A DNA stretch of 64,000 bases from Geodermatophilaceae bacterium NBWT11 (lineage in GTDB: Bacteria > Actinomycetota > Actinomycetes > Mycobacteriales > Geodermatophilaceae). Shown here piece by piece: positions 1 to 64,000 of this stretch. The position numbers and the translations under genes were made by a program. Every line of letters starts with the position of its first letter. Positions within the stretch are counted from its first letter, which is position 1. The stretch is taken from NCBI GenBank assembly GCA_014218215.1, contig CP043652.1, positions 124,001-188,000 on the forward strand. The letters are read 5' to 3'. The notes under the pieces are model-generated. The model saw only the letters and a list, made by a program, of their open reading frames with translations, was not told the origin of the DNA and searched no databases.

Positions 1-1
1 G

Positions 2-64
2 CGGGCCGACCACGACCTCGTCGTCCGGGTGCTGGCCGACCACCTGGGCGTCGACCTGACCTGA
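2..64 (+). CDS. 3' end of an unidentified gene (partial)
   Basis: An open frame enters from outside the window and ends at a TGA at 62-64. The last 20 residues read RADHDLVVRVLADHLGVDLT, with the GC-rich third positions of a real actinobacterial gene. It converges with the transporter gene at 105, and a hairpin lies between the two stops. Too little is visible to name a family. Confidence 0.55.
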   Translation, partial: RADHDLVVRVLADHLGVDLT

Positions 65-70
65 GCCGCT

Positions 71-97
71 CGGCCGGGTGGCTGGGCCACCCGGCCG
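71..97. terminator. Bidirectional hairpin terminator between convergent genes
   Basis: An 11-bp perfect inverted repeat (CGGCCGGGTGG at 71-81 and CCACCCGGCCG at 87-97) with a 5-nt loop lies between the stop of the partial plus-strand gene and the stop of the minus-strand transporter. It has no T-run, as is common for actinobacterial terminators. Confidence 0.55.
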
Positions 98-104
98 GCG
101 GGAC

Positions 105-1445
105 TCAGCGGACCGGGTCGGAGGCGGTGACGCCCAGGTCGGCGCCCCGGGTCTCCTTGATCATCGAGACGGCGGCGAAGCTGATCGCGGCCAGCACCAT
201 CATGTAGACGCCCACCGAGATGCCGGTGCCGGTCTCCTGCACCAGCAGCTCGCTGATCGCCGGGGCGAACGCACCGCCCAGGATCGCGCCCAGGGCGTAG
301 CCGATCGAGACTCCGGAGTAGCGGACGGCGACCGGGAACATCTCGGCGTACATCGCCGACATGGGCCCGTAGGACAGCCCCAGCCCGACGGTGAGCACCA
401 GCACCCCGATGCCGAAGAGCCAGATGTTCGCGGTGTCGACGAGCAGGAACATCGGGATCATCCAGACGAAGACCAGCGCGTAGCCGATCTGGAAGGTGCG
501 CACCCGGCCGATCCGGTCGCTCAGCGAGCCGCCGTAGAGGGTGAACACCAGCCAGCCGACCGAGGCCACCACGATGCAGGTGAGCACCGGGCCGCGGGCC
601 AGGCCCAGGGTCTGGGTGCCGTAGCCGATGAAGTAGGCGATCACCAGGTAGCCGGCGGCGTTGTTGGCGACGAAGACCAGCGCGGTGAGCACGACCTGCT
701 TGGTGTTGTGCGCGAAGAGGTCGCGCAGCGGAGCCGAGGACTCCCGCTTGCGCTGCTGCATCTCCTGGAAGACCGGGCTCTCCTCGACCGAGCGGCGGAT
801 CACGTAGCCGACCCCGATGAGCACCACCGACAGCAGGAACGGCACCCGCCAGCCCCAGGCGAGGAACTGCTCGGGGGTGGTGAGGGTCGTCATGAGCAGC
901 AGCACGCCGGTGGCCAGGATCAGCCCGAGCGGGACGCCGATGCCCGGGTAGGCGCCGAACAGCCCGCGGCGGCCGCGGGGAGCGTGCTCGACGGCCATCA
1001 GCGCGGCACCGCCCCACTCACCGCCGGCGGAGAAGCCCTGCAGCACCCGCAGCACGATCAGCAGCACGGGCGCGGCGATCCCGATGCTGGCGTAGGTGGG
1101 CAGCAGGCCGATCAGCGCGGTCGAGGCGCCCATCAGCAGCAGGGTGAACACCAGCATCTTCTTGCGGCCCAGCCGGTCCCCGTAGCGGCCGGCGACGATT
1201 GCGCCCAGCGGCCGGAACAGGAAGCTGATCCCGATGGTGGCCAGCGAGATGACGGTGGCCAGGCCCTCGTTGTCCTCGCTGACCGGGGCCAGGAACAGCG
1301 GGGCGAGGACGAGGGTCGCCGCCTGGGCGTAGATGAAGAAGTCGTACCACTCGATGGTGGTCCCGGCGAGCGTGCCGGCGAGGACCTTGCGCTCCTCGCG
1401 GGTGGTCTGGTGGCGGCCGGTGGGCCGGTCGGTCGTGGTGGTCAT
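105..1445 (-). CDS. MFS transporter, metabolite:H+ symporter (MHS) family
   Basis: A 446-residue major facilitator protein. The N-terminus carries the MHS-type signature TTIEWYDFFIYAQAA, followed by the loop 2-3 motif GRYGDRLGRKKML and the helix 4-5 segment RVLQGFSAGGEWGGAAL; about twelve hydrophobic segments follow. MHS relatives such as ShiA, KgtP and aromatic-acid permeases take up organic acids by proton symport across the cytoplasmic membrane. Start is ATG at 1445 with GGAG about 7 bases upstream. It lies 37 bp downstream of fahA in the same direction, so it probably imports an aromatic acid feeding the homogentisate pathway. The substrate is inferred from context only. Confidence 0.85.
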   Translation of the reverse strand: MTTTTDRPTGRHQTTREERKVLAGTLAGTTIEWYDFFIYAQAATLVLAPLFLAPVSEDNEGLATVISLATIGISFLFRPLGAIVAGRYGDRLGRKKMLVFTLLLMGASTALIGLLPTYASIGIAAPVLLIVLRVLQGFSAGGEWGGAALMAVEHAPRGRRGLFGAYPGIGVPLGLILATGVLLLMTTLTTPEQFLAWGWRVPFLLSVVLIGVGYVIRRSVEESPVFQEMQQRKRESSAPLRDLFAHNTKQVVLTALVFVANNAAGYLVIAYFIGYGTQTLGLARGPVLTCIVVASVGWLVFTLYGGSLSDRIGRVRTFQIGYALVFVWMIPMFLLVDTANIWLFGIGVLVLTVGLGLSYGPMSAMYAEMFPVAVRYSGVSIGYALGAILGGAFAPAISELLVQETGTGISVGVYMMVLAAISFAAVSMIKETRGADLGVTASDPVR

Positions 1446-1482
1446 GCGGGACTCCGTCGTCCGTGGGTGTGGTGCGGGGCGT

Positions 1483-2637
1483 TCAGCGAGCGGGCTGGAC
1501 CGTGCCGGTGACCTCCCCGAAGGAGATGCGGGTGCCGCCGGGGCCGGGGGCGGTCGCGGTGATGGTCACGGTGTCGCCGTCCTCGAGGAAGGAGCGGGTC
1601 GAGCCGTCGGCCAGCGTCAGCGGTTCGGCGCCGCCCCAGGAGAGCTCGATGAACGAGCCGCGCTGGTCGCGCTCGGGGCCCGAGACCGTGCCGGAGGCGA
1701 ACAGGTCGCCGGTGCGCAGGCTGGCCCCGTTGACCGTGAGGTGGGCCAGCTGCTGGGCCGGGGTCCAGTACATCTGGGCGAACGGCGGGCGGCTGACCTC
1801 CTGACCGTTCAGCTCGACGACCAGCTCGAGGTCCAGGCCCCAGGGGTGCTCGGCGTCGTCCAGGTAGGGCAGCACCGGGGTCTCCCGGGGCGGCGCGGGC
1901 ACCCGGGCGTCGGCGAGCGCGGCCAGCGGGACGACCCAGGGCGAGATGCTGGTCAGGAAGGACTTGCCGAGGAACGGGCCCAACGGCACGTACTCCCAGG
2001 CCTGCAGGTCGCGGCTGGACCAGTCGTTGACCAGGCAGACGCCGAACACGTGCTCGGCGAGGTCGCCCAGCGGCACCGGGGCGCCCAGGGCCGACGGGGT
2101 GCCGACGACGAAGCCGACCTCGGCCTCGATGTCCAGCCGCCTCGACGGCCCGAACGTGGGGACGTCGTCCGTGGGCGCCTTGCGCTGCCCCGAGGGCCGG
2201 ACGACGGGCGTGCCCGACACGGCGACCGTCCCCGCCCGGCCGTGGTACCCGATCGGCAGGTGGGTCCAGTTGGGGGTCAGCGGCGGGGAGTCCGGCCGGA
2301 ACATGGCGCCGATGTTCTCCGCGTGGTGCCGCGAGCTGTAGAAGTCGACGTAGTCGGCGACCTCGACCGGCAGGTGCAGGGTCAGCCCGGCCAGCGGCAG
2401 CAGGTGGTCGGTGCCCTGGGCCAGGAGCTCCTGCACCCGGGCCCGGACGTCGTCCCAGTGCGCGCGGCCCCGGGCCAGGAACGCGTTGAGGGACGCCGTG
2501 GCGAAGTCCGCGGCGTGCGGGAGGTCGAGCGCGCCCACGTCGAGGACCAGGTCGTCGACCCGGACGCCGACCCTCCGGGGCCCGTCCGGGGTCTCGGAGA
2601 AGACGCCGAAGGGCAGGGTGTGGGTGTCCCGGCTCAT
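1483..2637 (-). CDS. fahA: Fumarylacetoacetase
   Basis: A 384-residue protein that hydrolyses 4-fumarylacetoacetate to fumarate and acetoacetate, the last step of homogentisate breakdown. Family hallmarks are visible: DFYSSRHHAENIG (catalytic histidine region), DIEAEVGFVVG (two acidic metal ligands) and VNDWSSRDLQAWEYVPLGPF (metal ligand plus substrate loop). The length is slightly below that of animal enzymes (~420 residues) and usual for bacteria. ATG at 2637 overlaps the hmgA stop by four bases (ATGA), so translation is coupled. No maleylacetoacetate isomerase gene is seen between hmgA and this gene or elsewhere in the operon. Confidence 0.95.
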   Translation of the reverse strand: MSRDTHTLPFGVFSETPDGPRRVGVRVDDLVLDVGALDLPHAADFATASLNAFLARGRAHWDDVRARVQELLAQGTDHLLPLAGLTLHLPVEVADYVDFYSSRHHAENIGAMFRPDSPPLTPNWTHLPIGYHGRAGTVAVSGTPVVRPSGQRKAPTDDVPTFGPSRRLDIEAEVGFVVGTPSALGAPVPLGDLAEHVFGVCLVNDWSSRDLQAWEYVPLGPFLGKSFLTSISPWVVPLAALADARVPAPPRETPVLPYLDDAEHPWGLDLELVVELNGQEVSRPPFAQMYWTPAQQLAHLTVNGASLRTGDLFASGTVSGPERDQRGSFIELSWGGAEPLTLADGSTRSFLEDGDTVTITATAPGPGGTRISFGEVTGTVQPAR

Positions 2638-3824
2638 GCGGCGGGGCCCCGTCCCGACCAGGACCAGGCGTACTTCCCGTCGTCGGCGGCCCGGCCGGCC
2701 TCGCCCAGGCCCAGCGGCCGGAAGGTGTCGACCATGACCGCGAGCTCGTCGAAGGACTCGGCGCCCAGCGAGCCCTCGACGGCGCCGGGCTGCGGGCCGT
2801 GACTGTGCCCACCCGGGTGCAGCGACACCGAGCCCTTACCGATGCCGGAGCCCTTGCGGGCCTCGTAGTCGCCGTCGACGTAGAACATGACCTCGTCGCT
2901 GTCGACGTTGGAGTGGTAGTAGGGCACCGGGACGGCGAGCGGGTGGTAGTCGACCTTGCGCGGCACGAAGTTGCAGATCACGAAGTTCCCGGCCTCGAAC
3001 ACCTGGTGCACCGGCGGGGGCTGGTGCACCCGGCCGGTGATCGGCTCGAAGTCGCTGATGTTGAACGCGTAGGGGTAGAGGCAGCCGTCCCAGCCGACCA
3101 CGTCGAAGGGGTGCTCGGGGGTGACGTGCACCGTGCCGGCCAGCCCGCCCGGGCCGTCGCCGCGGTGCTTGACGTACACCTCGACGTCGGTGCCCTCCTC
3201 GACCAGCACCTCGGTGGGACCGCGCAGGTCGCGCTCGCAGTAGGGCGCGTGCTCCAGCAGCTGCCCGTACTTCGACAGGTAGCGCTTCGGCGGGCCGATG
3301 TGGCTGTTCGCCTCGACGGCGTAGGTGCGCAGTTCGCCGTCGGGCACCCAGCGGTGGGTGGTCGCCCGCGGGATGACCACGTAGTCGCCCGGGCCGACCT
3401 CCAGCGCGCCGAACACGGTCTCCACCCGCGCCCTCCCCCGCTCGACGTAGACGCACTCGTCGCCCACGGCGTTGCGGTAGTAGGGGCTGGTCTGCGAGGA
3501 CACCGCGTAGGAGATCCGCACGTCGGCGTTGCCCAGCACCAGCCGGCGGCCGAGCACCGGGTCGCGGCCGGCGTCGGTGAACAGGTCGTGCAGCTTGAGG
3601 TGCCGCGGCACCAGCGGGGTGTTGGCGACCAGCGACTGGTCGGGCAGCTCCCACGGCCGGGCGTCGACCAGCGAGCTGGGGATGCCCCGGTGGTAGAGCA
3701 GCGAGGAGTCCGACGAGAAGCCCTCCTCCCCCATCAGCTCCTCGCTGTACAGCCCGCCGTCGGGACGGCGGTGCTGGGTGTGCCGCTTGGGCGGGACGCT
3801 GCCCACCTGCCGGTAGAAGGCCAT
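2634..3824 (-). CDS. hmgA: Homogentisate 1,2-dioxygenase
   Basis: A 396-residue non-heme Fe(II) ring-cleaving dioxygenase converting homogentisate to maleylacetoacetate. The cupin-like C-terminal part contains YYHSNVDSDEVMFYVDG (iron-ligand His and Glu) and LHPGGHSHGPQPG (third ligand His). The N-terminal portion begins MAFYRQVGSVPPKRHTQ, a form common in actinobacterial HmgA. ATG at 3824 comes one base after the monooxygenase stop; its own stop overlaps the fahA start. It is the defining gene of a tyrosine or phenylacetate catabolic operon. Confidence 0.96.
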   Translation of the reverse strand: MAFYRQVGSVPPKRHTQHRRPDGGLYSEELMGEEGFSSDSSLLYHRGIPSSLVDARPWELPDQSLVANTPLVPRHLKLHDLFTDAGRDPVLGRRLVLGNADVRISYAVSSQTSPYYRNAVGDECVYVERGRARVETVFGALEVGPGDYVVIPRATTHRWVPDGELRTYAVEANSHIGPPKRYLSKYGQLLEHAPYCERDLRGPTEVLVEEGTDVEVYVKHRGDGPGGLAGTVHVTPEHPFDVVGWDGCLYPYAFNISDFEPITGRVHQPPPVHQVFEAGNFVICNFVPRKVDYHPLAVPVPYYHSNVDSDEVMFYVDGDYEARKGSGIGKGSVSLHPGGHSHGPQPGAVEGSLGAESFDELAVMVDTFRPLGLGEAGRAADDGKYAWSWSGRGPAA

Positions 3825-3825
3825 G

Positions 3826-5406
3826 TCAGATCGTCTCCAGGGTGCGGGCGGTGGCGCGGGCAGTGGCCCGGGCGAGGGCGGCGGGGACGGCGGCGACGTC
3901 GGTGAGCACCGCGGCGACGTGGGCGTCCGGGCGCAGCACCCACACCTCGTCGGGGCAGGCGCCGAGCGCCCCGGCGAGCAGACCGGTGGGGTCCAGGTCG
4001 TCGATCCGGTGCACCTGGGTGCCGTCGTCGGTGACGTCGACCGGTTCGACGTCCCGGCCCAGGAGCACGGTCACCCCCTCGCGGGCGAGCTGGCGCAGCC
4101 GGGTCAGGTCGGGGCGGTCGGCCACGGTGACCGGGCAGTCCGGGGCGAGGACGCCGGGCGCGGGCTCGGGTGCCTCCCCGCGGGGCGGCCGGCCGGCGAA
4201 GGGACGGCGGGGGTCCGGCGTGGTCAGCGGGGAGTCGACGTACCAGAACGGCTCGGCCAACCGGCCGGAGTCGACCTGGGCCCGGGCCGCGGGGTCGGTG
4301 GTGGCCCGCTCGAGGACGTCGACCCGGTGCGCGGCCTCCTCCGGGGTGGCCGGCACCAGGAAGCGCATGGTGGCGCCGGTGACGTCGAGGTTCTCCACCG
4401 CCGCGGCGTGCCGCTCGGCGGAGTAGCTGTCCAGCAACTCGTCGCCGGCCCAGCCGCGCCGCACCCAGGCCAGCTTCCAGGCGGCGTTCTCGGCGTCCAG
4501 CACCCCGGAGTTGAGCCCCCGGGCACCGAACGGCGAGACCAGGTGCGCGGCGTCGCCGGCGACCAGCACCCGGCCCACCCGCATCCGGTCGACCACCCGG
4601 GAGTGGAAGCGGTAGACCGACTTCCAGACCACCTCGTAGGGCCGGTCGCCGACCACCTGGCGGATCTTGGCGTCCAGCCCGCCGGAGGCCTCCTCGGCGG
4701 CCAGGTCGAAGTCCGGCGGCACCTGCCAGTCGATCCGGAAGGTGGAGTCCGGGCAGGGGTGGATGAGCACCTGGCGGCCGGGGTTCCACTCCGGGTCGAA
4801 GTAGAAGCGCCGTTCGGTGTCCCAGCCGGGCAGGTCGGTGCGGATGTCGCAGATCAGGAACTGGTCGCCGAAGGTGCGCCCGTCGAAGGTCAGCCCGAGC
4901 TCCCGGCGCAGCACGTCGGCCCGCGAGCCGGCACAGACCACCGCGTGGCTCCCCCGGTGCTCCCCGCCGTCCGCGCAGCGCAGGGTGACGCCGTCGTCGT
5001 CCTGGTCGACGCCCTCGACCGCACACCCCCAGCGCACCTCGATCAGCGGCTGCCCGGCGATCGCCTCGTCCAGCAGCTCCTCGGTGAGGCACTGGCTGAC
5101 GTTGACGAAGGGCGGGAACGGGGACTGCCCGCGGTCGACGAAGTCGAAGCTGAACACCTCGTGGTCGCGGTGGAAGGTGCGCGCGGTGGTCCAGGTGACC
5201 CCGCGGCGGGCGACCTCGGCGCCGACACCGACGGACTCCCAGACGTCCAGCACGTCGCGCTGCTGGCAGATCGCCTTGGAGCCGACCAGGTCACGCGCCG
5301 GCCGGGCGTCCAGGACGACGACCGGCAGCCCCCAGCGGGCCAGCAGCAGGGCGGTGGTCTGGCCGACCGGACCAGCACCCACCACGAGGACGGGGGCGGT
5401 GCTCAT
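3826..5406 (-). CDS. FAD-dependent aromatic monooxygenase (FAD_binding_3 family)
   Basis: A 526-residue flavoprotein of the group A aromatic hydroxylase type. It has the dinucleotide-binding motif VLVVGAGPVGQTTALLLARWG at the N-terminus, the GD motif VAGDAAHLVSPFGARGLNSG near residues 290-310, and a C-terminal thioredoxin-like tail typical of MhpA/PheA relatives. The chosen start, ATG at 5406, overlaps the upstream stop (ATGA); an in-frame GTG six codons earlier would lie inside that gene. Because hmgA follows directly, it probably hydroxylates a hydroxyphenylacetate (for example the 3-hydroxy isomer) to homogentisate. That substrate is inferred. Confidence 0.82.
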   Translation of the reverse strand: MSTAPVLVVGAGPVGQTTALLLARWGLPVVVLDARPARDLVGSKAICQQRDVLDVWESVGVGAEVARRGVTWTTARTFHRDHEVFSFDFVDRGQSPFPPFVNVSQCLTEELLDEAIAGQPLIEVRWGCAVEGVDQDDDGVTLRCADGGEHRGSHAVVCAGSRADVLRRELGLTFDGRTFGDQFLICDIRTDLPGWDTERRFYFDPEWNPGRQVLIHPCPDSTFRIDWQVPPDFDLAAEEASGGLDAKIRQVVGDRPYEVVWKSVYRFHSRVVDRMRVGRVLVAGDAAHLVSPFGARGLNSGVLDAENAAWKLAWVRRGWAGDELLDSYSAERHAAAVENLDVTGATMRFLVPATPEEAAHRVDVLERATTDPAARAQVDSGRLAEPFWYVDSPLTTPDPRRPFAGRPPRGEAPEPAPGVLAPDCPVTVADRPDLTRLRQLAREGVTVLLGRDVEPVDVTDDGTQVHRIDDLDPTGLLAGALGACPDEVWVLRPDAHVAAVLTDVAAVPAALARATARATARTLETI

Positions 5407-6365
5407 GACTGCAGCTGGTCCCACACCTGGCGGTCCCGCTCCGCCGTCCAGATCACCGGGCGCTCGATGCCGGAGAACTCGTCCCAGAGGCGGGAGACGT
5501 CGAAGGGCAGGCAGTGCTCGAAGATCGGCCAGTGCCCGAACTTGGGGGCCAACGCGGCGTGGGTGGCGTCGAAGGCCTCCTTGAGGGTGCCGCCGGCCCG
5601 GTGCGCGGTGCCCACGGTGTCGTGCATCGTGGTGAGGAAGGCGCGGGTCTGCTCGACGGCGGCGTCGACCTCGTCGCGGCCGCGGGCGATGGCGCCGCGG
5701 CCACCGATCAGCTGCTGGGCGCCGAAGGCCTTGACCCGGTCCAGGGTGCCGGCCGCCCAGTCGAAGTGGAACGCGTCGCCGGTGTAGAGCGCGGCCTGGG
5801 ACTCCACCAGGTCGCCGGCGAAGAGGATCTCGTGCTTGGGCAGCCAGGCCACGATGTCGCCCTCGGTGTGCCCGCGGCCCACGTGCTCGAGCACCAGCTC
5901 GCCGCGGTCCCCGCCGAGCTCGATCGTGAGCTCGTCGCGGAAGGTCATCGTGGGCCAGGTCAGGCCCGGGATGGACTCGGGCTCCTCGAACAGCCGCGGC
6001 ATCCGGCCGAACTCGGACTCCCAGTCCTGCTGGCCGCGCTCACTGATGAGGCCCTTGGTCTGCTCGCTGCTGACGACCACCTCGGCGTCGAAGGCGCTCG
6101 CGCCCAGCACCCGGACGGCGTGGTAGTGGCTCAGCACCAGGTAGCGCACCGGCTTGTCGGTGTGCTCGCGCAGCCGGGACAGCCAGCGCCGGGCGGCGAC
6201 CGGGGTGGCCAGCGCCTCGAAGCAGACGAGGAAGTCCTCCCCCTCGATGGCGCCCAGGTTGGGGTCGCCCTCGGCAGTGAGGGCGTAGACGCCGTCGGCG
6301 AGCACCTCGAGGGTCTGCTCCTTGACCCCGAGGTCCGCCGAGGACGCGAAGGACTTGCCTGCCAT
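5403..6365 (-). CDS. MBL-fold protein with an altered metal site, first gene of the homogentisate operon
   Basis: A 320-residue protein with the metallo-beta-lactamase fold. The usual HxHxDH motif reads HYHAVR (fourth to sixth positions A, V, R), GHTEGD and AGD are kept, and the usual late histidine region reads GGRG. The first two histidines and the GHTEGD His/Asp ligands therefore remain, but second-site ligands are replaced, so hydrolysis with a full dinuclear zinc centre is doubtful. Start is placed at ATG 6365, preceded by AAGGGAG; an upstream in-frame start at 6407 lacks such a site. The stop overlaps the monooxygenase start. Its role in aromatic catabolism is unknown. Confidence 0.78.
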   Translation of the reverse strand: MAGKSFASSADLGVKEQTLEVLADGVYALTAEGDPNLGAIEGEDFLVCFEALATPVAARRWLSRLREHTDKPVRYLVLSHYHAVRVLGASAFDAEVVVSSEQTKGLISERGQQDWESEFGRMPRLFEEPESIPGLTWPTMTFRDELTIELGGDRGELVLEHVGRGHTEGDIVAWLPKHEILFAGDLVESQAALYTGDAFHFDWAAGTLDRVKAFGAQQLIGGRGAIARGRDEVDAAVEQTRAFLTTMHDTVGTAHRAGGTLKEAFDATHAALAPKFGHWPIFEHCLPFDVSRLWDEFSGIERPVIWTAERDRQVWDQLQS

Positions 6366-6471
6366 GCCGACTCCCTTGTCCGCAATGCGAGCAGCGTGCT
6401 CGCTCAACGGCTCAGAAGCTACCGGTCAGGTAAGCGGGGCCACAACCCCCGCCCCGGCTCGGCGGGTCAGG

Positions 6472-8637
6472 TCAGGAGGCGGAGAACGACACCGGCGTCG
6501 AGACGACGGGCCGGGCCTCCAGTGCCGCGGTGAGCAGCGCGACCAGGGCCTCGAGCTGGACGTCGACCGAGGAGCCGACCTCCTCGTCCGAGCCGTCCAG
6601 GGCGCGGGCGGCGAGCCCGGCCTTGCCGTCGATCAGCTCGGCGATCCGCGCGTCCAGGGTCTGCGCGGCGATGATCCGCCACGCCGTCACCGGCTCGGTC
6701 TGCCCGATCCGGTGGCTGCGGTCGATGGCCTGGGTCTGCTCGGCGTCGGTCCAGGACAGCTCGGCCAGCACGATGTTGGACGCGACCTGCAGGTTGATGC
6801 CCACCCCGGCGGCGGTCAGCGAGCAGACCGCGATCGTGACCTCGGGGTCGTTGACGAAGGCGTCGATCTGCTTCTGCCGGGTGGTCGAGGTCTGCTCGCC
6901 CCGGATGGAGGAGTACTTTAGCCCCAGCTCGGCGAACGTCTGCTCGGCGGCGTCCATCACCGCGACGTGCTTGGCGAAGAAGACGACCTTGCCGGCGCTG
7001 CGGGCCAGCTGGGCGGCGTAGTCGGCGGCCAGGCCGGCCTTGGCCTCACCGATCCGGCGCATCATGGAGAACACGTTCTCCCCGGACTCGCCGGTGCTGG
7101 TGTCCTTCTGCTCCCAGCCGGCCACCTTGCGCACCAGCTCGTGGTCGATGCCCTCGACCTCGGTGGCCCCGCCCCGGGCGGCCAGCGCCGACTCGTAGCG
7201 GTTGACCATCCGGCGGGCCAGCACCTTCTCCGCGGCCCGGATGGAGCGCCCGGCCGCGCCGTCGAGCTCGACGGGCAGGTCGGCGATCCGGCGGGCCGGG
7301 ATGTCGGCGGCGACGTCGACCTTGCGGCGCCGGACGATGCCCAGGTCGATCACGCAGCGCCGCGCCTCGGGGTAGAAGCCCGGGTCGGCGGGGGTGAGCC
7401 CGATGTCGTCGAGTGCGTCCATCAGCTCACCGAGCGGCTTGGACTCGTCGATCCAGCCGAGGAACTGCCAGATGGCCCGGAAGTCCTCGATGTCGTTGAT
7501 CAGCGGGGTGCCGGTGAGCGCCATGAGCAGAGGCTTGGGCCCCCGCGACTGGATCTTCGCGGACAGGCTCAGCACGTTCTGCGAGCGCTGGGAGGTCTTG
7601 TTCTTGATGAAGTGCGCCTCGTCGACGACCATCCCGCGGAACCCGAAGTCGGAGATCCAGCCGACGTGCCGGTCCAGCACCTCGTAGTTGACGATCACCA
7701 CGTCGGCGAACCCGTCGATGGTCTCGCCGTCCCCGTGGATGACCGTGGTCGCCCGCTGGGGCACCCACTGCTGGGCCTCGCGGGCCCAGTTGGTCTTGAC
7801 CACGTTGGGGACGACGACCAACAGCGGGTACGCGTTGGCGGCCTCGGCGGCCATCAGCGCCTGGGCGGTCTTGCCCAGGCCGGGCTCGTCGGCGAGCAGG
7901 TAGGTGCGGTGCCCGGCGGCGGCCGAGGCGACCAGCTGGACCTGGTGCGGCATGAGCTCCAGGCCCGCGGGCGGGCGGATCCAGGTGGCGTCGGGCAGCT
8001 CCATGACGGCCGGGCCACCGCCGCCGGCGCGCTCGAAGGAGCGCAGCAGCGGGCCGATGAGCTCCCAGCCGCCGAGCCGGCGGGGCGCGGTCTGGGCGGG
8101 CCGGACGGCGGAGAAGTCCGGCGCCAGGAACGGGTTGGCCAGCTGGCGGGAGACCACCGACTGGGGGACGACGCGGCGCTCGCTGCCGAGCGTGGGCGCG
8201 GCGGCGACCGGGGCCGCGACGGGGGCCTCCTCCTCCAGCGGCTCGATGCCACCGACCCGCAGCATGTCCCGGGCCAGCGCGCGGGCCGCGCCGGAGACGA
8301 CGGCCTCGTCGGCGAGCAGGGCCAGCAGCGAGGGGTCGCGGACGGCGGTCTTGGCCAGGATCGTGCCGATGCCGTCGAGGCGCTTGAGCTGCTCGGCGCG
8401 GTGCGCGGCGCTGCCCTCGGTCTCGGCCTTCACCTTCGCGTGCTGCTCACGGACCAGCAGCGCGACGGCCTGGAACTTGGTGCGCACGGCCGGGGTGACC
8501 CGGCCCTTCTGCGCGGCTCCCTCGACGTCGCGCACGGCGCGGGCGAGCACCGCGATGACGTCCTCGGGGCCCCGGGTGCGTCGCTGCTCCTTCGTGGAGC
8601 CGCGGCCCCCGTGGGAACGCTGTCCTGCTCGAGCCAC
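6472..8637 (-). CDS. SNF2-family DEAD/DEAH helicase-like ATPase
   Basis: A 721-residue superfamily 2 ATPase. Residues 1-220 form an uncharacterised N-terminal region with an Ala/Pro linker around 138-150. The SNF2 core follows: motif I DEPGLGKT (250-257), motif II DEAH (339-342), LTGTP (motif III), and the C-terminal RecA lobe with motif VI DRSHRIGQ. Such proteins translocate on double-stranded DNA; the cellular role of this actinobacterial family is not established. The start is GTG at 8637 with a strong AGGAGG five to six bases upstream. It stands alone, with nearly 300 bp of free upstream sequence. Confidence 0.88.
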   Translation of the reverse strand: MARAGQRSHGGRGSTKEQRRTRGPEDVIAVLARAVRDVEGAAQKGRVTPAVRTKFQAVALLVREQHAKVKAETEGSAAHRAEQLKRLDGIGTILAKTAVRDPSLLALLADEAVVSGAARALARDMLRVGGIEPLEEEAPVAAPVAAAPTLGSERRVVPQSVVSRQLANPFLAPDFSAVRPAQTAPRRLGGWELIGPLLRSFERAGGGGPAVMELPDATWIRPPAGLELMPHQVQLVASAAAGHRTYLLADEPGLGKTAQALMAAEAANAYPLLVVVPNVVKTNWAREAQQWVPQRATTVIHGDGETIDGFADVVIVNYEVLDRHVGWISDFGFRGMVVDEAHFIKNKTSQRSQNVLSLSAKIQSRGPKPLLMALTGTPLINDIEDFRAIWQFLGWIDESKPLGELMDALDDIGLTPADPGFYPEARRCVIDLGIVRRRKVDVAADIPARRIADLPVELDGAAGRSIRAAEKVLARRMVNRYESALAARGGATEVEGIDHELVRKVAGWEQKDTSTGESGENVFSMMRRIGEAKAGLAADYAAQLARSAGKVVFFAKHVAVMDAAEQTFAELGLKYSSIRGEQTSTTRQKQIDAFVNDPEVTIAVCSLTAAGVGINLQVASNIVLAELSWTDAEQTQAIDRSHRIGQTEPVTAWRIIAAQTLDARIAELIDGKAGLAARALDGSDEEVGSSVDVQLEALVALLTAALEARPVVSTPVSFSAS

Positions 8638-8931
8638 TCACTCCTCCTCAGGGGATTGCCCCGGCCCGGTGCTGCCGTGCGTCGAGACGCACCGCCCCGC
8701 GGCCGGACGACGGGCACCCGCGGCACACGCTGCGTCCGGCTCCCCCGACGTCTGGGGGCGACCACCACGACGGAACGGCCACCCGTGGGCGGAGCGGACC
8801 ACCGACGATGCGCTGGGGCCCGGACTCCCGAGGTGCACGGGGAGGGGGGTCGTGGGACGAGCGGCGCCGGCCCGGGGCCTGACGTCGCCACCGATCCTAC
8901 CGGGTGGACACCGCCGGCGGACCGGTGCGCC
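8638..8931. other. Intergenic region upstream of the SNF2-type gene
   Basis: About 290 bp without a convincing gene. The bases next to the GTG at 8637 hold the SNF2 gene's ribosome binding site. The rest is GC-rich; short frames on both strands look like composition artefacts. No clear promoter box or structured RNA is seen. Confidence 0.4.
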
Positions 8932-10335
8932 TCACTCGGTCCGGGTGGCCCGCCGCCGCACACGCCGCTCGAACCGGTCGCCCCGCCCGCCCAGCGGTCG
9001 GCCGAGGTACCGACCGAGCACGACCCCGGCGGCCAGCGCCAGCCCGACCGCGGCGGCCCCGATCAACTGGGCGGTGCCACCGGGCACGTCGCCCTCGACC
9101 ACGACGGCGAACAACCCGCGGTAGATCGCCAGCCCGGGCAGCAGCGGGACGATGCCGCACACGGCGACCAGCAGGGCCGGCACGTGCATCCGGTCGCCCA
9201 GGGCCTCACCGCCCAGACCGACGACGACGGCGGCCACCCCGGCGGACACGGCCGGACCCGCGCCCAGGGCCGTCGCCCCGGCCGACGCCGACCAGGCCAG
9301 CGCCCCGGCGCCGGTGGCGATCGCGACGGCGTAGGGCCGGGCGTAGGACGCCGCCGCCCACGAGGCACCCATCACCGCAGCCGCCACCACGGTGACCACG
9401 AACGGGACGGTGACCGTCGCCGGGTCGACCACCCGCAGCGGCACCTGCCAGCGCTGGGCCACGTCGAGGACGCCGGCGATGCCCACGACGATCCCGGTGG
9501 TCAGGGTGAGCACCTCGAACGCCCGGGCCGCCGCCGTCACCGGGAACCCGCTGATCGCGTCCTCCGCCGCGCCCACCAGCGACAGGCCGGCCAGCAGCAC
9601 GACGATGCCGGCCGCGACCACCAGCGACGCGCGGATCTGGACGTCGAAGACGACGAGCAGGACCGCCGTCCCGGTCGCGACCGCGGCACCGGCGGCCTGC
9701 TGGAAGAACACCGGCAGCCCGCGCCGGTTCAGCGCCCGGATGGTGCGCTCGACGACCGCGGTGGTGACCGCGGCGACCAGTGCGACGAGCCAGCCGCCGC
9801 CGAGCAGGAAGGCCACGCTGCCGGCCACCCCGGACCAGCCGAGGGCGTGGATCTGCCGCCGGAAGGGGTGCGGGGCGGCCAGCACGACGTCCAGCCGCCG
9901 GTGCGCGGTGTCCAGGTCGAGCAGCCCGGTGGTCACCTGGGCGGCCAGGTCGGTGATGCCCTGCAACCGGGTGTAGTCCAGCCCGCGCGGGCGGACGATC
10001 CGCATCAGCACCAGCGGCGGGACGTCGTCGGGGTCGTAGCCGATCGTCAGCGAGGTGAAGGTCATGTCGACCTGGCAGTCGGTGAGCCCGTAGGCCGCCG
10101 CCACCCGCAGCACCGTCGCGGTCACGTCGGCCGCCGAGGCGCCGACGGCCATCATCGACTCCCCCACCCGCAGCGCCAGGCTGAGCGCCGAGCGGGCGGT
10201 GGCGGGGTCGACCCCGCTGGGCTGGGCCCGCAGTGCCAGCGGCTCGGTGGGCGGGCCGGAGCCGGTCACGGCCCGCTTGGCCCGCTCGGACAACCGCTGC
10301 CGGGGATCGCGGTCGCTGGGTGGCACGGCGAGCAC
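8932..10335 (-). CDS. Threonine/serine exporter family protein (ThrE-like)
   Basis: A 467-residue membrane protein. A cytoplasmic N-terminal region of about 110 residues contains the ThrE/YjjP-family stretch ALRVGESMMAVGASAADV and YGLTDCQVDMTFTSL, followed by about ten hydrophobic segments, consistent with the single-chain form fusing the two ThrE domains. ThrE of Corynebacterium exports threonine and serine by proton antiport; function here is by family. The start is taken as GTG 10335, one base after the stop of the DUF6194 gene (TAGCGTG), suggesting coupling; GTG 10326 is an alternative. The C-terminus is a basic tail. Confidence 0.85.
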   Translation of the reverse strand: MLAVPPSDRDPRQRLSERAKRAVTGSGPPTEPLALRAQPSGVDPATARSALSLALRVGESMMAVGASAADVTATVLRVAAAYGLTDCQVDMTFTSLTIGYDPDDVPPLVLMRIVRPRGLDYTRLQGITDLAAQVTTGLLDLDTAHRRLDVVLAAPHPFRRQIHALGWSGVAGSVAFLLGGGWLVALVAAVTTAVVERTIRALNRRGLPVFFQQAAGAAVATGTAVLLVVFDVQIRASLVVAAGIVVLLAGLSLVGAAEDAISGFPVTAAARAFEVLTLTTGIVVGIAGVLDVAQRWQVPLRVVDPATVTVPFVVTVVAAAVMGASWAAASYARPYAVAIATGAGALAWSASAGATALGAGPAVSAGVAAVVVGLGGEALGDRMHVPALLVAVCGIVPLLPGLAIYRGLFAVVVEGDVPGGTAQLIGAAAVGLALAAGVVLGRYLGRPLGGRGDRFERRVRRRATRTE

Positions 10336-10336
10336 G

Positions 10337-10798
10337 CTACGGACCGGCGACGTCTCCCCGCCGCTCCCCACGCAGGCGGGCGCGGTCGTGTGCGGCCTCG
10401 AGCAGCCGAAGAAGGGTCGCCGTCGTCCGGGGGCCCGGGTCGACCACCGCGATCCACGACTGCGCCGCGTAGACGGGGTGCGGCAGCACCCGGTCCGCCT
10501 CGGCGTGGTCCGGGGCCTGCCCGGCCTCGGCCACCAGCTCGGTGAACGCTGCCGCCGGGACCTGGACGTTGACCCGGAACCGGCCCGGCCGGTCGAGCTG
10601 GGAGCTGGTGTCGTCCGGGTAGTCCTTCGTGACGATCGTGGCGTACGGCTGCCCGCGCTCGGGCACCGCGCCGTCCGGCGACCAGTAGAAGAAGTGGTCG
10701 CCCCAGGCGATCTCCGGGGCGTCACTGCCGGGCTGCGGCGCCAGCTCGACGACTCCGTCGAAGCCACGGATCGTCGCCAGCAGCTCCTCGATGCCCAT
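10337..10798 (-). CDS. DUF6194 family protein
   Basis: A 153-residue small soluble protein. Stretches such as EIAWGDHFFYWSPDG, YATIVTKDYPDDTSSQLDRPG and VLPHPVYAAQSWIAVVDPG match what is known of the actinobacterial DUF6194 family, whose function is unknown. ATG start at 10798 is only 29 bp from the divergent quinone oxidoreductase 5' end at 10828, so their promoters overlap. It is translationally next to the ThrE-type exporter. Confidence 0.75.
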   Translation of the reverse strand: MGIEELLATIRGFDGVVELAPQPGSDAPEIAWGDHFFYWSPDGAVPERGQPYATIVTKDYPDDTSSQLDRPGRFRVNVQVPAAAFTELVAEAGQAPDHAEADRVLPHPVYAAQSWIAVVDPGPRTTATLLRLLEAAHDRARLRGERRGDVAGP

Positions 10799-10812
10799 GC
10801 CGGGCAGTCTGT

Positions 10813-10964
10813 CCTAGCCTCGCCGGCATGCGTGCTGTGCAGATCACCCGCTTCGACGGCCCCGAGGTCCTCGACGTCGTCGACCTCCCCGACCCCACCC
10901 CCGGCGCGGGCCAGACCCTGCACGAGGTGAGTGCCGCGGGGGTCAACTACGCCGACACCCACCA
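10813..10964 (+). repeat. Direct repeat copy 1: promoter and 5' end of the quinone oxidoreductase gene (host version)
   Basis: The first of three related segments (others at 16014-16171 and 21283-21434). It has the TAGCCT box, the ATG 7 bases later, and about 45 codons ending in GCCGACACCCACCA (10951-10964), identical in all three. Only 3 of 47 codons have A/T at the third position, as in flanking host genes, so this copy looks like the original 5' end of the gene now completed at 21298. Confidence 0.85.
10815..10820 (+). promoter_or_regulatory. Predicted -10 box TAGCCT of the truncated copy
   Basis: TAGCCT fits the actinobacterial TANNNT -10 consensus and sits exactly 7 bases before the ATG at 10828. 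The same spacing occurs at the other two copies, which suggests a leaderless transcript. Confidence 0.5.
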
Positions 10965-10971
10965 CGCCTAA
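10828..10971 (+). pseudogene. Truncated 5' fragment of a quinone oxidoreductase gene, copy 1
   Basis: A frame of 47 codons starts MRAVQITRFDGPEVLDVVDL and ends VNYADTHHA followed by TAA. It matches residues 1-45 of the complete protein encoded at 21298, including the N-terminal barrel motif AAGVN, then breaks off right after the shared 14-base sequence. There is no NAD(P)-binding domain, so no enzyme can result. Codon usage is host-like. It is best read as the left remnant of the original gene, separated from its 3' part by two inserted cassettes. Confidence 0.85.
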
Positions 10972-11267
10972 GCAAGCTCGCTGATCGGCGCTGTGCGCAG
11001 CCGAATATTCCGTTTGGGCAACGAGCCTTGGTTGCTACGAGCTGGAGGCGGGCCTGTCTCCCGAGCCAACTAGGCAGGGATATGGTACTCGCAAGGTGCG
11101 CCTGGCCACGCCGGCTCAGCCGTAACTCCTCGCGCAACGCACGCCAGAGGTAGCCAACCGGGGTGTGATCCGAGCCTGCCTGGCTCGCTGCGGTTGCTCC
11201 ACCATCCATCCGCGAACGGGGCATAGCGACACCCGCTGTTCTGCGACGGCCGCAGCAAGACATGCTC
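10972..11267. other. Left end of cassette 1, non-coding
   Basis: About 300 bp between the truncated gene and the stop of the large NTPase gene. No convincing gene is present. The words AAGCAAGC (10970-10977) and CGAGCCTTG (11022-11030) recur in the same order at the left end of cassette 2 (16276-16283, 16296-16304), a weak hint of related ends. Confidence 0.35.
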
Positions 11268-14200
11268 CTACCGTGTGCTGGACTTTCGAGCGCTGGCGAT
11301 TGGCCGCGGCACGTCAATAAGAACGGCAGCGACCTCTACACCGCTTGTAGACGAGACTCGACTGGCTGCTTCCTCCAGCGACCGCCGCACTGCGTCGCGG
11401 TCCCGCGTGGCAGCCTTCCTCCGTCGGTTGTCTGCATCGTCGTCCCACATCTCGACGGGGAACCAGGCACAGACGAAGATGCCTCGTGTGGTGTTCAGTG
11501 CGGGCAGGTAGTCGCCGACGAGCTGAGCCTCAAGGTCTGTGAGCAAACCGTCGTTCCAGGAGCCCTTCACCTCAAGCGGGCACCGCGGCAAGCGCTCCGT
11601 CGCCTCGCCGGAGCCTCCACCGCTGGCTAGCACGTCGACGGAAAGCCCGTGCCCCCTTTCAGTGGTCTGTCTCACGAGCACTTCCCGGTTCACCACAAGG
11701 CGATCCGCCAGTTCCAGCTCGATGTGGTCCTGAATGAAGGCAGAAACAGCGGATTCATACTTGGGGCGCCAAACGAGCTTGCTCGGGTCGCTGGCCGAAC
11801 GGCTTTCATTCCATAGGAACTGACCGTGGGTCTGGAGTCGGATAGCGACCCGCTGAAGAACCGATAGGACGAGTCGATAGAGGTCGTCCTCGTCATGCAC
11901 CACAGTCCGTCGCGCATCCGCAACCAATGCCATCAAGTCCGAAAGGGTCGGACCAAGCCAGGAGTCGTCACGCTGCCGTGTCTCAGCCTCGCGCAGCAGG
12001 CTGGCGATGCGCAGATCGCCGGGATACGCCGCGGCCACGTCAGCAAGAGCGTGCAACGCCGCAGGCGTGGAACGCTGCGCCAACTCGGCAAGCAGGCTGT
12101 CCTTGAAGTTGCGGATCGGGTGATCGGCGGTTTCGAATCCGTCTGCGAAGTCGTTCGTCTCGGTGCCCCACCTGGCGGCCACCCACCGCCAAAGACTGGC
12201 AATCTCGTTGTCGGAAGTGAGCTGCTGGGTTGGCGCCTCATCCCGGCGACGAGCTAACTCGTTCACTAGCGAGCGACCGAACTCTTCGTCCGACTCTAGG
12301 ACAGGGAAAATTCCCGACCAGGTCACCGCCCCGGAGACGAGTAGCGCGATCGCCGCAGCAGTACGTACCTCAGCAACTGCTGCCCCTGGCGTCTCCGCCG
12401 TACCGAGCATCTCCTGGAGGATGCTGATCGTTGGCTGGTGGCGGCGCATGCACAGGAACTCTGCGATCTCCTTGAGGTCGCCGCTGATGATGGTCATCCT
12501 GTTGACGAGCTCGTTCCTGGCGCTTTGGTCCGCTGCCGCGCCCGACTCGGACGAGAGCGTCGTCAGCGCATGGCGGGCGGTGCTCACGGCTTCCGCCAGC
12601 GGTGACACCAGCGCCGAGAGCCGACCTCCGATTTCAGGTTGGTAGACGGTGGCCAGCGGCGCCAGGTGTGGAAGAGATCGGCCAGCCGCCGCTGCCTGCT
12701 CCACCCAGGACAAGTACGCCTCGGCAAAGGCAGCGGGCACGCGGGTCGCAGCCTCTTCGAGCAGCCGTCCCTTCACGGTCTCCGAGGCCTCATCGCCCGT
12801 CGCGGGGCACCGGATGATGGCCGGCGTCCAGCCCGCCCAGACCTCGTCCGGCAGTTCGTCGAACCATGCTTGTGCATCCGATCGCCGAGCGAACAACCCC
12901 AGCGCCGCGTATCCCTGCAGTGCCCCGTAGGTGATTGAGTCGGCCTCGGGCCAGTCGCCGCTGATCACACCGTCGGTAGCGAGATAGGCGCGAGCCGCGA
13001 GGGCGAGTTCGTCGGGCTCGGCGTCGAGGAGGTGCGCGCTAGGCCAAGCAGCGATGCTGTCGTCAATGGCTTCGAAGCGACCGGTCTGAGGGTCAGTTCT
13101 CAAGCTCAGACAGAGGTCGAAGAAGGCCGCTGCGTCCCCGCCCCGACAGCGGGCCCACGCCTCGGCGATGGCCTCGGCGTGGGCGTCGGCCCCCTCCCAG
13201 CTCGGCTCCCGATTCGTCCAGGCGTGGTCCTGGCGCATCCGCTCAGCGACGGGGCCAGCGATGTCGACGGGCTCGAACCAGTGCCCGATCGAGCCGGCGA
13301 AAAGGGCATTGCTGCGATGCCCCCAGGCGATCGCCTGCTGCGCCAGGTCGTCGGGATCGAACACAGCCCGAATCAGGGCGCGTGCGTGGTCCTGGTACGG
13401 CCCAGTCTCGAGGCTGAACAGCCACGCAAGATCGCTCCCCTTGATCAGTCCTGGACGTGACCGCTGCGACAGCTCGGACGCTGCCTGATCGGACAAATGC
13501 CAGCGCCAGGCCAGCTGCGACGACCAGACCGGATCCAGGTAACGAAGCGCCGGCAGGACGAGTCCACGTCGCAGCTCTCGGACGTCCTCCGCCTCCGCGC
13601 TGCCGCTCGTCTCCATGAATCGGGCCGGCAGGGTGCAGCTCTGGTGACGCCGCATAGCCTGGGCAAGTAACCACCCAGCTTCATCTAGGATTGTTGCGAG
13701 AAGCGAGCTCTTCAGGGCCCGGTTCACGAGTTCAACCAGCAGTCGCTCATCGCGGCGAGTGCCGCGCAGTAGCGGCGTAGCCGGTTCGAGATCATCTTCA
13801 TCGACCCACGTGACGTCGCCAACAGTCCGGCCCAGGGTGGCGGCAGGTGCCGCAACGGCGCGAACCAAATCCACGAGTTCTTCGTCAGTCAGCTTTTCGA
13901 CCAGCCTGCGAAGAAAAAACTGGTAGCTGCCGAAAAAGTTGGGGTTCTTCGGGGCCGTCAGCGCCAGAAGGAGATCCGTGACAGCCAACGCCTTGGGCCA
14001 GCACGTTCCGAGGGCGATGCCACGCAGTTCGTCCTCCGGATCATGGTCCGAGTGCTGCATGACCTCGTCGAGAACACCCCGGAGAGCGGCGACAGCACGA
14101 TCGCTGTCGAGGTCCGCCAACCCGTGCGCAGCGCTGCCGCGCAGGTAGGAGTTCAAGTCGGCGCGGAGCACCAAGGCTTCGATTTCCGGCACTAGTTCCT

Positions 14201-15671
14201 GTGCATCGGACGAGCGAGCGATCTCGATGGCGGTGTTTGCCCGGCGCGACACCGGGTTGCCAAAGTGAGGCCCGGCGTCCTCGGCGAGAGGCGCTCGTAG
14301 AGCGGGCCGCAGCTGATCGGCCAGGCCAGGGTGGGCGAGCCGCCATCGCCGACGCGGGATCGCACGGTCAGGGTCACCGACGTCCAGCAAATAGGCCGCC
14401 AGTGCCTCGCGGACACGGGGATCGGAAATCAACGCGCTGTGTGCCACAAGGGCGCCGGGGTCGAGCTTGACCAGCCACTGATTCCTCTCGGGATCAAGCG
14501 CGACCAGCCAGGCGACCGTCTCGCGAAGCCGAGTCGGAACACTCGTGCGTCCTAGGCTGCTGGTGATGGTCAGCAACGCTCGCAGTTGGTGCTCCGGCAC
14601 CCCATGCGCCGTCAGGAATCGCGCTGTTAGGTACGCAGCGAAGCTCGCGTGGCCAATCCCAAATCGGCTTGGCCCCCGCCCGGAGAAAAGGGCCGTCGCC
14701 AGCGTCCCCTCCACCAGTTCCGGTTCCACGGCGAACGGGCCGGCCGGAAGTAGCTCTGAACCTCCGGCCAGATCACCGGCCGCAAGGTCAGCGGCGCCTA
14801 GCTGCCCTTCGAGAACTACTCCGCTGCGACCGCAGAGCGTGAGCGCAGCGGCTATCCGAGAGGCAACCGCGAGGCGCTCAGCATCGCTCCCCGCCGGCCT
14901 GTGCTCGTCGGCCCGATCCCTGTCCGGCTCGCCAGCCAGGAGCAACAGACCGCGGTCGTAGAGGCTTCGCGCCCCTGTCGGCAGCCCACCCTGCGAGTAC
15001 AGGCTTAGGAGGAGATCGAGTGTCAAGGGGAGCGTGGCCAGCGGACCGGCGCCCGCCCGGCGGACCGCTTCAACGAACGCTTCGCCATCGAAACCACGAG
15101 CGCTCGACAGCGCGATGATGTCCTCGTAGGACAACGGCAGCAGCTCAACGACATCGAAGGATCCCAAGGCAGCACGGAGCCCGTCGCTGAGGCTTGTCGA
15201 CCAGTCCCCCGTACGGCAGCCGACGACCACACGGACCTCCGGGCGCTGGTTCACCGCCCTGATGACGTGCCGAAACAGCGCCTTCGGGGGGAGAGGGCAT
15301 TCATCGACGCCGTCCAGCACCAGTGTGGGGCGCCCTGCAGCGGCCGATGCAGACACCGTTGGCTCCAGGAGCTCACGGAGCAGTCGCACGTCGGTGGCCT
15401 CGTCCAGGTGGACGAGGTTCACGCTCGGACCATCTCCGACGAGCCCCGCGATCGTCGTGCTCTTGCCAACCCCCGGCTCGCCGAGAACGGCGAGGGACTG
15501 CTCAGGATCCAGATCAGCGACGCTTCGCTTCCACGAAGAGGATGCCCACCAGGCGCTGTCTCTCCGAATCCCGTCATCGTCGATGCCGGGCTCTAGGTCG
15601 ACCGAGGACTTCTCCTGGACGTCGACGACGAACCGTTGGACAGGCGACGTGAACAGCACGGCGGTCATCAT
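11268..15671 (-). CDS. Large STAND/NACHT-like NTPase with C-terminal PD-(D/E)XK-type nuclease domain (candidate defence protein)
   Basis: A 1,467-residue protein. Visible parts: a short N-terminal extension; an NTPase with Walker A GEPGVGKST (64-72), Walker B LVLDGVDE (117-124) and the sensor-like GCRTGDW (151-157), typical of STAND/NACHT signalling ATPases; about 1,000 residues of helical, repeat-like sequence; and a C-terminal domain with D1346 in SVDVLA and LEVK (E1367, K1369) followed by GSWNDGLLTDLEAQLVGDYL, the PD-(D/E)XK restriction-nuclease pattern. Avs-type proteins sense phage products and activate an effector, usually at the N-terminus; here the nuclease is at the C-terminus. Start at ATG 15671 (MM; 15668 is the alternative); no clear ribosome site. 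Defence function is inferred. Confidence 0.8.
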   Translation of the reverse strand: MMTAVLFTSPVQRFVVDVQEKSSVDLEPGIDDDGIRRDSAWWASSSWKRSVADLDPEQSLAVLGEPGVGKSTTIAGLVGDGPSVNLVHLDEATDVRLLRELLEPTVSASAAAGRPTLVLDGVDECPLPPKALFRHVIRAVNQRPEVRVVVGCRTGDWSTSLSDGLRAALGSFDVVELLPLSYEDIIALSSARGFDGEAFVEAVRRAGAGPLATLPLTLDLLLSLYSQGGLPTGARSLYDRGLLLLAGEPDRDRADEHRPAGSDAERLAVASRIAAALTLCGRSGVVLEGQLGAADLAAGDLAGGSELLPAGPFAVEPELVEGTLATALFSGRGPSRFGIGHASFAAYLTARFLTAHGVPEHQLRALLTITSSLGRTSVPTRLRETVAWLVALDPERNQWLVKLDPGALVAHSALISDPRVREALAAYLLDVGDPDRAIPRRRWRLAHPGLADQLRPALRAPLAEDAGPHFGNPVSRRANTAIEIARSSDAQELVPEIEALVLRADLNSYLRGSAAHGLADLDSDRAVAALRGVLDEVMQHSDHDPEDELRGIALGTCWPKALAVTDLLLALTAPKNPNFFGSYQFFLRRLVEKLTDEELVDLVRAVAAPAATLGRTVGDVTWVDEDDLEPATPLLRGTRRDERLLVELVNRALKSSLLATILDEAGWLLAQAMRRHQSCTLPARFMETSGSAEAEDVRELRRGLVLPALRYLDPVWSSQLAWRWHLSDQAASELSQRSRPGLIKGSDLAWLFSLETGPYQDHARALIRAVFDPDDLAQQAIAWGHRSNALFAGSIGHWFEPVDIAGPVAERMRQDHAWTNREPSWEGADAHAEAIAEAWARCRGGDAAAFFDLCLSLRTDPQTGRFEAIDDSIAAWPSAHLLDAEPDELALAARAYLATDGVISGDWPEADSITYGALQGYAALGLFARRSDAQAWFDELPDEVWAGWTPAIIRCPATGDEASETVKGRLLEEAATRVPAAFAEAYLSWVEQAAAAGRSLPHLAPLATVYQPEIGGRLSALVSPLAEAVSTARHALTTLSSESGAAADQSARNELVNRMTIISGDLKEIAEFLCMRRHQPTISILQEMLGTAETPGAAVAEVRTAAAIALLVSGAVTWSGIFPVLESDEEFGRSLVNELARRRDEAPTQQLTSDNEIASLWRWVAARWGTETNDFADGFETADHPIRNFKDSLLAELAQRSTPAALHALADVAAAYPGDLRIASLLREAETRQRDDSWLGPTLSDLMALVADARRTVVHDEDDLYRLVLSVLQRVAIRLQTHGQFLWNESRSASDPSKLVWRPKYESAVSAFIQDHIELELADRLVVNREVLVRQTTERGHGLSVDVLASGGGSGEATERLPRCPLEVKGSWNDGLLTDLEAQLVGDYLPALNTTRGIFVCAWFPVEMWDDDADNRRRKAATRDRDAVRRSLEEAASRVSSTSGVEVAAVLIDVPRPIASARKSSTR

Positions 15672-16013
15672 CGCCCCAGGGGCTACGTTCCACCGCGCAC
15701 GTCACCCGATGCGACACATTGACGCCGCGCGACGCGTGTCGTCCAGGTGCGGGTAGCTCGAGCGCGTCGGTGGCGTCGAAGTCGTGCGAGCTGCCTCCCT
15801 AGCGAACTACCACGGTCCTGACCTGAGCTGCGGAGGCGTCCGTCGAAGTCCTACTCCAGGGCGATCGCCTACTGCTCCTGCGCTTGGTGGTGCATCGCAG
15901 AATGCGGGTGATCCGTGTCGTGTGCGCGTCATGGGCATTGCATGGTGTCCTGAATGTAGCCAGCACGTCGAACCACTGGACGGGGTTGGTGGAGACCTAC
16001 AGCCAGGACCGGC
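15672..16013. other. Intergenic region between the NTPase start and repeat 2
   Basis: About 340 bp holding the promoter region of the minus-strand NTPase gene and the right end of cassette 1. No gene or RNA is recognised. Bases 15672-15700 show no Shine-Dalgarno sequence, so the NTPase may be translated from a leaderless or very short leader. Confidence 0.35.
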
Positions 16014-16171
16014 CCTAGCCTCAGGGACATGCGTGCTGTACAGATCACCCGCTTTGGCGGGCCCGAAGTCCTTGACGTCGTTGATCTGCCGGATCCGGAT
16101 CCGGTTCCGGGGCTCGGTCAGCGGCTCTACGACGTGAGCTCCGCAGGAGTTAACTATGCCGACACCCACCA
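16014..16171 (+). repeat. Direct repeat copy 2: imported promoter and 5' end of the quinone oxidoreductase gene
   Basis: Second copy: TAGCCT at 16016-16021, ATG at 16029, and GCCGACACCCACCA at 16158-16171. Its final 29 bases match copy 3 at 28 positions and copy 1 at 25. Seventeen of 48 codons end in A or T, against 3 of 47 in copy 1, so it has foreign composition. It marks the right end of cassette 1 and the left border of cassette 2. Confidence 0.85.
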
Positions 16172-16214
16172 AGAGCAGGCGCTTCCCGTCACGGCCGCCG
16201 GATTCGGCAGCTAG
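16029..16214 (+). pseudogene. Truncated 5' fragment of a quinone oxidoreductase gene, copy 2
   Basis: A 61-codon frame starts MRAVQITRFGGPEVLDVVDL and follows the complete protein to VNYADTHQ, then reads EQALPVTAAGFGS and stops. The tail faintly resembles QTLPLVPGAEFVG of the intact protein, so either the match ends at the 14-base core or a short internal deletion followed. It lacks the nucleotide-binding domain and cannot be an enzyme. It keeps the TAGCCT box 7 bases before the ATG, so it may still be transcribed into cassette 2. Confidence 0.8.
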
Positions 16215-16367
16215 CCACTGATCCCGAGTCGCACCGCCGTGTGCTGGCCGCCCGCCGGCAGGAGTCTGCCTCCCAAGCAAGCGCGGTGGCATGGCGAGCC
16301 TTGAATTAACGGATTTTGGCAACCGCTGCACGACCGAGGCAACAGCGGCTCAGGCCACAATGCCCCT

Positions 16368-19300
16368 GTGGCCAAGCGTGGAACCCATCGCGGCAAGGGC
16401 AAGGACGCCGGTCGCCGACCTCAGGTGGGAGCACGTTCGGTTCAGAGACCAGCCAACCCCGTGAGCGACTCGTCGACACGTCAGGCCGCGGATGCGCCAG
16501 CAGCTGCCCAGCTCGACGAGAAGTCCACCCTGGAGAAGCGTCGGCAGATGAGTCCCGCCGAGCTGTGGGCGAGCCTTCGACAAGGAGCGCGCAATGCAGC
16601 AGGCGTGACCTGGCAGATCAACGCTTGCGCGTACCTGCTCGTCGCATCACGCGCAGGACAACTGCCCTTCGTCGATCTGGTCCCCGAAGGGTACGAGGAT
16701 GCGGACTGCGCCGCTGCCGGCGGATCCCGCACGTTCGCTCAAATGAAGGAACTTGACGCTGGCCAAGGCGAAATGGGCCCCGCAGCGCTGGCCGACGCTC
16801 TGGCGCACGCCGAGGCTAGCGCCCGTGGAGCGGAGATTGTTGTTCTCACGGATGGTTCGCTTGGGTCCAAGCTTTCATTCACCGGATGGACCTCGGTACT
16901 GGGTGACCAATCTGGCTCAGGGATTGAGCGAGTTTATGGAGGTCTGACCAAGAAAGGCCACGACGATGCGGCGGCACGAGGCATCTTGGCCCGCGCTCGT
17001 GTAGTGCACCTGCCCTACCGGGTGCGCCAGACAAGCGAATCTTTGTTGGCCGACGCTCTGGCCCTCCACCCCACTGTCGCCGGTCTGACAATTAGCCGAC
17101 TCACGGAGGTGCTGGCGAAAGCGGCCGCCGACCAGCGCCGTACGACTAGCCGAACCGCGACTCGAGTGCGAGCGAGTGACCTCGACGCAATCATCGCCGA
17201 AGTCCAAGACACAGTCGATGTGTCCGGCCTCGACCAAGCCGTTGCCTCTGGCGTCTGTTCACCCGTCGCTTTCTTGGCAGCCGACGACGTTTCTGCGCGG
17301 ACCTTCTACCTCGGCGTCGACGGGCGCCCAGGACAACGTAGCCGCGAACCTCGATGTCATTCGACCAGACGAGCTGCTGGCGTGTTCCGAGGGCTTGGGC
17401 GAAGAAGGGAACGTGCTGCTCGTCGGGCCCTCAGGCGCTGGCAAGTCGGTCCTACTCTGGCGTGCGGCACGCGACCTTATCCCTGCAGCACGGGTCTTGC
17501 GCGTGAAGCGCGTTCAAGACGAGGACGACGCACGAGCCCTCAGCCGGCATGTTCACCTGCTCCGTCCTAACGGCATCTCACCGGTCGTGGTGGTTGCTGA
17601 CGACCTAGGGCGACCGCACATGACAGATTGGCCGCGCGCCGCACAGCTGCTCCGCGAAATTCCGTCAGCGCTGCTGCTTGGCGCTGCGCGTGCTGAGGAT
17701 TTTTCACCGAATCTCCTGGTCGGAGCTACTCGCGTCATCGAACCGACTCTCGACCCACTCCTAGCGGATGCCTTGGCCGCGCGCCTGCGCGAACAGGACA
17801 TTGCACTCCGAATGGAACCCGAGGAGGCATTCGACCGATCGGAAGGCCTGCTCATGGAGTACGTCGCGCTTCTCACCACAGGCCAGCGGCTACGACAGGT
17901 GCTGGCCACCCAAGTCATCGCCCTGCAAGATCCCAGCCGACGAACCCAGCGGGAAGCAGCGCGTCTTGTCACCACGGCGCACACCCTCGGGCTCACCTTG
18001 AGGGCGGATAGCCTGGGTTCGGTGCTGGCCGAAGGTCCTGGGATGGGTCAAGTGGCGGAGGTGGGGGACGCCCTCGGTGTGCTACGAGACGAACACATCG
18101 CGACCCGTGACGGTGATACGTGGCGCGGACTTCACGAACTTCGCTCCAAGACAATCAGCGAACTCCTCCACGAAAACCCGCCGCCGCGGGTCGGCAGCAC
18201 GCTCGCTCGCGTCGCAGCCTTAATTGACCCCGCGTACGCCGGGTGGATGCTGCGGCGGGTCGCCGAGAGCCATGCTGATTGCGTCGCAGAAGTAGTCACC
18301 GACCTCGCGAAGTCTCTCGAGACCGCTGGGGCAAGCGCAGGTGAACTAGCAGCATTCTTGGAAGGCGCTGAGCGCGCAGATAATGCCCTTTACGTTAGTG
18401 CCACCCTACCAATTCTCGAAAGACAGCGACCGCCGCATTTGCCTATCGACCAACTCGCATTCTTGATCTATCCGCAACGCAACCAAGGACTAGGCTTCGA
18501 CGAGATTGGCGTGACACAGTTCGACCAGGCGGTCCGTCGCATCAAGCACCTGGCCGAGCAGTTGCCGCTGAGGCACGACTACGCCAACACGCTCCGAGCC
18601 GCATGCTCTGCGCTCGAGATCGAGAGTTTCCGCAACATCGTTGATAACGCCGAGCCACTCGATGTCGTCCGCGTTCTCGAAGCGGGTCACCCGCATCTGC
18701 ACGTCCCTGCCGACCTCGTCCGAGCCCTAATTGCGCGTTCATCAGCGCCTAGCGACCCCTGGACAGCGACGGCATGGTCCCGCTTGATCGCCGCCTGCGC
18801 CGCGCATCTCTCACCATCCGAGACCATGGAGATCCTCGGTTCCCCGAGCGCTCGGGTTCGAACGATATGCGCGGCAGACCCCTCGATACTCGACGCAACG
18901 GTCGACGAGGCCGCTGCATCCGTCAGTGTCACCCGACTGCTCCCGAGCAATCTTGAGGAGGAACGCCCGCTGCTACTGCCGTGGGATATCCCCAAGGCCG
19001 ACACCCACGACGCCCTGAACGAGTCCACCGTCGCGTGCATCGCACGGCTGAAGGACGCTTGCCCCGAGCTGCAGCGCTTCGAGATCGCTACGGTCACTGC
19101 GTCAGGAGACCCGTATCGGCTCAGAGACATTGAGCCGGGCCACAAGAACATGCTGCGGGCTCGCTTCCCCGAACGGGCGTCGGTGCGCCAAGCGGTCGGC
19201 TATCAGGCCGCTCTTCGCCGCGCCACCTCATCCGACACCTGGACCGAGGTGGTGGGCATCCAAGTCGCTGCCGCGGCCGATTTAGCAACGGCAGCCAGAG

Positions 19301-20643
19301 AGCTACCTCTGAGATTCAAGCCGCACGACCACGCACGGCGCAGGATTGCGTGGCGCGCCCGCATCGACGACGTTCGCGACCGTCTGGGCGCCTTACGCCC
19401 GTCCCCGATTCCGCCAAGGTCGGAGGTCGCCACGGCACAGGCTCTCGACGACAGCGCAGACCGCAGCCAGGACGAGACGACGAGCGTTCTGCGTGCCGTC
19501 CTCAATGCACTGGACAGTTCCTGTCCTGCTGACAACAGGAAGACCCCGACCGTTCTAGGCAGCGCCATCGCATTACGTGAAGCCGCGGACAAAATCGACC
19601 ACGCGCGCGTGGCCAGTCAGACCCGTATACAAGGCTGGGGAGCTGTTTTTCCCGACGACCTTAGTGACGCCTTGCGACGCAGCGCGGACCTAGCAGCTGC
19701 TCTTCACCGTCGGCCGGCCCTAGCAAGGCTCGTGCGCGCCCAAAACCCACTCGAGTCAGCTGTCGAAATTTGGACGACGATCAGAGACGAGGAGCAGGCA
19801 CAGGCAGGAGAAGTACTGAGTGGGCTTCTAGCGCCCGTGCCACAAGTCACGCATGAACTTGTCGAGGACCCCGCCCCGGCATCGTGGGGGCTGGACTCAC
19901 GAAGCTGGGTCGTCATGACGCCACCACACGCGCTTGATGAGACTCTGGCGTTACTAGAGACGCTGGATGACTCCGCGCGCGAACAAGTCGGACCGCATCT
20001 GGTGGTGCTGTGTGTCGCCGACGACGCCCCCCCGACCGCGGCCGCGATCGATCCCGCTTCCCCGTCGGGCGAGAGCCAGCGGGTCTCTCTGGGATTCGGC
20101 TTCCAACTTGGCTCCCGGCCTTCAGCCAGTCCTTTGCCCCTCCCACCGGAGATGGTGCGCGGGTGGTCTCATGCTGCTGGCGTCCCACTTCTGGAGCCCG
20201 CTGCCTCGCCGGCGGAAATTGCCCTACAACTCGTCGGGCGTTCTCACGAGGCGGCGCGGCGAAGAATGCGCCGCCTTCCAGACCCCGCCGCCGCGAACAG
20301 AGGAACGCCCCCGGAGACCTGGGCAGGCGCACGCGGTCCGGGGCCAAGTCGGCCTCGGGTCTATGGATCGGCTCAGTCTGATGCCGCCATCTCCCTACTG
20401 AAGCGACATGTGGCCAGCGAGGAGCAGGGGGCGGCCTCCGCCTACCTGTCCGAGGTGGTGCTCAGGCCGGTCACAGGAGCCGCCATCGATCCGCCAGCCC
20501 AAGAACTGCTCGGCGCGCTAGCCGTACTCCACCTTGATGGGTTGGCCGACGCAGGCCCCGAGGGCGGCGGCGCTGAGGCTCCTGACAGGGCCACCGAGAA
20601 CACCAGCCGGGGGCGAAAAGACTCAGGAACCGGGAGCGTCTGA
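16368..20643 (+). CDS. Cap4/DUF4297-like nuclease fused to STAND NTPase (Avs-type), interrupted by a one-base frameshift
   Basis: Two overlapping frames make one protein of about 1,425 residues. The first frame (GTG 16368) gives a nuclease-like domain: E110-D111-x-D113 and FAQMKE (Q125, K127) fit the D...(Q/E)xK pattern of Cap4/DUF4297 effectors. Homology-like sequence runs to LGVDGRPGQ, then continues only in the next frame with DNVAANLDVIRPDELLA, Walker A VGPSGAGKS (17425-17448) and Walker B VVVVADD. The switch falls at about 17319-17336 and needs one surplus base removed. The long C-terminal region is helical and presumably sensory. This N-nuclease, central STAND, C-sensor order matches Avs-type antiviral ATPases. 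The frameshift may be a sequencing error, a disabling mutation or recoding. The stop overlaps the HEPN gene start (TGATG). Confidence 0.75.
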
Positions 20644-21116
20644 TGGACGCACGCTCGGAGCTCATTAGTGTGATGGGCCCGGACGGCCCGCGTCGGGCGA
20701 GCGAAGCGGATCTGCGGAGAAGTACAACCGGGTGGCGCCTGACGGAAGCCACCCCTACAGGTATCGCCGAGATGCTCAAGACGTCTCGAGATTTATATTG
20801 CTCTGCAGTCACGTACTACGACTTCTTCGTCGTTGGCGTCGTTTGGTCATTGATGGCAGTCGAAGGCGCCTTGCGCGAACGCTACGCCGCGGACGATAAG
20901 GTCCGTCTCTTTCAACTTATCAAGCGGGCTCAGACGGAAGGCCTGATGGAAGAGGCCTGGATCGAGCGACTTGAGGCCGCCAGAAAGCTTCGGAACGGGT
21001 TTGTGCACGCGCGACAGACGGGCGCATGGTCTCCCGGTATGGCCAGCGGAGCCATTGCGGCGAGCCATGAACTCGTGGCACGGTTGCTTCCTGACGAGGA
21101 CCCTCCCTGCTCCTGA
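20643..21116 (+). CDS. Small HEPN-type protein with RX4H motif, partner of the nuclease-NTPase
   Basis: A 157-residue, mostly helical protein. Residues 117-122 read RNGFVH within EAARKLRNGFVHAR, matching the RX4-6H motif of HEPN RNases, and the helix VVWSLMAVEGALRERY resembles the first HEPN helix pair. HEPN proteins act as RNases or nucleotide-modification targets in toxin-antitoxin and phage-defence systems. ATG 20643 shares its A with the upstream TGA, so expression is coupled to the NTPase and a joint complex is likely. It could be an effector, a regulator or an antitoxin-like subunit; the family is assigned only from motif and context. Confidence 0.65.
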   Translation: MDARSELISVMGPDGPRRASEADLRRSTTGWRLTEATPTGIAEMLKTSRDLYCSAVTYYDFFVVGVVWSLMAVEGALRERYAADDKVRLFQLIKRAQTEGLMEEAWIERLEAARKLRNGFVHARQTGAWSPGMASGAIAASHELVARLLPDEDPPCS

Positions 21117-21282
21117 CCGCCCGCGCTGGTAACAAGCGGGGTTAGTGCCAGCGGCGAGGCTCGCTACCCGGCGCCGGCAAACGTGTGTACGACTGACTAG
21201 GAGAAACTGGGGGCTGGGCCGCCACTCAAAGGAGACCGCACGACTGATCTCGTTGTCGCCGCGGCTGACCCGGCCGCAGGCC

Positions 21283-21434
21283 CTTAGCCTCACCCGTATG
21301 CGAGCCGTACAGATCACCCGCTTCGGCGGCCCAGAAGTTCTCGACATCGTCGACCTGCCCGATCCCGTCGCAGGACCGGGTCAGCAGCTCTACGAAGTGA
21401 GTGCCGCAGGAGTTAACTTTGCCGACACCCACCA
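21283..21434 (+). repeat. Direct repeat copy 3: imported promoter and 5' end, joined to the intact gene
   Basis: Third copy, with TAGCCT at 21285-21290, ATG at 21298 and GCCGACACCCACCA at 21421-21434. Fifteen of the first 46 codons end in A/T, but only 1 of the next 40. The composition changes exactly after the shared 14-mer, which supports a junction there. Confidence 0.85.
21285..21290 (+). promoter_or_regulatory. Predicted -10 box TAGCCT driving the intact quinone oxidoreductase gene
   Basis: TAGCCT lies 7 bases before the ATG at 21298, giving a probably leaderless mRNA. The box lies inside cassette 2, so the host gene now depends on a promoter brought by the inserted element. Confidence 0.5.
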
Positions 21435-22269
21435 GGTGGAGAACTCCTACCTCGCGGCCCAGACGCTGCCGCTCGTCCCCGGCGCGGAGTTCGTCGGCAC
21501 CCCGGTGGGCGGCGGTCAGCGGGTCGTCGGGCTGCTGGACGGCGGCGGCTACGCCGAGCGCGTCGCCGCGGTCGACCGGCTGTCCTGGGCGGTCCCGGAC
21601 GGTGTGACCGACGAGCAGGCCCTCGCCGTCGTCCTGCAGGGCACCACCGCGTGGCACCTGCTGCGCACCTCGGCCCACCTGGCCGCGGGCGAGACCGTCG
21701 TCGTCGTCGCCGGCGCCGGCGGGGTCGGCTCGCTCGCGGTGCAGCTGGCCAAGCGGTGGGGCGCCGGGCGGGTCATCGCCACCGCGTCGAGCGCGGAGAA
21801 GCGCGAACTCACCCAGACCCTGGGCGCCGACGCGACCGTCGACCCGGCGCTGGCCGAGGGCGACCCGAAGACCTTCACCGCGGCCCTCCGGGAGGCCAAC
21901 GGCGGCAAGCCGGTCGACGTCGTCCTGGAGATGACCGGCGGGCCGGTGTTCGACGGCGCGTTGTCCGCGCTGGCCCCGTTCGGCCGGCTGGTCGCCTACG
22001 GCATGGCGGCCCGCACGCCCCCGTCGCCGGTGCAGGCCCCTGCGCTCATGCAGAAGTCCCGCGCCGTCATCGGGTTCTGGCTGGCGCACTGCATGGCGGC
22101 TCCGGAGATGCTCGACGTCGCCATGGGCGAGCTGCTGCCGATGGTCGCCGCCGGGGAGCTGCAGCCGATCAGCGGCGGCCGGTACCCGCTGACCGCCGTC
22201 CGCGAGGCGCACCAGGACATCCTGTCCCGGCGCACCACCGGCAAGCTGAGCCTCGACCCCAGCCGCTGA
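21298..22269 (+). CDS. Zinc-binding-type dehydrogenase / quinone oxidoreductase (MDR superfamily), chimeric 5' end
   Basis: A 323-residue medium-chain dehydrogenase/reductase without obvious structural-zinc cysteines, thus of the NADPH:quinone oxidoreductase type. The N-terminal GroES-like part includes AAGVNFADTHQ; the Rossmann part contains VVVVAGAGGVGSLAVQLAKRWGA with the expected AxGGVG motif, then a C-terminal TGKLSLDP. It probably reduces quinones or enones with NADPH; the substrate is unknown. The start is ATG 21298 with a leaderless -10 box; a longer upstream frame has no support. The first 46 codons have cassette-like composition and the rest host composition, so the gene was repaired by the inserted element and should remain functional. 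Confidence 0.9.
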   Translation: MRAVQITRFGGPEVLDIVDLPDPVAGPGQQLYEVSAAGVNFADTHQVENSYLAAQTLPLVPGAEFVGTPVGGGQRVVGLLDGGGYAERVAAVDRLSWAVPDGVTDEQALAVVLQGTTAWHLLRTSAHLAAGETVVVVAGAGGVGSLAVQLAKRWGAGRVIATASSAEKRELTQTLGADATVDPALAEGDPKTFTAALREANGGKPVDVVLEMTGGPVFDGALSALAPFGRLVAYGMAARTPPSPVQAPALMQKSRAVIGFWLAHCMAAPEMLDVAMGELLPMVAAGELQPISGGRYPLTAVREAHQDILSRRTTGKLSLDPSR

Positions 22270-22278
22270 CCCCAGCCG

Positions 22279-23034
22279 CTAGAGCGGGTCGAGCAGGCGC
22301 TGCAGGAACTGCTGGGTGCGCTGCTCGCGCGGCTCGACGAGCACCTGCGACGGCGGCCCCTGTTCGACCACGACGCCGCCGTCCAGGAAGAGCACCTGGT
22401 CGGCCACCTGCCGGGCGAACCGCATCTCGTGGGTGACCACGACCATCGTCCAGCCCTCGGCGGCCAGCGACTGCATCACCCGCAGCACCTCACCGACCAG
22501 CTCGGGGTCCAGTGCGCTGGTCGGCTCGTCGAAGAGCACCACCCGCGGCTTGGTGGCCAGGGCACGGGCGATGCCCACCCGCTGCTGCTGGCCACCGGAC
22601 AGCTGCACCGGGTAGGCGTCCGCCTTGTCCGCCAGCCCCACCCGGGCCAGCAGCTCGCAGGCCTCGGTGCGCGCCTCGTCGCGGGGCCGGTGCTGGGCGA
22701 GCACCGGGCCGGACGTCACGTTCTCCAGCACGGTGAGGTGCGGGAACAGGTTGTGCGCCTGGAAGACCATCCCGCTCTGGTCGCGCAGCCGGGACACCGC
22801 CTTGGTGCCGGGCCGGTCGGCCCAGTCCAGCGCGACGTCGCCGACCCGGACCGTGCCGGACTCCGGTGTCTCCAGCCCGTTCAGGCTGCGCAGCACCGTG
22901 GTCTTGCCCGACCCGGACGGGCCGATCAGGCAGGTCACCGACCCGGAGGGGACGACGACGTCGACGCCCCGCAGCACCTGGTTGTCCCCGAAGGACTTGA
23001 CCAGCCCGCGGGCCTCGAGCAGCGGCGCGCTCAC
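22279..23034 (-). CDS. Amino-acid ABC transporter ATP-binding protein
   Basis: A 251-residue ATPase of the GlnQ/HisP type. Walker A is GPSGSGKTT, the signature is [15 protein letters not shown], Walker B is [12 protein letters not shown], and the H-loop is [10 protein letters not shown]. It powers polar amino-acid uptake with the permease and binding protein encoded just upstream. GTG 23034 overlaps the permease stop (GTGA). It converges on the quinone oxidoreductase gene with a 9-bp gap. Confidence 0.93.
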
Positions 23035-23699
23035 GCGGCCACGTACCGGGACAGCCGGGTCTCCAGCCGGGTCTGACCGAAGGACAGCACGAGGCACACC
23101 ACCCAGTAGTAGACGGCCGCCAGGCCGTAGAGCGTGAAGAACTCGAAGCTCGGCGCCGCGATCTCCTGGGCCGTGCGCAGCAGCTCGGTGACCGTGATCG
23201 CCGAGACCAGCGACGTGTCCTTGACCAGCGAGATGAGCGTGTTGCTCAACGAGGGGACGGCGATGCGGGAGGCCTGGGGCAGCACCACGCGGCGCAGGGT
23301 GGTCGTCCGACCCATCCCCACCGTCATGGCCGCCTCCCACTGCCCGCGCGGCACGGCGAGGATCGCCCCGCGCACCGCCTCGGAGGCGTAGCCGCCCACG
23401 TTCAGGGTCAGCGCGATGATCGCGCTGGGCCACGGGTCGATCGTCAGCCCGAGCGACGGCAGCCCGAAGAACACGATGAACAGCTGCAGGAGCAGCGGCG
23501 TCCCCCGGATCACCGAGACGTAGGCCCGGGCCACCCCCGACACCAGCCGGCGGCCCGAGAGCCGCATCAGCGCCAGCAGCACCGCCAGGGCCAGCCCCAG
23601 CACGAAGCTGACGACGGTCAGCGGGATCGTCCCGCGGATCAGGCCCTCGGCCAGCGGCCAGAGGCTGCTGCGGACCAGCTCCCAGTCGATCCCGTTCAC
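23031..23699 (-). CDS. Amino-acid ABC transporter permease (HisM/GlnP type)
   Basis: A 222-residue inner-membrane protein with about five hydrophobic segments. It shows the HisMQ-type segment [17 protein letters not shown] and the cytoplasmic EAA loop [24 protein letters not shown] that contacts the ATPase. Starts with ATG 23699, 19 bp after the binding-protein stop. Only one permease gene is present, so it probably works as a homodimer, as in cystine or glutamine systems. Confidence 0.92.
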
Positions 23700-23718
23700 T
23701 GCCCCGCCGCCCGGTGCA

Positions 23719-24498
23719 TCACTGGCCGCTGACGTCCTCGCCGAAGTACCGCTCGGAGATCTCGGCCAGCGTGCCGTCGGCGCGGAGCGACTCCAGCGCG
23801 TCGTCGACGCGGGACTGCAGGTCGGTCTCGTCCTGCCGGAAGACCAGGGCCTGCTCGCTGGGCTCGTCGATCTCGGCGGCGATCTTCACGTCCTCGTCAC
23901 CGGTGGTCGCCTGGTACTCCAGGAAGGCCAGGCTGTCGTTGATCGTGACGTCCACGCGCTCCTGCTTGAGCAGCGTGATCGCCTGGGTGAAGCCCTCGAC
24001 GGCCTCGATCTGGGCCCCGGCGGCGGTGGCGGTCTCGTAGAAGGAGCTGGTGAGCGACTGGGCGCTCGTCTTCCCCGCGACGTCGGCCAGCGAGGTCACG
24101 CTGTCGTCGTCGGCCCGGGTGATGACCACACCGGTCGACACGGTGTAGGGCGTGGAGAAGAGGTAGGACTCCTCGCGCTCGGGGTTGATCGACACCTGGT
24201 TGGCGATGACGTCGTACCGGTCGGCCTCGAGGCCGGCGAAGATCGAGTCGAACGTGGTCTCGCTGAACTCGACCTCCATGCCGAGCTCCTCGCCCACCGC
24301 GCGGGCCACCTCGACGTCGTAGCCGGTGAGCTCGTCGGTGTCCGGGTCGTGGAAGGAGAAGGGCGCGTACGTGCCCTCGGTGGCCACCCGCAGCACGTCG
24401 GCGTCGCCGCCTGAGCCTGCGTCGTCGGAGCCCCCGCTGCAGGCGGACAGCACCAGTGCGGAGGCCAGGGCGACGGTCAGGGACAAACGGGTGCGCAC
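23719..24498 (-). CDS. Amino-acid ABC transporter substrate-binding lipoprotein (family 3)
   Basis: A 259-residue extracytoplasmic binding protein. The signal peptide ends in the lipobox LVLSAC, giving a lipid-anchored protein on the outer face of the membrane. Family 3 features include VATEGTYAPFSFHDPDT, LTGYDVEVARAVGEEL and FDSIFAGLEADRYDVIANQVS. The start is GTG 24498 with GGAG six bases upstream; an upstream in-frame ATG at 24597 would hide the signal peptide. It resembles cystine/polar amino-acid binding proteins; the ligand is not certain. Confidence 0.9.
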   Translation of the reverse strand: MRTRLSLTVALASALVLSACSGGSDDAGSGGDADVLRVATEGTYAPFSFHDPDTDELTGYDVEVARAVGEELGMEVEFSETTFDSIFAGLEADRYDVIANQVSINPEREESYLFSTPYTVSTGVVITRADDDSVTSLADVAGKTSAQSLTSSFYETATAAGAQIEAVEGFTQAITLLKQERVDVTINDSLAFLEYQATTGDEDVKIAAEIDEPSEQALVFRQDETDLQSRVDDALESLRADGTLAEISERYFGEDVSGQ

Positions 24499-24602
24499 GA
24501 TGAGCTCCGGGGGTTCGGGCGGGACGGGTGGGGCGGACGCCCCCAGCCCACAACCGGTCCGGGCCCGGGGCATTCCGCCGGGTGGCGGGTCGCACACGGC
24601 GG

Positions 24603-25559
24603 CTACAGCAGGCGGTTGGTCCAGAGCAGGGAGAGGACGACGCCGAGGAAGGCGAAGAGGACGCCCCCGCGCACGAACCAGGGGCTGATGTCCTGGGGCT
24701 CGCTGACGTAGCCGATCTGGCTGCCCAGGTCGGCGTAGACCTGCTCGAGCTCCTCGGCGCTGGCTGCCTCGGAGTAGGAGCCGCCGGTCTGGTCGGCGAT
24801 GGACTCCAGGGTGGCCCGGTCGACCGGGACCGGGACGGTCTCCCCCTCCAGGTCCAGGGTGCCGAAGTCGGTGCCGAACGCGATCGTCGAGACCGGGATC
24901 TGGGCGCCGATCGCGGCCTCCACGGCCTGGGTGTCGGGGCGGCCGACGGTGTTGTAGCCGTCGGACAGCAGGATCACCCGGGCCGGGGCGGCCTCCTCAC
25001 CGGTGTCCTCCAGCGAGGACTGGTAGTTCTGGATCGCGGTGAGCGAGGTGAACACCGCCTCACCGATCGCGGTGGACTCGGCCAGCTCCAGGTTGTCGAT
25101 CGCCGTCCGCACCGAGGCCCGGTCGGTCGTCGGGGTGACCAGCGTGGTGGCCGAGCCCGCGAAGGACACCAGCCCCAGGTTGATCCGCTCCGGGAGGATG
25201 TCCACGAACTGCTTGGCCGCGGTCTGCATCGCGGCGAACCGGTCGGGCTCGATGTCGGTGGCCTGCATGGACAGCGACACGTCGACGGCCATGATCACCG
25301 TGGCCCGCTCCCGGGGCACCCGCACCTCGGTGGAGGGCTGGGCCAGCGAGAGCACCAGCGCGCCGAGGGCGACCACGACCAGGCCGAAGGAGAGGTGCCG
25401 CCGCCAGCCGGGCCGCTTGGGCACCAGCGAACCGAGCATCGCCACGTTGGTGAACCGGGCGGCGTACGTCTTCCGGCGCAGCTGCATCACCACGTAGAAC
25501 GCGGCGAGCGCCAGCACGGCGAGCAGGCCCAACAGCCACAGCGGGGACTGGAACGTCAT
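24603..25559 (-). CDS. VWA-domain membrane protein (BatA-like)
   Basis: A 318-residue protein. Two N-terminal membrane segments (about residues 8-25 and 55-75) precede a von Willebrand A domain with the MIDAS start MAVDVSLSM and later the acidic ILLSDGYNT; a third membrane segment lies near the C-terminus. It belongs to the MoxR-DUF58-VWA group, thought to assemble or fold other proteins or complexes in a MoxR ATPase-dependent way. ATG 25559 overlaps the DUF58 stop (ATGA). Confidence 0.88.
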   Translation of the reverse strand: MTFQSPLWLLGLLAVLALAAFYVVMQLRRKTYAARFTNVAMLGSLVPKRPGWRRHLSFGLVVVALGALVLSLAQPSTEVRVPRERATVIMAVDVSLSMQATDIEPDRFAAMQTAAKQFVDILPERINLGLVSFAGSATTLVTPTTDRASVRTAIDNLELAESTAIGEAVFTSLTAIQNYQSSLEDTGEEAAPARVILLSDGYNTVGRPDTQAVEAAIGAQIPVSTIAFGTDFGTLDLEGETVPVPVDRATLESIADQTGGSYSEAASAEELEQVYADLGSQIGYVSEPQDISPWFVRGGVLFAFLGVVLSLLWTNRLL

Positions 25560-26514
25560 CGGGAGGCCCCTCCGGCGCCGGCGCGGCGGCGGTCGGCGAC
25601 GAACCGCACCACGTCGGTCACCCAGTCTCGGTCGGTGCGCAGTTGCAGGTGCCCGGCACCGCAGCGGCGCAGGGTGGCGGCGATCTGGCGGCGCTGGGCG
25701 GCGGCGCCCTCGGCGAACTTCCGGCGCACCTCGGCGTTGCCGGTGGGCACCTCGAGGGTCTGCCCGGTCTCCGGGTCGACGACCGTCAGGAGCCCGACGT
25801 CGGCCAGCTCCAGCTCACGCGGGTCGAGCACCTCCACGGCCAGCAGCTCGTGCCGGCTGGACAGCCCGCGCAGCGGCCGCTCCCAGTCGGCGTCTCCGAG
25901 GAAGTCCGAGACCACGCACACCAGCCCCCGCCGGCGGGGCGGACGGCGCAGCGTCTCCAGCGCCGCGGCCAGGTCGCCGCGGCGTCCCCCGGCGGCCCGC
26001 GGCGTGGCCACGACCTGACGGAGCAGCCGGTCGGCGGCCAGCCGGCCGGGCAGCGCCGGGTACCTGTCCACCCGTTCGCCGGTGGTGACCACGGCGCCCA
26101 GCCGGTTGCCGTCGCGCACGGTGAGGTGGCTGACCGCGGCCAGCCCGGCGATCGCCAGGTCCCGCTTCTCGCAGTCCGCCGTCCCGAAGTCCAGGGAGGC
26201 CGACAGGTCCAGCACCACCCACGTCTCCAGCTCCCGGTCGGCGATGGTCTCCCGCACGTAGGGGGTCTGGGTGCGGGCGGTCACGAACCAGTCCATCCGC
26301 CGGACGTCGTCCCCGGGGTGGTAGCTGCGCGAGTCACCGGCCTCGGTGCCCGAGCCGGGCACCAGACCCAGGTGGTCGCCCTGCAGCAGGCCGTCCAGCC
26401 GCCGCCGGACGGTGAGCTCCAGGCGGCGCAGCAGCACGTCGGCGTTGCCGCCGTCCCCGAAGTGGGTGGGCGGCGGCACCGCCGTGGGCTCGGCGTCGAG
26501 ACGGCGGCGCGGGC

Positions 26515-26518
<4 letters not shown>
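25556..26518 (-). CDS. DUF58 domain protein
   Basis: A 320-residue protein with the DUF58 core SRSYHPGDDVRRMDWFVTARTQ (split here as SYHPGDDVRRMDW), followed by a VWA-like stretch beginning WVVLDLSASLDFG and an acidic SDFLGDADWERPL. It is the usual partner of MoxR and VWA proteins; its exact activity is unknown. GTG 26518 overlaps the MoxR stop (GTGA), which excludes the longer upstream reading. Confidence 0.88.
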
Positions 26519-27705
<1,187 letters not shown>

Positions 27706-27887
27706 GGGGCTCCCTGGTGCGTGTGCGGTCTGGTCCGTACGGGGCCGACGCGCCCCCGCCTCCCCAGTGTCCCCCACCTGCCTGTGTCCACCCACTGCTC
27801 GGCCGGGTGAGCGGCGGGTGAGAGGCGCCCGGCGACTCGCCGTCCCCAGACGTGGAGCACCGGGTGTCCCACCCGCCCCACTGCTGC

Positions 27888-27893
27888 TACCGT
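27888..27893 (+). promoter_or_regulatory. Predicted -10 box TACCGT of the 6C RNA
   Basis: TACCGT matches TANNNT and ends about 7 bases before the first base of the 6C-type hairpin, the expected distance to a transcription start. Confidence 0.45.
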
Positions 27894-27899
27894 TCGGCC

Positions 27900-27980
27900 T
27901 GCGTCGGGCAGCTCCCCCCGTGGCTGCCCGACGCCCCAACGCACAGCAGGCCCGCACCGGACTCCGGTGCGGGCCTGTTC
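27900..27980 (+). ncRNA. 6C small RNA
   Basis: A plus-strand structured RNA between a cell-wall hydrolase and the moxR operon. The first hairpin has a perfect 12-bp stem (27901-27912 with 27923-27934) and a 10-nt loop with six consecutive cytosines, the hallmark of the actinobacterial 6C motif. A short linker leads to a second 14-bp hairpin (27948-27976) that serves as terminator. 6C RNAs (B11 in Mycobacterium) are trans-acting regulators that use their C-rich loops to pair with G-rich mRNA sites. The identification rests on structure, loop and promoter position. Confidence 0.78.
27948..27976. terminator. Strong hairpin terminator shared by the 6C RNA and the NlpC/P60 gene
   Basis: AGGCCCGCACCGGA at 27948-27961 and its perfect complement at 27963-27976, with a one-base formal loop. 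It ends the 6C RNA on the plus strand and lies 15 bp beyond the hydrolase stop on the minus strand. Confidence 0.75.
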
Positions 27981-27991
27981 TGCGTCTGCGC

Positions 27992-29389
27992 TCAGGCCGA
28001 CGGGCGGGCTGCTCCCGCGTAGTCGTAGTTCCAGATCGTCGACACCTTGACGACGTCGCCGCTCTGCGGGGCCTGGACCACCTTGTTGTTCCCGATGTAG
28101 ATGGCCACGTGGTAGATCCGGGACGCCGAGCCGTTGGTGCCCCAGAAGACGAGGTCGCCGGGCTGCAGGTTGGCCCGGGAGACCTTGGGCAGGGCGTTGT
28201 ACTGGCTCTGGCTGTTGCGCGGGATGGAGATGCCGGCCTGGGCGTAGGCGTACTGGGTCAGCCCGGAGCAGTCGAAGCCGTAGACGCCGGTGTCGGGGCT
28301 GATCCCGTAGCCCGGGCCGCGGCTGCCGCCGCCACCCCAGGAGTAGGGCGTGCCCAGGTAGCGCATGGCGGCGTTGATCGCGGTGGTCGACGCGGAGGCG
28401 TTGGCCGGACCGGCGACCGGGGCCGGGGCCGGGGTGACCGGGCGGGACGGGGCCGGCGCGGGCGCCGGGGCCGCCGTGGTCGGGCGGGACGAGGACGGCG
28501 CGGAGGCGGCCGGGGTGGACGGCCGGTTCGCCGCGGCGGCGGCCGCTGCGGCCTGCTGCTGGGCCTGGGTCTGCGCGGCGGCCTCGGCGGCGGCGTCCGC
28601 GGCCTGCTGCTGGGCGTAGGCCTCGGCGGCCTCGCGGGCGCCCTCGAGACCGAGGAGGACCTGCTGGGCGGCCTGCAGCTGGGCGTCGAGGGTGACCTGC
28701 TGCTGGGCGAGGGCGGCGGCCTGGGCCCGGGCGGAGGTCTCCGCGGCCTGCGCTGCGGCGAGGGAGTCCGCGGCCTCGGCCTGCAGGGCGTCGGCGTCGG
28801 CGAGCGCCGTCTGGGCGGCGGCGTCGGCGGCGGTGGCCTGCTGCTGCAGGACGGTGACCTCGTCGAGGACGTCGGAGTGGTCGGCACCGGCGGCCTCGAG
28901 CAGGGCGGCCCGCTCGATCAGCTCCCCCGGGGACGAGGCGTCGAGCAGGGAGGCGGCACCGGAGAAGGTGCTGCCCTCCATGTAGGAGGTGCGGGCGAAG
29001 TCCGAGAGCTGCACCTGGGCGACGCCGAGGTCGGCGGTGGCCTGGGTGGCGGCCGCGGCGGCGGTGTCGGCCGCGGCGCGGGCGGTCTCGTACTCCTCCT
29101 GCTTCTGCTGGTAGGAGTCCAGCGCGATGGCCGACTCCTGCTGCGCGGTGGCTACACCGGACTGCGCGGACGCCAGCTGGGCGGAGATCGCCCCCACCTC
29201 GGCGGCGGCGGCGTCCTGGGCGGTCTGGGCCTGGGCGATCTCTCCGTCGCTGGGGTTCACGGGAGCGGCCGAGGCCGTCCCCGGCGCGATCCCGACGGCG
29301 ACCGCCGCGGCGATGAGCACCCCACCGAACCGCACCGACCACCGCTGACCACGCTCGCCCCGGAGGGTTCCCCGCACCTTCGTCTGCAC
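27992..29389 (-). CDS. Secreted NlpC/P60 peptidoglycan hydrolase with coiled-coil N-terminus
   Basis: A 465-residue exported protein. A signal peptide with hydrophobic core GVLIAAAVAVGIAPGTASAA is followed by a long Ala/Gln-rich coiled coil, a Pro/Ala linker around residues 305-345, and an NlpC/P60 domain with catalytic Cys in FDCSGLTQYAYAQAG and His in YHVAIYIGNN. The layout matches RipA-like D,L-endopeptidases that cleave peptide stems of peptidoglycan during division. Start is GTG 29389 with an AAGAGG site; the frame upstream is not gene-like. The upstream region was examined for a ydaO-type riboswitch but none was convincing. Confidence 0.9.
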   Translation of the reverse strand: MQTKVRGTLRGERGQRWSVRFGGVLIAAAVAVGIAPGTASAAPVNPSDGEIAQAQTAQDAAAAEVGAISAQLASAQSGVATAQQESAIALDSYQQKQEEYETARAAADTAAAAATQATADLGVAQVQLSDFARTSYMEGSTFSGAASLLDASSPGELIERAALLEAAGADHSDVLDEVTVLQQQATAADAAAQTALADADALQAEAADSLAAAQAAETSARAQAAALAQQQVTLDAQLQAAQQVLLGLEGAREAAEAYAQQQAADAAAEAAAQTQAQQQAAAAAAAANRPSTPAASAPSSSRPTTAAPAPAPAPSRPVTPAPAPVAGPANASASTTAINAAMRYLGTPYSWGGGGSRGPGYGISPDTGVYGFDCSGLTQYAYAQAGISIPRNSQSQYNALPKVSRANLQPGDLVFWGTNGSASRIYHVAIYIGNNKVVQAPQSGDVVKVSTIWNYDYAGAARPSA

Positions 29390-29495
29390 GCCTGACGACC
29401 TCTTCCACCACTCACGACCACGGTCGGCCGCTCTCCGGGGAGCGGCCTCACGTGTCCCGTCGACGGGCGGTGGTGGGGTCTTGAGAGGGTGCCGG

Positions 29496-29525
29496 GGGCG
29501 TCTCCCCCGTCGGGGGGAGACGCCC
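29496..29525 (-). terminator. Hairpin terminator after the acyl-CoA ligase gene
   Basis: A 13-bp perfect stem (29496-29508 with 29513-29525) and a GTCG loop, 4 bp beyond the ligase stop. It separates the ligase from the downstream hydrolase gene. Confidence 0.7.
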
Positions 29526-29529
29526 GGTG

Positions 29530-31068
29530 TCAGTTGACCTGCCGCTCGCTGCTCTCCCAGAAGGCCTGGCGCAGCTTGAACTTCTGGATCTTGCCGGTGG
29601 CGGTGCGCGGGATGGCGTCGCGGAACTCGACCCGCTTGGGCAGCTTGTAGCCGGCCAGCCGGGTGCGGCAGTGCGCGATCAGGTCGGCCTCGGAGACCGT
29701 CTCGCCCTCGGTGAGCACGACGAGCGCGGTCACCATCTCCCCCCACTTCTCGTCGGGGACGCCGATGACGGCGACCTCGGCGACGGCGGGGTGGCTGAAG
29801 ACGGCGTCCTCCACCTCGATGGAGGACACGTTCTCCCCGCCGGTGATGATCACGTCCTTCTTGCGGTCGGAGATCGTGAGGTAGCCGGCCTCGTCGATCG
29901 TGCCGCCGTCACCGGTGTGGAACCAGCCCCCGTCCAGGGCCTCGGCGCTGGCGTCGGGGTTCTCCCAGTACCCGGCGAGCACGGTGTTGGACTGCGCCAG
30001 CACCTCACCGGACTCGCTGGTGCGCATCCGGGTGCCCAGCGACGGCACCCCGGCCCGGGACAGTGCCCTGGCCCGCTCGATCGGCTCGAGGTCGTCGTAC
30101 TCGGCCCGCGGGCGGTTGACCGTCAGCAACGGCGCGGTCTCGGTGAGGCCGTAGATCTGGTTGAACTCCCAGCCCAGCTCCTCCTCGACCCGGGCGATCG
30201 TGCGGGACGGCGGCGGGGCGCCGGCGACGACGATGCGCACCTGGTCGCGGCCGGGCACCTCGCCCTCCCACTCGGCGGCGGCGTCCAGCACGGCGTTCCA
30301 GACCGCCGGGGCACCGGCCATCATCGTGATCCCGTGCTGCTCGACCCGGCGCAGGATCTCGGCACCGTCGATCTTGCGGATGGGCACCTGGCGGGCGCCC
30401 ACCCCGGCCATGGAGTAGGGCAGGCCCCAGCCGTTGCAGTGGAACATCGGCAGCGTGTGCAGGTAGACGTCGCGGTCGCTGACCTGCATGTGCATGCCGA
30501 ACAGCACCGCGTTGGTCCAGATGTTGCGGTGGGTCATCTGCACGCCCTTGGGCCGTGCCGTCGTCCCCGAGGTGTAGTTGATCGTGGCGGTGGCGTCCTC
30601 GTCGGGCTCGGCCCACGGCCGGGCCTCGGCGTCGAAGCGCAGCAGGCCCTGCTCGTACTCCTCGCCGGTGAGCAGCCGGTGCTCGGCGGTGACGCCCTTC
30701 AGCGTGGGCTCCACCTCGGGGTCGACGATGAGCACGCGGGCCCCGGAGTGCTCGACGATGTAGGAGACCTCCTCCGCCGAGAGCCGGAAGTTCACCGGCA
30801 CCAGCACCCGGCCGTGGCTGGGCACGCCGTAGAGCAGCTCCAGCACGCGGGCGGAGTTGTGGCTGACCACCGCCACCCGCTCGCCCTCCCCGATGCCCAG
30901 CGCGTCGAGCCCGGCCGACACCGCCCGCGCCCGGCGGGCGACCTCGCGGTAGGTCAGCTCGCCGAGGGACTCCGCGGGCTGGGTGGGCTCGTCGACGATG
31001 CCCACCCGGTCGCCGTAGACGAGCTCGGCCCGGTCGAGGAAGTCACGGGTGGTCAGGGGCACGCGCAT
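29530..31068 (-). CDS. AMP-binding acyl-CoA synthetase (long-chain fatty-acid--CoA ligase-like)
   Basis: A 512-residue adenylate-forming enzyme. It has the P-loop-like YTSGTTARPKGV, the motif QIYGLTETAP, WFHTGDGGTIDEAGYLTISDRKKD (A8 hinge region, split) and the catalytic lysine near TATGKIQKFKLRQ. It activates a carboxylic acid as acyl-AMP and transfers it to CoA; the family suits medium- to long-chain fatty or aryl acids. Starts at ATG 31068 with GGAG upstream. It stands next to a PAP2 gene and ends at a strong hairpin. Confidence 0.92.
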   Translation of the reverse strand: MRVPLTTRDFLDRAELVYGDRVGIVDEPTQPAESLGELTYREVARRARAVSAGLDALGIGEGERVAVVSHNSARVLELLYGVPSHGRVLVPVNFRLSAEEVSYIVEHSGARVLIVDPEVEPTLKGVTAEHRLLTGEEYEQGLLRFDAEARPWAEPDEDATATINYTSGTTARPKGVQMTHRNIWTNAVLFGMHMQVSDRDVYLHTLPMFHCNGWGLPYSMAGVGARQVPIRKIDGAEILRRVEQHGITMMAGAPAVWNAVLDAAAEWEGEVPGRDQVRIVVAGAPPPSRTIARVEEELGWEFNQIYGLTETAPLLTVNRPRAEYDDLEPIERARALSRAGVPSLGTRMRTSESGEVLAQSNTVLAGYWENPDASAEALDGGWFHTGDGGTIDEAGYLTISDRKKDVIITGGENVSSIEVEDAVFSHPAVAEVAVIGVPDEKWGEMVTALVVLTEGETVSEADLIAHCRTRLAGYKLPKRVEFRDAIPRTATGKIQKFKLRQAFWESSERQVN

Positions 31069-31101
31069 GCCGGCTCCGGTGGGTCGTGGGCCGACCGGGG
31101 G

Positions 31102-32097
31102 TCAGCCGCGGGACGTGGTCGACGTCACGCTAACGCCTGCCCCCGACACCCGGCCCCGCGCGCGTCCGGCCGCCCGACCCAGCACCGGGACGACGAGGGT
31201 CACCCCGAGGAACACCGCCCCCGCGTACAGCGCCCCCAGCACGGTGTCCACCACGTAGTGCTCCCCCGACCACACCAGGGCCACCGGCATCGCGACCGCG
31301 TAGGCCACCAGCAGCACCCGCTGCCAGCGACGACGGACCAGGGTGAGCCCGACCAGGCAGACCAGCACGGCGAAGGCGGTGTGCAGCGACGGGACGGCGG
31401 CGACCGGGTTCACCGAGCCCTGCCCGGCGTGCAGCAGCGCCCCGGCCCGGGGCAGCCCCAGCTCGGCCCAACCGTCCCCGCTGTGCCGGTGCACCTCGCC
31501 GATCACGCCCTGCCGGGCCGCCAGCCACGGCGGGGCCGCGGGGTAGAGCACGTAGGTGACCAGCCCGGCCAGGGAGAGCCCGACGACCATGGCGGCGAAC
31601 CGTCGCCAGCGGGCCCGGTCGCGCAGCCACAGCCCGGCCAGCAGCAGCGGGGTGACCACGAAGTGGCTGCTGTAGACCAGCGTCACCACCACCGCCAGCC
31701 AGCCCGGGACGGCGACGTTGGCCTGCAGCCAGACCGTGGGCACCACCCCGAAGACGGCGGCGTCGACCGCGGCGGGCTCGGCGACGTGCACCGGGGCGCC
31801 CAGGGTGTCGGCCAGCCCGCGGCTGGCGTCGTAGACCAGCAGCACCGCGCCCAGCGGCACCCAGTCCACGAGCAGCTGCACCGCGGCCCGCCGGCCGCGG
31901 CCGGGGCACCGGCAGGCCAGCCCGGTCAGCACCCAGAGCAGCACGCTGAGCCGGTCGGTGGGCAGCCCCAGCACCAGGCACACGGCGGTCAGGGCGAGCA
32001 GGTGCAGCGTCGACAGCGCCGTCCGCAGCCGGCGTCCCCGCGCGGGCCGGTCGGCCGCGACGAGCACCGCCGGGGTCGGCACCACCGTCGTCGTCAC
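31102..32097 (-). CDS. PAP2-superfamily membrane protein (inositol phosphotransferase-like)
   Basis: A 331-residue protein with about eight hydrophobic segments. The PAP2 phosphatase motifs are present as AVPSLHTAFA (PSxH) and SGEHYVVDTVLG (SxxxHxxxD). Relatives include lipid phosphatases and Aur1-type inositol-phosphoceramide synthases. The start is set at GTG 32097: it is preceded at 6 bases by TAGCGT, a likely leaderless -10 box, and longer upstream sequence is not gene-like. Divergent from the aconitase gene. Confidence 0.82.
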   Translation of the reverse strand: MTTTVVPTPAVLVAADRPARGRRLRTALSTLHLLALTAVCLVLGLPTDRLSVLLWVLTGLACRCPGRGRRAAVQLLVDWVPLGAVLLVYDASRGLADTLGAPVHVAEPAAVDAAVFGVVPTVWLQANVAVPGWLAVVVTLVYSSHFVVTPLLLAGLWLRDRARWRRFAAMVVGLSLAGLVTYVLYPAAPPWLAARQGVIGEVHRHSGDGWAELGLPRAGALLHAGQGSVNPVAAVPSLHTAFAVLVCLVGLTLVRRRWQRVLLVAYAVAMPVALVWSGEHYVVDTVLGALYAGAVFLGVTLVVPVLGRAAGRARGRVSGAGVSVTSTTSRG

Positions 32098-32291
32098 CGC
32101 GCGGACGCTAGGCGACCACCCGCAGGTCGTGGGGGGTTTCCCGCGCGGACACGTCCCGCGGGCCCCAGCAGTCCCGGTGAGCGCCGTCACCTCGGGAAGG
32201 AAGGGTTGCCTTCCTCCGCACGCTCGAGCGGGAGCTGGGATGATCGGGGGTGCTAGAAGCGCAACGGACCAGCGAGGGTGAGGCGCACGCA

Positions 32292-35114
<2,823 letters not shown>

Positions 35115-35117
35115 CCG

Positions 35118-35879
35118 GTGGACCTGGGTCTGGGCGGTCGCGGCTACCTGCTCACCGGCGCGAGCCGTGGGCTGGGGTACGCGACCGCCCGGGCCCTGGT
35201 CGACGACGGGGCGCGGGTGCTGGTCAGCTCGCGCTCCGCGGAGTCCGTGGAAGCCGCCGTCGCCTCCCTCGGGGGTGCGCCGGCGGCGTTCGGGCTGTCC
35301 GCCGACCTGGCCGCGCCAGCAGCGGCCGGGGACCTGGTGCGGACGGCGACGGAGCAGCTCGTGCGCGTCGACGGCGCCCTGGTCTCGGTCGGCGGCCCGA
35401 AGCCGGGCACCGTCCTGGACACCGACGAGGCCGACTGGCGCGACGCCGTCGACTCGGTGCTGCTGGGCACGATCCGGCTGGTCAAGGCCCTCGTGCCGGT
35501 GCTGGGCGAGGGCGCCGCGATCGGCCTGGTGCTCTCCACCTCGGTCCGCCAGCCGATCGGCCACCTGGCCATCTCCAACGGGCTGCGCCCGGGCCTGGCG
35601 ATGACCGCCAAGGCGCTCGCCGACGAGCTGGGGCCCCGCGGCATCCGGGTGTTCGGGCTGCTCCCGGGCACCATCGCCACCGACCGGATCACCGACATCG
35701 AGGCCGCCTCCGGCGACCCTGCGGCCATGCGGGCCCGCACCGAGTCCGGCATCCCACTGCGCCGGGTCGGGCGGCCCGAGGAGTTCGGCAAGGTCGCCGC
35801 CTTCGCCCTGTCCCCGGCCGCCAGCTACCTCACCGGCGTCATGATCCCGGTCGACGGCGGCCTCACGAGGGCGCTGTGA
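35118..35879 (+). CDS. Short-chain dehydrogenase/reductase-like protein lacking the usual YxxxK
   Basis: A 253-residue Rossmann protein. The cofactor motif is TGASRGLGYATA, and a serine is present in VLSTSVRQPIGHLA, but where most SDRs have YxxxK this protein reads SNGLRPGLAMTAKAL. The C-terminus VTGVMIPVDGG-like end (LTGVMIPVDGGLTRAL) is normal. It resembles a divergent FabG-like SDR group known to lack the standard catalytic tetrad, so activity is uncertain. GTG start 35118 follows the aconitase stop by three bases; its stop overlaps the next GTG. Confidence 0.85.
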   Translation: MDLGLGGRGYLLTGASRGLGYATARALVDDGARVLVSSRSAESVEAAVASLGGAPAAFGLSADLAAPAAAGDLVRTATEQLVRVDGALVSVGGPKPGTVLDTDEADWRDAVDSVLLGTIRLVKALVPVLGEGAAIGLVLSTSVRQPIGHLAISNGLRPGLAMTAKALADELGPRGIRVFGLLPGTIATDRITDIEAASGDPAAMRARTESGIPLRRVGRPEEFGKVAAFALSPAASYLTGVMIPVDGGLTRAL

Positions 35880-36667
35880 GCGCCCCCGGCTCCCCCGACC
35901 CCGTGCTGGTCGCCTGCGCGCACGGCACCCGCAACCCCACCGGGCGCCGGCTGATCGCCGAGCTGGCGCTGGCCGCCCGCGACCTGCGCCCCGGGCTGCA
36001 GACCACCGCGGCCTTCGTCGACGTGCAGCCGCCGACCGTGGGCGACGTCGTCGCCGGGCTGGCCGCCGAGGACACCCCCGCCGTCGTCGTCCCGGTGCTG
36101 CTGTCCGGCGGCTTCCACGTGCACGTCGACATCGCCGGTGCCGTCGACGCGCACCCCGGCACGCTGTCGGCCCGCGCGCTGGGCCCGGACCTGCGCCTGG
36201 TCGACGTGCTGCTCACCCGGCTCCGCGACGCCGGCGCCGACCCCGAGGACCCCACCACCGCCGTCGTCGTCGCCGCGGCCGGGTCCAGCGACCCCCGCGC
36301 GACCGCCGACGTCGAGGACACCGCCGACTTGCTGCAGCGCTCCTGGGCCGGGCCGGTGACCACCGGCTACGGCTCGGCGGCGCAGCCCACGGTGCCCGAC
36401 GCGATCGCCACCGCCCGGGCCGCTGGCGCCGAGCGCGTCGTGGTCGCGGCCTACCTGCTGGCGCCCGGGTTCTTCCACGACAAGCTGGCCGGTGCCGGCG
36501 CCGACCTGGTCACCGCTCCCCTGCTGCCCGACGAGCGGATCGCCGCCGTGCTGCTCGACCGCTACGACGCCGCGGTGGAGACCGCGCGCCGCACCGCAGC
36601 GGTGCGCGCCCCCAACCGGGTCGAGACCCTGGACTTCTGGCCCAGTCCGGACGACGTCGACGCCTGA
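35876..36667 (+). CDS. Sirohydrochlorin chelatase-like protein (CbiX family)
   Basis: A 263-residue protein with two tandem CbiX-type halves. The first starts VLVACAHGTRNPTGR (metal-binding His) and continues VVVPVLLSGGFHVHVDI; the second has AAYLLAPGFFHDKLAG. CbiX/SirB chelatases insert Co2+ or Fe2+ into sirohydrochlorin for cobalamin or siroheme synthesis. The start GTG 35876 overlaps the SDR stop (GTGA). The neighbouring gene is a convergent sulfurtransferase, so siroheme for sulfur metabolism is a plausible purpose, by inference. Confidence 0.85.
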   Translation: MSAPGSPDPVLVACAHGTRNPTGRRLIAELALAARDLRPGLQTTAAFVDVQPPTVGDVVAGLAAEDTPAVVVPVLLSGGFHVHVDIAGAVDAHPGTLSARALGPDLRLVDVLLTRLRDAGADPEDPTTAVVVAAAGSSDPRATADVEDTADLLQRSWAGPVTTGYGSAAQPTVPDAIATARAAGAERVVVAAYLLAPGFFHDKLAGAGADLVTAPLLPDERIAAVLLDRYDAAVETARRTAAVRAPNRVETLDFWPSPDDVDA

Positions 36668-36673
36668 CCCGGC

Positions 36674-37468
36674 TCAGGCCCCGGTGGCCACCGGGCGGAC
36701 CGGGTCGGCCGACCACTCCGACCAGGAGCCCGGCCACAGCGCCGCCTCCACGCCGGCGACGGCCAGCGCGGCCACCTCGTGGGCTGCGGTCACCCCGGAG
36801 CCGCAGTAGACCCCCACCCGGGTGTCCGCGGTGACGCCCAGCGCGGCGAACCGGTCGGCGAGGTCGTCCCGGAACCGGCCGTCGGCCAGGTTGTCGGTGG
36901 TCGGCGCACTCACCGCCCCGGGCACGTGACCGGCGCGCGGGTCGACCGGCTCCACCTCTCCGCGGTACCGCTCCCCCGCCCGGGCGTCCAGCAGCACACC
37001 GCCGGCGCCGGGGAGGGCCGCGGCCTCGTCCGCGGTGAGCACCGGCATGCCGCCGGGGGTGAGGACCACGTCGCCCGGGGCGGGGACGACGTCGCCGTCC
37101 TCCACCGGCCCGGTCCACCCTGCGAGTCCGCCGTCCAGGATGCGCACGTCGGCCACCCCGCCCCAGCGCAGCAGCCACCAGGCGCGGGCGGCCGAGGTGC
37201 CCGGGCCGGCGTCGTAGACCACGACCCGGTCGCCGGTGGAGACCCCCCAGCGGCGGGCCGCGGCCTGCAGGTCCTCGACGGCGGGCAGCGGGTGACGGCC
37301 GGCGGCCGAGGGCGGCGCCGCGAGCTCGGTGTCCAGGTCGACGTACACCGCGCCCGGGAGGTGCCCGGTCAGGTACTGCTGGTGTCCGTCGGTGCGGCCC
37401 AGCGCCCAGCGGACGTCGAGCAGCACGGCACCGGCGACGTCGTCCGGTCCGGCGAGCACCGGGGTCAC
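36674..37468 (-). CDS. sseA: Thiosulfate/3-mercaptopyruvate sulfurtransferase (two rhodanese domains)
   Basis: A 264-residue protein with two rhodanese domains. The inactive first domain contains LLDVRWALG and TGHLPGAVYVDLD; the second has the active-site cysteine in VYCGSGVTAAHEVAAL. It transfers sulfane sulfur from thiosulfate or mercaptopyruvate to an acceptor such as cyanide or a protein thiol. GTG 37468 overlaps the NTF2-like gene stop (GTGA). Confidence 0.9.
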   Translation of the reverse strand: MTPVLAGPDDVAGAVLLDVRWALGRTDGHQQYLTGHLPGAVYVDLDTELAAPPSAAGRHPLPAVEDLQAAARRWGVSTGDRVVVYDAGPGTSAARAWWLLRWGGVADVRILDGGLAGWTGPVEDGDVVPAPGDVVLTPGGMPVLTADEAAALPGAGGVLLDARAGERYRGEVEPVDPRAGHVPGAVSAPTTDNLADGRFRDDLADRFAALGVTADTRVGVYCGSGVTAAHEVAALAVAGVEAALWPGSWSEWSADPVRPVATGA

Positions 37469-37917
37469 CGGGCGGCCTCGAGCTCCGCGGTGAGCGCGGC
37501 CACCGCGGCAGGCCGACCGTGGTAGCGGGCCGGGGTGGCGGTGAGGACGGAGATCTTCCAGCGGCGCCCGTCCTTGACCACGACCGCGGTGTGCACGGCG
37601 TGCAGCGCGGGGTCCAGCCGGTCGGAGCCGACGTCCACCATGCCGGCAACCGCGTGCACGACCGCGACGTCCTCGGCCACGGTGCGCACCGAGCGGACGA
37701 CGCCGACGTAGGCCGGGGTCTGGTGGTCGGCGAACAGCCGCCGCATGTCCGCGGCGATCTGCAGCCGGCCGTGGGCGGCACTGCCGTCGAACCCGATGAC
37801 GTCGCCGTCGTCGGTGAGCACGGCGGAGATGCGGGCGCCGCTGCGGGCGTTCCACCCGGCCAGGTACTCGGCGTAGACCGACCGGATCTCGGCGTCGTCG
37901 GGATGGGTGGTGCTCAT
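37465..37917 (-). CDS. SnoaL/NTF2-like protein (SgcJ/EcaC type)
   Basis: A 150-residue cone-shaped-fold protein. The pattern AEYLAGWNARSGARISAVLTDDGDVIGFDG and the late KDGRRWKISVLTATPARYHG fit SgcJ/EcaC-family NTF2-like proteins, which mostly have unknown ligands. ATG start 37917. It overlaps and is coupled with the downstream sulfurtransferase. Confidence 0.8.
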   Translation of the reverse strand: MSTTHPDDAEIRSVYAEYLAGWNARSGARISAVLTDDGDVIGFDGSAAHGRLQIAADMRRLFADHQTPAYVGVVRSVRTVAEDVAVVHAVAGMVDVGSDRLDPALHAVHTAVVVKDGRRWKISVLTATPARYHGRPAAVAALTAELEAAR

Positions 37918-37966
37918 GGGGAGGCTCCCGGCGGTGGTGCGGGTGGGACGGCTGTGACGTTAGTGC

Positions 37967-39865
37967 TCAGCTCGGGACGACGACGGGCGACACGGTCTTC
38001 TCACCCGAGGAGAACTGGGTGCGGTACAGGTCGGCGTACCGGTGGCCCAGCGCGAGCAGCTCCTCGTGAGTGCCCTGTTCGACGATGCGGCCGGCGTCGA
38101 CGACGAGGATCAGGTCGGCGGCGCGGATGGTGGACAGCCGGTGCGCGATGACCAGCGAGGTGCGGCCGGCCAGCGCGGCGTCCAGCGCCTTCTGCACCGC
38201 GGCCTCGCTCTCGCTGTCCAGGTGCGCGGTGGCCTCGTCGAGGATGACCACGCCGGGGCCCTTGAGCAGCACCCGCGCGATCGCCAGCCGCTGCTTCTCC
38301 CCACCCGACATCCGGTAGCCGCGGTCACCGACCACGGTCTCCAGGCCGTCGGGCAGCGAGGCGATGAGAGCGGCGATCCGGGCTCCGGTGAGCGCCGTCC
38401 AGAGCTGCTCCTCGGTCGCCTCGGGGCGGGCGTAGAGCAGGTTCGCCCGGATGGTGTCGTGGAAGAGGTGGGCGTCCTGGCTGACCACGCCGATCGAGTC
38501 GCGCAACGAGTCCGCGGTCGCCTGCCGGACGTCCAGGCCGCCGACCCGCACGGTGCCCCCGGTGGCGTCGTAGAGCCGCGGCACGAGGTTGGCGATGGTG
38601 GACTTGCCGGCCCCCGAGTGCCCCACGAGCGCGACCAGCTGGCCGGGCTCGGCCCGGAAGCTGACCTCGTGCAGCACGGTGGCCTCCTCGCCGTGCTCGG
38701 GCAGCGAGAGGTCCTCCAGGGAGGCCAGCGAGACCTCGGACGCCGTCGGGTAGTGGAAGGACACGCGGTCGAACTCCACCGACCGGTCCGTCGTGGGCAC
38801 CGGCCGGGCGTCGGGGGCGTCGCGGATCATCGGCTCGAGGTCGAGCACCTCGAAGACCCGGTCGAAGCTGACCATCGCGCTCATCACGTCGACCCGGACG
38901 TTGGACAGCGCGGTCAGCGGCCCGTAGAGCCGGGACAGCAGCAGCGCGAGGGAGACCACGGCGCCCGGGGACAGCGAGCCGTCGAAGGCCAGCGATCCAC
39001 CCAGGCCGTAGACCAGCGCGGTGGCCAGCGCGGCGACGAGGGTGAGCGCGGTGAAGAAGGTGCGCCCGTACATGGCCGACAGCACGCCGATGTCGCGCAC
39101 CCGCGCGGCCCGGGAGCTGAAGGAGGCGACCTCGGCCTCGGGGCGACCGAACAGCTTGACCAGCAGCGCACCGGAGACGTTGAACCGCTCGGTCATCGTG
39201 GCGTTCATCGAGGCGTTGAGGCCGTAGGACTCCCGGGTGATCTCCTGCAGCTTGGCGCCGATGCGCTTGGCCGGGAGCACGAACAGCGGGACCATCACGA
39301 TCGACAGCAGGGTGATCTGCCAGGACAGCGTGAACATGACGCCGGCGGTGAGCACCAGGCCGATCACGTTGGACACCACGCCGCTCAGCGTCGAGGTGAA
39401 CGCCTGCTGGGCCCCGATCACGTCGTTGTTGAGCCGGCTGACCAGCGCGCCGGTCTGGGTGCGGGTGAAGAACGCGACCGGCATCCGCTGCACGTGGGCG
39501 AACACCCGGGCGCGCAGGTCGTAGATGACGCCCTCTCCGATCCGGGAGGAGTACCAGCGCTGGGCCAGGGAGCTGCCGGCGTCCAGCACCGCGAGACCGG
39601 CGATGAACAGCGCGATCCGGACGATGTCGCCGGCCGTGCCGTCCAGCCGGGCGATCCGGTTGACGATGTCGCCGGCCAGCAGCGGGGTGACCACGCCGAT
39701 CACGGCGGAGACGACGACCAGGCTCAGGAACCAGGTCAGGTCGCGTCGGTAGGGACCGGCGATGCCGAGGATCCGCTTGACGGTGCCCTTCGGGATCTCC
39801 CGGCCGGCCTTCGGCTGGCGCTGGAAGGACCGCATCGCGGCCATCGAGGTCATCGGTGAGCTCAT
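37967..39865 (-). CDS. ABC multidrug/lipid exporter, fused permease-ATPase
   Basis: A 632-residue half-transporter. Six membrane helices occupy about residues 45-330; the nucleotide-binding domain has Walker A GHSGAGKST, signature MSGGEKQRLAIARVLL, Walker B VVILDEATAHLD and the H-loop IAHRLST. Such MsbA/MDR-type proteins export lipids or drugs as dimers; a homodimer is likely, as no partner gene is present. Start at ATG 39865 after GAGAGGGG; the frame upstream belongs to the enoyl-CoA hydratase region. Confidence 0.92.
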   Translation of the reverse strand: MSSPMTSMAAMRSFQRQPKAGREIPKGTVKRILGIAGPYRRDLTWFLSLVVVSAVIGVVTPLLAGDIVNRIARLDGTAGDIVRIALFIAGLAVLDAGSSLAQRWYSSRIGEGVIYDLRARVFAHVQRMPVAFFTRTQTGALVSRLNNDVIGAQQAFTSTLSGVVSNVIGLVLTAGVMFTLSWQITLLSIVMVPLFVLPAKRIGAKLQEITRESYGLNASMNATMTERFNVSGALLVKLFGRPEAEVASFSSRAARVRDIGVLSAMYGRTFFTALTLVAALATALVYGLGGSLAFDGSLSPGAVVSLALLLSRLYGPLTALSNVRVDVMSAMVSFDRVFEVLDLEPMIRDAPDARPVPTTDRSVEFDRVSFHYPTASEVSLASLEDLSLPEHGEEATVLHEVSFRAEPGQLVALVGHSGAGKSTIANLVPRLYDATGGTVRVGGLDVRQATADSLRDSIGVVSQDAHLFHDTIRANLLYARPEATEEQLWTALTGARIAALIASLPDGLETVVGDRGYRMSGGEKQRLAIARVLLKGPGVVILDEATAHLDSESEAAVQKALDAALAGRTSLVIAHRLSTIRAADLILVVDAGRIVEQGTHEELLALGHRYADLYRTQFSSGEKTVSPVVVPS

Positions 39866-39890
39866 GGGGTGACCCCTCTCGTCCCCGCGC

Positions 39891-40682
39891 TCAACCCCGT
39901 GACCGCGGTGCCTGTTCCACCAGCGCGTGCAGCCTGCGCACCTGCGCGGCACGTTCGGCGGCGTCCTGGGCGTCGGTGTCCGTGGCCGCCGCCGCGCGCA
40001 CGAGGGCGGCGGTCTCCCGGCTGGCCCGCACGTCGGGGCCCACGATCCCGGCGACCAGGGTGGCGACGGCGTCCTCGAGCTCCTCGGTGGGGACGACGAC
40101 GGTCGCCAACCCGCTCGCCAGCGCCTCGGCCGCACCGACCTTGCGGCCGGTCAGGCACATCTCCAGCGCCCGGGAGTACCCGACCGCCTGCACCAGCGTG
40201 GAGGTGCCGGTGAGGTCGGGCACCAGCCCGAGCCGGGCCTCGGGCAGCGAGAAGGTGGCCTCGGTGCCGCAGACCCGGAGGTCGCAGGCCAGCGCCAGCT
40301 GCGCACCGGCGCCGATGGCGTGGCCCTGGACGACGGCGACGCTGACGATCCCCGGGGTGCGCAGCCACCGGAACCCGTCCTGGTACCCGCGGATCCGCTC
40401 CCGGGCGCCGTCGTCACCGAGGGCGAGCAGGGCACCCAACCCGCCGGGCAGGTCGGGATCGGTGGCGAAGAGCGAGCGGTCCAGCCCCGCGGAGAAGGCC
40501 CGGCCGGCCCCGCGGACCAGCACCACCCGGACCTCGTCGGGCAGGGTCGCGCCGATCTCGGCCAGGGCGTGCCAGGTCTCCGGCGTCTGGGCGTTGAGCT
40601 GCTCGGCCCGGTCCAGGGTGACGGTGAGGACCGGGCCGTCGAGCGAGGTGGTGACCCAGCCGCGGGCCGGGTCGCCGGTCAC
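39891..40682 (-). CDS. Enoyl-CoA hydratase/isomerase family protein
   Basis: A 263-residue crotonase-fold protein. The oxyanion-hole stretches are RAFSAGLDRSLF and VQGHAIGAGAQLALACDLRV; at the position of one catalytic Glu it has SLPEARLGLVPDLTGT, with the second Glu replaced. This pattern is seen in actinobacterial family members whose substrate is unknown. GTG 40682 overlaps the stop of the small HTH gene. Confidence 0.88.
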   Translation of the reverse strand: MTGDPARGWVTTSLDGPVLTVTLDRAEQLNAQTPETWHALAEIGATLPDEVRVVLVRGAGRAFSAGLDRSLFATDPDLPGGLGALLALGDDGARERIRGYQDGFRWLRTPGIVSVAVVQGHAIGAGAQLALACDLRVCGTEATFSLPEARLGLVPDLTGTSTLVQAVGYSRALEMCLTGRKVGAAEALASGLATVVVPTEELEDAVATLVAGIVGPDVRASRETAALVRAAAATDTDAQDAAERAAQVRRLHALVEQAPRSRG

Positions 40683-40921
40683 GAGCCGGCGCTGGAGCGG
40701 TTGGCCCCGCCGCGGCTGCGCAGGGTCGCACCGGACTCCGACAGCAGCCGGTGCACGAAGCCGTAGGAGCGGCCGGTGGAGGCCGCCAGCAGCCGGATGC
40801 TCTCCCCGCCGTCGTAGCGCTTGCGCAGCTCGTCGGCGAGGGTGCTGCGGTCCCCACCGGTGATCCGCTTGCCCTTCGCGAGGTCTGCGGTGCCCTCGGC
40901 AGGTGCGTTCGAGTCGGCCAT
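40679..40921 (-). CDS. Small helix-turn-helix protein
   Basis: An 80-residue basic protein with a C-terminal HTH: LADELRKRYDGGESIRLLAASTGRSYGFVHRLLSESG (turn at AASTGRS). The N-terminus is acidic and unstructured. ATG 40921 has a very good GGAGGGGAG site. This small protein is conserved in actinobacteria near crotonase and ABC-F genes; its targets are unknown. The stop overlaps the enoyl-CoA hydratase start. Confidence 0.82.
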   Translation of the reverse strand: MADSNAPAEGTADLAKGKRITGGDRSTLADELRKRYDGGESIRLLAASTGRSYGFVHRLLSESGATLRSRGGANRSSAGS

Positions 40922-41049
40922 GACTCCCCTCCGTGCCAGCGGGGGTCCGGCAACGCCGGAGCCGTCCGCTGGTCGCCCGGACCGCCGTCCTGATGACGTC
41001 GGCCTCTCGGACCGATGATCACCCAGTGCCGACGGTGCGGCCACTCAGC

Positions 41050-42651
<1,602 letters not shown>

Positions 42652-42699
42652 TGAGCCCAGGGTAACCGCGTCGGGGCCGGGTTCCGAGGGGTTGCGACG

Positions 42700-44783
42700 G
42701 TGACGTCGGCGGCACCTGGCGCGCAGCTCGGGGCCGCGCCGGGCGGTCCACGCCCCTACCGTGGGCGGGTCGGCGCCTCCTCGCGCCGCCCGGTCGAGGT
42801 GGAGGTGCTGGTGCAGGCTCCCCCGCGCGCCTACCCCCCGCCACCGCCACCCCCGTACCCGCCGCCGACCCCGCCGGCCGCGTCGCCGTCTCGGCTGCCC
42901 GGCGTCAGCGCCCAGCAGGTCGTGCTGGGCACCGCCGTCGTCACCGTGCTGGGCTTCGTCCTCGCTGCCGCCCAGGTCGGTGCGTGGGTGGGCCTCGCGG
43001 TCGCCGCGCTGTTCGCCGTGGCCGGCGGCGCCTGCGCGTTCCTGGTGGCCCGCAGCGGGGCCGCGACGACCGCGGAGGCCCTGGCCGTCACCTCGGTGCT
43101 CACCACCGCCGCGGGGATCGGGCTGTGGGCGCGTGGCGAGCCGACCCCGGCGCCGCTCGTGGCCGCCCTCGCCGCCACCGCCGCCCTGCTGTGGACCGCG
43201 CTGCAGGTGGCCCCGGACCGGCTGCGCACCTGGCCGGTCGCCGCCCTGGTCGCCGGTCAGGTGGCCGTCCTGGCCTGGCTGGCCACCGACCCGCGCCCGT
43301 GGGACACCCCGGTCGGCGGCGCGGTGCTGGCTGTCGTCCTCCTCGCCGTGGCCGGGGTCGGGCTGGCCGTCGCCTGGACCGCGGACGGCGCGGGCCACGG
43401 GCTCCTCTCCCGGGTCGGGCTGCTCACCGCCGTGCCGTGGTGGGTGACCGGTGTCGTCGTCGCCCAGCAGGCGGCGTGGGGCGGTGCCGTCCCCGCCGCC
43501 GGGGCGACGGTGCTGGCCGGGGCCGGGCTGCTGGTCACCGCGGCCGACCGGGTGCCCGCCCTGCCCACCGGCGACCGGGACGTCGTCCCGGTGCTGGCCG
43601 GGGTGACCGCCGGCCTCGGGGTCGCCGGCGCGGCCCACGCGACGGGCGCGGACGCGGTGTCGCTGTCCGGGGTGGCCGGGCTGCTGCTCGCCGCCCTGGT
43701 GGCGGTGGCGGCCGCCCGCGGGAAGGACTGGGTGCCCCGGGACGCCGGGCTCGCCGCGGCCGTGGTGCTGACCGTGCTCGCGGTGCTGCAGGACGTCGCC
43801 GCGGGCCGGTGGGGCTGGGTCGCCCTGCTCCTGGTCTTCACCGCGCTCGCGTCGGGCTGCTGTCGGCCCGCCGGTCGGAGAGCCGTCCGGAGACCATCCC
43901 GCTGACCGTCGGCTCGGTGGCTGCGGCGCTGCTGCTGGCCCTGACCGATGCGCCGGAGACCGGGATCGGGGCGGTGCTGGTGCTGGTGGCCGTGACCGCC
44001 GTGGTCCAGGCCGTCGTCCTGGCCCGGCGCCCCGCCCGGTCGGTGGCGGAGCCGGCCCTGGACGCGCAGGGGCATCCCGACCTCCGTGCCGCCTTCTCCC
44101 CGGCGGAGGGCGGCAGCCGCGCCACCGTGGCGGCGGACGGCCCCGGCGACGCCGACCGCCGGGCCTCGGCACCGACCGCGACCAGCGGCGCGGTGACCGG
44201 GGTCGTCGGGGTGCTGGTGGCCGCCGGGGGTGACCCGGCGTGGGTCACCCCCGTGCTGCTGGCCGTGCTGGGCGCATCACTGCTGGGCTACGCCGCGGCG
44301 ACGCACCGTCCGGCGCACCTGGGCGCCGGGCTGCTCGTGCTGGCCGCGTGGTCGGCCACCGGTCAGCTGGGCTGGACCGGGCTGGAGCGGTGGACGGTCC
44401 CGCTGGCCCTGGGGCTGCTGCTGGCCCGGGGCCGGGAGCTGCAGGACGGGCCGTCGTGGCCGACCTGGGGGCCGGCGGTCGCGGTCGGCCTGCTGCCCTC
44501 GCTCGCCCTGGTGCTCCTCGACCCCGCCGAACCACGGCACCCGGTGCTGCTGGTCGCCGGGGTGGCCGTCGCGCTGCTCGGCGTCGCCGGGCGGCTGCGT
44601 GCACCCTTCCAGCTGGGCACGCTGACCGTGGCCGGGGCGGCCGTCGCCTGGGCCGTCGACGCCGTGCCCGGACCCGGGCTGCTGGCGTTGCTGCTGGCCG
44701 GGTTGCTGTTGTTCTGGCTCGCCTGGGGCGCCGACCGCGAGGCCGGCAGCACGCTGCGCGAACGGGTCGCGGCCTTCCGCTGA
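42700..44783 (+). CDS. Large polytopic membrane protein, frameshifted (SCO7613-type candidate)
   Basis: Two frames form one protein of about 694 residues. The first (GTG 42700, after GAGGGG) has a Pro-rich cytoplasmic N-terminus with AYPPPPPPPYPPPTPPA, then many Ala/Val/Leu membrane helices up to ALLLVFTALA. The sequence continues only in the neighbouring frame with SGLLSARRSESRPETIPLTV and further helices to ERVAAFR. The change lies near 43845-43862 and needs one base added. The Pro-rich start and helix-dense body resemble SCO7613 C-terminal-domain proteins of unknown function. An indel error is likely. Confidence 0.72.
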
Positions 44784-44784
44784 G

Positions 44785-45474
44785 TCAGCTGCCGAACAGC
44801 GACTCGGCGCAGACCGGGCGGTACCCCGCCAGCAGGAACGACCGCAGCGACGCGGTGTTCGCCGGCGCCACCTGGGCCCACAGCGGACCGGTCACGAGCG
44901 CCGGGGCGGCGGCGGCCAGGGCGGTGCCCAGCCCCCGGCCGCGGGCGTCCGGGTCGACCTCGATCGAGACCTCCCAGCGTCCGGCCAGGCCCCGTCCGAG
45001 GGTCAGCACCCCGGCGCCGTCCGCCGTGCCCAGCACCTGCACGGCGGTGCGGTGTCGGTGCGCCCGCTGCACCCGCGGGTGGTCGCCTGCTTCCAGCGGC
45101 TGTAACGGGATGCCCGGGGCCCGCGCGGGCGGCGCGACGAGGACGGCGTCCACCACACCCGGCTCGACCCCGGTCTCGTCGGCCAACGCCGACAGGAACC
45201 GCGCGGAGAGCGGGGCGGCGATGGGATCCGGCGACCGTGCGATCCAGTCCGTCACCCAGGCCGGGTCGACGTCGGCGCCGACCACGGCCCAGGCGGTGCC
45301 GCCCACGACGACGGCCCGCGCCCCGAGGGGCGTGGGCCGTGTCGTGACGCTGCCGTCAGCCGGCGGGTGCTCCCCCGCTGCCAGCGCGTCGAACAGGTCG
45401 TCCAGTGCTAGACCCGGAACCCGAGGGCGCGGAGCTGCTCCCGACCGTCGTCGGTGATCTTGTCCGGGCCCCAC
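44785..45474 (-). CDS. GNAT-family N-acetyltransferase-like protein
   Basis: A protein of up to 229 residues. The C-terminal half has the GNAT acetyl-CoA motif VSIEVDPDARGRGLGTALAAAA, then PLWAQVAPANTASLRSFLLAGY. The N-terminal half (LDDLFDALAAGEHPPADG) is seen in actinobacterial GNAT proteins. The start is uncertain: the only usual start in frame (GTG 45474) overlaps sufT by 67 bases; a CTG at about 45399, just after the sufT stop, may be used instead. Substrate unknown. It lies at the distal end of the suf operon. Confidence 0.72.
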   Translation of the reverse strand: MGPGQDHRRRSGAAPRPRVPGLALDDLFDALAAGEHPPADGSVTTRPTPLGARAVVVGGTAWAVVGADVDPAWVTDWIARSPDPIAAPLSARFLSALADETGVEPGVVDAVLVAPPARAPGIPLQPLEAGDHPRVQRAHRHRTAVQVLGTADGAGVLTLGRGLAGRWEVSIEVDPDARGRGLGTALAAAAPALVTGPLWAQVAPANTASLRSFLLAGYRPVCAESLFGS

Positions 45475-45788
45475 GGCGGCATCCAGACCCAGTTGATCCG
45501 GATGTCATCGACCAGGCCGGGGCCGGGGCCGCCGGTGAGGGCCTGGCGGGCCTGGTCCTCGATGACGTCGGTCAGCGGGCAGGCCGCCGAGGTCAGCGTC
45601 ATGTCGATGACGGCGACGTTGGCGTCGTCCACCTCGATGCCGTAGACGAGGCCCAGGTCGACGACGTTGACCCCGAGCTCGGGGTCGACGACGTCACGCA
45701 TGGCCTCCTCGAGCTCCTCGAGGTCGGGCTTGATCAGCGGGGCCGCGGGGGCAGCGGTCTCGACGGTGGTCTCGGTGGTCTCGCTCAT
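45408..45788 (-). CDS. sufT: SufT-like MIP18/DUF59 iron-sulfur assembly factor
   Basis: A 126-residue protein. The DUF59 core reads DPELGVNVVDLGLVYGIEV and LTSAACPLTDVIEDQ with the conserved cysteine. SufT proteins help deliver Fe-S clusters to target enzymes. ATG 45788 overlaps the sufU stop (ATGA). It is the last core gene of the suf operon. Confidence 0.92.
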   Translation of the reverse strand: MSETTETTVETAAPAAPLIKPDLEELEEAMRDVVDPELGVNVVDLGLVYGIEVDDANVAVIDMTLTSAACPLTDVIEDQARQALTGGPGPGLVDDIRINWVWMPPWGPDKITDDGREQLRALGFRV

Positions 45789-46263
45789 GCGGACTCCTCC
45801 GTGGTCGGGGTGGGGTCGGACGGCGTCCAGGCACGGGCGCTGGCGTCCTTCAGGGCCATCCAGCTCATCAGCGCGCACTTGACCCGCGCCGGGTACTTCG
45901 ACACCCCGGCGAACGCGACGGCGTCCTCCAGGCTGTCCTCGAGCTCGTCGGCCACGGACGTGTCGCCCTTGGCCTGCATCAACCGGACGAAGTCCTCACC
46001 GGTGGCCAGGGCCTCGGTCACGCTCTTGCCGACGACCAGGTCGTACATCGCCGACACCGAGGCCTGGCTGATCGAGCAGCCCTGCCCCTCGTAGGAGACG
46101 TCGGTCAGGGTGTCGCCCTCGACCTTGACCCGCAGGGTCACCTCGTCGCCGCACGTGGGGTTGACGTGGTGCACCTCGGCGTCGAACGGGTCACGCAGAC
46201 CGCGGCCGTGGGGGTTCCGGTAGTGGTCCAGGATGATCTCCTGGTACATGTCCTGCAGCTTCA

Positions 46264-46264
<1 letters not shown>
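45785..46264 (-). CDS. sufU: Sulfur relay protein SufU
   Basis: A 159-residue zinc-dependent sulfur acceptor of SufS. Conserved residues are seen in NPTCGDEVTL, YEGQGCSISQASVS and VKCALMSWMAL (three Cys with the nearby Asp). ATG 46264; it abuts sufS with one-base overlap, and its own stop overlaps sufT. Confidence 0.95.
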
Positions 46265-48410
<2,146 letters not shown>

Positions 48411-48420
48411 GTGATGCCTC

Positions 48421-48753
48421 TCAGTTCTCGGCCGCGGAGGTGTCGACGAGGACGTCGTCGCCCTCGACGCGGACCGGGTGGGTGGTGACCGGCTGGTTCG
48501 CCGGCAGGTTGGTGGGTGCGCCGGTGCGCAGGTCGAAGCACGACCCGTGCCAGGTGCACTCGATGGTGGGGACGCCGTCGATCACCTCGACGTCGCCGTC
48601 GCTGAGCGGGTAGTCCTGGTGCGAGCACAGGTCGGTGAGTGCGTAGACCTGTCCGTCGTACCGGGCGAGGACCAGCTCGAGGTCCCCGAGGACGACAGGC
48701 GTGGCGCCGTCCTCGGGGACCTCGGAGAGGGCACAGGCCCGCTGGAAGCTCAT
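48421..48753 (-). CDS. Rieske-type [2Fe-2S] ferredoxin in the suf operon
   Basis: A 110-residue protein with the two Rieske ligand boxes CSHQ (in DLCSHQDYPLSDG) and CTWHG (in IECTWHGSCFDLRTG). This small ferredoxin, similar to dioxygenase ferredoxins, is a usual member of actinobacterial suf operons between sufD and sufC; a role in electron supply for assembly is assumed. ATG 48753 overlaps the sufD stop. Confidence 0.93.
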   Translation of the reverse strand: MSFQRACALSEVPEDGATPVVLGDLELVLARYDGQVYALTDLCSHQDYPLSDGDVEVIDGVPTIECTWHGSCFDLRTGAPTNLPANQPVTTHPVRVEGDDVLVDTSAAEN

Positions 48754-50075
48754 GCCGGCTGGAGCTCCGTGGCGTGCTCGTCCACGTCCTGGGCCTCGAG
48801 GCCCGGCAGGGCACCCAGGCGCTGCTCGATGGTGCCCATCAGCCGGTCGGCCAGCGCGGGGACGGCGATCTTCTGCACGACGTCGGCGAAGAAGCCGCGG
48901 ACGACGAGCCGGCGGGCGGTCTCGGCGTCGATGCCACGCGAGCAGAGGTAGAACAGCTGCTCGTCGTCGAACCGGCCGGTGGCGCTGGCGTGGCCGGCGC
49001 TGACGATCTCACCGGTCTCGATCTCGAGGTTGGGCACCGAGTCGGCGCGGGCGCCGTCGGTGAGCACCAGGTTGCGGTTGAGCTCGTAGGTCTCGGTGCC
49101 GGTCGCCGCGGGGCGGATCCGGACGTCCCCGACCCACACGGTGTGCGCGGCCTCGCCCTGCAGCGCGCCCTTGTAGACGACGTTGCTGACGCAGTTGGGC
49201 GTGGCGTGGTCGACCCAGAGGCGGTGCTCCTGGTGCTGGGTCTCGTCGGCGAAGTAGACGCCCGACAGCTCGGCGGTGCCGCCGGGGCCGGCGTACTCCA
49301 CGTTGCTGACCAGCCGGACCATGTCCCCGCCGAGGGTCACCACGACCTGGCGGAAGGTGGCGTCCCGGCCGACGACGGCGTCGTACTGGCCGCCGTGCGC
49401 GGTCCCGGGGGCCCACTCCTGCACGCTGATCAGCTCGACGTGCGCGCCGTCGCCGACGAGCACGGTGACCGAGCCGGCGTACTTGGCCGAGCCGGAGTGG
49501 TCCAGCACGACGGTCGCCTTGGCGAACCGGCCGACCTCGATCACGGTCTGGCCCCACACGACCTCGTCGGAGCCGGTGCCGCGCAGCGACAGCGTCACCG
49601 GGCGGTCCAGCTGTGCCTCGGCGGGCACGCGGACGACGGTCGCGCCACCGGCGTTGACCCGGGTCAGGGCCGCGAGCCGGTCGACCGGCTTGGGCAGGCC
49701 CTGCAGGATCGCGTCGTCGGCACCGACGGTGGTCAGCTCGACCCCGTCGGGCAGGTCGGTCTGCAGCTCCAGGCGGGCGTCGGACGCCGCACCCTCGAGC
49801 AGCGGGCGGACCCGCTTCATCGGGGTGAAGCGCCAGGACTCCTCGCGACCGGTGACGACGGGAAAGTCCTCGGGGTCGTCGGAGGAGAACCGCTCGGCCG
49901 GCGAGCCGGTCGGCGCGGGACCGCCGTGGCTGTGCGCACCCGCCCCGGCACCGGCGGTGCCGGTGTCGGAGGCCGGGGTGGTCGGCGGGCCGGCCTGCGC
50001 ACCCACGCCGGGGGCGAAGAGCTCGCCGGCGAGGGCCGCGGAGTCGGTCGTGAGGGTCGTCTGTGGGTCGGTCAT
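48750..50075 (-). CDS. sufD: Fe-S scaffold subunit SufD
   Basis: A 441-residue partner of SufB. The conserved C-terminal SUF core has ISAGHASATGRFDDEQLFYLCSRGI-like sequence (here VSAGHASATGRFDDEQ then LFYLCSRGIDAETARRLV). The N-terminal ~55 residues are a low-complexity Gly/Ala/His-rich extension. ATG 50075 overlaps the sufB stop by one base (TGATG). Confidence 0.94.
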   Translation of the reverse strand: MTDPQTTLTTDSAALAGELFAPGVGAQAGPPTTPASDTGTAGAGAGAHSHGGPAPTGSPAERFSSDDPEDFPVVTGREESWRFTPMKRVRPLLEGAASDARLELQTDLPDGVELTTVGADDAILQGLPKPVDRLAALTRVNAGGATVVRVPAEAQLDRPVTLSLRGTGSDEVVWGQTVIEVGRFAKATVVLDHSGSAKYAGSVTVLVGDGAHVELISVQEWAPGTAHGGQYDAVVGRDATFRQVVVTLGGDMVRLVSNVEYAGPGGTAELSGVYFADETQHQEHRLWVDHATPNCVSNVVYKGALQGEAAHTVWVGDVRIRPAATGTETYELNRNLVLTDGARADSVPNLEIETGEIVSAGHASATGRFDDEQLFYLCSRGIDAETARRLVVRGFFADVVQKIAVPALADRLMGTIEQRLGALPGLEAQDVDEHATELQPA

Positions 50076-51512
50076 CAGCCGACGGCACCTTCCATCTGCA
50101 GCTCGATCAGGCGGTTCAGCTCGAGGGCGTACTCCATCGGCAGCTCCCGGGCGATCGGCTCGACGAAGCCGCGTACGACCATCGCCATCGCCTCGTCCTC
50201 GGAGAGACCACGGCTCATCAGGTAGAAGAGCTGGTCCTCGCTGACCCGGGAGACGGTCGCCTCGTGGCCCATGGACACGTCGTCCTCGCGGACGTCGACG
50301 TAGGGGTAGGTGTCCGAGCGGCTGATCGTGTCGACCAGCAGCGCGTCGCACTTCACCGTGGAGCGGGAGCCGTGGGCGCCCTCGTCGATCTGCACCAGGC
50401 CCCGGTAGGAGGTCCGGCCGCCACCGCGGGCGACGGACTTGCTGATGATGTTCGAGGAGGTGTGCGGGGCGGCGTGCACCATCTTGGCGCCGGCGTCCTG
50501 GTGCTGACCCTCGCCGGCGAAGGCGATCGAGAGCACCTCGCCCTTGGCATGCTCACCGGTCATCCACACGGCCGGGTACTTCATCGTCACCTTGGAGCCG
50601 ATGTTGCCGTCGACCCACTCCATGGTCGCGCCCTCGTGGGCCACGGCCCGCTTGGTGACCAGGTTGTAGACGTTGTTCGACCAGTTCTGGATGGTCGTGT
50701 ACCGGCAGCGCGCGTTCTTCTTCACGACGATCTCGACGACCGCGGAGTGCAGCGAGTCCGACTTGTAGATCGGCGCGGTGCAGCCCTCGACGTAGTGCAC
50801 GTAGGCGCCCTCGTCGATGATCATCAGGGTCCGCTCGAACTGGCCCATGTTCTCGGTGTTGATCCGGAAGTAGGCCTGCAGCGGGATCTCCACGTTGACG
50901 CCCGGGGGCACGTAGATGAAGGAGCCACCGGACCACACGGCGGTGTTCAGCGCGGAGAACTTGTTGTCCCCGGACGGGATCACCGAGCCGAAGTACTCGC
51001 GGAACAGGTCCTCGTGCTCGCGCAGCGCGGTGTCGGTGTCCAGGAACAGGACGCCCTGCTCCTCGAGGTCCTCGCGGATCGAGTGGTAGACGACCTCGGA
51101 CTCGTACTGGGCGGCGACCACCGGAGACCAGGCGCTGCTTCTCGGCCTCGGGGATGCCCAGCTTGTCGTAGGTGTTCTTGATGTCGGCCGGGAGGTCGTC
51201 CCAGGTCGCGGCCTGCTTCTCCGTCGACCGCACGAAGTACTTGATGTTGTCGAAGTCGATGCCGGAGAGGTCGGAACCCCAGTCGGGCATGGGCTTCTTG
51301 CCGAAGATCTTGAGGGCCTTGAGGCGGCGCTCGAGCATCCACTCCGGCTCGTTCTTGCGGCGGGAGATGTCCCGCACGACGTCCTCGTCGATGCCACGAC
51401 GGGACGAGGCGCCGGCGACGTCGGCGTCCGCCCAGCCGTACTTGTAGCGGCCGAGCTGGTCGATCTGCTCGTCCTGGGTCAGGGGGGTGACCGGCTGCTC
51501 TGTGGTGGTCAT
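50075..51512 (-). CDS. sufB: Fe-S scaffold subunit SufB, with a one-base frameshift in this sequence
   Basis: An otherwise normal SufB of about 478 residues. The N-terminal frame (ATG 51512, overlapping the sufR stop) runs [16 protein letters not shown] to [12 protein letters not shown]; the remainder continues in another frame with [20 protein letters not shown] up to QMEGAVG. On the coding strand the junction reads GGTGGTCGCC where GGTGTCGCC is expected: one extra G near 51117-51121. SufB is the cluster-building scaffold and is essential in relatives with no other system, so a sequencing error is the simplest explanation. Confidence 0.9.
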
Positions 51513-52309
51513 GCGGGTGTCCTCTCCCGGGCGGTCTGTCGGGTGTGGCTCGGTGCGGGGCGGCGCTGGTCCGCCCGCTCGTTCTGTACAGGGCCGAGCG
51601 GGCGGGTTGTGTTCCCGCCCGGACGGCTCCCGGGTATGTGGGTGGTGCAGACCCCGTCGCCGTGGGCGATGGTGGCCAGCCGCTGCACGTGGGTGCCGAC
51701 CAGCCGGCCGATGACCGCGGTCTCGGCCTCGCACAGCTGGGGGAACTCGGCGGCCACGTGGGCGACCGGACAGTGGTGCTGGCACAGCTGCCCACCACTG
51801 GAGATCGCCGAGGCCGAGGCAGCGTAGCCCTCGGCGGTGAGCGCCTCGGCGAGCACCTGGGCGCGGTCGGCGGGCTCCGGGCCGGTGGTCGACGCGGCCC
51901 GCTCGACGGCGGTGGAGCAGCGCTCCTCCAGCCCGGCGAGCTGCTGCTCGGCGACGTCGCGGACGGCGTCGGGGCCACCGTGCCGGGCGACGAACCGCAG
52001 CGCGGTGAGCGCCAGGTCGTCGTAGGCGTGCGGGAAGCCCGAGCGGCCGGCGTCGGTGAGCGTGAAGTGCCTCGCCGGACGGCCGCGGCCGCGAACCGAC
52101 CCGGGCAGCGCACGCTCGGCGACCCGGCCCTCGGCCACGAGGGAGTCCAGGTGCCGGCGGACGGCGGCCGGGGAGACCCCCAGCCGGGTGGCCAGCTCGG
52201 TCGCGGTCTGGGCGCCGTGCTCGAGCAGGAGCCCGGTCACGCGGTCGCGGGTGCGCCCGTCGTCGGCCGGTGCCGACGTGCGGGCGGACTGCGCCGCGGT
52301 GGATTCCAC
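51509..52309 (-). CDS. sufR: Fe-S-sensing repressor SufR
   Basis: A 266-residue winged-helix regulator. HTH at about residues 35-65 (TATELATRLGVSPAAVRRHLDSL), followed by RGRGRPARHFTLTDAG; C-terminal cluster cysteines in GGQLCQHHCPVAHVAAEFPQLCEAET (split: LCQHHC, QLCEAE) and GVCTTHI. It represses suf when holding a [4Fe-4S] cluster. GTG start 52309 lies inside a dyad that probably is its own operator. The stop overlaps the sufB start. Confidence 0.92.
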   Translation of the reverse strand: MESTAAQSARTSAPADDGRTRDRVTGLLLEHGAQTATELATRLGVSPAAVRRHLDSLVAEGRVAERALPGSVRGRGRPARHFTLTDAGRSGFPHAYDDLALTALRFVARHGGPDAVRDVAEQQLAGLEERCSTAVERAASTTGPEPADRAQVLAEALTAEGYAASASAISSGGQLCQHHCPVAHVAAEFPQLCEAETAVIGRLVGTHVQRLATIAHGDGVCTTHIPGSRPGGNTTRPLGPVQNERADQRRPAPSHTRQTARERTPA

Positions 52310-52320
52310 AACACGAGTGT
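52306..52320 (-). promoter_or_regulatory. Probable SufR operator overlapping the sufR start codon
   Basis: On the minus strand ACACT-CGTGT-TGTGG matches the ACACT-N5-TGTG(A) palindrome reported, as I recall, for mycobacterial SufR. A TATAGC -10 box lies just upstream (52328-52323). The site covers the expected transcription start and the GTG start codon, so binding would block suf transcription. Confidence 0.6.
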
Positions 52321-52384
52321 GCGCTATATCCGGAGGCTCGCAAGCAAGGTCGCCCTAACCCGAACGCCCTGCTCCGGGCACGGA

Positions 52385-52417
52385 ACGGGGCCCGGACGAC
52401 GGGCGTCCGGGCCCCGT
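52385..52417 (-). terminator. Hairpin terminator after the clp gene
   Basis: A perfect 14-bp stem (52385-52398 with 52404-52417) and 5-nt loop, 28 bp beyond the Clp ATPase stop and upstream of the sufR promoter. Confidence 0.75.
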
Positions 52418-52445
52418 GACGGGTCGGGTGGCACTGCGTGCCAGG

Positions 52446-54878
<2,433 letters not shown>

Positions 54879-55018
54879 GCGTGCACCTCTCGGGTGTCTG
54901 GGTGGCGCCGTCCCCGGCGCCCACGGACCGGTGTGTCCGCTGCCCTGTCCAGCACCGCGGTCGCCGTCGCGCTTCCTGCCGGCGCTACGCCGTCGGCGAA
55001 CGACCCGTGACGGGCACC

Positions 55019-55024
55019 TACGCT
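55019..55024 (+). promoter_or_regulatory. Predicted -10 box TACGCT of ctaA
   Basis: TACGCT lies 6 bases before the GTG at 55031, consistent with a leaderless transcript. Confidence 0.5.
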
Positions 55025-55030
55025 GGGCGG

Positions 55031-55942
55031 GTGCCGGTCTCCTCAGCCGTCGTCAGTCGCGTCGCGCTCGCCAACCTCGTCGCCAACGGCCTCATCGTCG
55101 TCACCGGGGGTGCGGTCCGGCTCACCGGATCCGGCCTCGGCTGCCCCACGTGGCCCGAGTGCACCGACGGGTCCATCCGCCCCACCGCCGAGCTCGCCGG
55201 CCACGGGCTCATCGAGTTCGGCAACCGGCTGCTGACCTTCGTCGTCGCCGCGGTCGCCATCGCCACCGTCGTCGTGGTCTGGCGCTCGGCCCGCCGCGAG
55301 CTGCGCAAGTGGGCCGTCGGCAGCTTCCTGGGCATCCCGGCGCAGGCGCTCCTGGGCGGCGTCACCGTGCTGACCGGACTCAACCCGTGGACGGTCGCCG
55401 CGCACTTCCTCGTGTCGATGGTGCTGGTCGCGGTGGCCACGACCCTCTGGCTCCGCTCCCGGGAACCAGGCGTCGGGCAGCTGCTCGTCCGCCGTCCCTT
55501 CGCCCTGCTGGTCGCCGGCATCGCGGTCGCCGTCGCCGCCGTCCAGGTGCTGGGCACCGTGGTCACCGGCTCGGGCCCGCACTCCGGTGACCCTGAGGCC
55601 GGTCGCACAGGCCTGGACCCCGAGCTGATGAGCCAGCTGCACGCCGACGTCGTCTTCCTGCTCATCGGGCTCACCGTCGCGTTGCTGGTCGCCCTCTACG
55701 CCACCGACTCCCCCGGCCGGGTCCGCCGGGCCGCCCGGGACCTCCTCGTCGTCCAGCTCGCCCAGGGCGTCATCGGCTACGTGCAGTACTTCACCGGCCT
55801 GCCCGTCGTCCTGGTCCTGCTGCACATGGCCGGCGCGGTGCTCATCACCGCCTACACCGCCCGCCTGGTCTGGTCCGTCCGCGGCCCGGCCTCCGAGGTC
55901 CCCGTCGACGCCCCCGCCGACGCCTTCGCCTCCGCCCGCTGA
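55031..55942 (+). CDS. ctaA: Heme A synthase
   Basis: A 303-residue membrane protein with eight hydrophobic segments. The signature [22 protein letters not shown] carries the extracellular cysteine pair and heme-region features; HFLVSMVL and LHMAGAVLI hold heme-ligand histidines. It oxidises the methyl group of heme O to give heme A for cytochrome aa3 oxidase. GTG 55031 is chosen because of the -10 box 6 bases before it. CtaB, which makes heme O, lies 1 kb downstream on the other strand. Confidence 0.93.
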
Positions 55943-55967
55943 CCCCCGCCCCCGACGACAAGCGCCT

Positions 55968-56001
55968 CTGGATCCCAGAAACCGCGGTTTTTGGGATCCA
56001 G
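55968..56001. repeat. 34-bp palindrome, copy A, with AAACCGCGGTTT core
   Basis: CTGGATCCCA (55968-55977) pairs with TGGGATCCAG (55992-56001) around the 12-bp palindromic core AAACCGCGGTTT (55979-55990). The whole is one near-perfect palindrome; as RNA it could terminate ctaA. A second 34-bp copy with the same core lies after the next gene (56976-57009). Confidence 0.8.
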
Positions 56002-56061
56002 TGATGGCCGGGCCTGTGGACAACTCCGGTTCCGGGGCCGCGGCTCGACCATCCTCCCCGG

Positions 56062-56937
56062 GTGTCCACCCCACTCCGCCTGACCGAGGGCGTCTTCCTG
56101 GGCAGCGCCGCTGTCGCCGAGGGACTCGTCCGACCGGATGACCTTCGGCGTCGTCACCAGCGTCTCCTGCAGGGGGTGTATGCCACCCGCGGACTGCCGT
56201 TCGACCACGACACGAAGGCCCGCGGTGCGGCGCTCGTCCTGCCTCCCGGCTCCGCGATCGGCGGTCTGTCGGCCCTGGGCTGGTTCGGGGACGCGATGCT
56301 CGGCCCGGTCGACCGGGTCACGGTCATCGTCCCCTCCGGCTTGAAGTGGAGGGGCCCCCGCGAGCTGAGGGTGCACGCCAGTGACCTCGACTCCGACGAC
56401 GTTCTCGTCGACCTGCGTGACGTCCCCGTCACCGATCCCTGGCGCACCGCGTGGGACATCGCCACATTGGAGCCCTTGCCCACCGCCGTCGCCGCCCTGG
56501 ACATGCTCGCCCGCAGGGGGGCGCTCGACCTGGGGCGGTTCGGCACCTGGGTCGCCGACCGGGCCGGGGTCTGGGGCGTTACGCGGGTGCGTCTGGCCTT
56601 GGGGTTCACCGACGCGCGCGCCGAGTCGTTCCCCGAGTCCCGGGTGCGCGTCGCCTGTGTGCGGGACGGGCTGTCACCCGAGGTCCAGTACGTGGTTCGG
56701 GACGACGCGGGCGGGGAGATCGCCCGGGTGGACCTTGCCTTCCCGGGGCTCAAGATCGCCGTTGAGTACGACGGCGTCCACCACTTCCAGGACCAGCAGA
56801 TCCCACTCGACGACGGACGGCTGGCCAGACTGCGCGCCGCCGGGTGGTCGGTGCTCCGGCTGGCCAATGCGGACCTCTACGACATGGCCGGGATCGTCCG
56901 GCGGATCCGCCAGCTGCTCGCCGAGCGTGCCCGCTGA
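56062..56937 (+). CDS. DUF559/Vsr-like PD-(D/E)XK domain protein
   Basis: A 291-residue protein of a large actinobacterial family. The N-terminal ~100 residues resemble the winged-helix AbiEi-type region (RRRHQRLLQGVYATRGL), and the C-terminal domain has ARVDLAFPGLKIAVEYDGVHHF, the DUF559/Vsr-related nuclease pattern with E and D metal ligands, then RLARLRAAGWSVLRLANADL. Function is unknown; nicking or repair activity is guessed from fold. GTG 56062 start. It sits between two matching palindromes. Confidence 0.82.
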   Translation: MSTPLRLTEGVFLGSAAVAEGLVRPDDLRRRHQRLLQGVYATRGLPFDHDTKARGAALVLPPGSAIGGLSALGWFGDAMLGPVDRVTVIVPSGLKWRGPRELRVHASDLDSDDVLVDLRDVPVTDPWRTAWDIATLEPLPTAVAALDMLARRGALDLGRFGTWVADRAGVWGVTRVRLALGFTDARAESFPESRVRVACVRDGLSPEVQYVVRDDAGGEIARVDLAFPGLKIAVEYDGVHHFQDQQIPLDDGRLARLRAAGWSVLRLANADLYDMAGIVRRIRQLLAERAR

Positions 56938-56975
56938 TCCCGGAAAGCGCGGATCCTGGGGGACCGCACGACCCG

Positions 56976-57009
56976 CCCGACCCCAGAAACCGCGGTTTTT
57001 GGAATCGGG
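56976..57009. repeat. 34-bp palindrome, copy B, with AAACCGCGGTTT core
   Basis: CCCGA (56976-56980) pairs with TCGGG (57005-57009), and the 12-bp core AAACCGCGGTTT lies at 56987-56998, in the same position as in copy A. It directly abuts the ctaB stop and can terminate both convergent genes. A third, degenerate form may lie at 56936-56960 (GATCCCGGAAAGCGCGG...). Confidence 0.75.
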
Positions 57010-58014
57010 TCAGAGGAGGACGTCGAGGACCAGGGCGACGGACAGCAGGGTCATGTAGGTGATCGACACCGAGAACAGGCGCATGGGGCGGTCGGGGCCC
57101 TCGCCCTTGATCCGGGTCAGCCAGGCGTGCGACTCGTAGACGTACCAGGCGCCCAGGGCGACGATCGGGACGGCGGAGAGGGCGCCCAGGCCGGGGGTGA
57201 CCGGGACCATCAGCAAGGAGACGGCGAGGGTGCCCCAGGCCCACGCGACCGACTGCCGGCCCACGCTGACCGGTCCGGCGACGACGGAGAGCATCGGGAC
57301 GCCGGCGCGGAAGTAGTCGTGCCGGTAACGGCTGGCCAGCGCCCAGAAGTGCGGCATCTGCCAGCAGAAGACGATCGCGAAGAAGACGACGGCCGGCCAG
57401 TCCAGCGAGCCGGTGACCGCAGCCCAGCCGATGAGCACCGGGGCGGCGCCGGGCAGGCCACCGAAGACGGTGTTGTGCCGGGTGCGGCGCTTGAGGACCA
57501 TCGTGTAGGTGATCGAGTAGGCCAGCATCGCCACGGCGGTGAGGGCGGTGGCCAGCGGCGTGGTGAAGACCCCGAGGACGACGAGGGACACCCAGGCCAG
57601 GATCACGCCGAACAGCAGCGCCGACCGCGGGGCGATGACCCCGCTGGGGATGGGCCGGTTGCGGGTGCGGGACATCAGCCGGTCGATGTCGCGGTCGTAC
57701 CAGCAGTTGATCGTGTTGGCGGCCCCCGCGGCGAGCATGCCGCCGACCAGGGTGGCGATCACCAGGCCGGTGCCGGGCCAGCCGCCGTCGGCCAGCATCA
57801 TCGCCGGGAGCGTGGTGACCAGCAGCAGCTCGACGAGCTTGGGCTTGGTCAGCGAGACGTAGGCACCGACCAGGGCCAGCGGGGACGTGCGGGCCCGGGT
57901 GGTGCGGCGCTCGGCGACGGCGGTCACCGGCAGCTCGGACGGCAGGGCAGCACGGGGTATCCACACCACTTCGTCGAGGGGGCTGACGTTCACCCCATGG
58001 TATCCCTGCGGCAC
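57010..58014 (-). CDS. ctaB: Protoheme IX farnesyltransferase (heme O synthase)
   Basis: A 334-residue UbiA-type prenyltransferase with about nine membrane helices. Mg-prenyl diphosphate motifs are NCWYDRDIDRLMSRTRNRP and the later YRHDYFRAGVPML. It adds a farnesyl group to heme B to form heme O, the substrate of CtaA. Start is GTG 58014; a second GTG at 57993 (NVSPLDEVVW) is possible. Divergent from the transketolase gene. Confidence 0.93.
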   Translation of the reverse strand: MPQGYHGVNVSPLDEVVWIPRAALPSELPVTAVAERRTTRARTSPLALVGAYVSLTKPKLVELLLVTTLPAMMLADGGWPGTGLVIATLVGGMLAAGAANTINCWYDRDIDRLMSRTRNRPIPSGVIAPRSALLFGVILAWVSLVVLGVFTTPLATALTAVAMLAYSITYTMVLKRRTRHNTVFGGLPGAAPVLIGWAAVTGSLDWPAVVFFAIVFCWQMPHFWALASRYRHDYFRAGVPMLSVVAGPVSVGRQSVAWAWGTLAVSLLMVPVTPGLGALSAVPIVALGAWYVYESHAWLTRIKGEGPDRPMRLFSVSITYMTLLSVALVLDVLL

Positions 58015-58036
58015 GTGGGGAATCCCCCGGTACCAC

Positions 58037-58042
58037 TAGGGT
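58037..58042 (+). promoter_or_regulatory. Possible -10 box TAGGGT upstream of tkt
   Basis: TAGGGT fits TANNNT and would give tkt a 5' leader of about 185 nt. No convincing -35 element is seen. Confidence 0.3.
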
Positions 58043-58234
58043 TGATCACGTTGATGCTGCGCACGCAGTGGGTAGGCCCTCCGTCGACGACGACGGCGCG
58101 CCGGGCTCCCCGACGAGGGGCTCCCCGGCAGGCGGGAACACCGCTGCCACACGCACCGTCGTCCGTCCGGGTGAGCGGGGCAACCGCCACCGGGACGGGC
58201 TCGACGAACGACCGACCCGAGGAGCACCAGCCTG

Positions 58235-60448
<2,214 letters not shown>

Positions 60449-60459
60449 AGGACGACGAC

Positions 60460-61563
60460 ATGACCCAGAACGAGAACCTGAAGGCACTGTCCGAGGCCGG
60501 CGTCAGCGTCTGGCTGGACGACCTGTCCCGCGACCTGATCCACGGCGGTGACCTGCAGCGGCTGGTCGACGAGCGCTCCGTCGTCGGCGTCACCACCAAC
60601 CCGTCGATCTTCGCCGCGGCCATCAGCGGCTCGGACTCCTACGACGACCAGCTGCACGCCATGGCCGTCCGTGGGGTCACCGTCGAGGAGGCGCTGCGCA
60701 CCATCACCGGTGCCGACGTCCGCGACGCCTGCGACCTGCTCGCCCCGGTCGCCGAGCGCACCGGCCGCGACGGCCGCGTCTCCCTCGAGGTCGCCCCCGG
60801 GCTGGCCCACGAGACCGACGCGACCGCCGCGGAGGCCGCCCACCTGTGGTGGCTGGTCGACCGGCCGAACCTGTTCATCAAGATCCCCGCCACCGTCGAG
60901 GGCCTGCCGGCCATCACCGAGACGATCGCCAACGGGATCAGCGTCAACGTCACGCTGATCTTCAGCCTCGACCGCTACAAGGCCGTGATGGAGGCCTACC
61001 TGGCCGGCCTGGAGAAGCGTGCCGAGGACCCCGATGCGAGCTTCGCGGGCCTGGAGAGCGTCGCGTCGTTCTTCGTGTCCCGCGTGGACACCGAGATCGA
61101 CAAGCGCCTGGACGCCGCCGGTGCCGACGCCTCGCTCAAGGGCAAGGCCGGCGTCGCCAACGCCCAGCTGGCCTACCAGGCCTACGAGGAGGTCTTCTCC
61201 TCCGACCGCTGGAAGGCCCTCGAGGCCCGCGGTGCGGCCAAGCAGCGTCCGCTGTGGGCCTCCACCGGGGTCAAGAACCCCGACTACAGCGACACGATGT
61301 ACCTCTCGGAGCTGGCCGCGCCCGACTCGGTGAACACCATGCCGGGCAAGACCATGGAGGCCTTCGCCGACCACGGTCGGGTGGGCAGCCCGGTCTCCGG
61401 GACCTACGCCGAGGCCGCCGCGGTGCTGCAGGCCGTGTCCGACGCGGGCATCGACCTGGACGACGTCTTCCGGGTGCTCGAGGACGAGGGCGTGCAGAAG
61501 TTCGCCGAGGCCTGGGACGAGCTCACCAGCTCGGTCCAGGAGCAGCTGCAGGACAAGAAGTGA
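60460..61563 (+). CDS. tal: Transaldolase
   Basis: A 367-residue Schiff-base aldolase transferring dihydroxyacetone units. The catalytic lysine is in [16 protein letters not shown]; other marks are [12 protein letters not shown] and [17 protein letters not shown]. It is the longer actinobacterial form. ATG 60460 with AAGGA; 11 bp after the tkt stop. Confidence 0.95.
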
Positions 61564-61568
61564 GACCC

Positions 61569-61598
61569 GGGGGCCGGTGCACCGCCGCACCGGCCCCC
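61569..61598 (+). terminator. Intra-operon hairpin between tal and zwf
   Basis: A 12-bp perfect stem (GGGGGCCGGTGC at 61569-61580 with its complement at 61587-61598) and 6-nt loop, 6 bp after the tal stop. It could partly terminate or stabilise the upstream message, setting tkt-tal above zwf-opcA. Confidence 0.55.
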
Positions 61599-61635
61599 AG
61601 CGCACCACCCCACACCCACGGCGACAGAGGGACCC

Positions 61636-63153
61636 ATGCCCGCAAACCCGTTGCGTGACCCGAGGGACCGGCGGTTGCCCCGGGTCCCCGAACCCTGTGC
61701 GCTCGTCGTCTTCGGCATCACCGGCGACCTGGCCCGCAAGAAGCTCCTCCCCGCGGTCTACGACCTGGCGAACCGCGGCCTGCTCCCCACCAACTTCGCG
61801 CTGCTGGGCTTCGCCCGCCGCGACTGGGACGACGTCGACTTCGCCGAGCTGTCGCGGTCCGCCGCGCGGGAGCACGCCCGCACCCCGTGGCGCGAGGAGG
61901 TCTGGGAGCGGCTGGCCAACTCGGTCCGCTTCATCCAGGGCTCCTTCGACGACGACGACGCCTTCGACGAGCTGGCCCGCACGCTGGGCGAGCTCGAGGG
62001 CACGCACGGCATCGGCGGCAACGCCGCGTTCTACCTCTCCATCCCGCCCAGCCTGTTCCCGGTCGTGCTCAAGCAGATGGAGCGCACCGGGATGGCCGAG
62101 AGCACCGACGACCGCTGGCGCCGCGTCGTGGTGGAGAAGCCCTTCGGCCACGACCTGCCCTCCAGCCGCGAGCTCAACCAGCTGGTGGACTCGGTGTTCA
62201 CCGCCGACGACGTCTTCCGCATCGACCACTACCTGGGCAAGGAGACCGTCCAGAACCTGCTGGCGCTGCGGTTCGCCAACACCCTGTTCGAGCCGGTCTG
62301 GAACAGCGCGCACGTCGACAGCGTCCAGATCACGATGGCCGAGGACGTCGGCATCGGCGGCCGGGCCGACTTCTACGAGCGCACGGGTGCCGCCCGCGAC
62401 GTGCTGCAGAACCACCTGCTCCAGCTGCTGGCGCTCACCGCCATGGAGGAGCCGGTCGAGTTCTCCGCCGAGGAGATCCGCACCGAGAAGCTCAAGGTGC
62501 TGCGGGCCATCTCGTTGCCGGCGGACAAGGAGCGCTTCGCGGTCCGCGGGCAGTACGAGCAGGGCTGGCTGGCAGGCCAGCGGGCGACCGGCTACCGCCA
62601 GGAGGACGGCGTGGCCGACGACTCGGCCACGGAGACCTACGCCGCCGTCCGGCTGGGCGTGGAGACCCGCCGCTGGGCCGGGGTGCCGTTCTACCTGCGC
62701 ACGGGCAAGCGGCTCCCCCGCCGGGTCACCGAGATCGCGCTGTCCTTCCGGCGGGCCCCGCACCTGCCCTTCGCCCCCACCGACACCGAGGAGCTGGGAC
62801 ACAACCAGCTCGTCGTCCGGGTGCAGCCCGACGAGGGCGTGACCCTGAAGTTCGGGTCGAAGGTGCCGGGCAGCGTCATGGAGGTCCGCGACGTGTCGAT
62901 GGACTTCCTCTACGGCGAGCAGTTCACCGAGTCCTCCCCCGAGGCCTACGAGCGCCTGCTCCTCGACGTCCTGCTGGGCGATGCCACCCTGTTCCCGCGC
63001 AACGCCGAGGTCGAGGCCTCCTGGGCGGTCATCGACCCGCTGGAGGAGTACTGGGCGACGACGACGCCGTTCTCCTACCGGGCGGGCGAGTGGGGCCCCC
63101 GGGCCGCCGACGAGATGCTCGCCTCCGAGGGCCGCGCGTGGCGCCGACCGTGA
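61636..63153 (+). CDS. zwf: Glucose-6-phosphate 1-dehydrogenase
   Basis: A 505-residue enzyme, the NADP-linked entry step to the pentose-phosphate pathway. Cofactor motif FGITGDLARKKLLPA; active-site signature RIDHYLGKETVQN with the catalytic histidine region; VVEKPFGHDL is also conserved. ATG 61636. In actinobacteria activity is supported by OpcA, encoded next. Confidence 0.96.
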   Translation: MPANPLRDPRDRRLPRVPEPCALVVFGITGDLARKKLLPAVYDLANRGLLPTNFALLGFARRDWDDVDFAELSRSAAREHARTPWREEVWERLANSVRFIQGSFDDDDAFDELARTLGELEGTHGIGGNAAFYLSIPPSLFPVVLKQMERTGMAESTDDRWRRVVVEKPFGHDLPSSRELNQLVDSVFTADDVFRIDHYLGKETVQNLLALRFANTLFEPVWNSAHVDSVQITMAEDVGIGGRADFYERTGAARDVLQNHLLQLLALTAMEEPVEFSAEEIRTEKLKVLRAISLPADKERFAVRGQYEQGWLAGQRATGYRQEDGVADDSATETYAAVRLGVETRRWAGVPFYLRTGKRLPRRVTEIALSFRRAPHLPFAPTDTEELGHNQLVVRVQPDEGVTLKFGSKVPGSVMEVRDVSMDFLYGEQFTESSPEAYERLLLDVLLGDATLFPRNAEVEASWAVIDPLEEYWATTTPFSYRAGEWGPRAADEMLASEGRAWRRP

Positions 63154-63181
63154 CCGCCGACCTCTCCCGGGAGAACCCCTC

Positions 63182-64000
63182 ATGAGCACCCTGTGGGACA
63201 CCAACGGCTCGGCCATCGTCAAGGAGCTCGCCGCCCAGCGACGCACCGGCGGGGCCGTGATGAGCGGGGTCGCCCTGACCCTCGTGGTCGTCGCCGACGA
63301 GGACCGCGTGCAGGAGGCCGAGGCCGCGGCCGCGGCGGCCGCGGAGGTCCACCCCTGCCGGCTGCTGATCGTCGTCCGACGACAGGTCGAGGCGCCCTCC
63401 CCCCGGTTGGACGCCGAGGTGCTCATCGGTGGGCGCCTCGGGCCCGGGGAGGCCGTGGTCATGCGGATGTACGGCCGCCTGGGGCTGCACGCCGAGTCCG
63501 TCGTGCTGCCGCTGCTGGCCGCGGACGCCCCGGTCGTCACCTGGTGGTTCGCCGCCCCGCCCGGCCGCATCGAGACCGACGCACTGGGCGTCATCGCCAA
63601 CCGCCGCATCACCGACAGCTGGATGGCCGAGGACGGCATGGCCGCCCTGCAGCTGCGGGCCGAGGACTTCGCCCCCGGCGACACCGACCTGTCCTGGACC
63701 CGCAGCACGCCCTGGCGGGCCACGCTGGCCTCCACCCTGGACGCCGTCGTCGGCCGTCGCGGTGGGCCGGTGGCGGTGCTCGGCGGCCACGTGGTCGGCG
63801 ACCCGGGCAACCCGACCGCCCAGCTCGTCGCCGGGTGGATCAGCGCCCGCTGCGGCTGCCCCGTCACCGTGGAGGCCGGCCAGCGCACCACCGGCTCCAA
63901 GGGCATCGACACCGTCGTGCTGACCCTGGACCAGGACGAGGAGGTCCGCCTCACCGACGACCGCAAGGGCGGCGCGGTGATCAGCCAGCCCTACCGACCC
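63182..64000 (+). CDS. opcA: Glucose-6-phosphate dehydrogenase assembly protein OpcA (partial, runs off the window)
   Basis: The first 273 residues of OpcA. Typical features are the start MSTLWDTNGSAIVKELAAQRR and DAPVVTWWFAAPP. OpcA is an allosteric activator and assembly partner of Zwf that responds to redox state. ATG 63182 comes 28 bp after the zwf stop. The 3' end is outside the window. Confidence 0.93.
   Translation, partial: MSTLWDTNGSAIVKELAAQRRTGGAVMSGVALTLVVVADEDRVQEAEAAAAAAAEVHPCRLLIVVRRQVEAPSPRLDAEVLIGGRLGPGEAVVMRMYGRLGLHAESVVLPLLAADAPVVTWWFAAPPGRIETDALGVIANRRITDSWMAEDGMAALQLRAEDFAPGDTDLSWTRSTPWRATLASTLDAVVGRRGGPVAVLGGHVVGDPGNPTAQLVAGWISARCGCPVTVEAGQRTTGSKGIDTVVLTLDQDEEVRLTDDRKGGAVISQPYRP

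Follow-up and report, generated by a model that had tools for sequence, protein, structure and literature searches.

Gene-specific hairpins bracket DUF559 nuclease genes of Klenkia in a REPtron-like arrangement

DUF559 genes in Klenkia and in other genera of the family Geodermatophilaceae are commonly bracketed by a pair of hairpins that is specific to each gene. The two flanks change together, the hairpin type tracks the type of the protein, solo copies are dispersed in the genomes with a preference for convergent gene ends, and the active-site residues of the predicted nuclease are intact. We consider it probable, at roughly two chances in three, that these features reflect a two-part REPtron-like system, consisting of a DUF559 nuclease gene and a hairpin family that is most likely recognised by the encoded protein, and built on a non-HUH enzyme. 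In a REPtron, a TnpA_REP or RAYT gene, encoding an HUH enzyme, and its REP sequences share this genetic layout (PMC8266576, PMC6006769, PMC3733652).

A bracketed DUF559 gene between ctaA and ctaB

The window, i.e., the whole stretch of 64,000 nucleotides that was analysed (G000:C1:124001-188000, GC 72%), belongs to the 4.59-Mb chromosome of a soil-dwelling member of Klenkia (Geodermatophilaceae). A preliminary description had claimed two 34-bp palindromes with the same core in the same position around one DUF559 gene, and this was confirmed (Table 1), the offset of the core AAACCGCGGTTT being identical in both palindromes. Folded as single-stranded DNA and compared with shuffled sequences, the upstream palindrome performed far better (z -5.7) and the downstream palindrome moderately better (z -2.0). 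The degenerate third copy suspected at 56936-56960 also turned out to be real; 56938-56959 agrees with the consensus at 18 of 22 bases and makes up the left part of a dimer. In Klenkia soli, a dimer arranged in the same way stands alone, with 77% identity across 78 bp. No RNA family was matched when four loci were searched against Rfam. A second, intergenic palindrome family (GACGAGAAGGGCGCTTCTCGTC type) was also noted, with a half copy at 55955-55968, just left of the first palindrome of the window, and further palindromes at L037 ~1435-1500 and at ~2167255 and ~2266630 of the host genome.

Table 1. Features of the DUF559 locus (positions within the window)
Feature	Position	Strand	Remarks
ctaA (COX15-CtaA)	54881..55942	+	left neighbour of the insertion
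Upstream palindrome, single unit	55968..56001	.	34 bp, 17+17, 1 mismatch, CGCG centre
Core AAACCGCGGTTT, upstream copy	55979..55990	.	
DnaA-box-like motif TGTGGACAA (minus strand: TTGTCCACA)	56015..56023	-	past the upstream hairpin, ahead of the start codon; found repeatedly at DUF559 genes
DUF559 gene	56062..56937	+	GTG start, 291 aa; Pfam DUF559 E 5.8e-5, above Pfam cut-off
AbiEi-like region, residues 30-156	56149..56529	+	
EDxHD/Vsr-like nuclease region, residues 192-285	56635..56916	+	Pfam match spans residues 223-285
Downstream element, dimer	56936..57009	.	degenerate left palindrome ~56936-56963 and intact right palindrome 56976-57009
Downstream palindrome	56976..57009	.	34 bp; arms of 20 nt that overlap, complementarity 85%; core AAACCGCGGTTT at 56987-56998
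ctaB (UbiA family)	57010..58014	-	right neighbour, convergent; stop codon abuts downstream palindrome

Comparison of the ctaA-ctaB region among relatives, which had been proposed earlier, revealed that the unit of DUF559 gene and palindromes was absent from six Klenkia relatives, in which ctaA and ctaB are adjacent with a gap of 166 to 398 bp. The DUF559 gene and its palindromes are thus an addition in the host species. Several of the six carry other hairpin families in the gap, and the palindrome of the window was missing from the ctaA-ctaB gaps of other species. The gap of G084 (L288, G084:C4:4103400-4106500) contains several hairpins of a different family along with a MULE-type transposase gene or insertion sequence. 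The ctaA-ctaB gap is thus a spot where hairpins arrive repeatedly.

The core AAACCGCGGTTT has nine exact sites in the host genome, compared to 0 for a reversed control pattern, and a few degenerate copies of the palindrome are found elsewhere in this genome. Solo copies include a dimer of ~64 bp at 1385119-1385182 and one palindrome that directly follows a 5S rRNA gene identified by eye (2266602). With nine core sites genome-wide, the palindrome does not mark most operon ends independently of DUF559 genes. The enrichment next to DUF559 genes that the preliminary description had suggested looking for was not found, since the window palindrome adjoins just 1 of the 11 DUF559 genes in the host genome. 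This seemed to argue against a link between gene and palindrome, but the rule emerged once each gene was compared with its own flanks.

The window family is also rare beyond the host. The 20-mer CCAGAAACCGCGGTTTCTGG had zero exact matches in 84,980 species genomes, a collection from which the host genome was perhaps left out, and with at most one mismatch it was present in just 1 of 114 other genomes of the family. A looser pattern of the palindrome matched 29 stretches, with more than one match only in Klenkia soli. The rarity of CCAGAAACCGCGGTTTCTGG and of the looser pattern outside the host led us to reject the idea of a general actinobacterial terminator motif. Two window-family palindromes of Klenkia soli lie within coding genes, assigned by eye as acyl-CoA ligase-like (L052:1510-1540) and AtuA-like (L054:3825-3850), where they replace ~14 and ~28 nt with the reading frame kept and net gains of 15 and 3 nt. 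These in-gene copies indicate that the palindromes move or get copied, and the sequences suggest that they would arrive by replacement and not by insertion with target duplication.

Gene-specific bracketing, joint change and dispersal of the hairpins

For each gene, the 350 bp upstream were compared with the 350 bp downstream, and an ungapped match with a score of at least 18 (+1/-2) was taken as matched flanks. Across nine Klenkia genomes, matched flanks were observed for 35/59 DUF559 genes, compared to 1/121 neighbouring genes at the same loci (Fisher p 2.7e-20), with a shuffled-pair background of 1.7%; the lone positive neighbouring gene adjoins an extra DUF559 hairpin copy. Other genera of the family showed matched flanks at 15 of 25 DUF559 genes, against a background of 5.5% that is raised because orthologs in these genera share a hairpin, and a class-wide sample showed them at 9 of 29 (background 0.12%). 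The shared segments are 20 to 72 bp long and mostly imperfect inverted repeats, which usually start within ~70 bp past the stop codon and end within ~120 bp of the start codon, some of them overlapping called gene ends. Other DUF559 genes of the host genome have different palindromes, with a type of their own on both sides. Approximately 40% of the Klenkia DUF559 genes and 70% of those in the class sample were without matched flanks, which may be due to start-codon miscalls, decay or other subfamilies.

The hairpins also had predictive value. In G084, a pair of GTTGATCATC hairpins with a spacing of 1.05 kb predicted a DUF559 gene at a place without a reported Pfam match. The interval does code for a DUF559 protein of 310 aa with the signature residues of the family, whose match (E 0.003) falls below the Pfam cut-off and had thus been overlooked. 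Separately, two DUF559 genes of the host genome appear shortened (222 and 186 aa; L070:2478-3561, at 3.513 Mb of G000, and L075), and since the paired hairpins of the shortened L070 gene remain intact, hairpins may outlast their gene.

In Klenkia, the DUF559 genes mostly form sets of syntenic orthologs at conserved loci. The hairpins of orthologs differ between species, yet the two flanks of any one gene agree; 57 of the 64 pairs of orthologs showed more hairpin similarity within a gene than between the orthologs (mean 27 versus 13), the pairs being non-independent. Across genera, protein pairs of more than 300 bits had a hairpin in common in 71% or 66% of cases (hairpin score of at least 13 or at least 15, respectively), compared to at most 0.8% for protein pairs below 180 bits, and when hairpins were shuffled among genes, the observed mean was reached in 0/2000 trials. 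This cross-genus tracking of protein and hairpin is partly shared inheritance at orthologous loci. L073 and L124 lie at different loci, and here proteins of the same clade (66% identity) have the same hairpin. Cross-family likeness of hairpins in the class sample (L230/L073 and L233/L143) was suggestive, the pairs were not best protein matches, and we make no claim from it. Base-pair covariation within a family was weak and non-discriminating and was set aside as proof of selection on the hairpin.

BLAST searches with the DUF559 hairpins of the host genome yielded many solo sites across the genus. The GTGCAGTTGC type was present at 6 places in G000, ~14 in G078 and 3 in G082, and in all three genomes a DUF559 gene carries it. 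The GTTGATCATC type was frequent in G079, G081, G083 and G084, and among the matches listed none came from the other five genomes. Some hairpin types, GGCATGGGAGCC in G079 (Klenkia soli) and CCGAGGCAAGGG in G077/G078, occur in 4 to 11 copies in genomes where no DUF559 gene carrying them was detected; their owner genes may have been lost or missed. The abundance of these two ownerless families speaks against the REPtron-like reading, as do the DUF559 genes without matched flanks, the weak covariation and the small size of the window's own family with its nine exact cores. Taken together with the joint flank change and the occurrence in other genera, the gene-specific pairs and their dispersal support the REP/RAYT-like arrangement suggested earlier, and do so more broadly than had been proposed.

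Solo copies are found shortly after stop codons, mostly at a distance of 0 to 40 bp, and 14/17 are located between convergent genes, compared to 3/19 window gaps of at least 30 bp. Such a position downstream of genes, mainly at convergent ends, is a trait of intrinsic terminators. Combined with the different hairpin families that occupy the ctaA-ctaB gap in different species, it would fit hairpins that act as bidirectional transcription terminators insulating the DUF559 genes, the matching pairs having arisen by ordinary gene conversion. We nevertheless regard this explanation as unlikely. Neighbouring genes at the same loci lack matched pairs, and terminators give no reason for the hairpin type to track the DUF559 protein type across genera; neither do they predict flanks that match each other but differ from those of the ortholog, nor copies within coding genes. 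The same hairpins may still have a terminator role alongside.

The DUF559 protein and its promoter box

A profile built from 52 relatives matched Rv2827c (1zel) with its N-terminal part, while the C-terminal part matched 3hrl and the mobile-intron nuclease 3r3p, which we take to be the EDxHD homing endonuclease I-Bth0305I. Some DUF559 relatives also weakly match Vsr. Among the 52 proteins, E192, D224, E235 and R253 were invariant and H241 and D250 nearly so, a residue pattern as would be expected for an active EDxHD-type nuclease. Genes for Y1_Tnp (RAYT/IS200) were absent from the nine Klenkia genomes, and the same search was positive in E. coli and four other controls. Viral carriers of the family were considered and dropped, as just 4 weak viral relatives were found, and an AlphaFold model of the window protein made without an alignment was discarded (pLDDT 41).

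The motif TGTGGA/TCCACA was located near the start of 41/60 DUF559 genes in Klenkia, compared to 12/148 neighbouring genes (p 2.6e-18). The full TTGTCCACA occurred in 12 of the DUF559 genes with this promoter box, and the box is sometimes doubled, with a spacing of 19 bp. Being conserved where the hairpins are not, the box is more likely than they are to be a regulatory site. The motif (TTGTCCACA / TGTCCACAG) resembles a DnaA box and could serve control by DnaA or be an operator of the AbiEi-like domain.

AbiEi antitoxins bind inverted repeats in promoters (PMC7319586), and the hairpin itself could accordingly be imagined as an operator to which the AbiEi-like N-terminal region binds for autoregulation, all the more as the distance from the upstream hairpin to the start codon is commonly no more than ~120 bp. 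We find this improbable, given that a second hairpin is placed at the stop codon, that many copies reside at unrelated convergent gene ends, that a separate, sequence-conserved TGTCCACAG box is already present in the promoter region, and that the nuclease residues are invariant.

Proposed mechanism and relation to known systems

It is very improbable, and was already disfavoured by the data, that the hairpin belongs to the site, i.e., that DUF559 cassettes inserted into hairpins already in place and turned them into target-site duplications. In its favour, other Klenkia species lack the ctaA-ctaB insertion and several have hairpins in the gap, but the palindrome of the window is not among them. 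DUF559 genes are furthermore mostly at conserved loci, yet their paired hairpins vary between species, and the same-clade genes L073 and L124 have one hairpin at different loci. That DUF559 is a solitary defence nuclease, with the hairpins as decoy or protective sites, is hardly credible despite weak similarity of the protein to PADLOC AbiEi, mREase_II, Hhe and other models, as no defence partner gene was found within the window and dispersed gene-specific repeats at gene ends are no known trait of defence nucleases.

As to the REPtron-like system, the association, dispersal, joint change and type tracking, along with the intact nuclease site, lead us to infer that the protein binds its own hairpin and cuts it, the hairpin being extruded in DNA that is single-stranded or cruciform. 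Copies of the hairpin would then be made by repair or template switching, both into breaks elsewhere and anew at the two flanks of the gene. This cutting-driven copying goes one step further and is preferred over the terminator, operator, target-duplication and defence readings for the counter-evidence given with each of them. The proposed mechanism would account for dispersal, gene specificity, joint flank change and arrivals of the replacement type without target duplication. Of the earlier suggestion that the nuclease might process or spread the palindromes, the association is borne out, whereas spreading would belong to the proposed mechanism, as would any benefit to the host.

As in REPtrons, each palindrome family belongs to one gene, which its members bracket and whose position is mostly stable, with several gene/palindrome pairs per genome; the palindromes are dispersed in intergenic, often convergent, regions and co-evolve with the protein, and orphan palindrome families are present. 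Unlike in REPtrons, the enzyme is a PD-(D/E)XK-type (EDxHD/Vsr-like) nuclease with an AbiEi-like region and not an HUH/Y1 transposase, and the DUF559 hairpins are mostly ~60 bp, with, by inspection, no constant GTAG (or CGTC) tag across types. The nuclease domain is related to that of I-Bth0305I (3r3p), with matching catalytic residues, but the DUF559 gene is intergenic, with no intron or intein and no split recognition site, and has whole flanking hairpins and dispersed copies. Similarly, the N-terminal region is related to the AbiEi antitoxin (type IV toxin-antitoxin, Rv2827c-like), whereas there is no adjacent AbiEii toxin gene, the neighbours being ctaA and ctaB, and the nuclease fusion and the dispersed hairpins set it apart from AbiE systems. 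TIRtrons (TIR-associated tyrosine transposases, PMC3733652) also have a gene flanked by repeats that form dispersed families, but their enzyme is unrelated.

The nuclease-hairpin pairing looks like an unreported counterpart, on an unrelated enzyme, of the transposase-and-palindrome REP systems; a link of DUF559 to gene-flanking palindromes was not found in the titles and abstracts of open-access papers that mention DUF559. CGTC repeats apparently have no dedicated transposase (PMC3733652). DUF559 was matched in the Caulobacter vibrioides control genome, and Caulobacter is among the species with CGTC REPs for which no enzyme is known (PMC3733652). A wider reading, whose chances we see as evenly balanced, is that EDxHD-type DUF559 proteins are widespread, unrecognised palindrome-propagating enzymes in Actinomycetes, each maintaining and spreading its own hairpins by cleavage-driven copying, as a convergent counterpart of RAYT/REP with an unrelated fold. 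If true, that reading could explain REP-like repeats in RAYT-free genomes. DUF559 is a domain of unknown function in many bacteria, and the hairpin partnership gives it a testable substrate; with several independent nuclease/hairpin pairs per genome, specificity swaps are directly assayable. Such a partnership would supply orphan repeats with an enzyme and mean that REP-like repeats have evolved along a second route.
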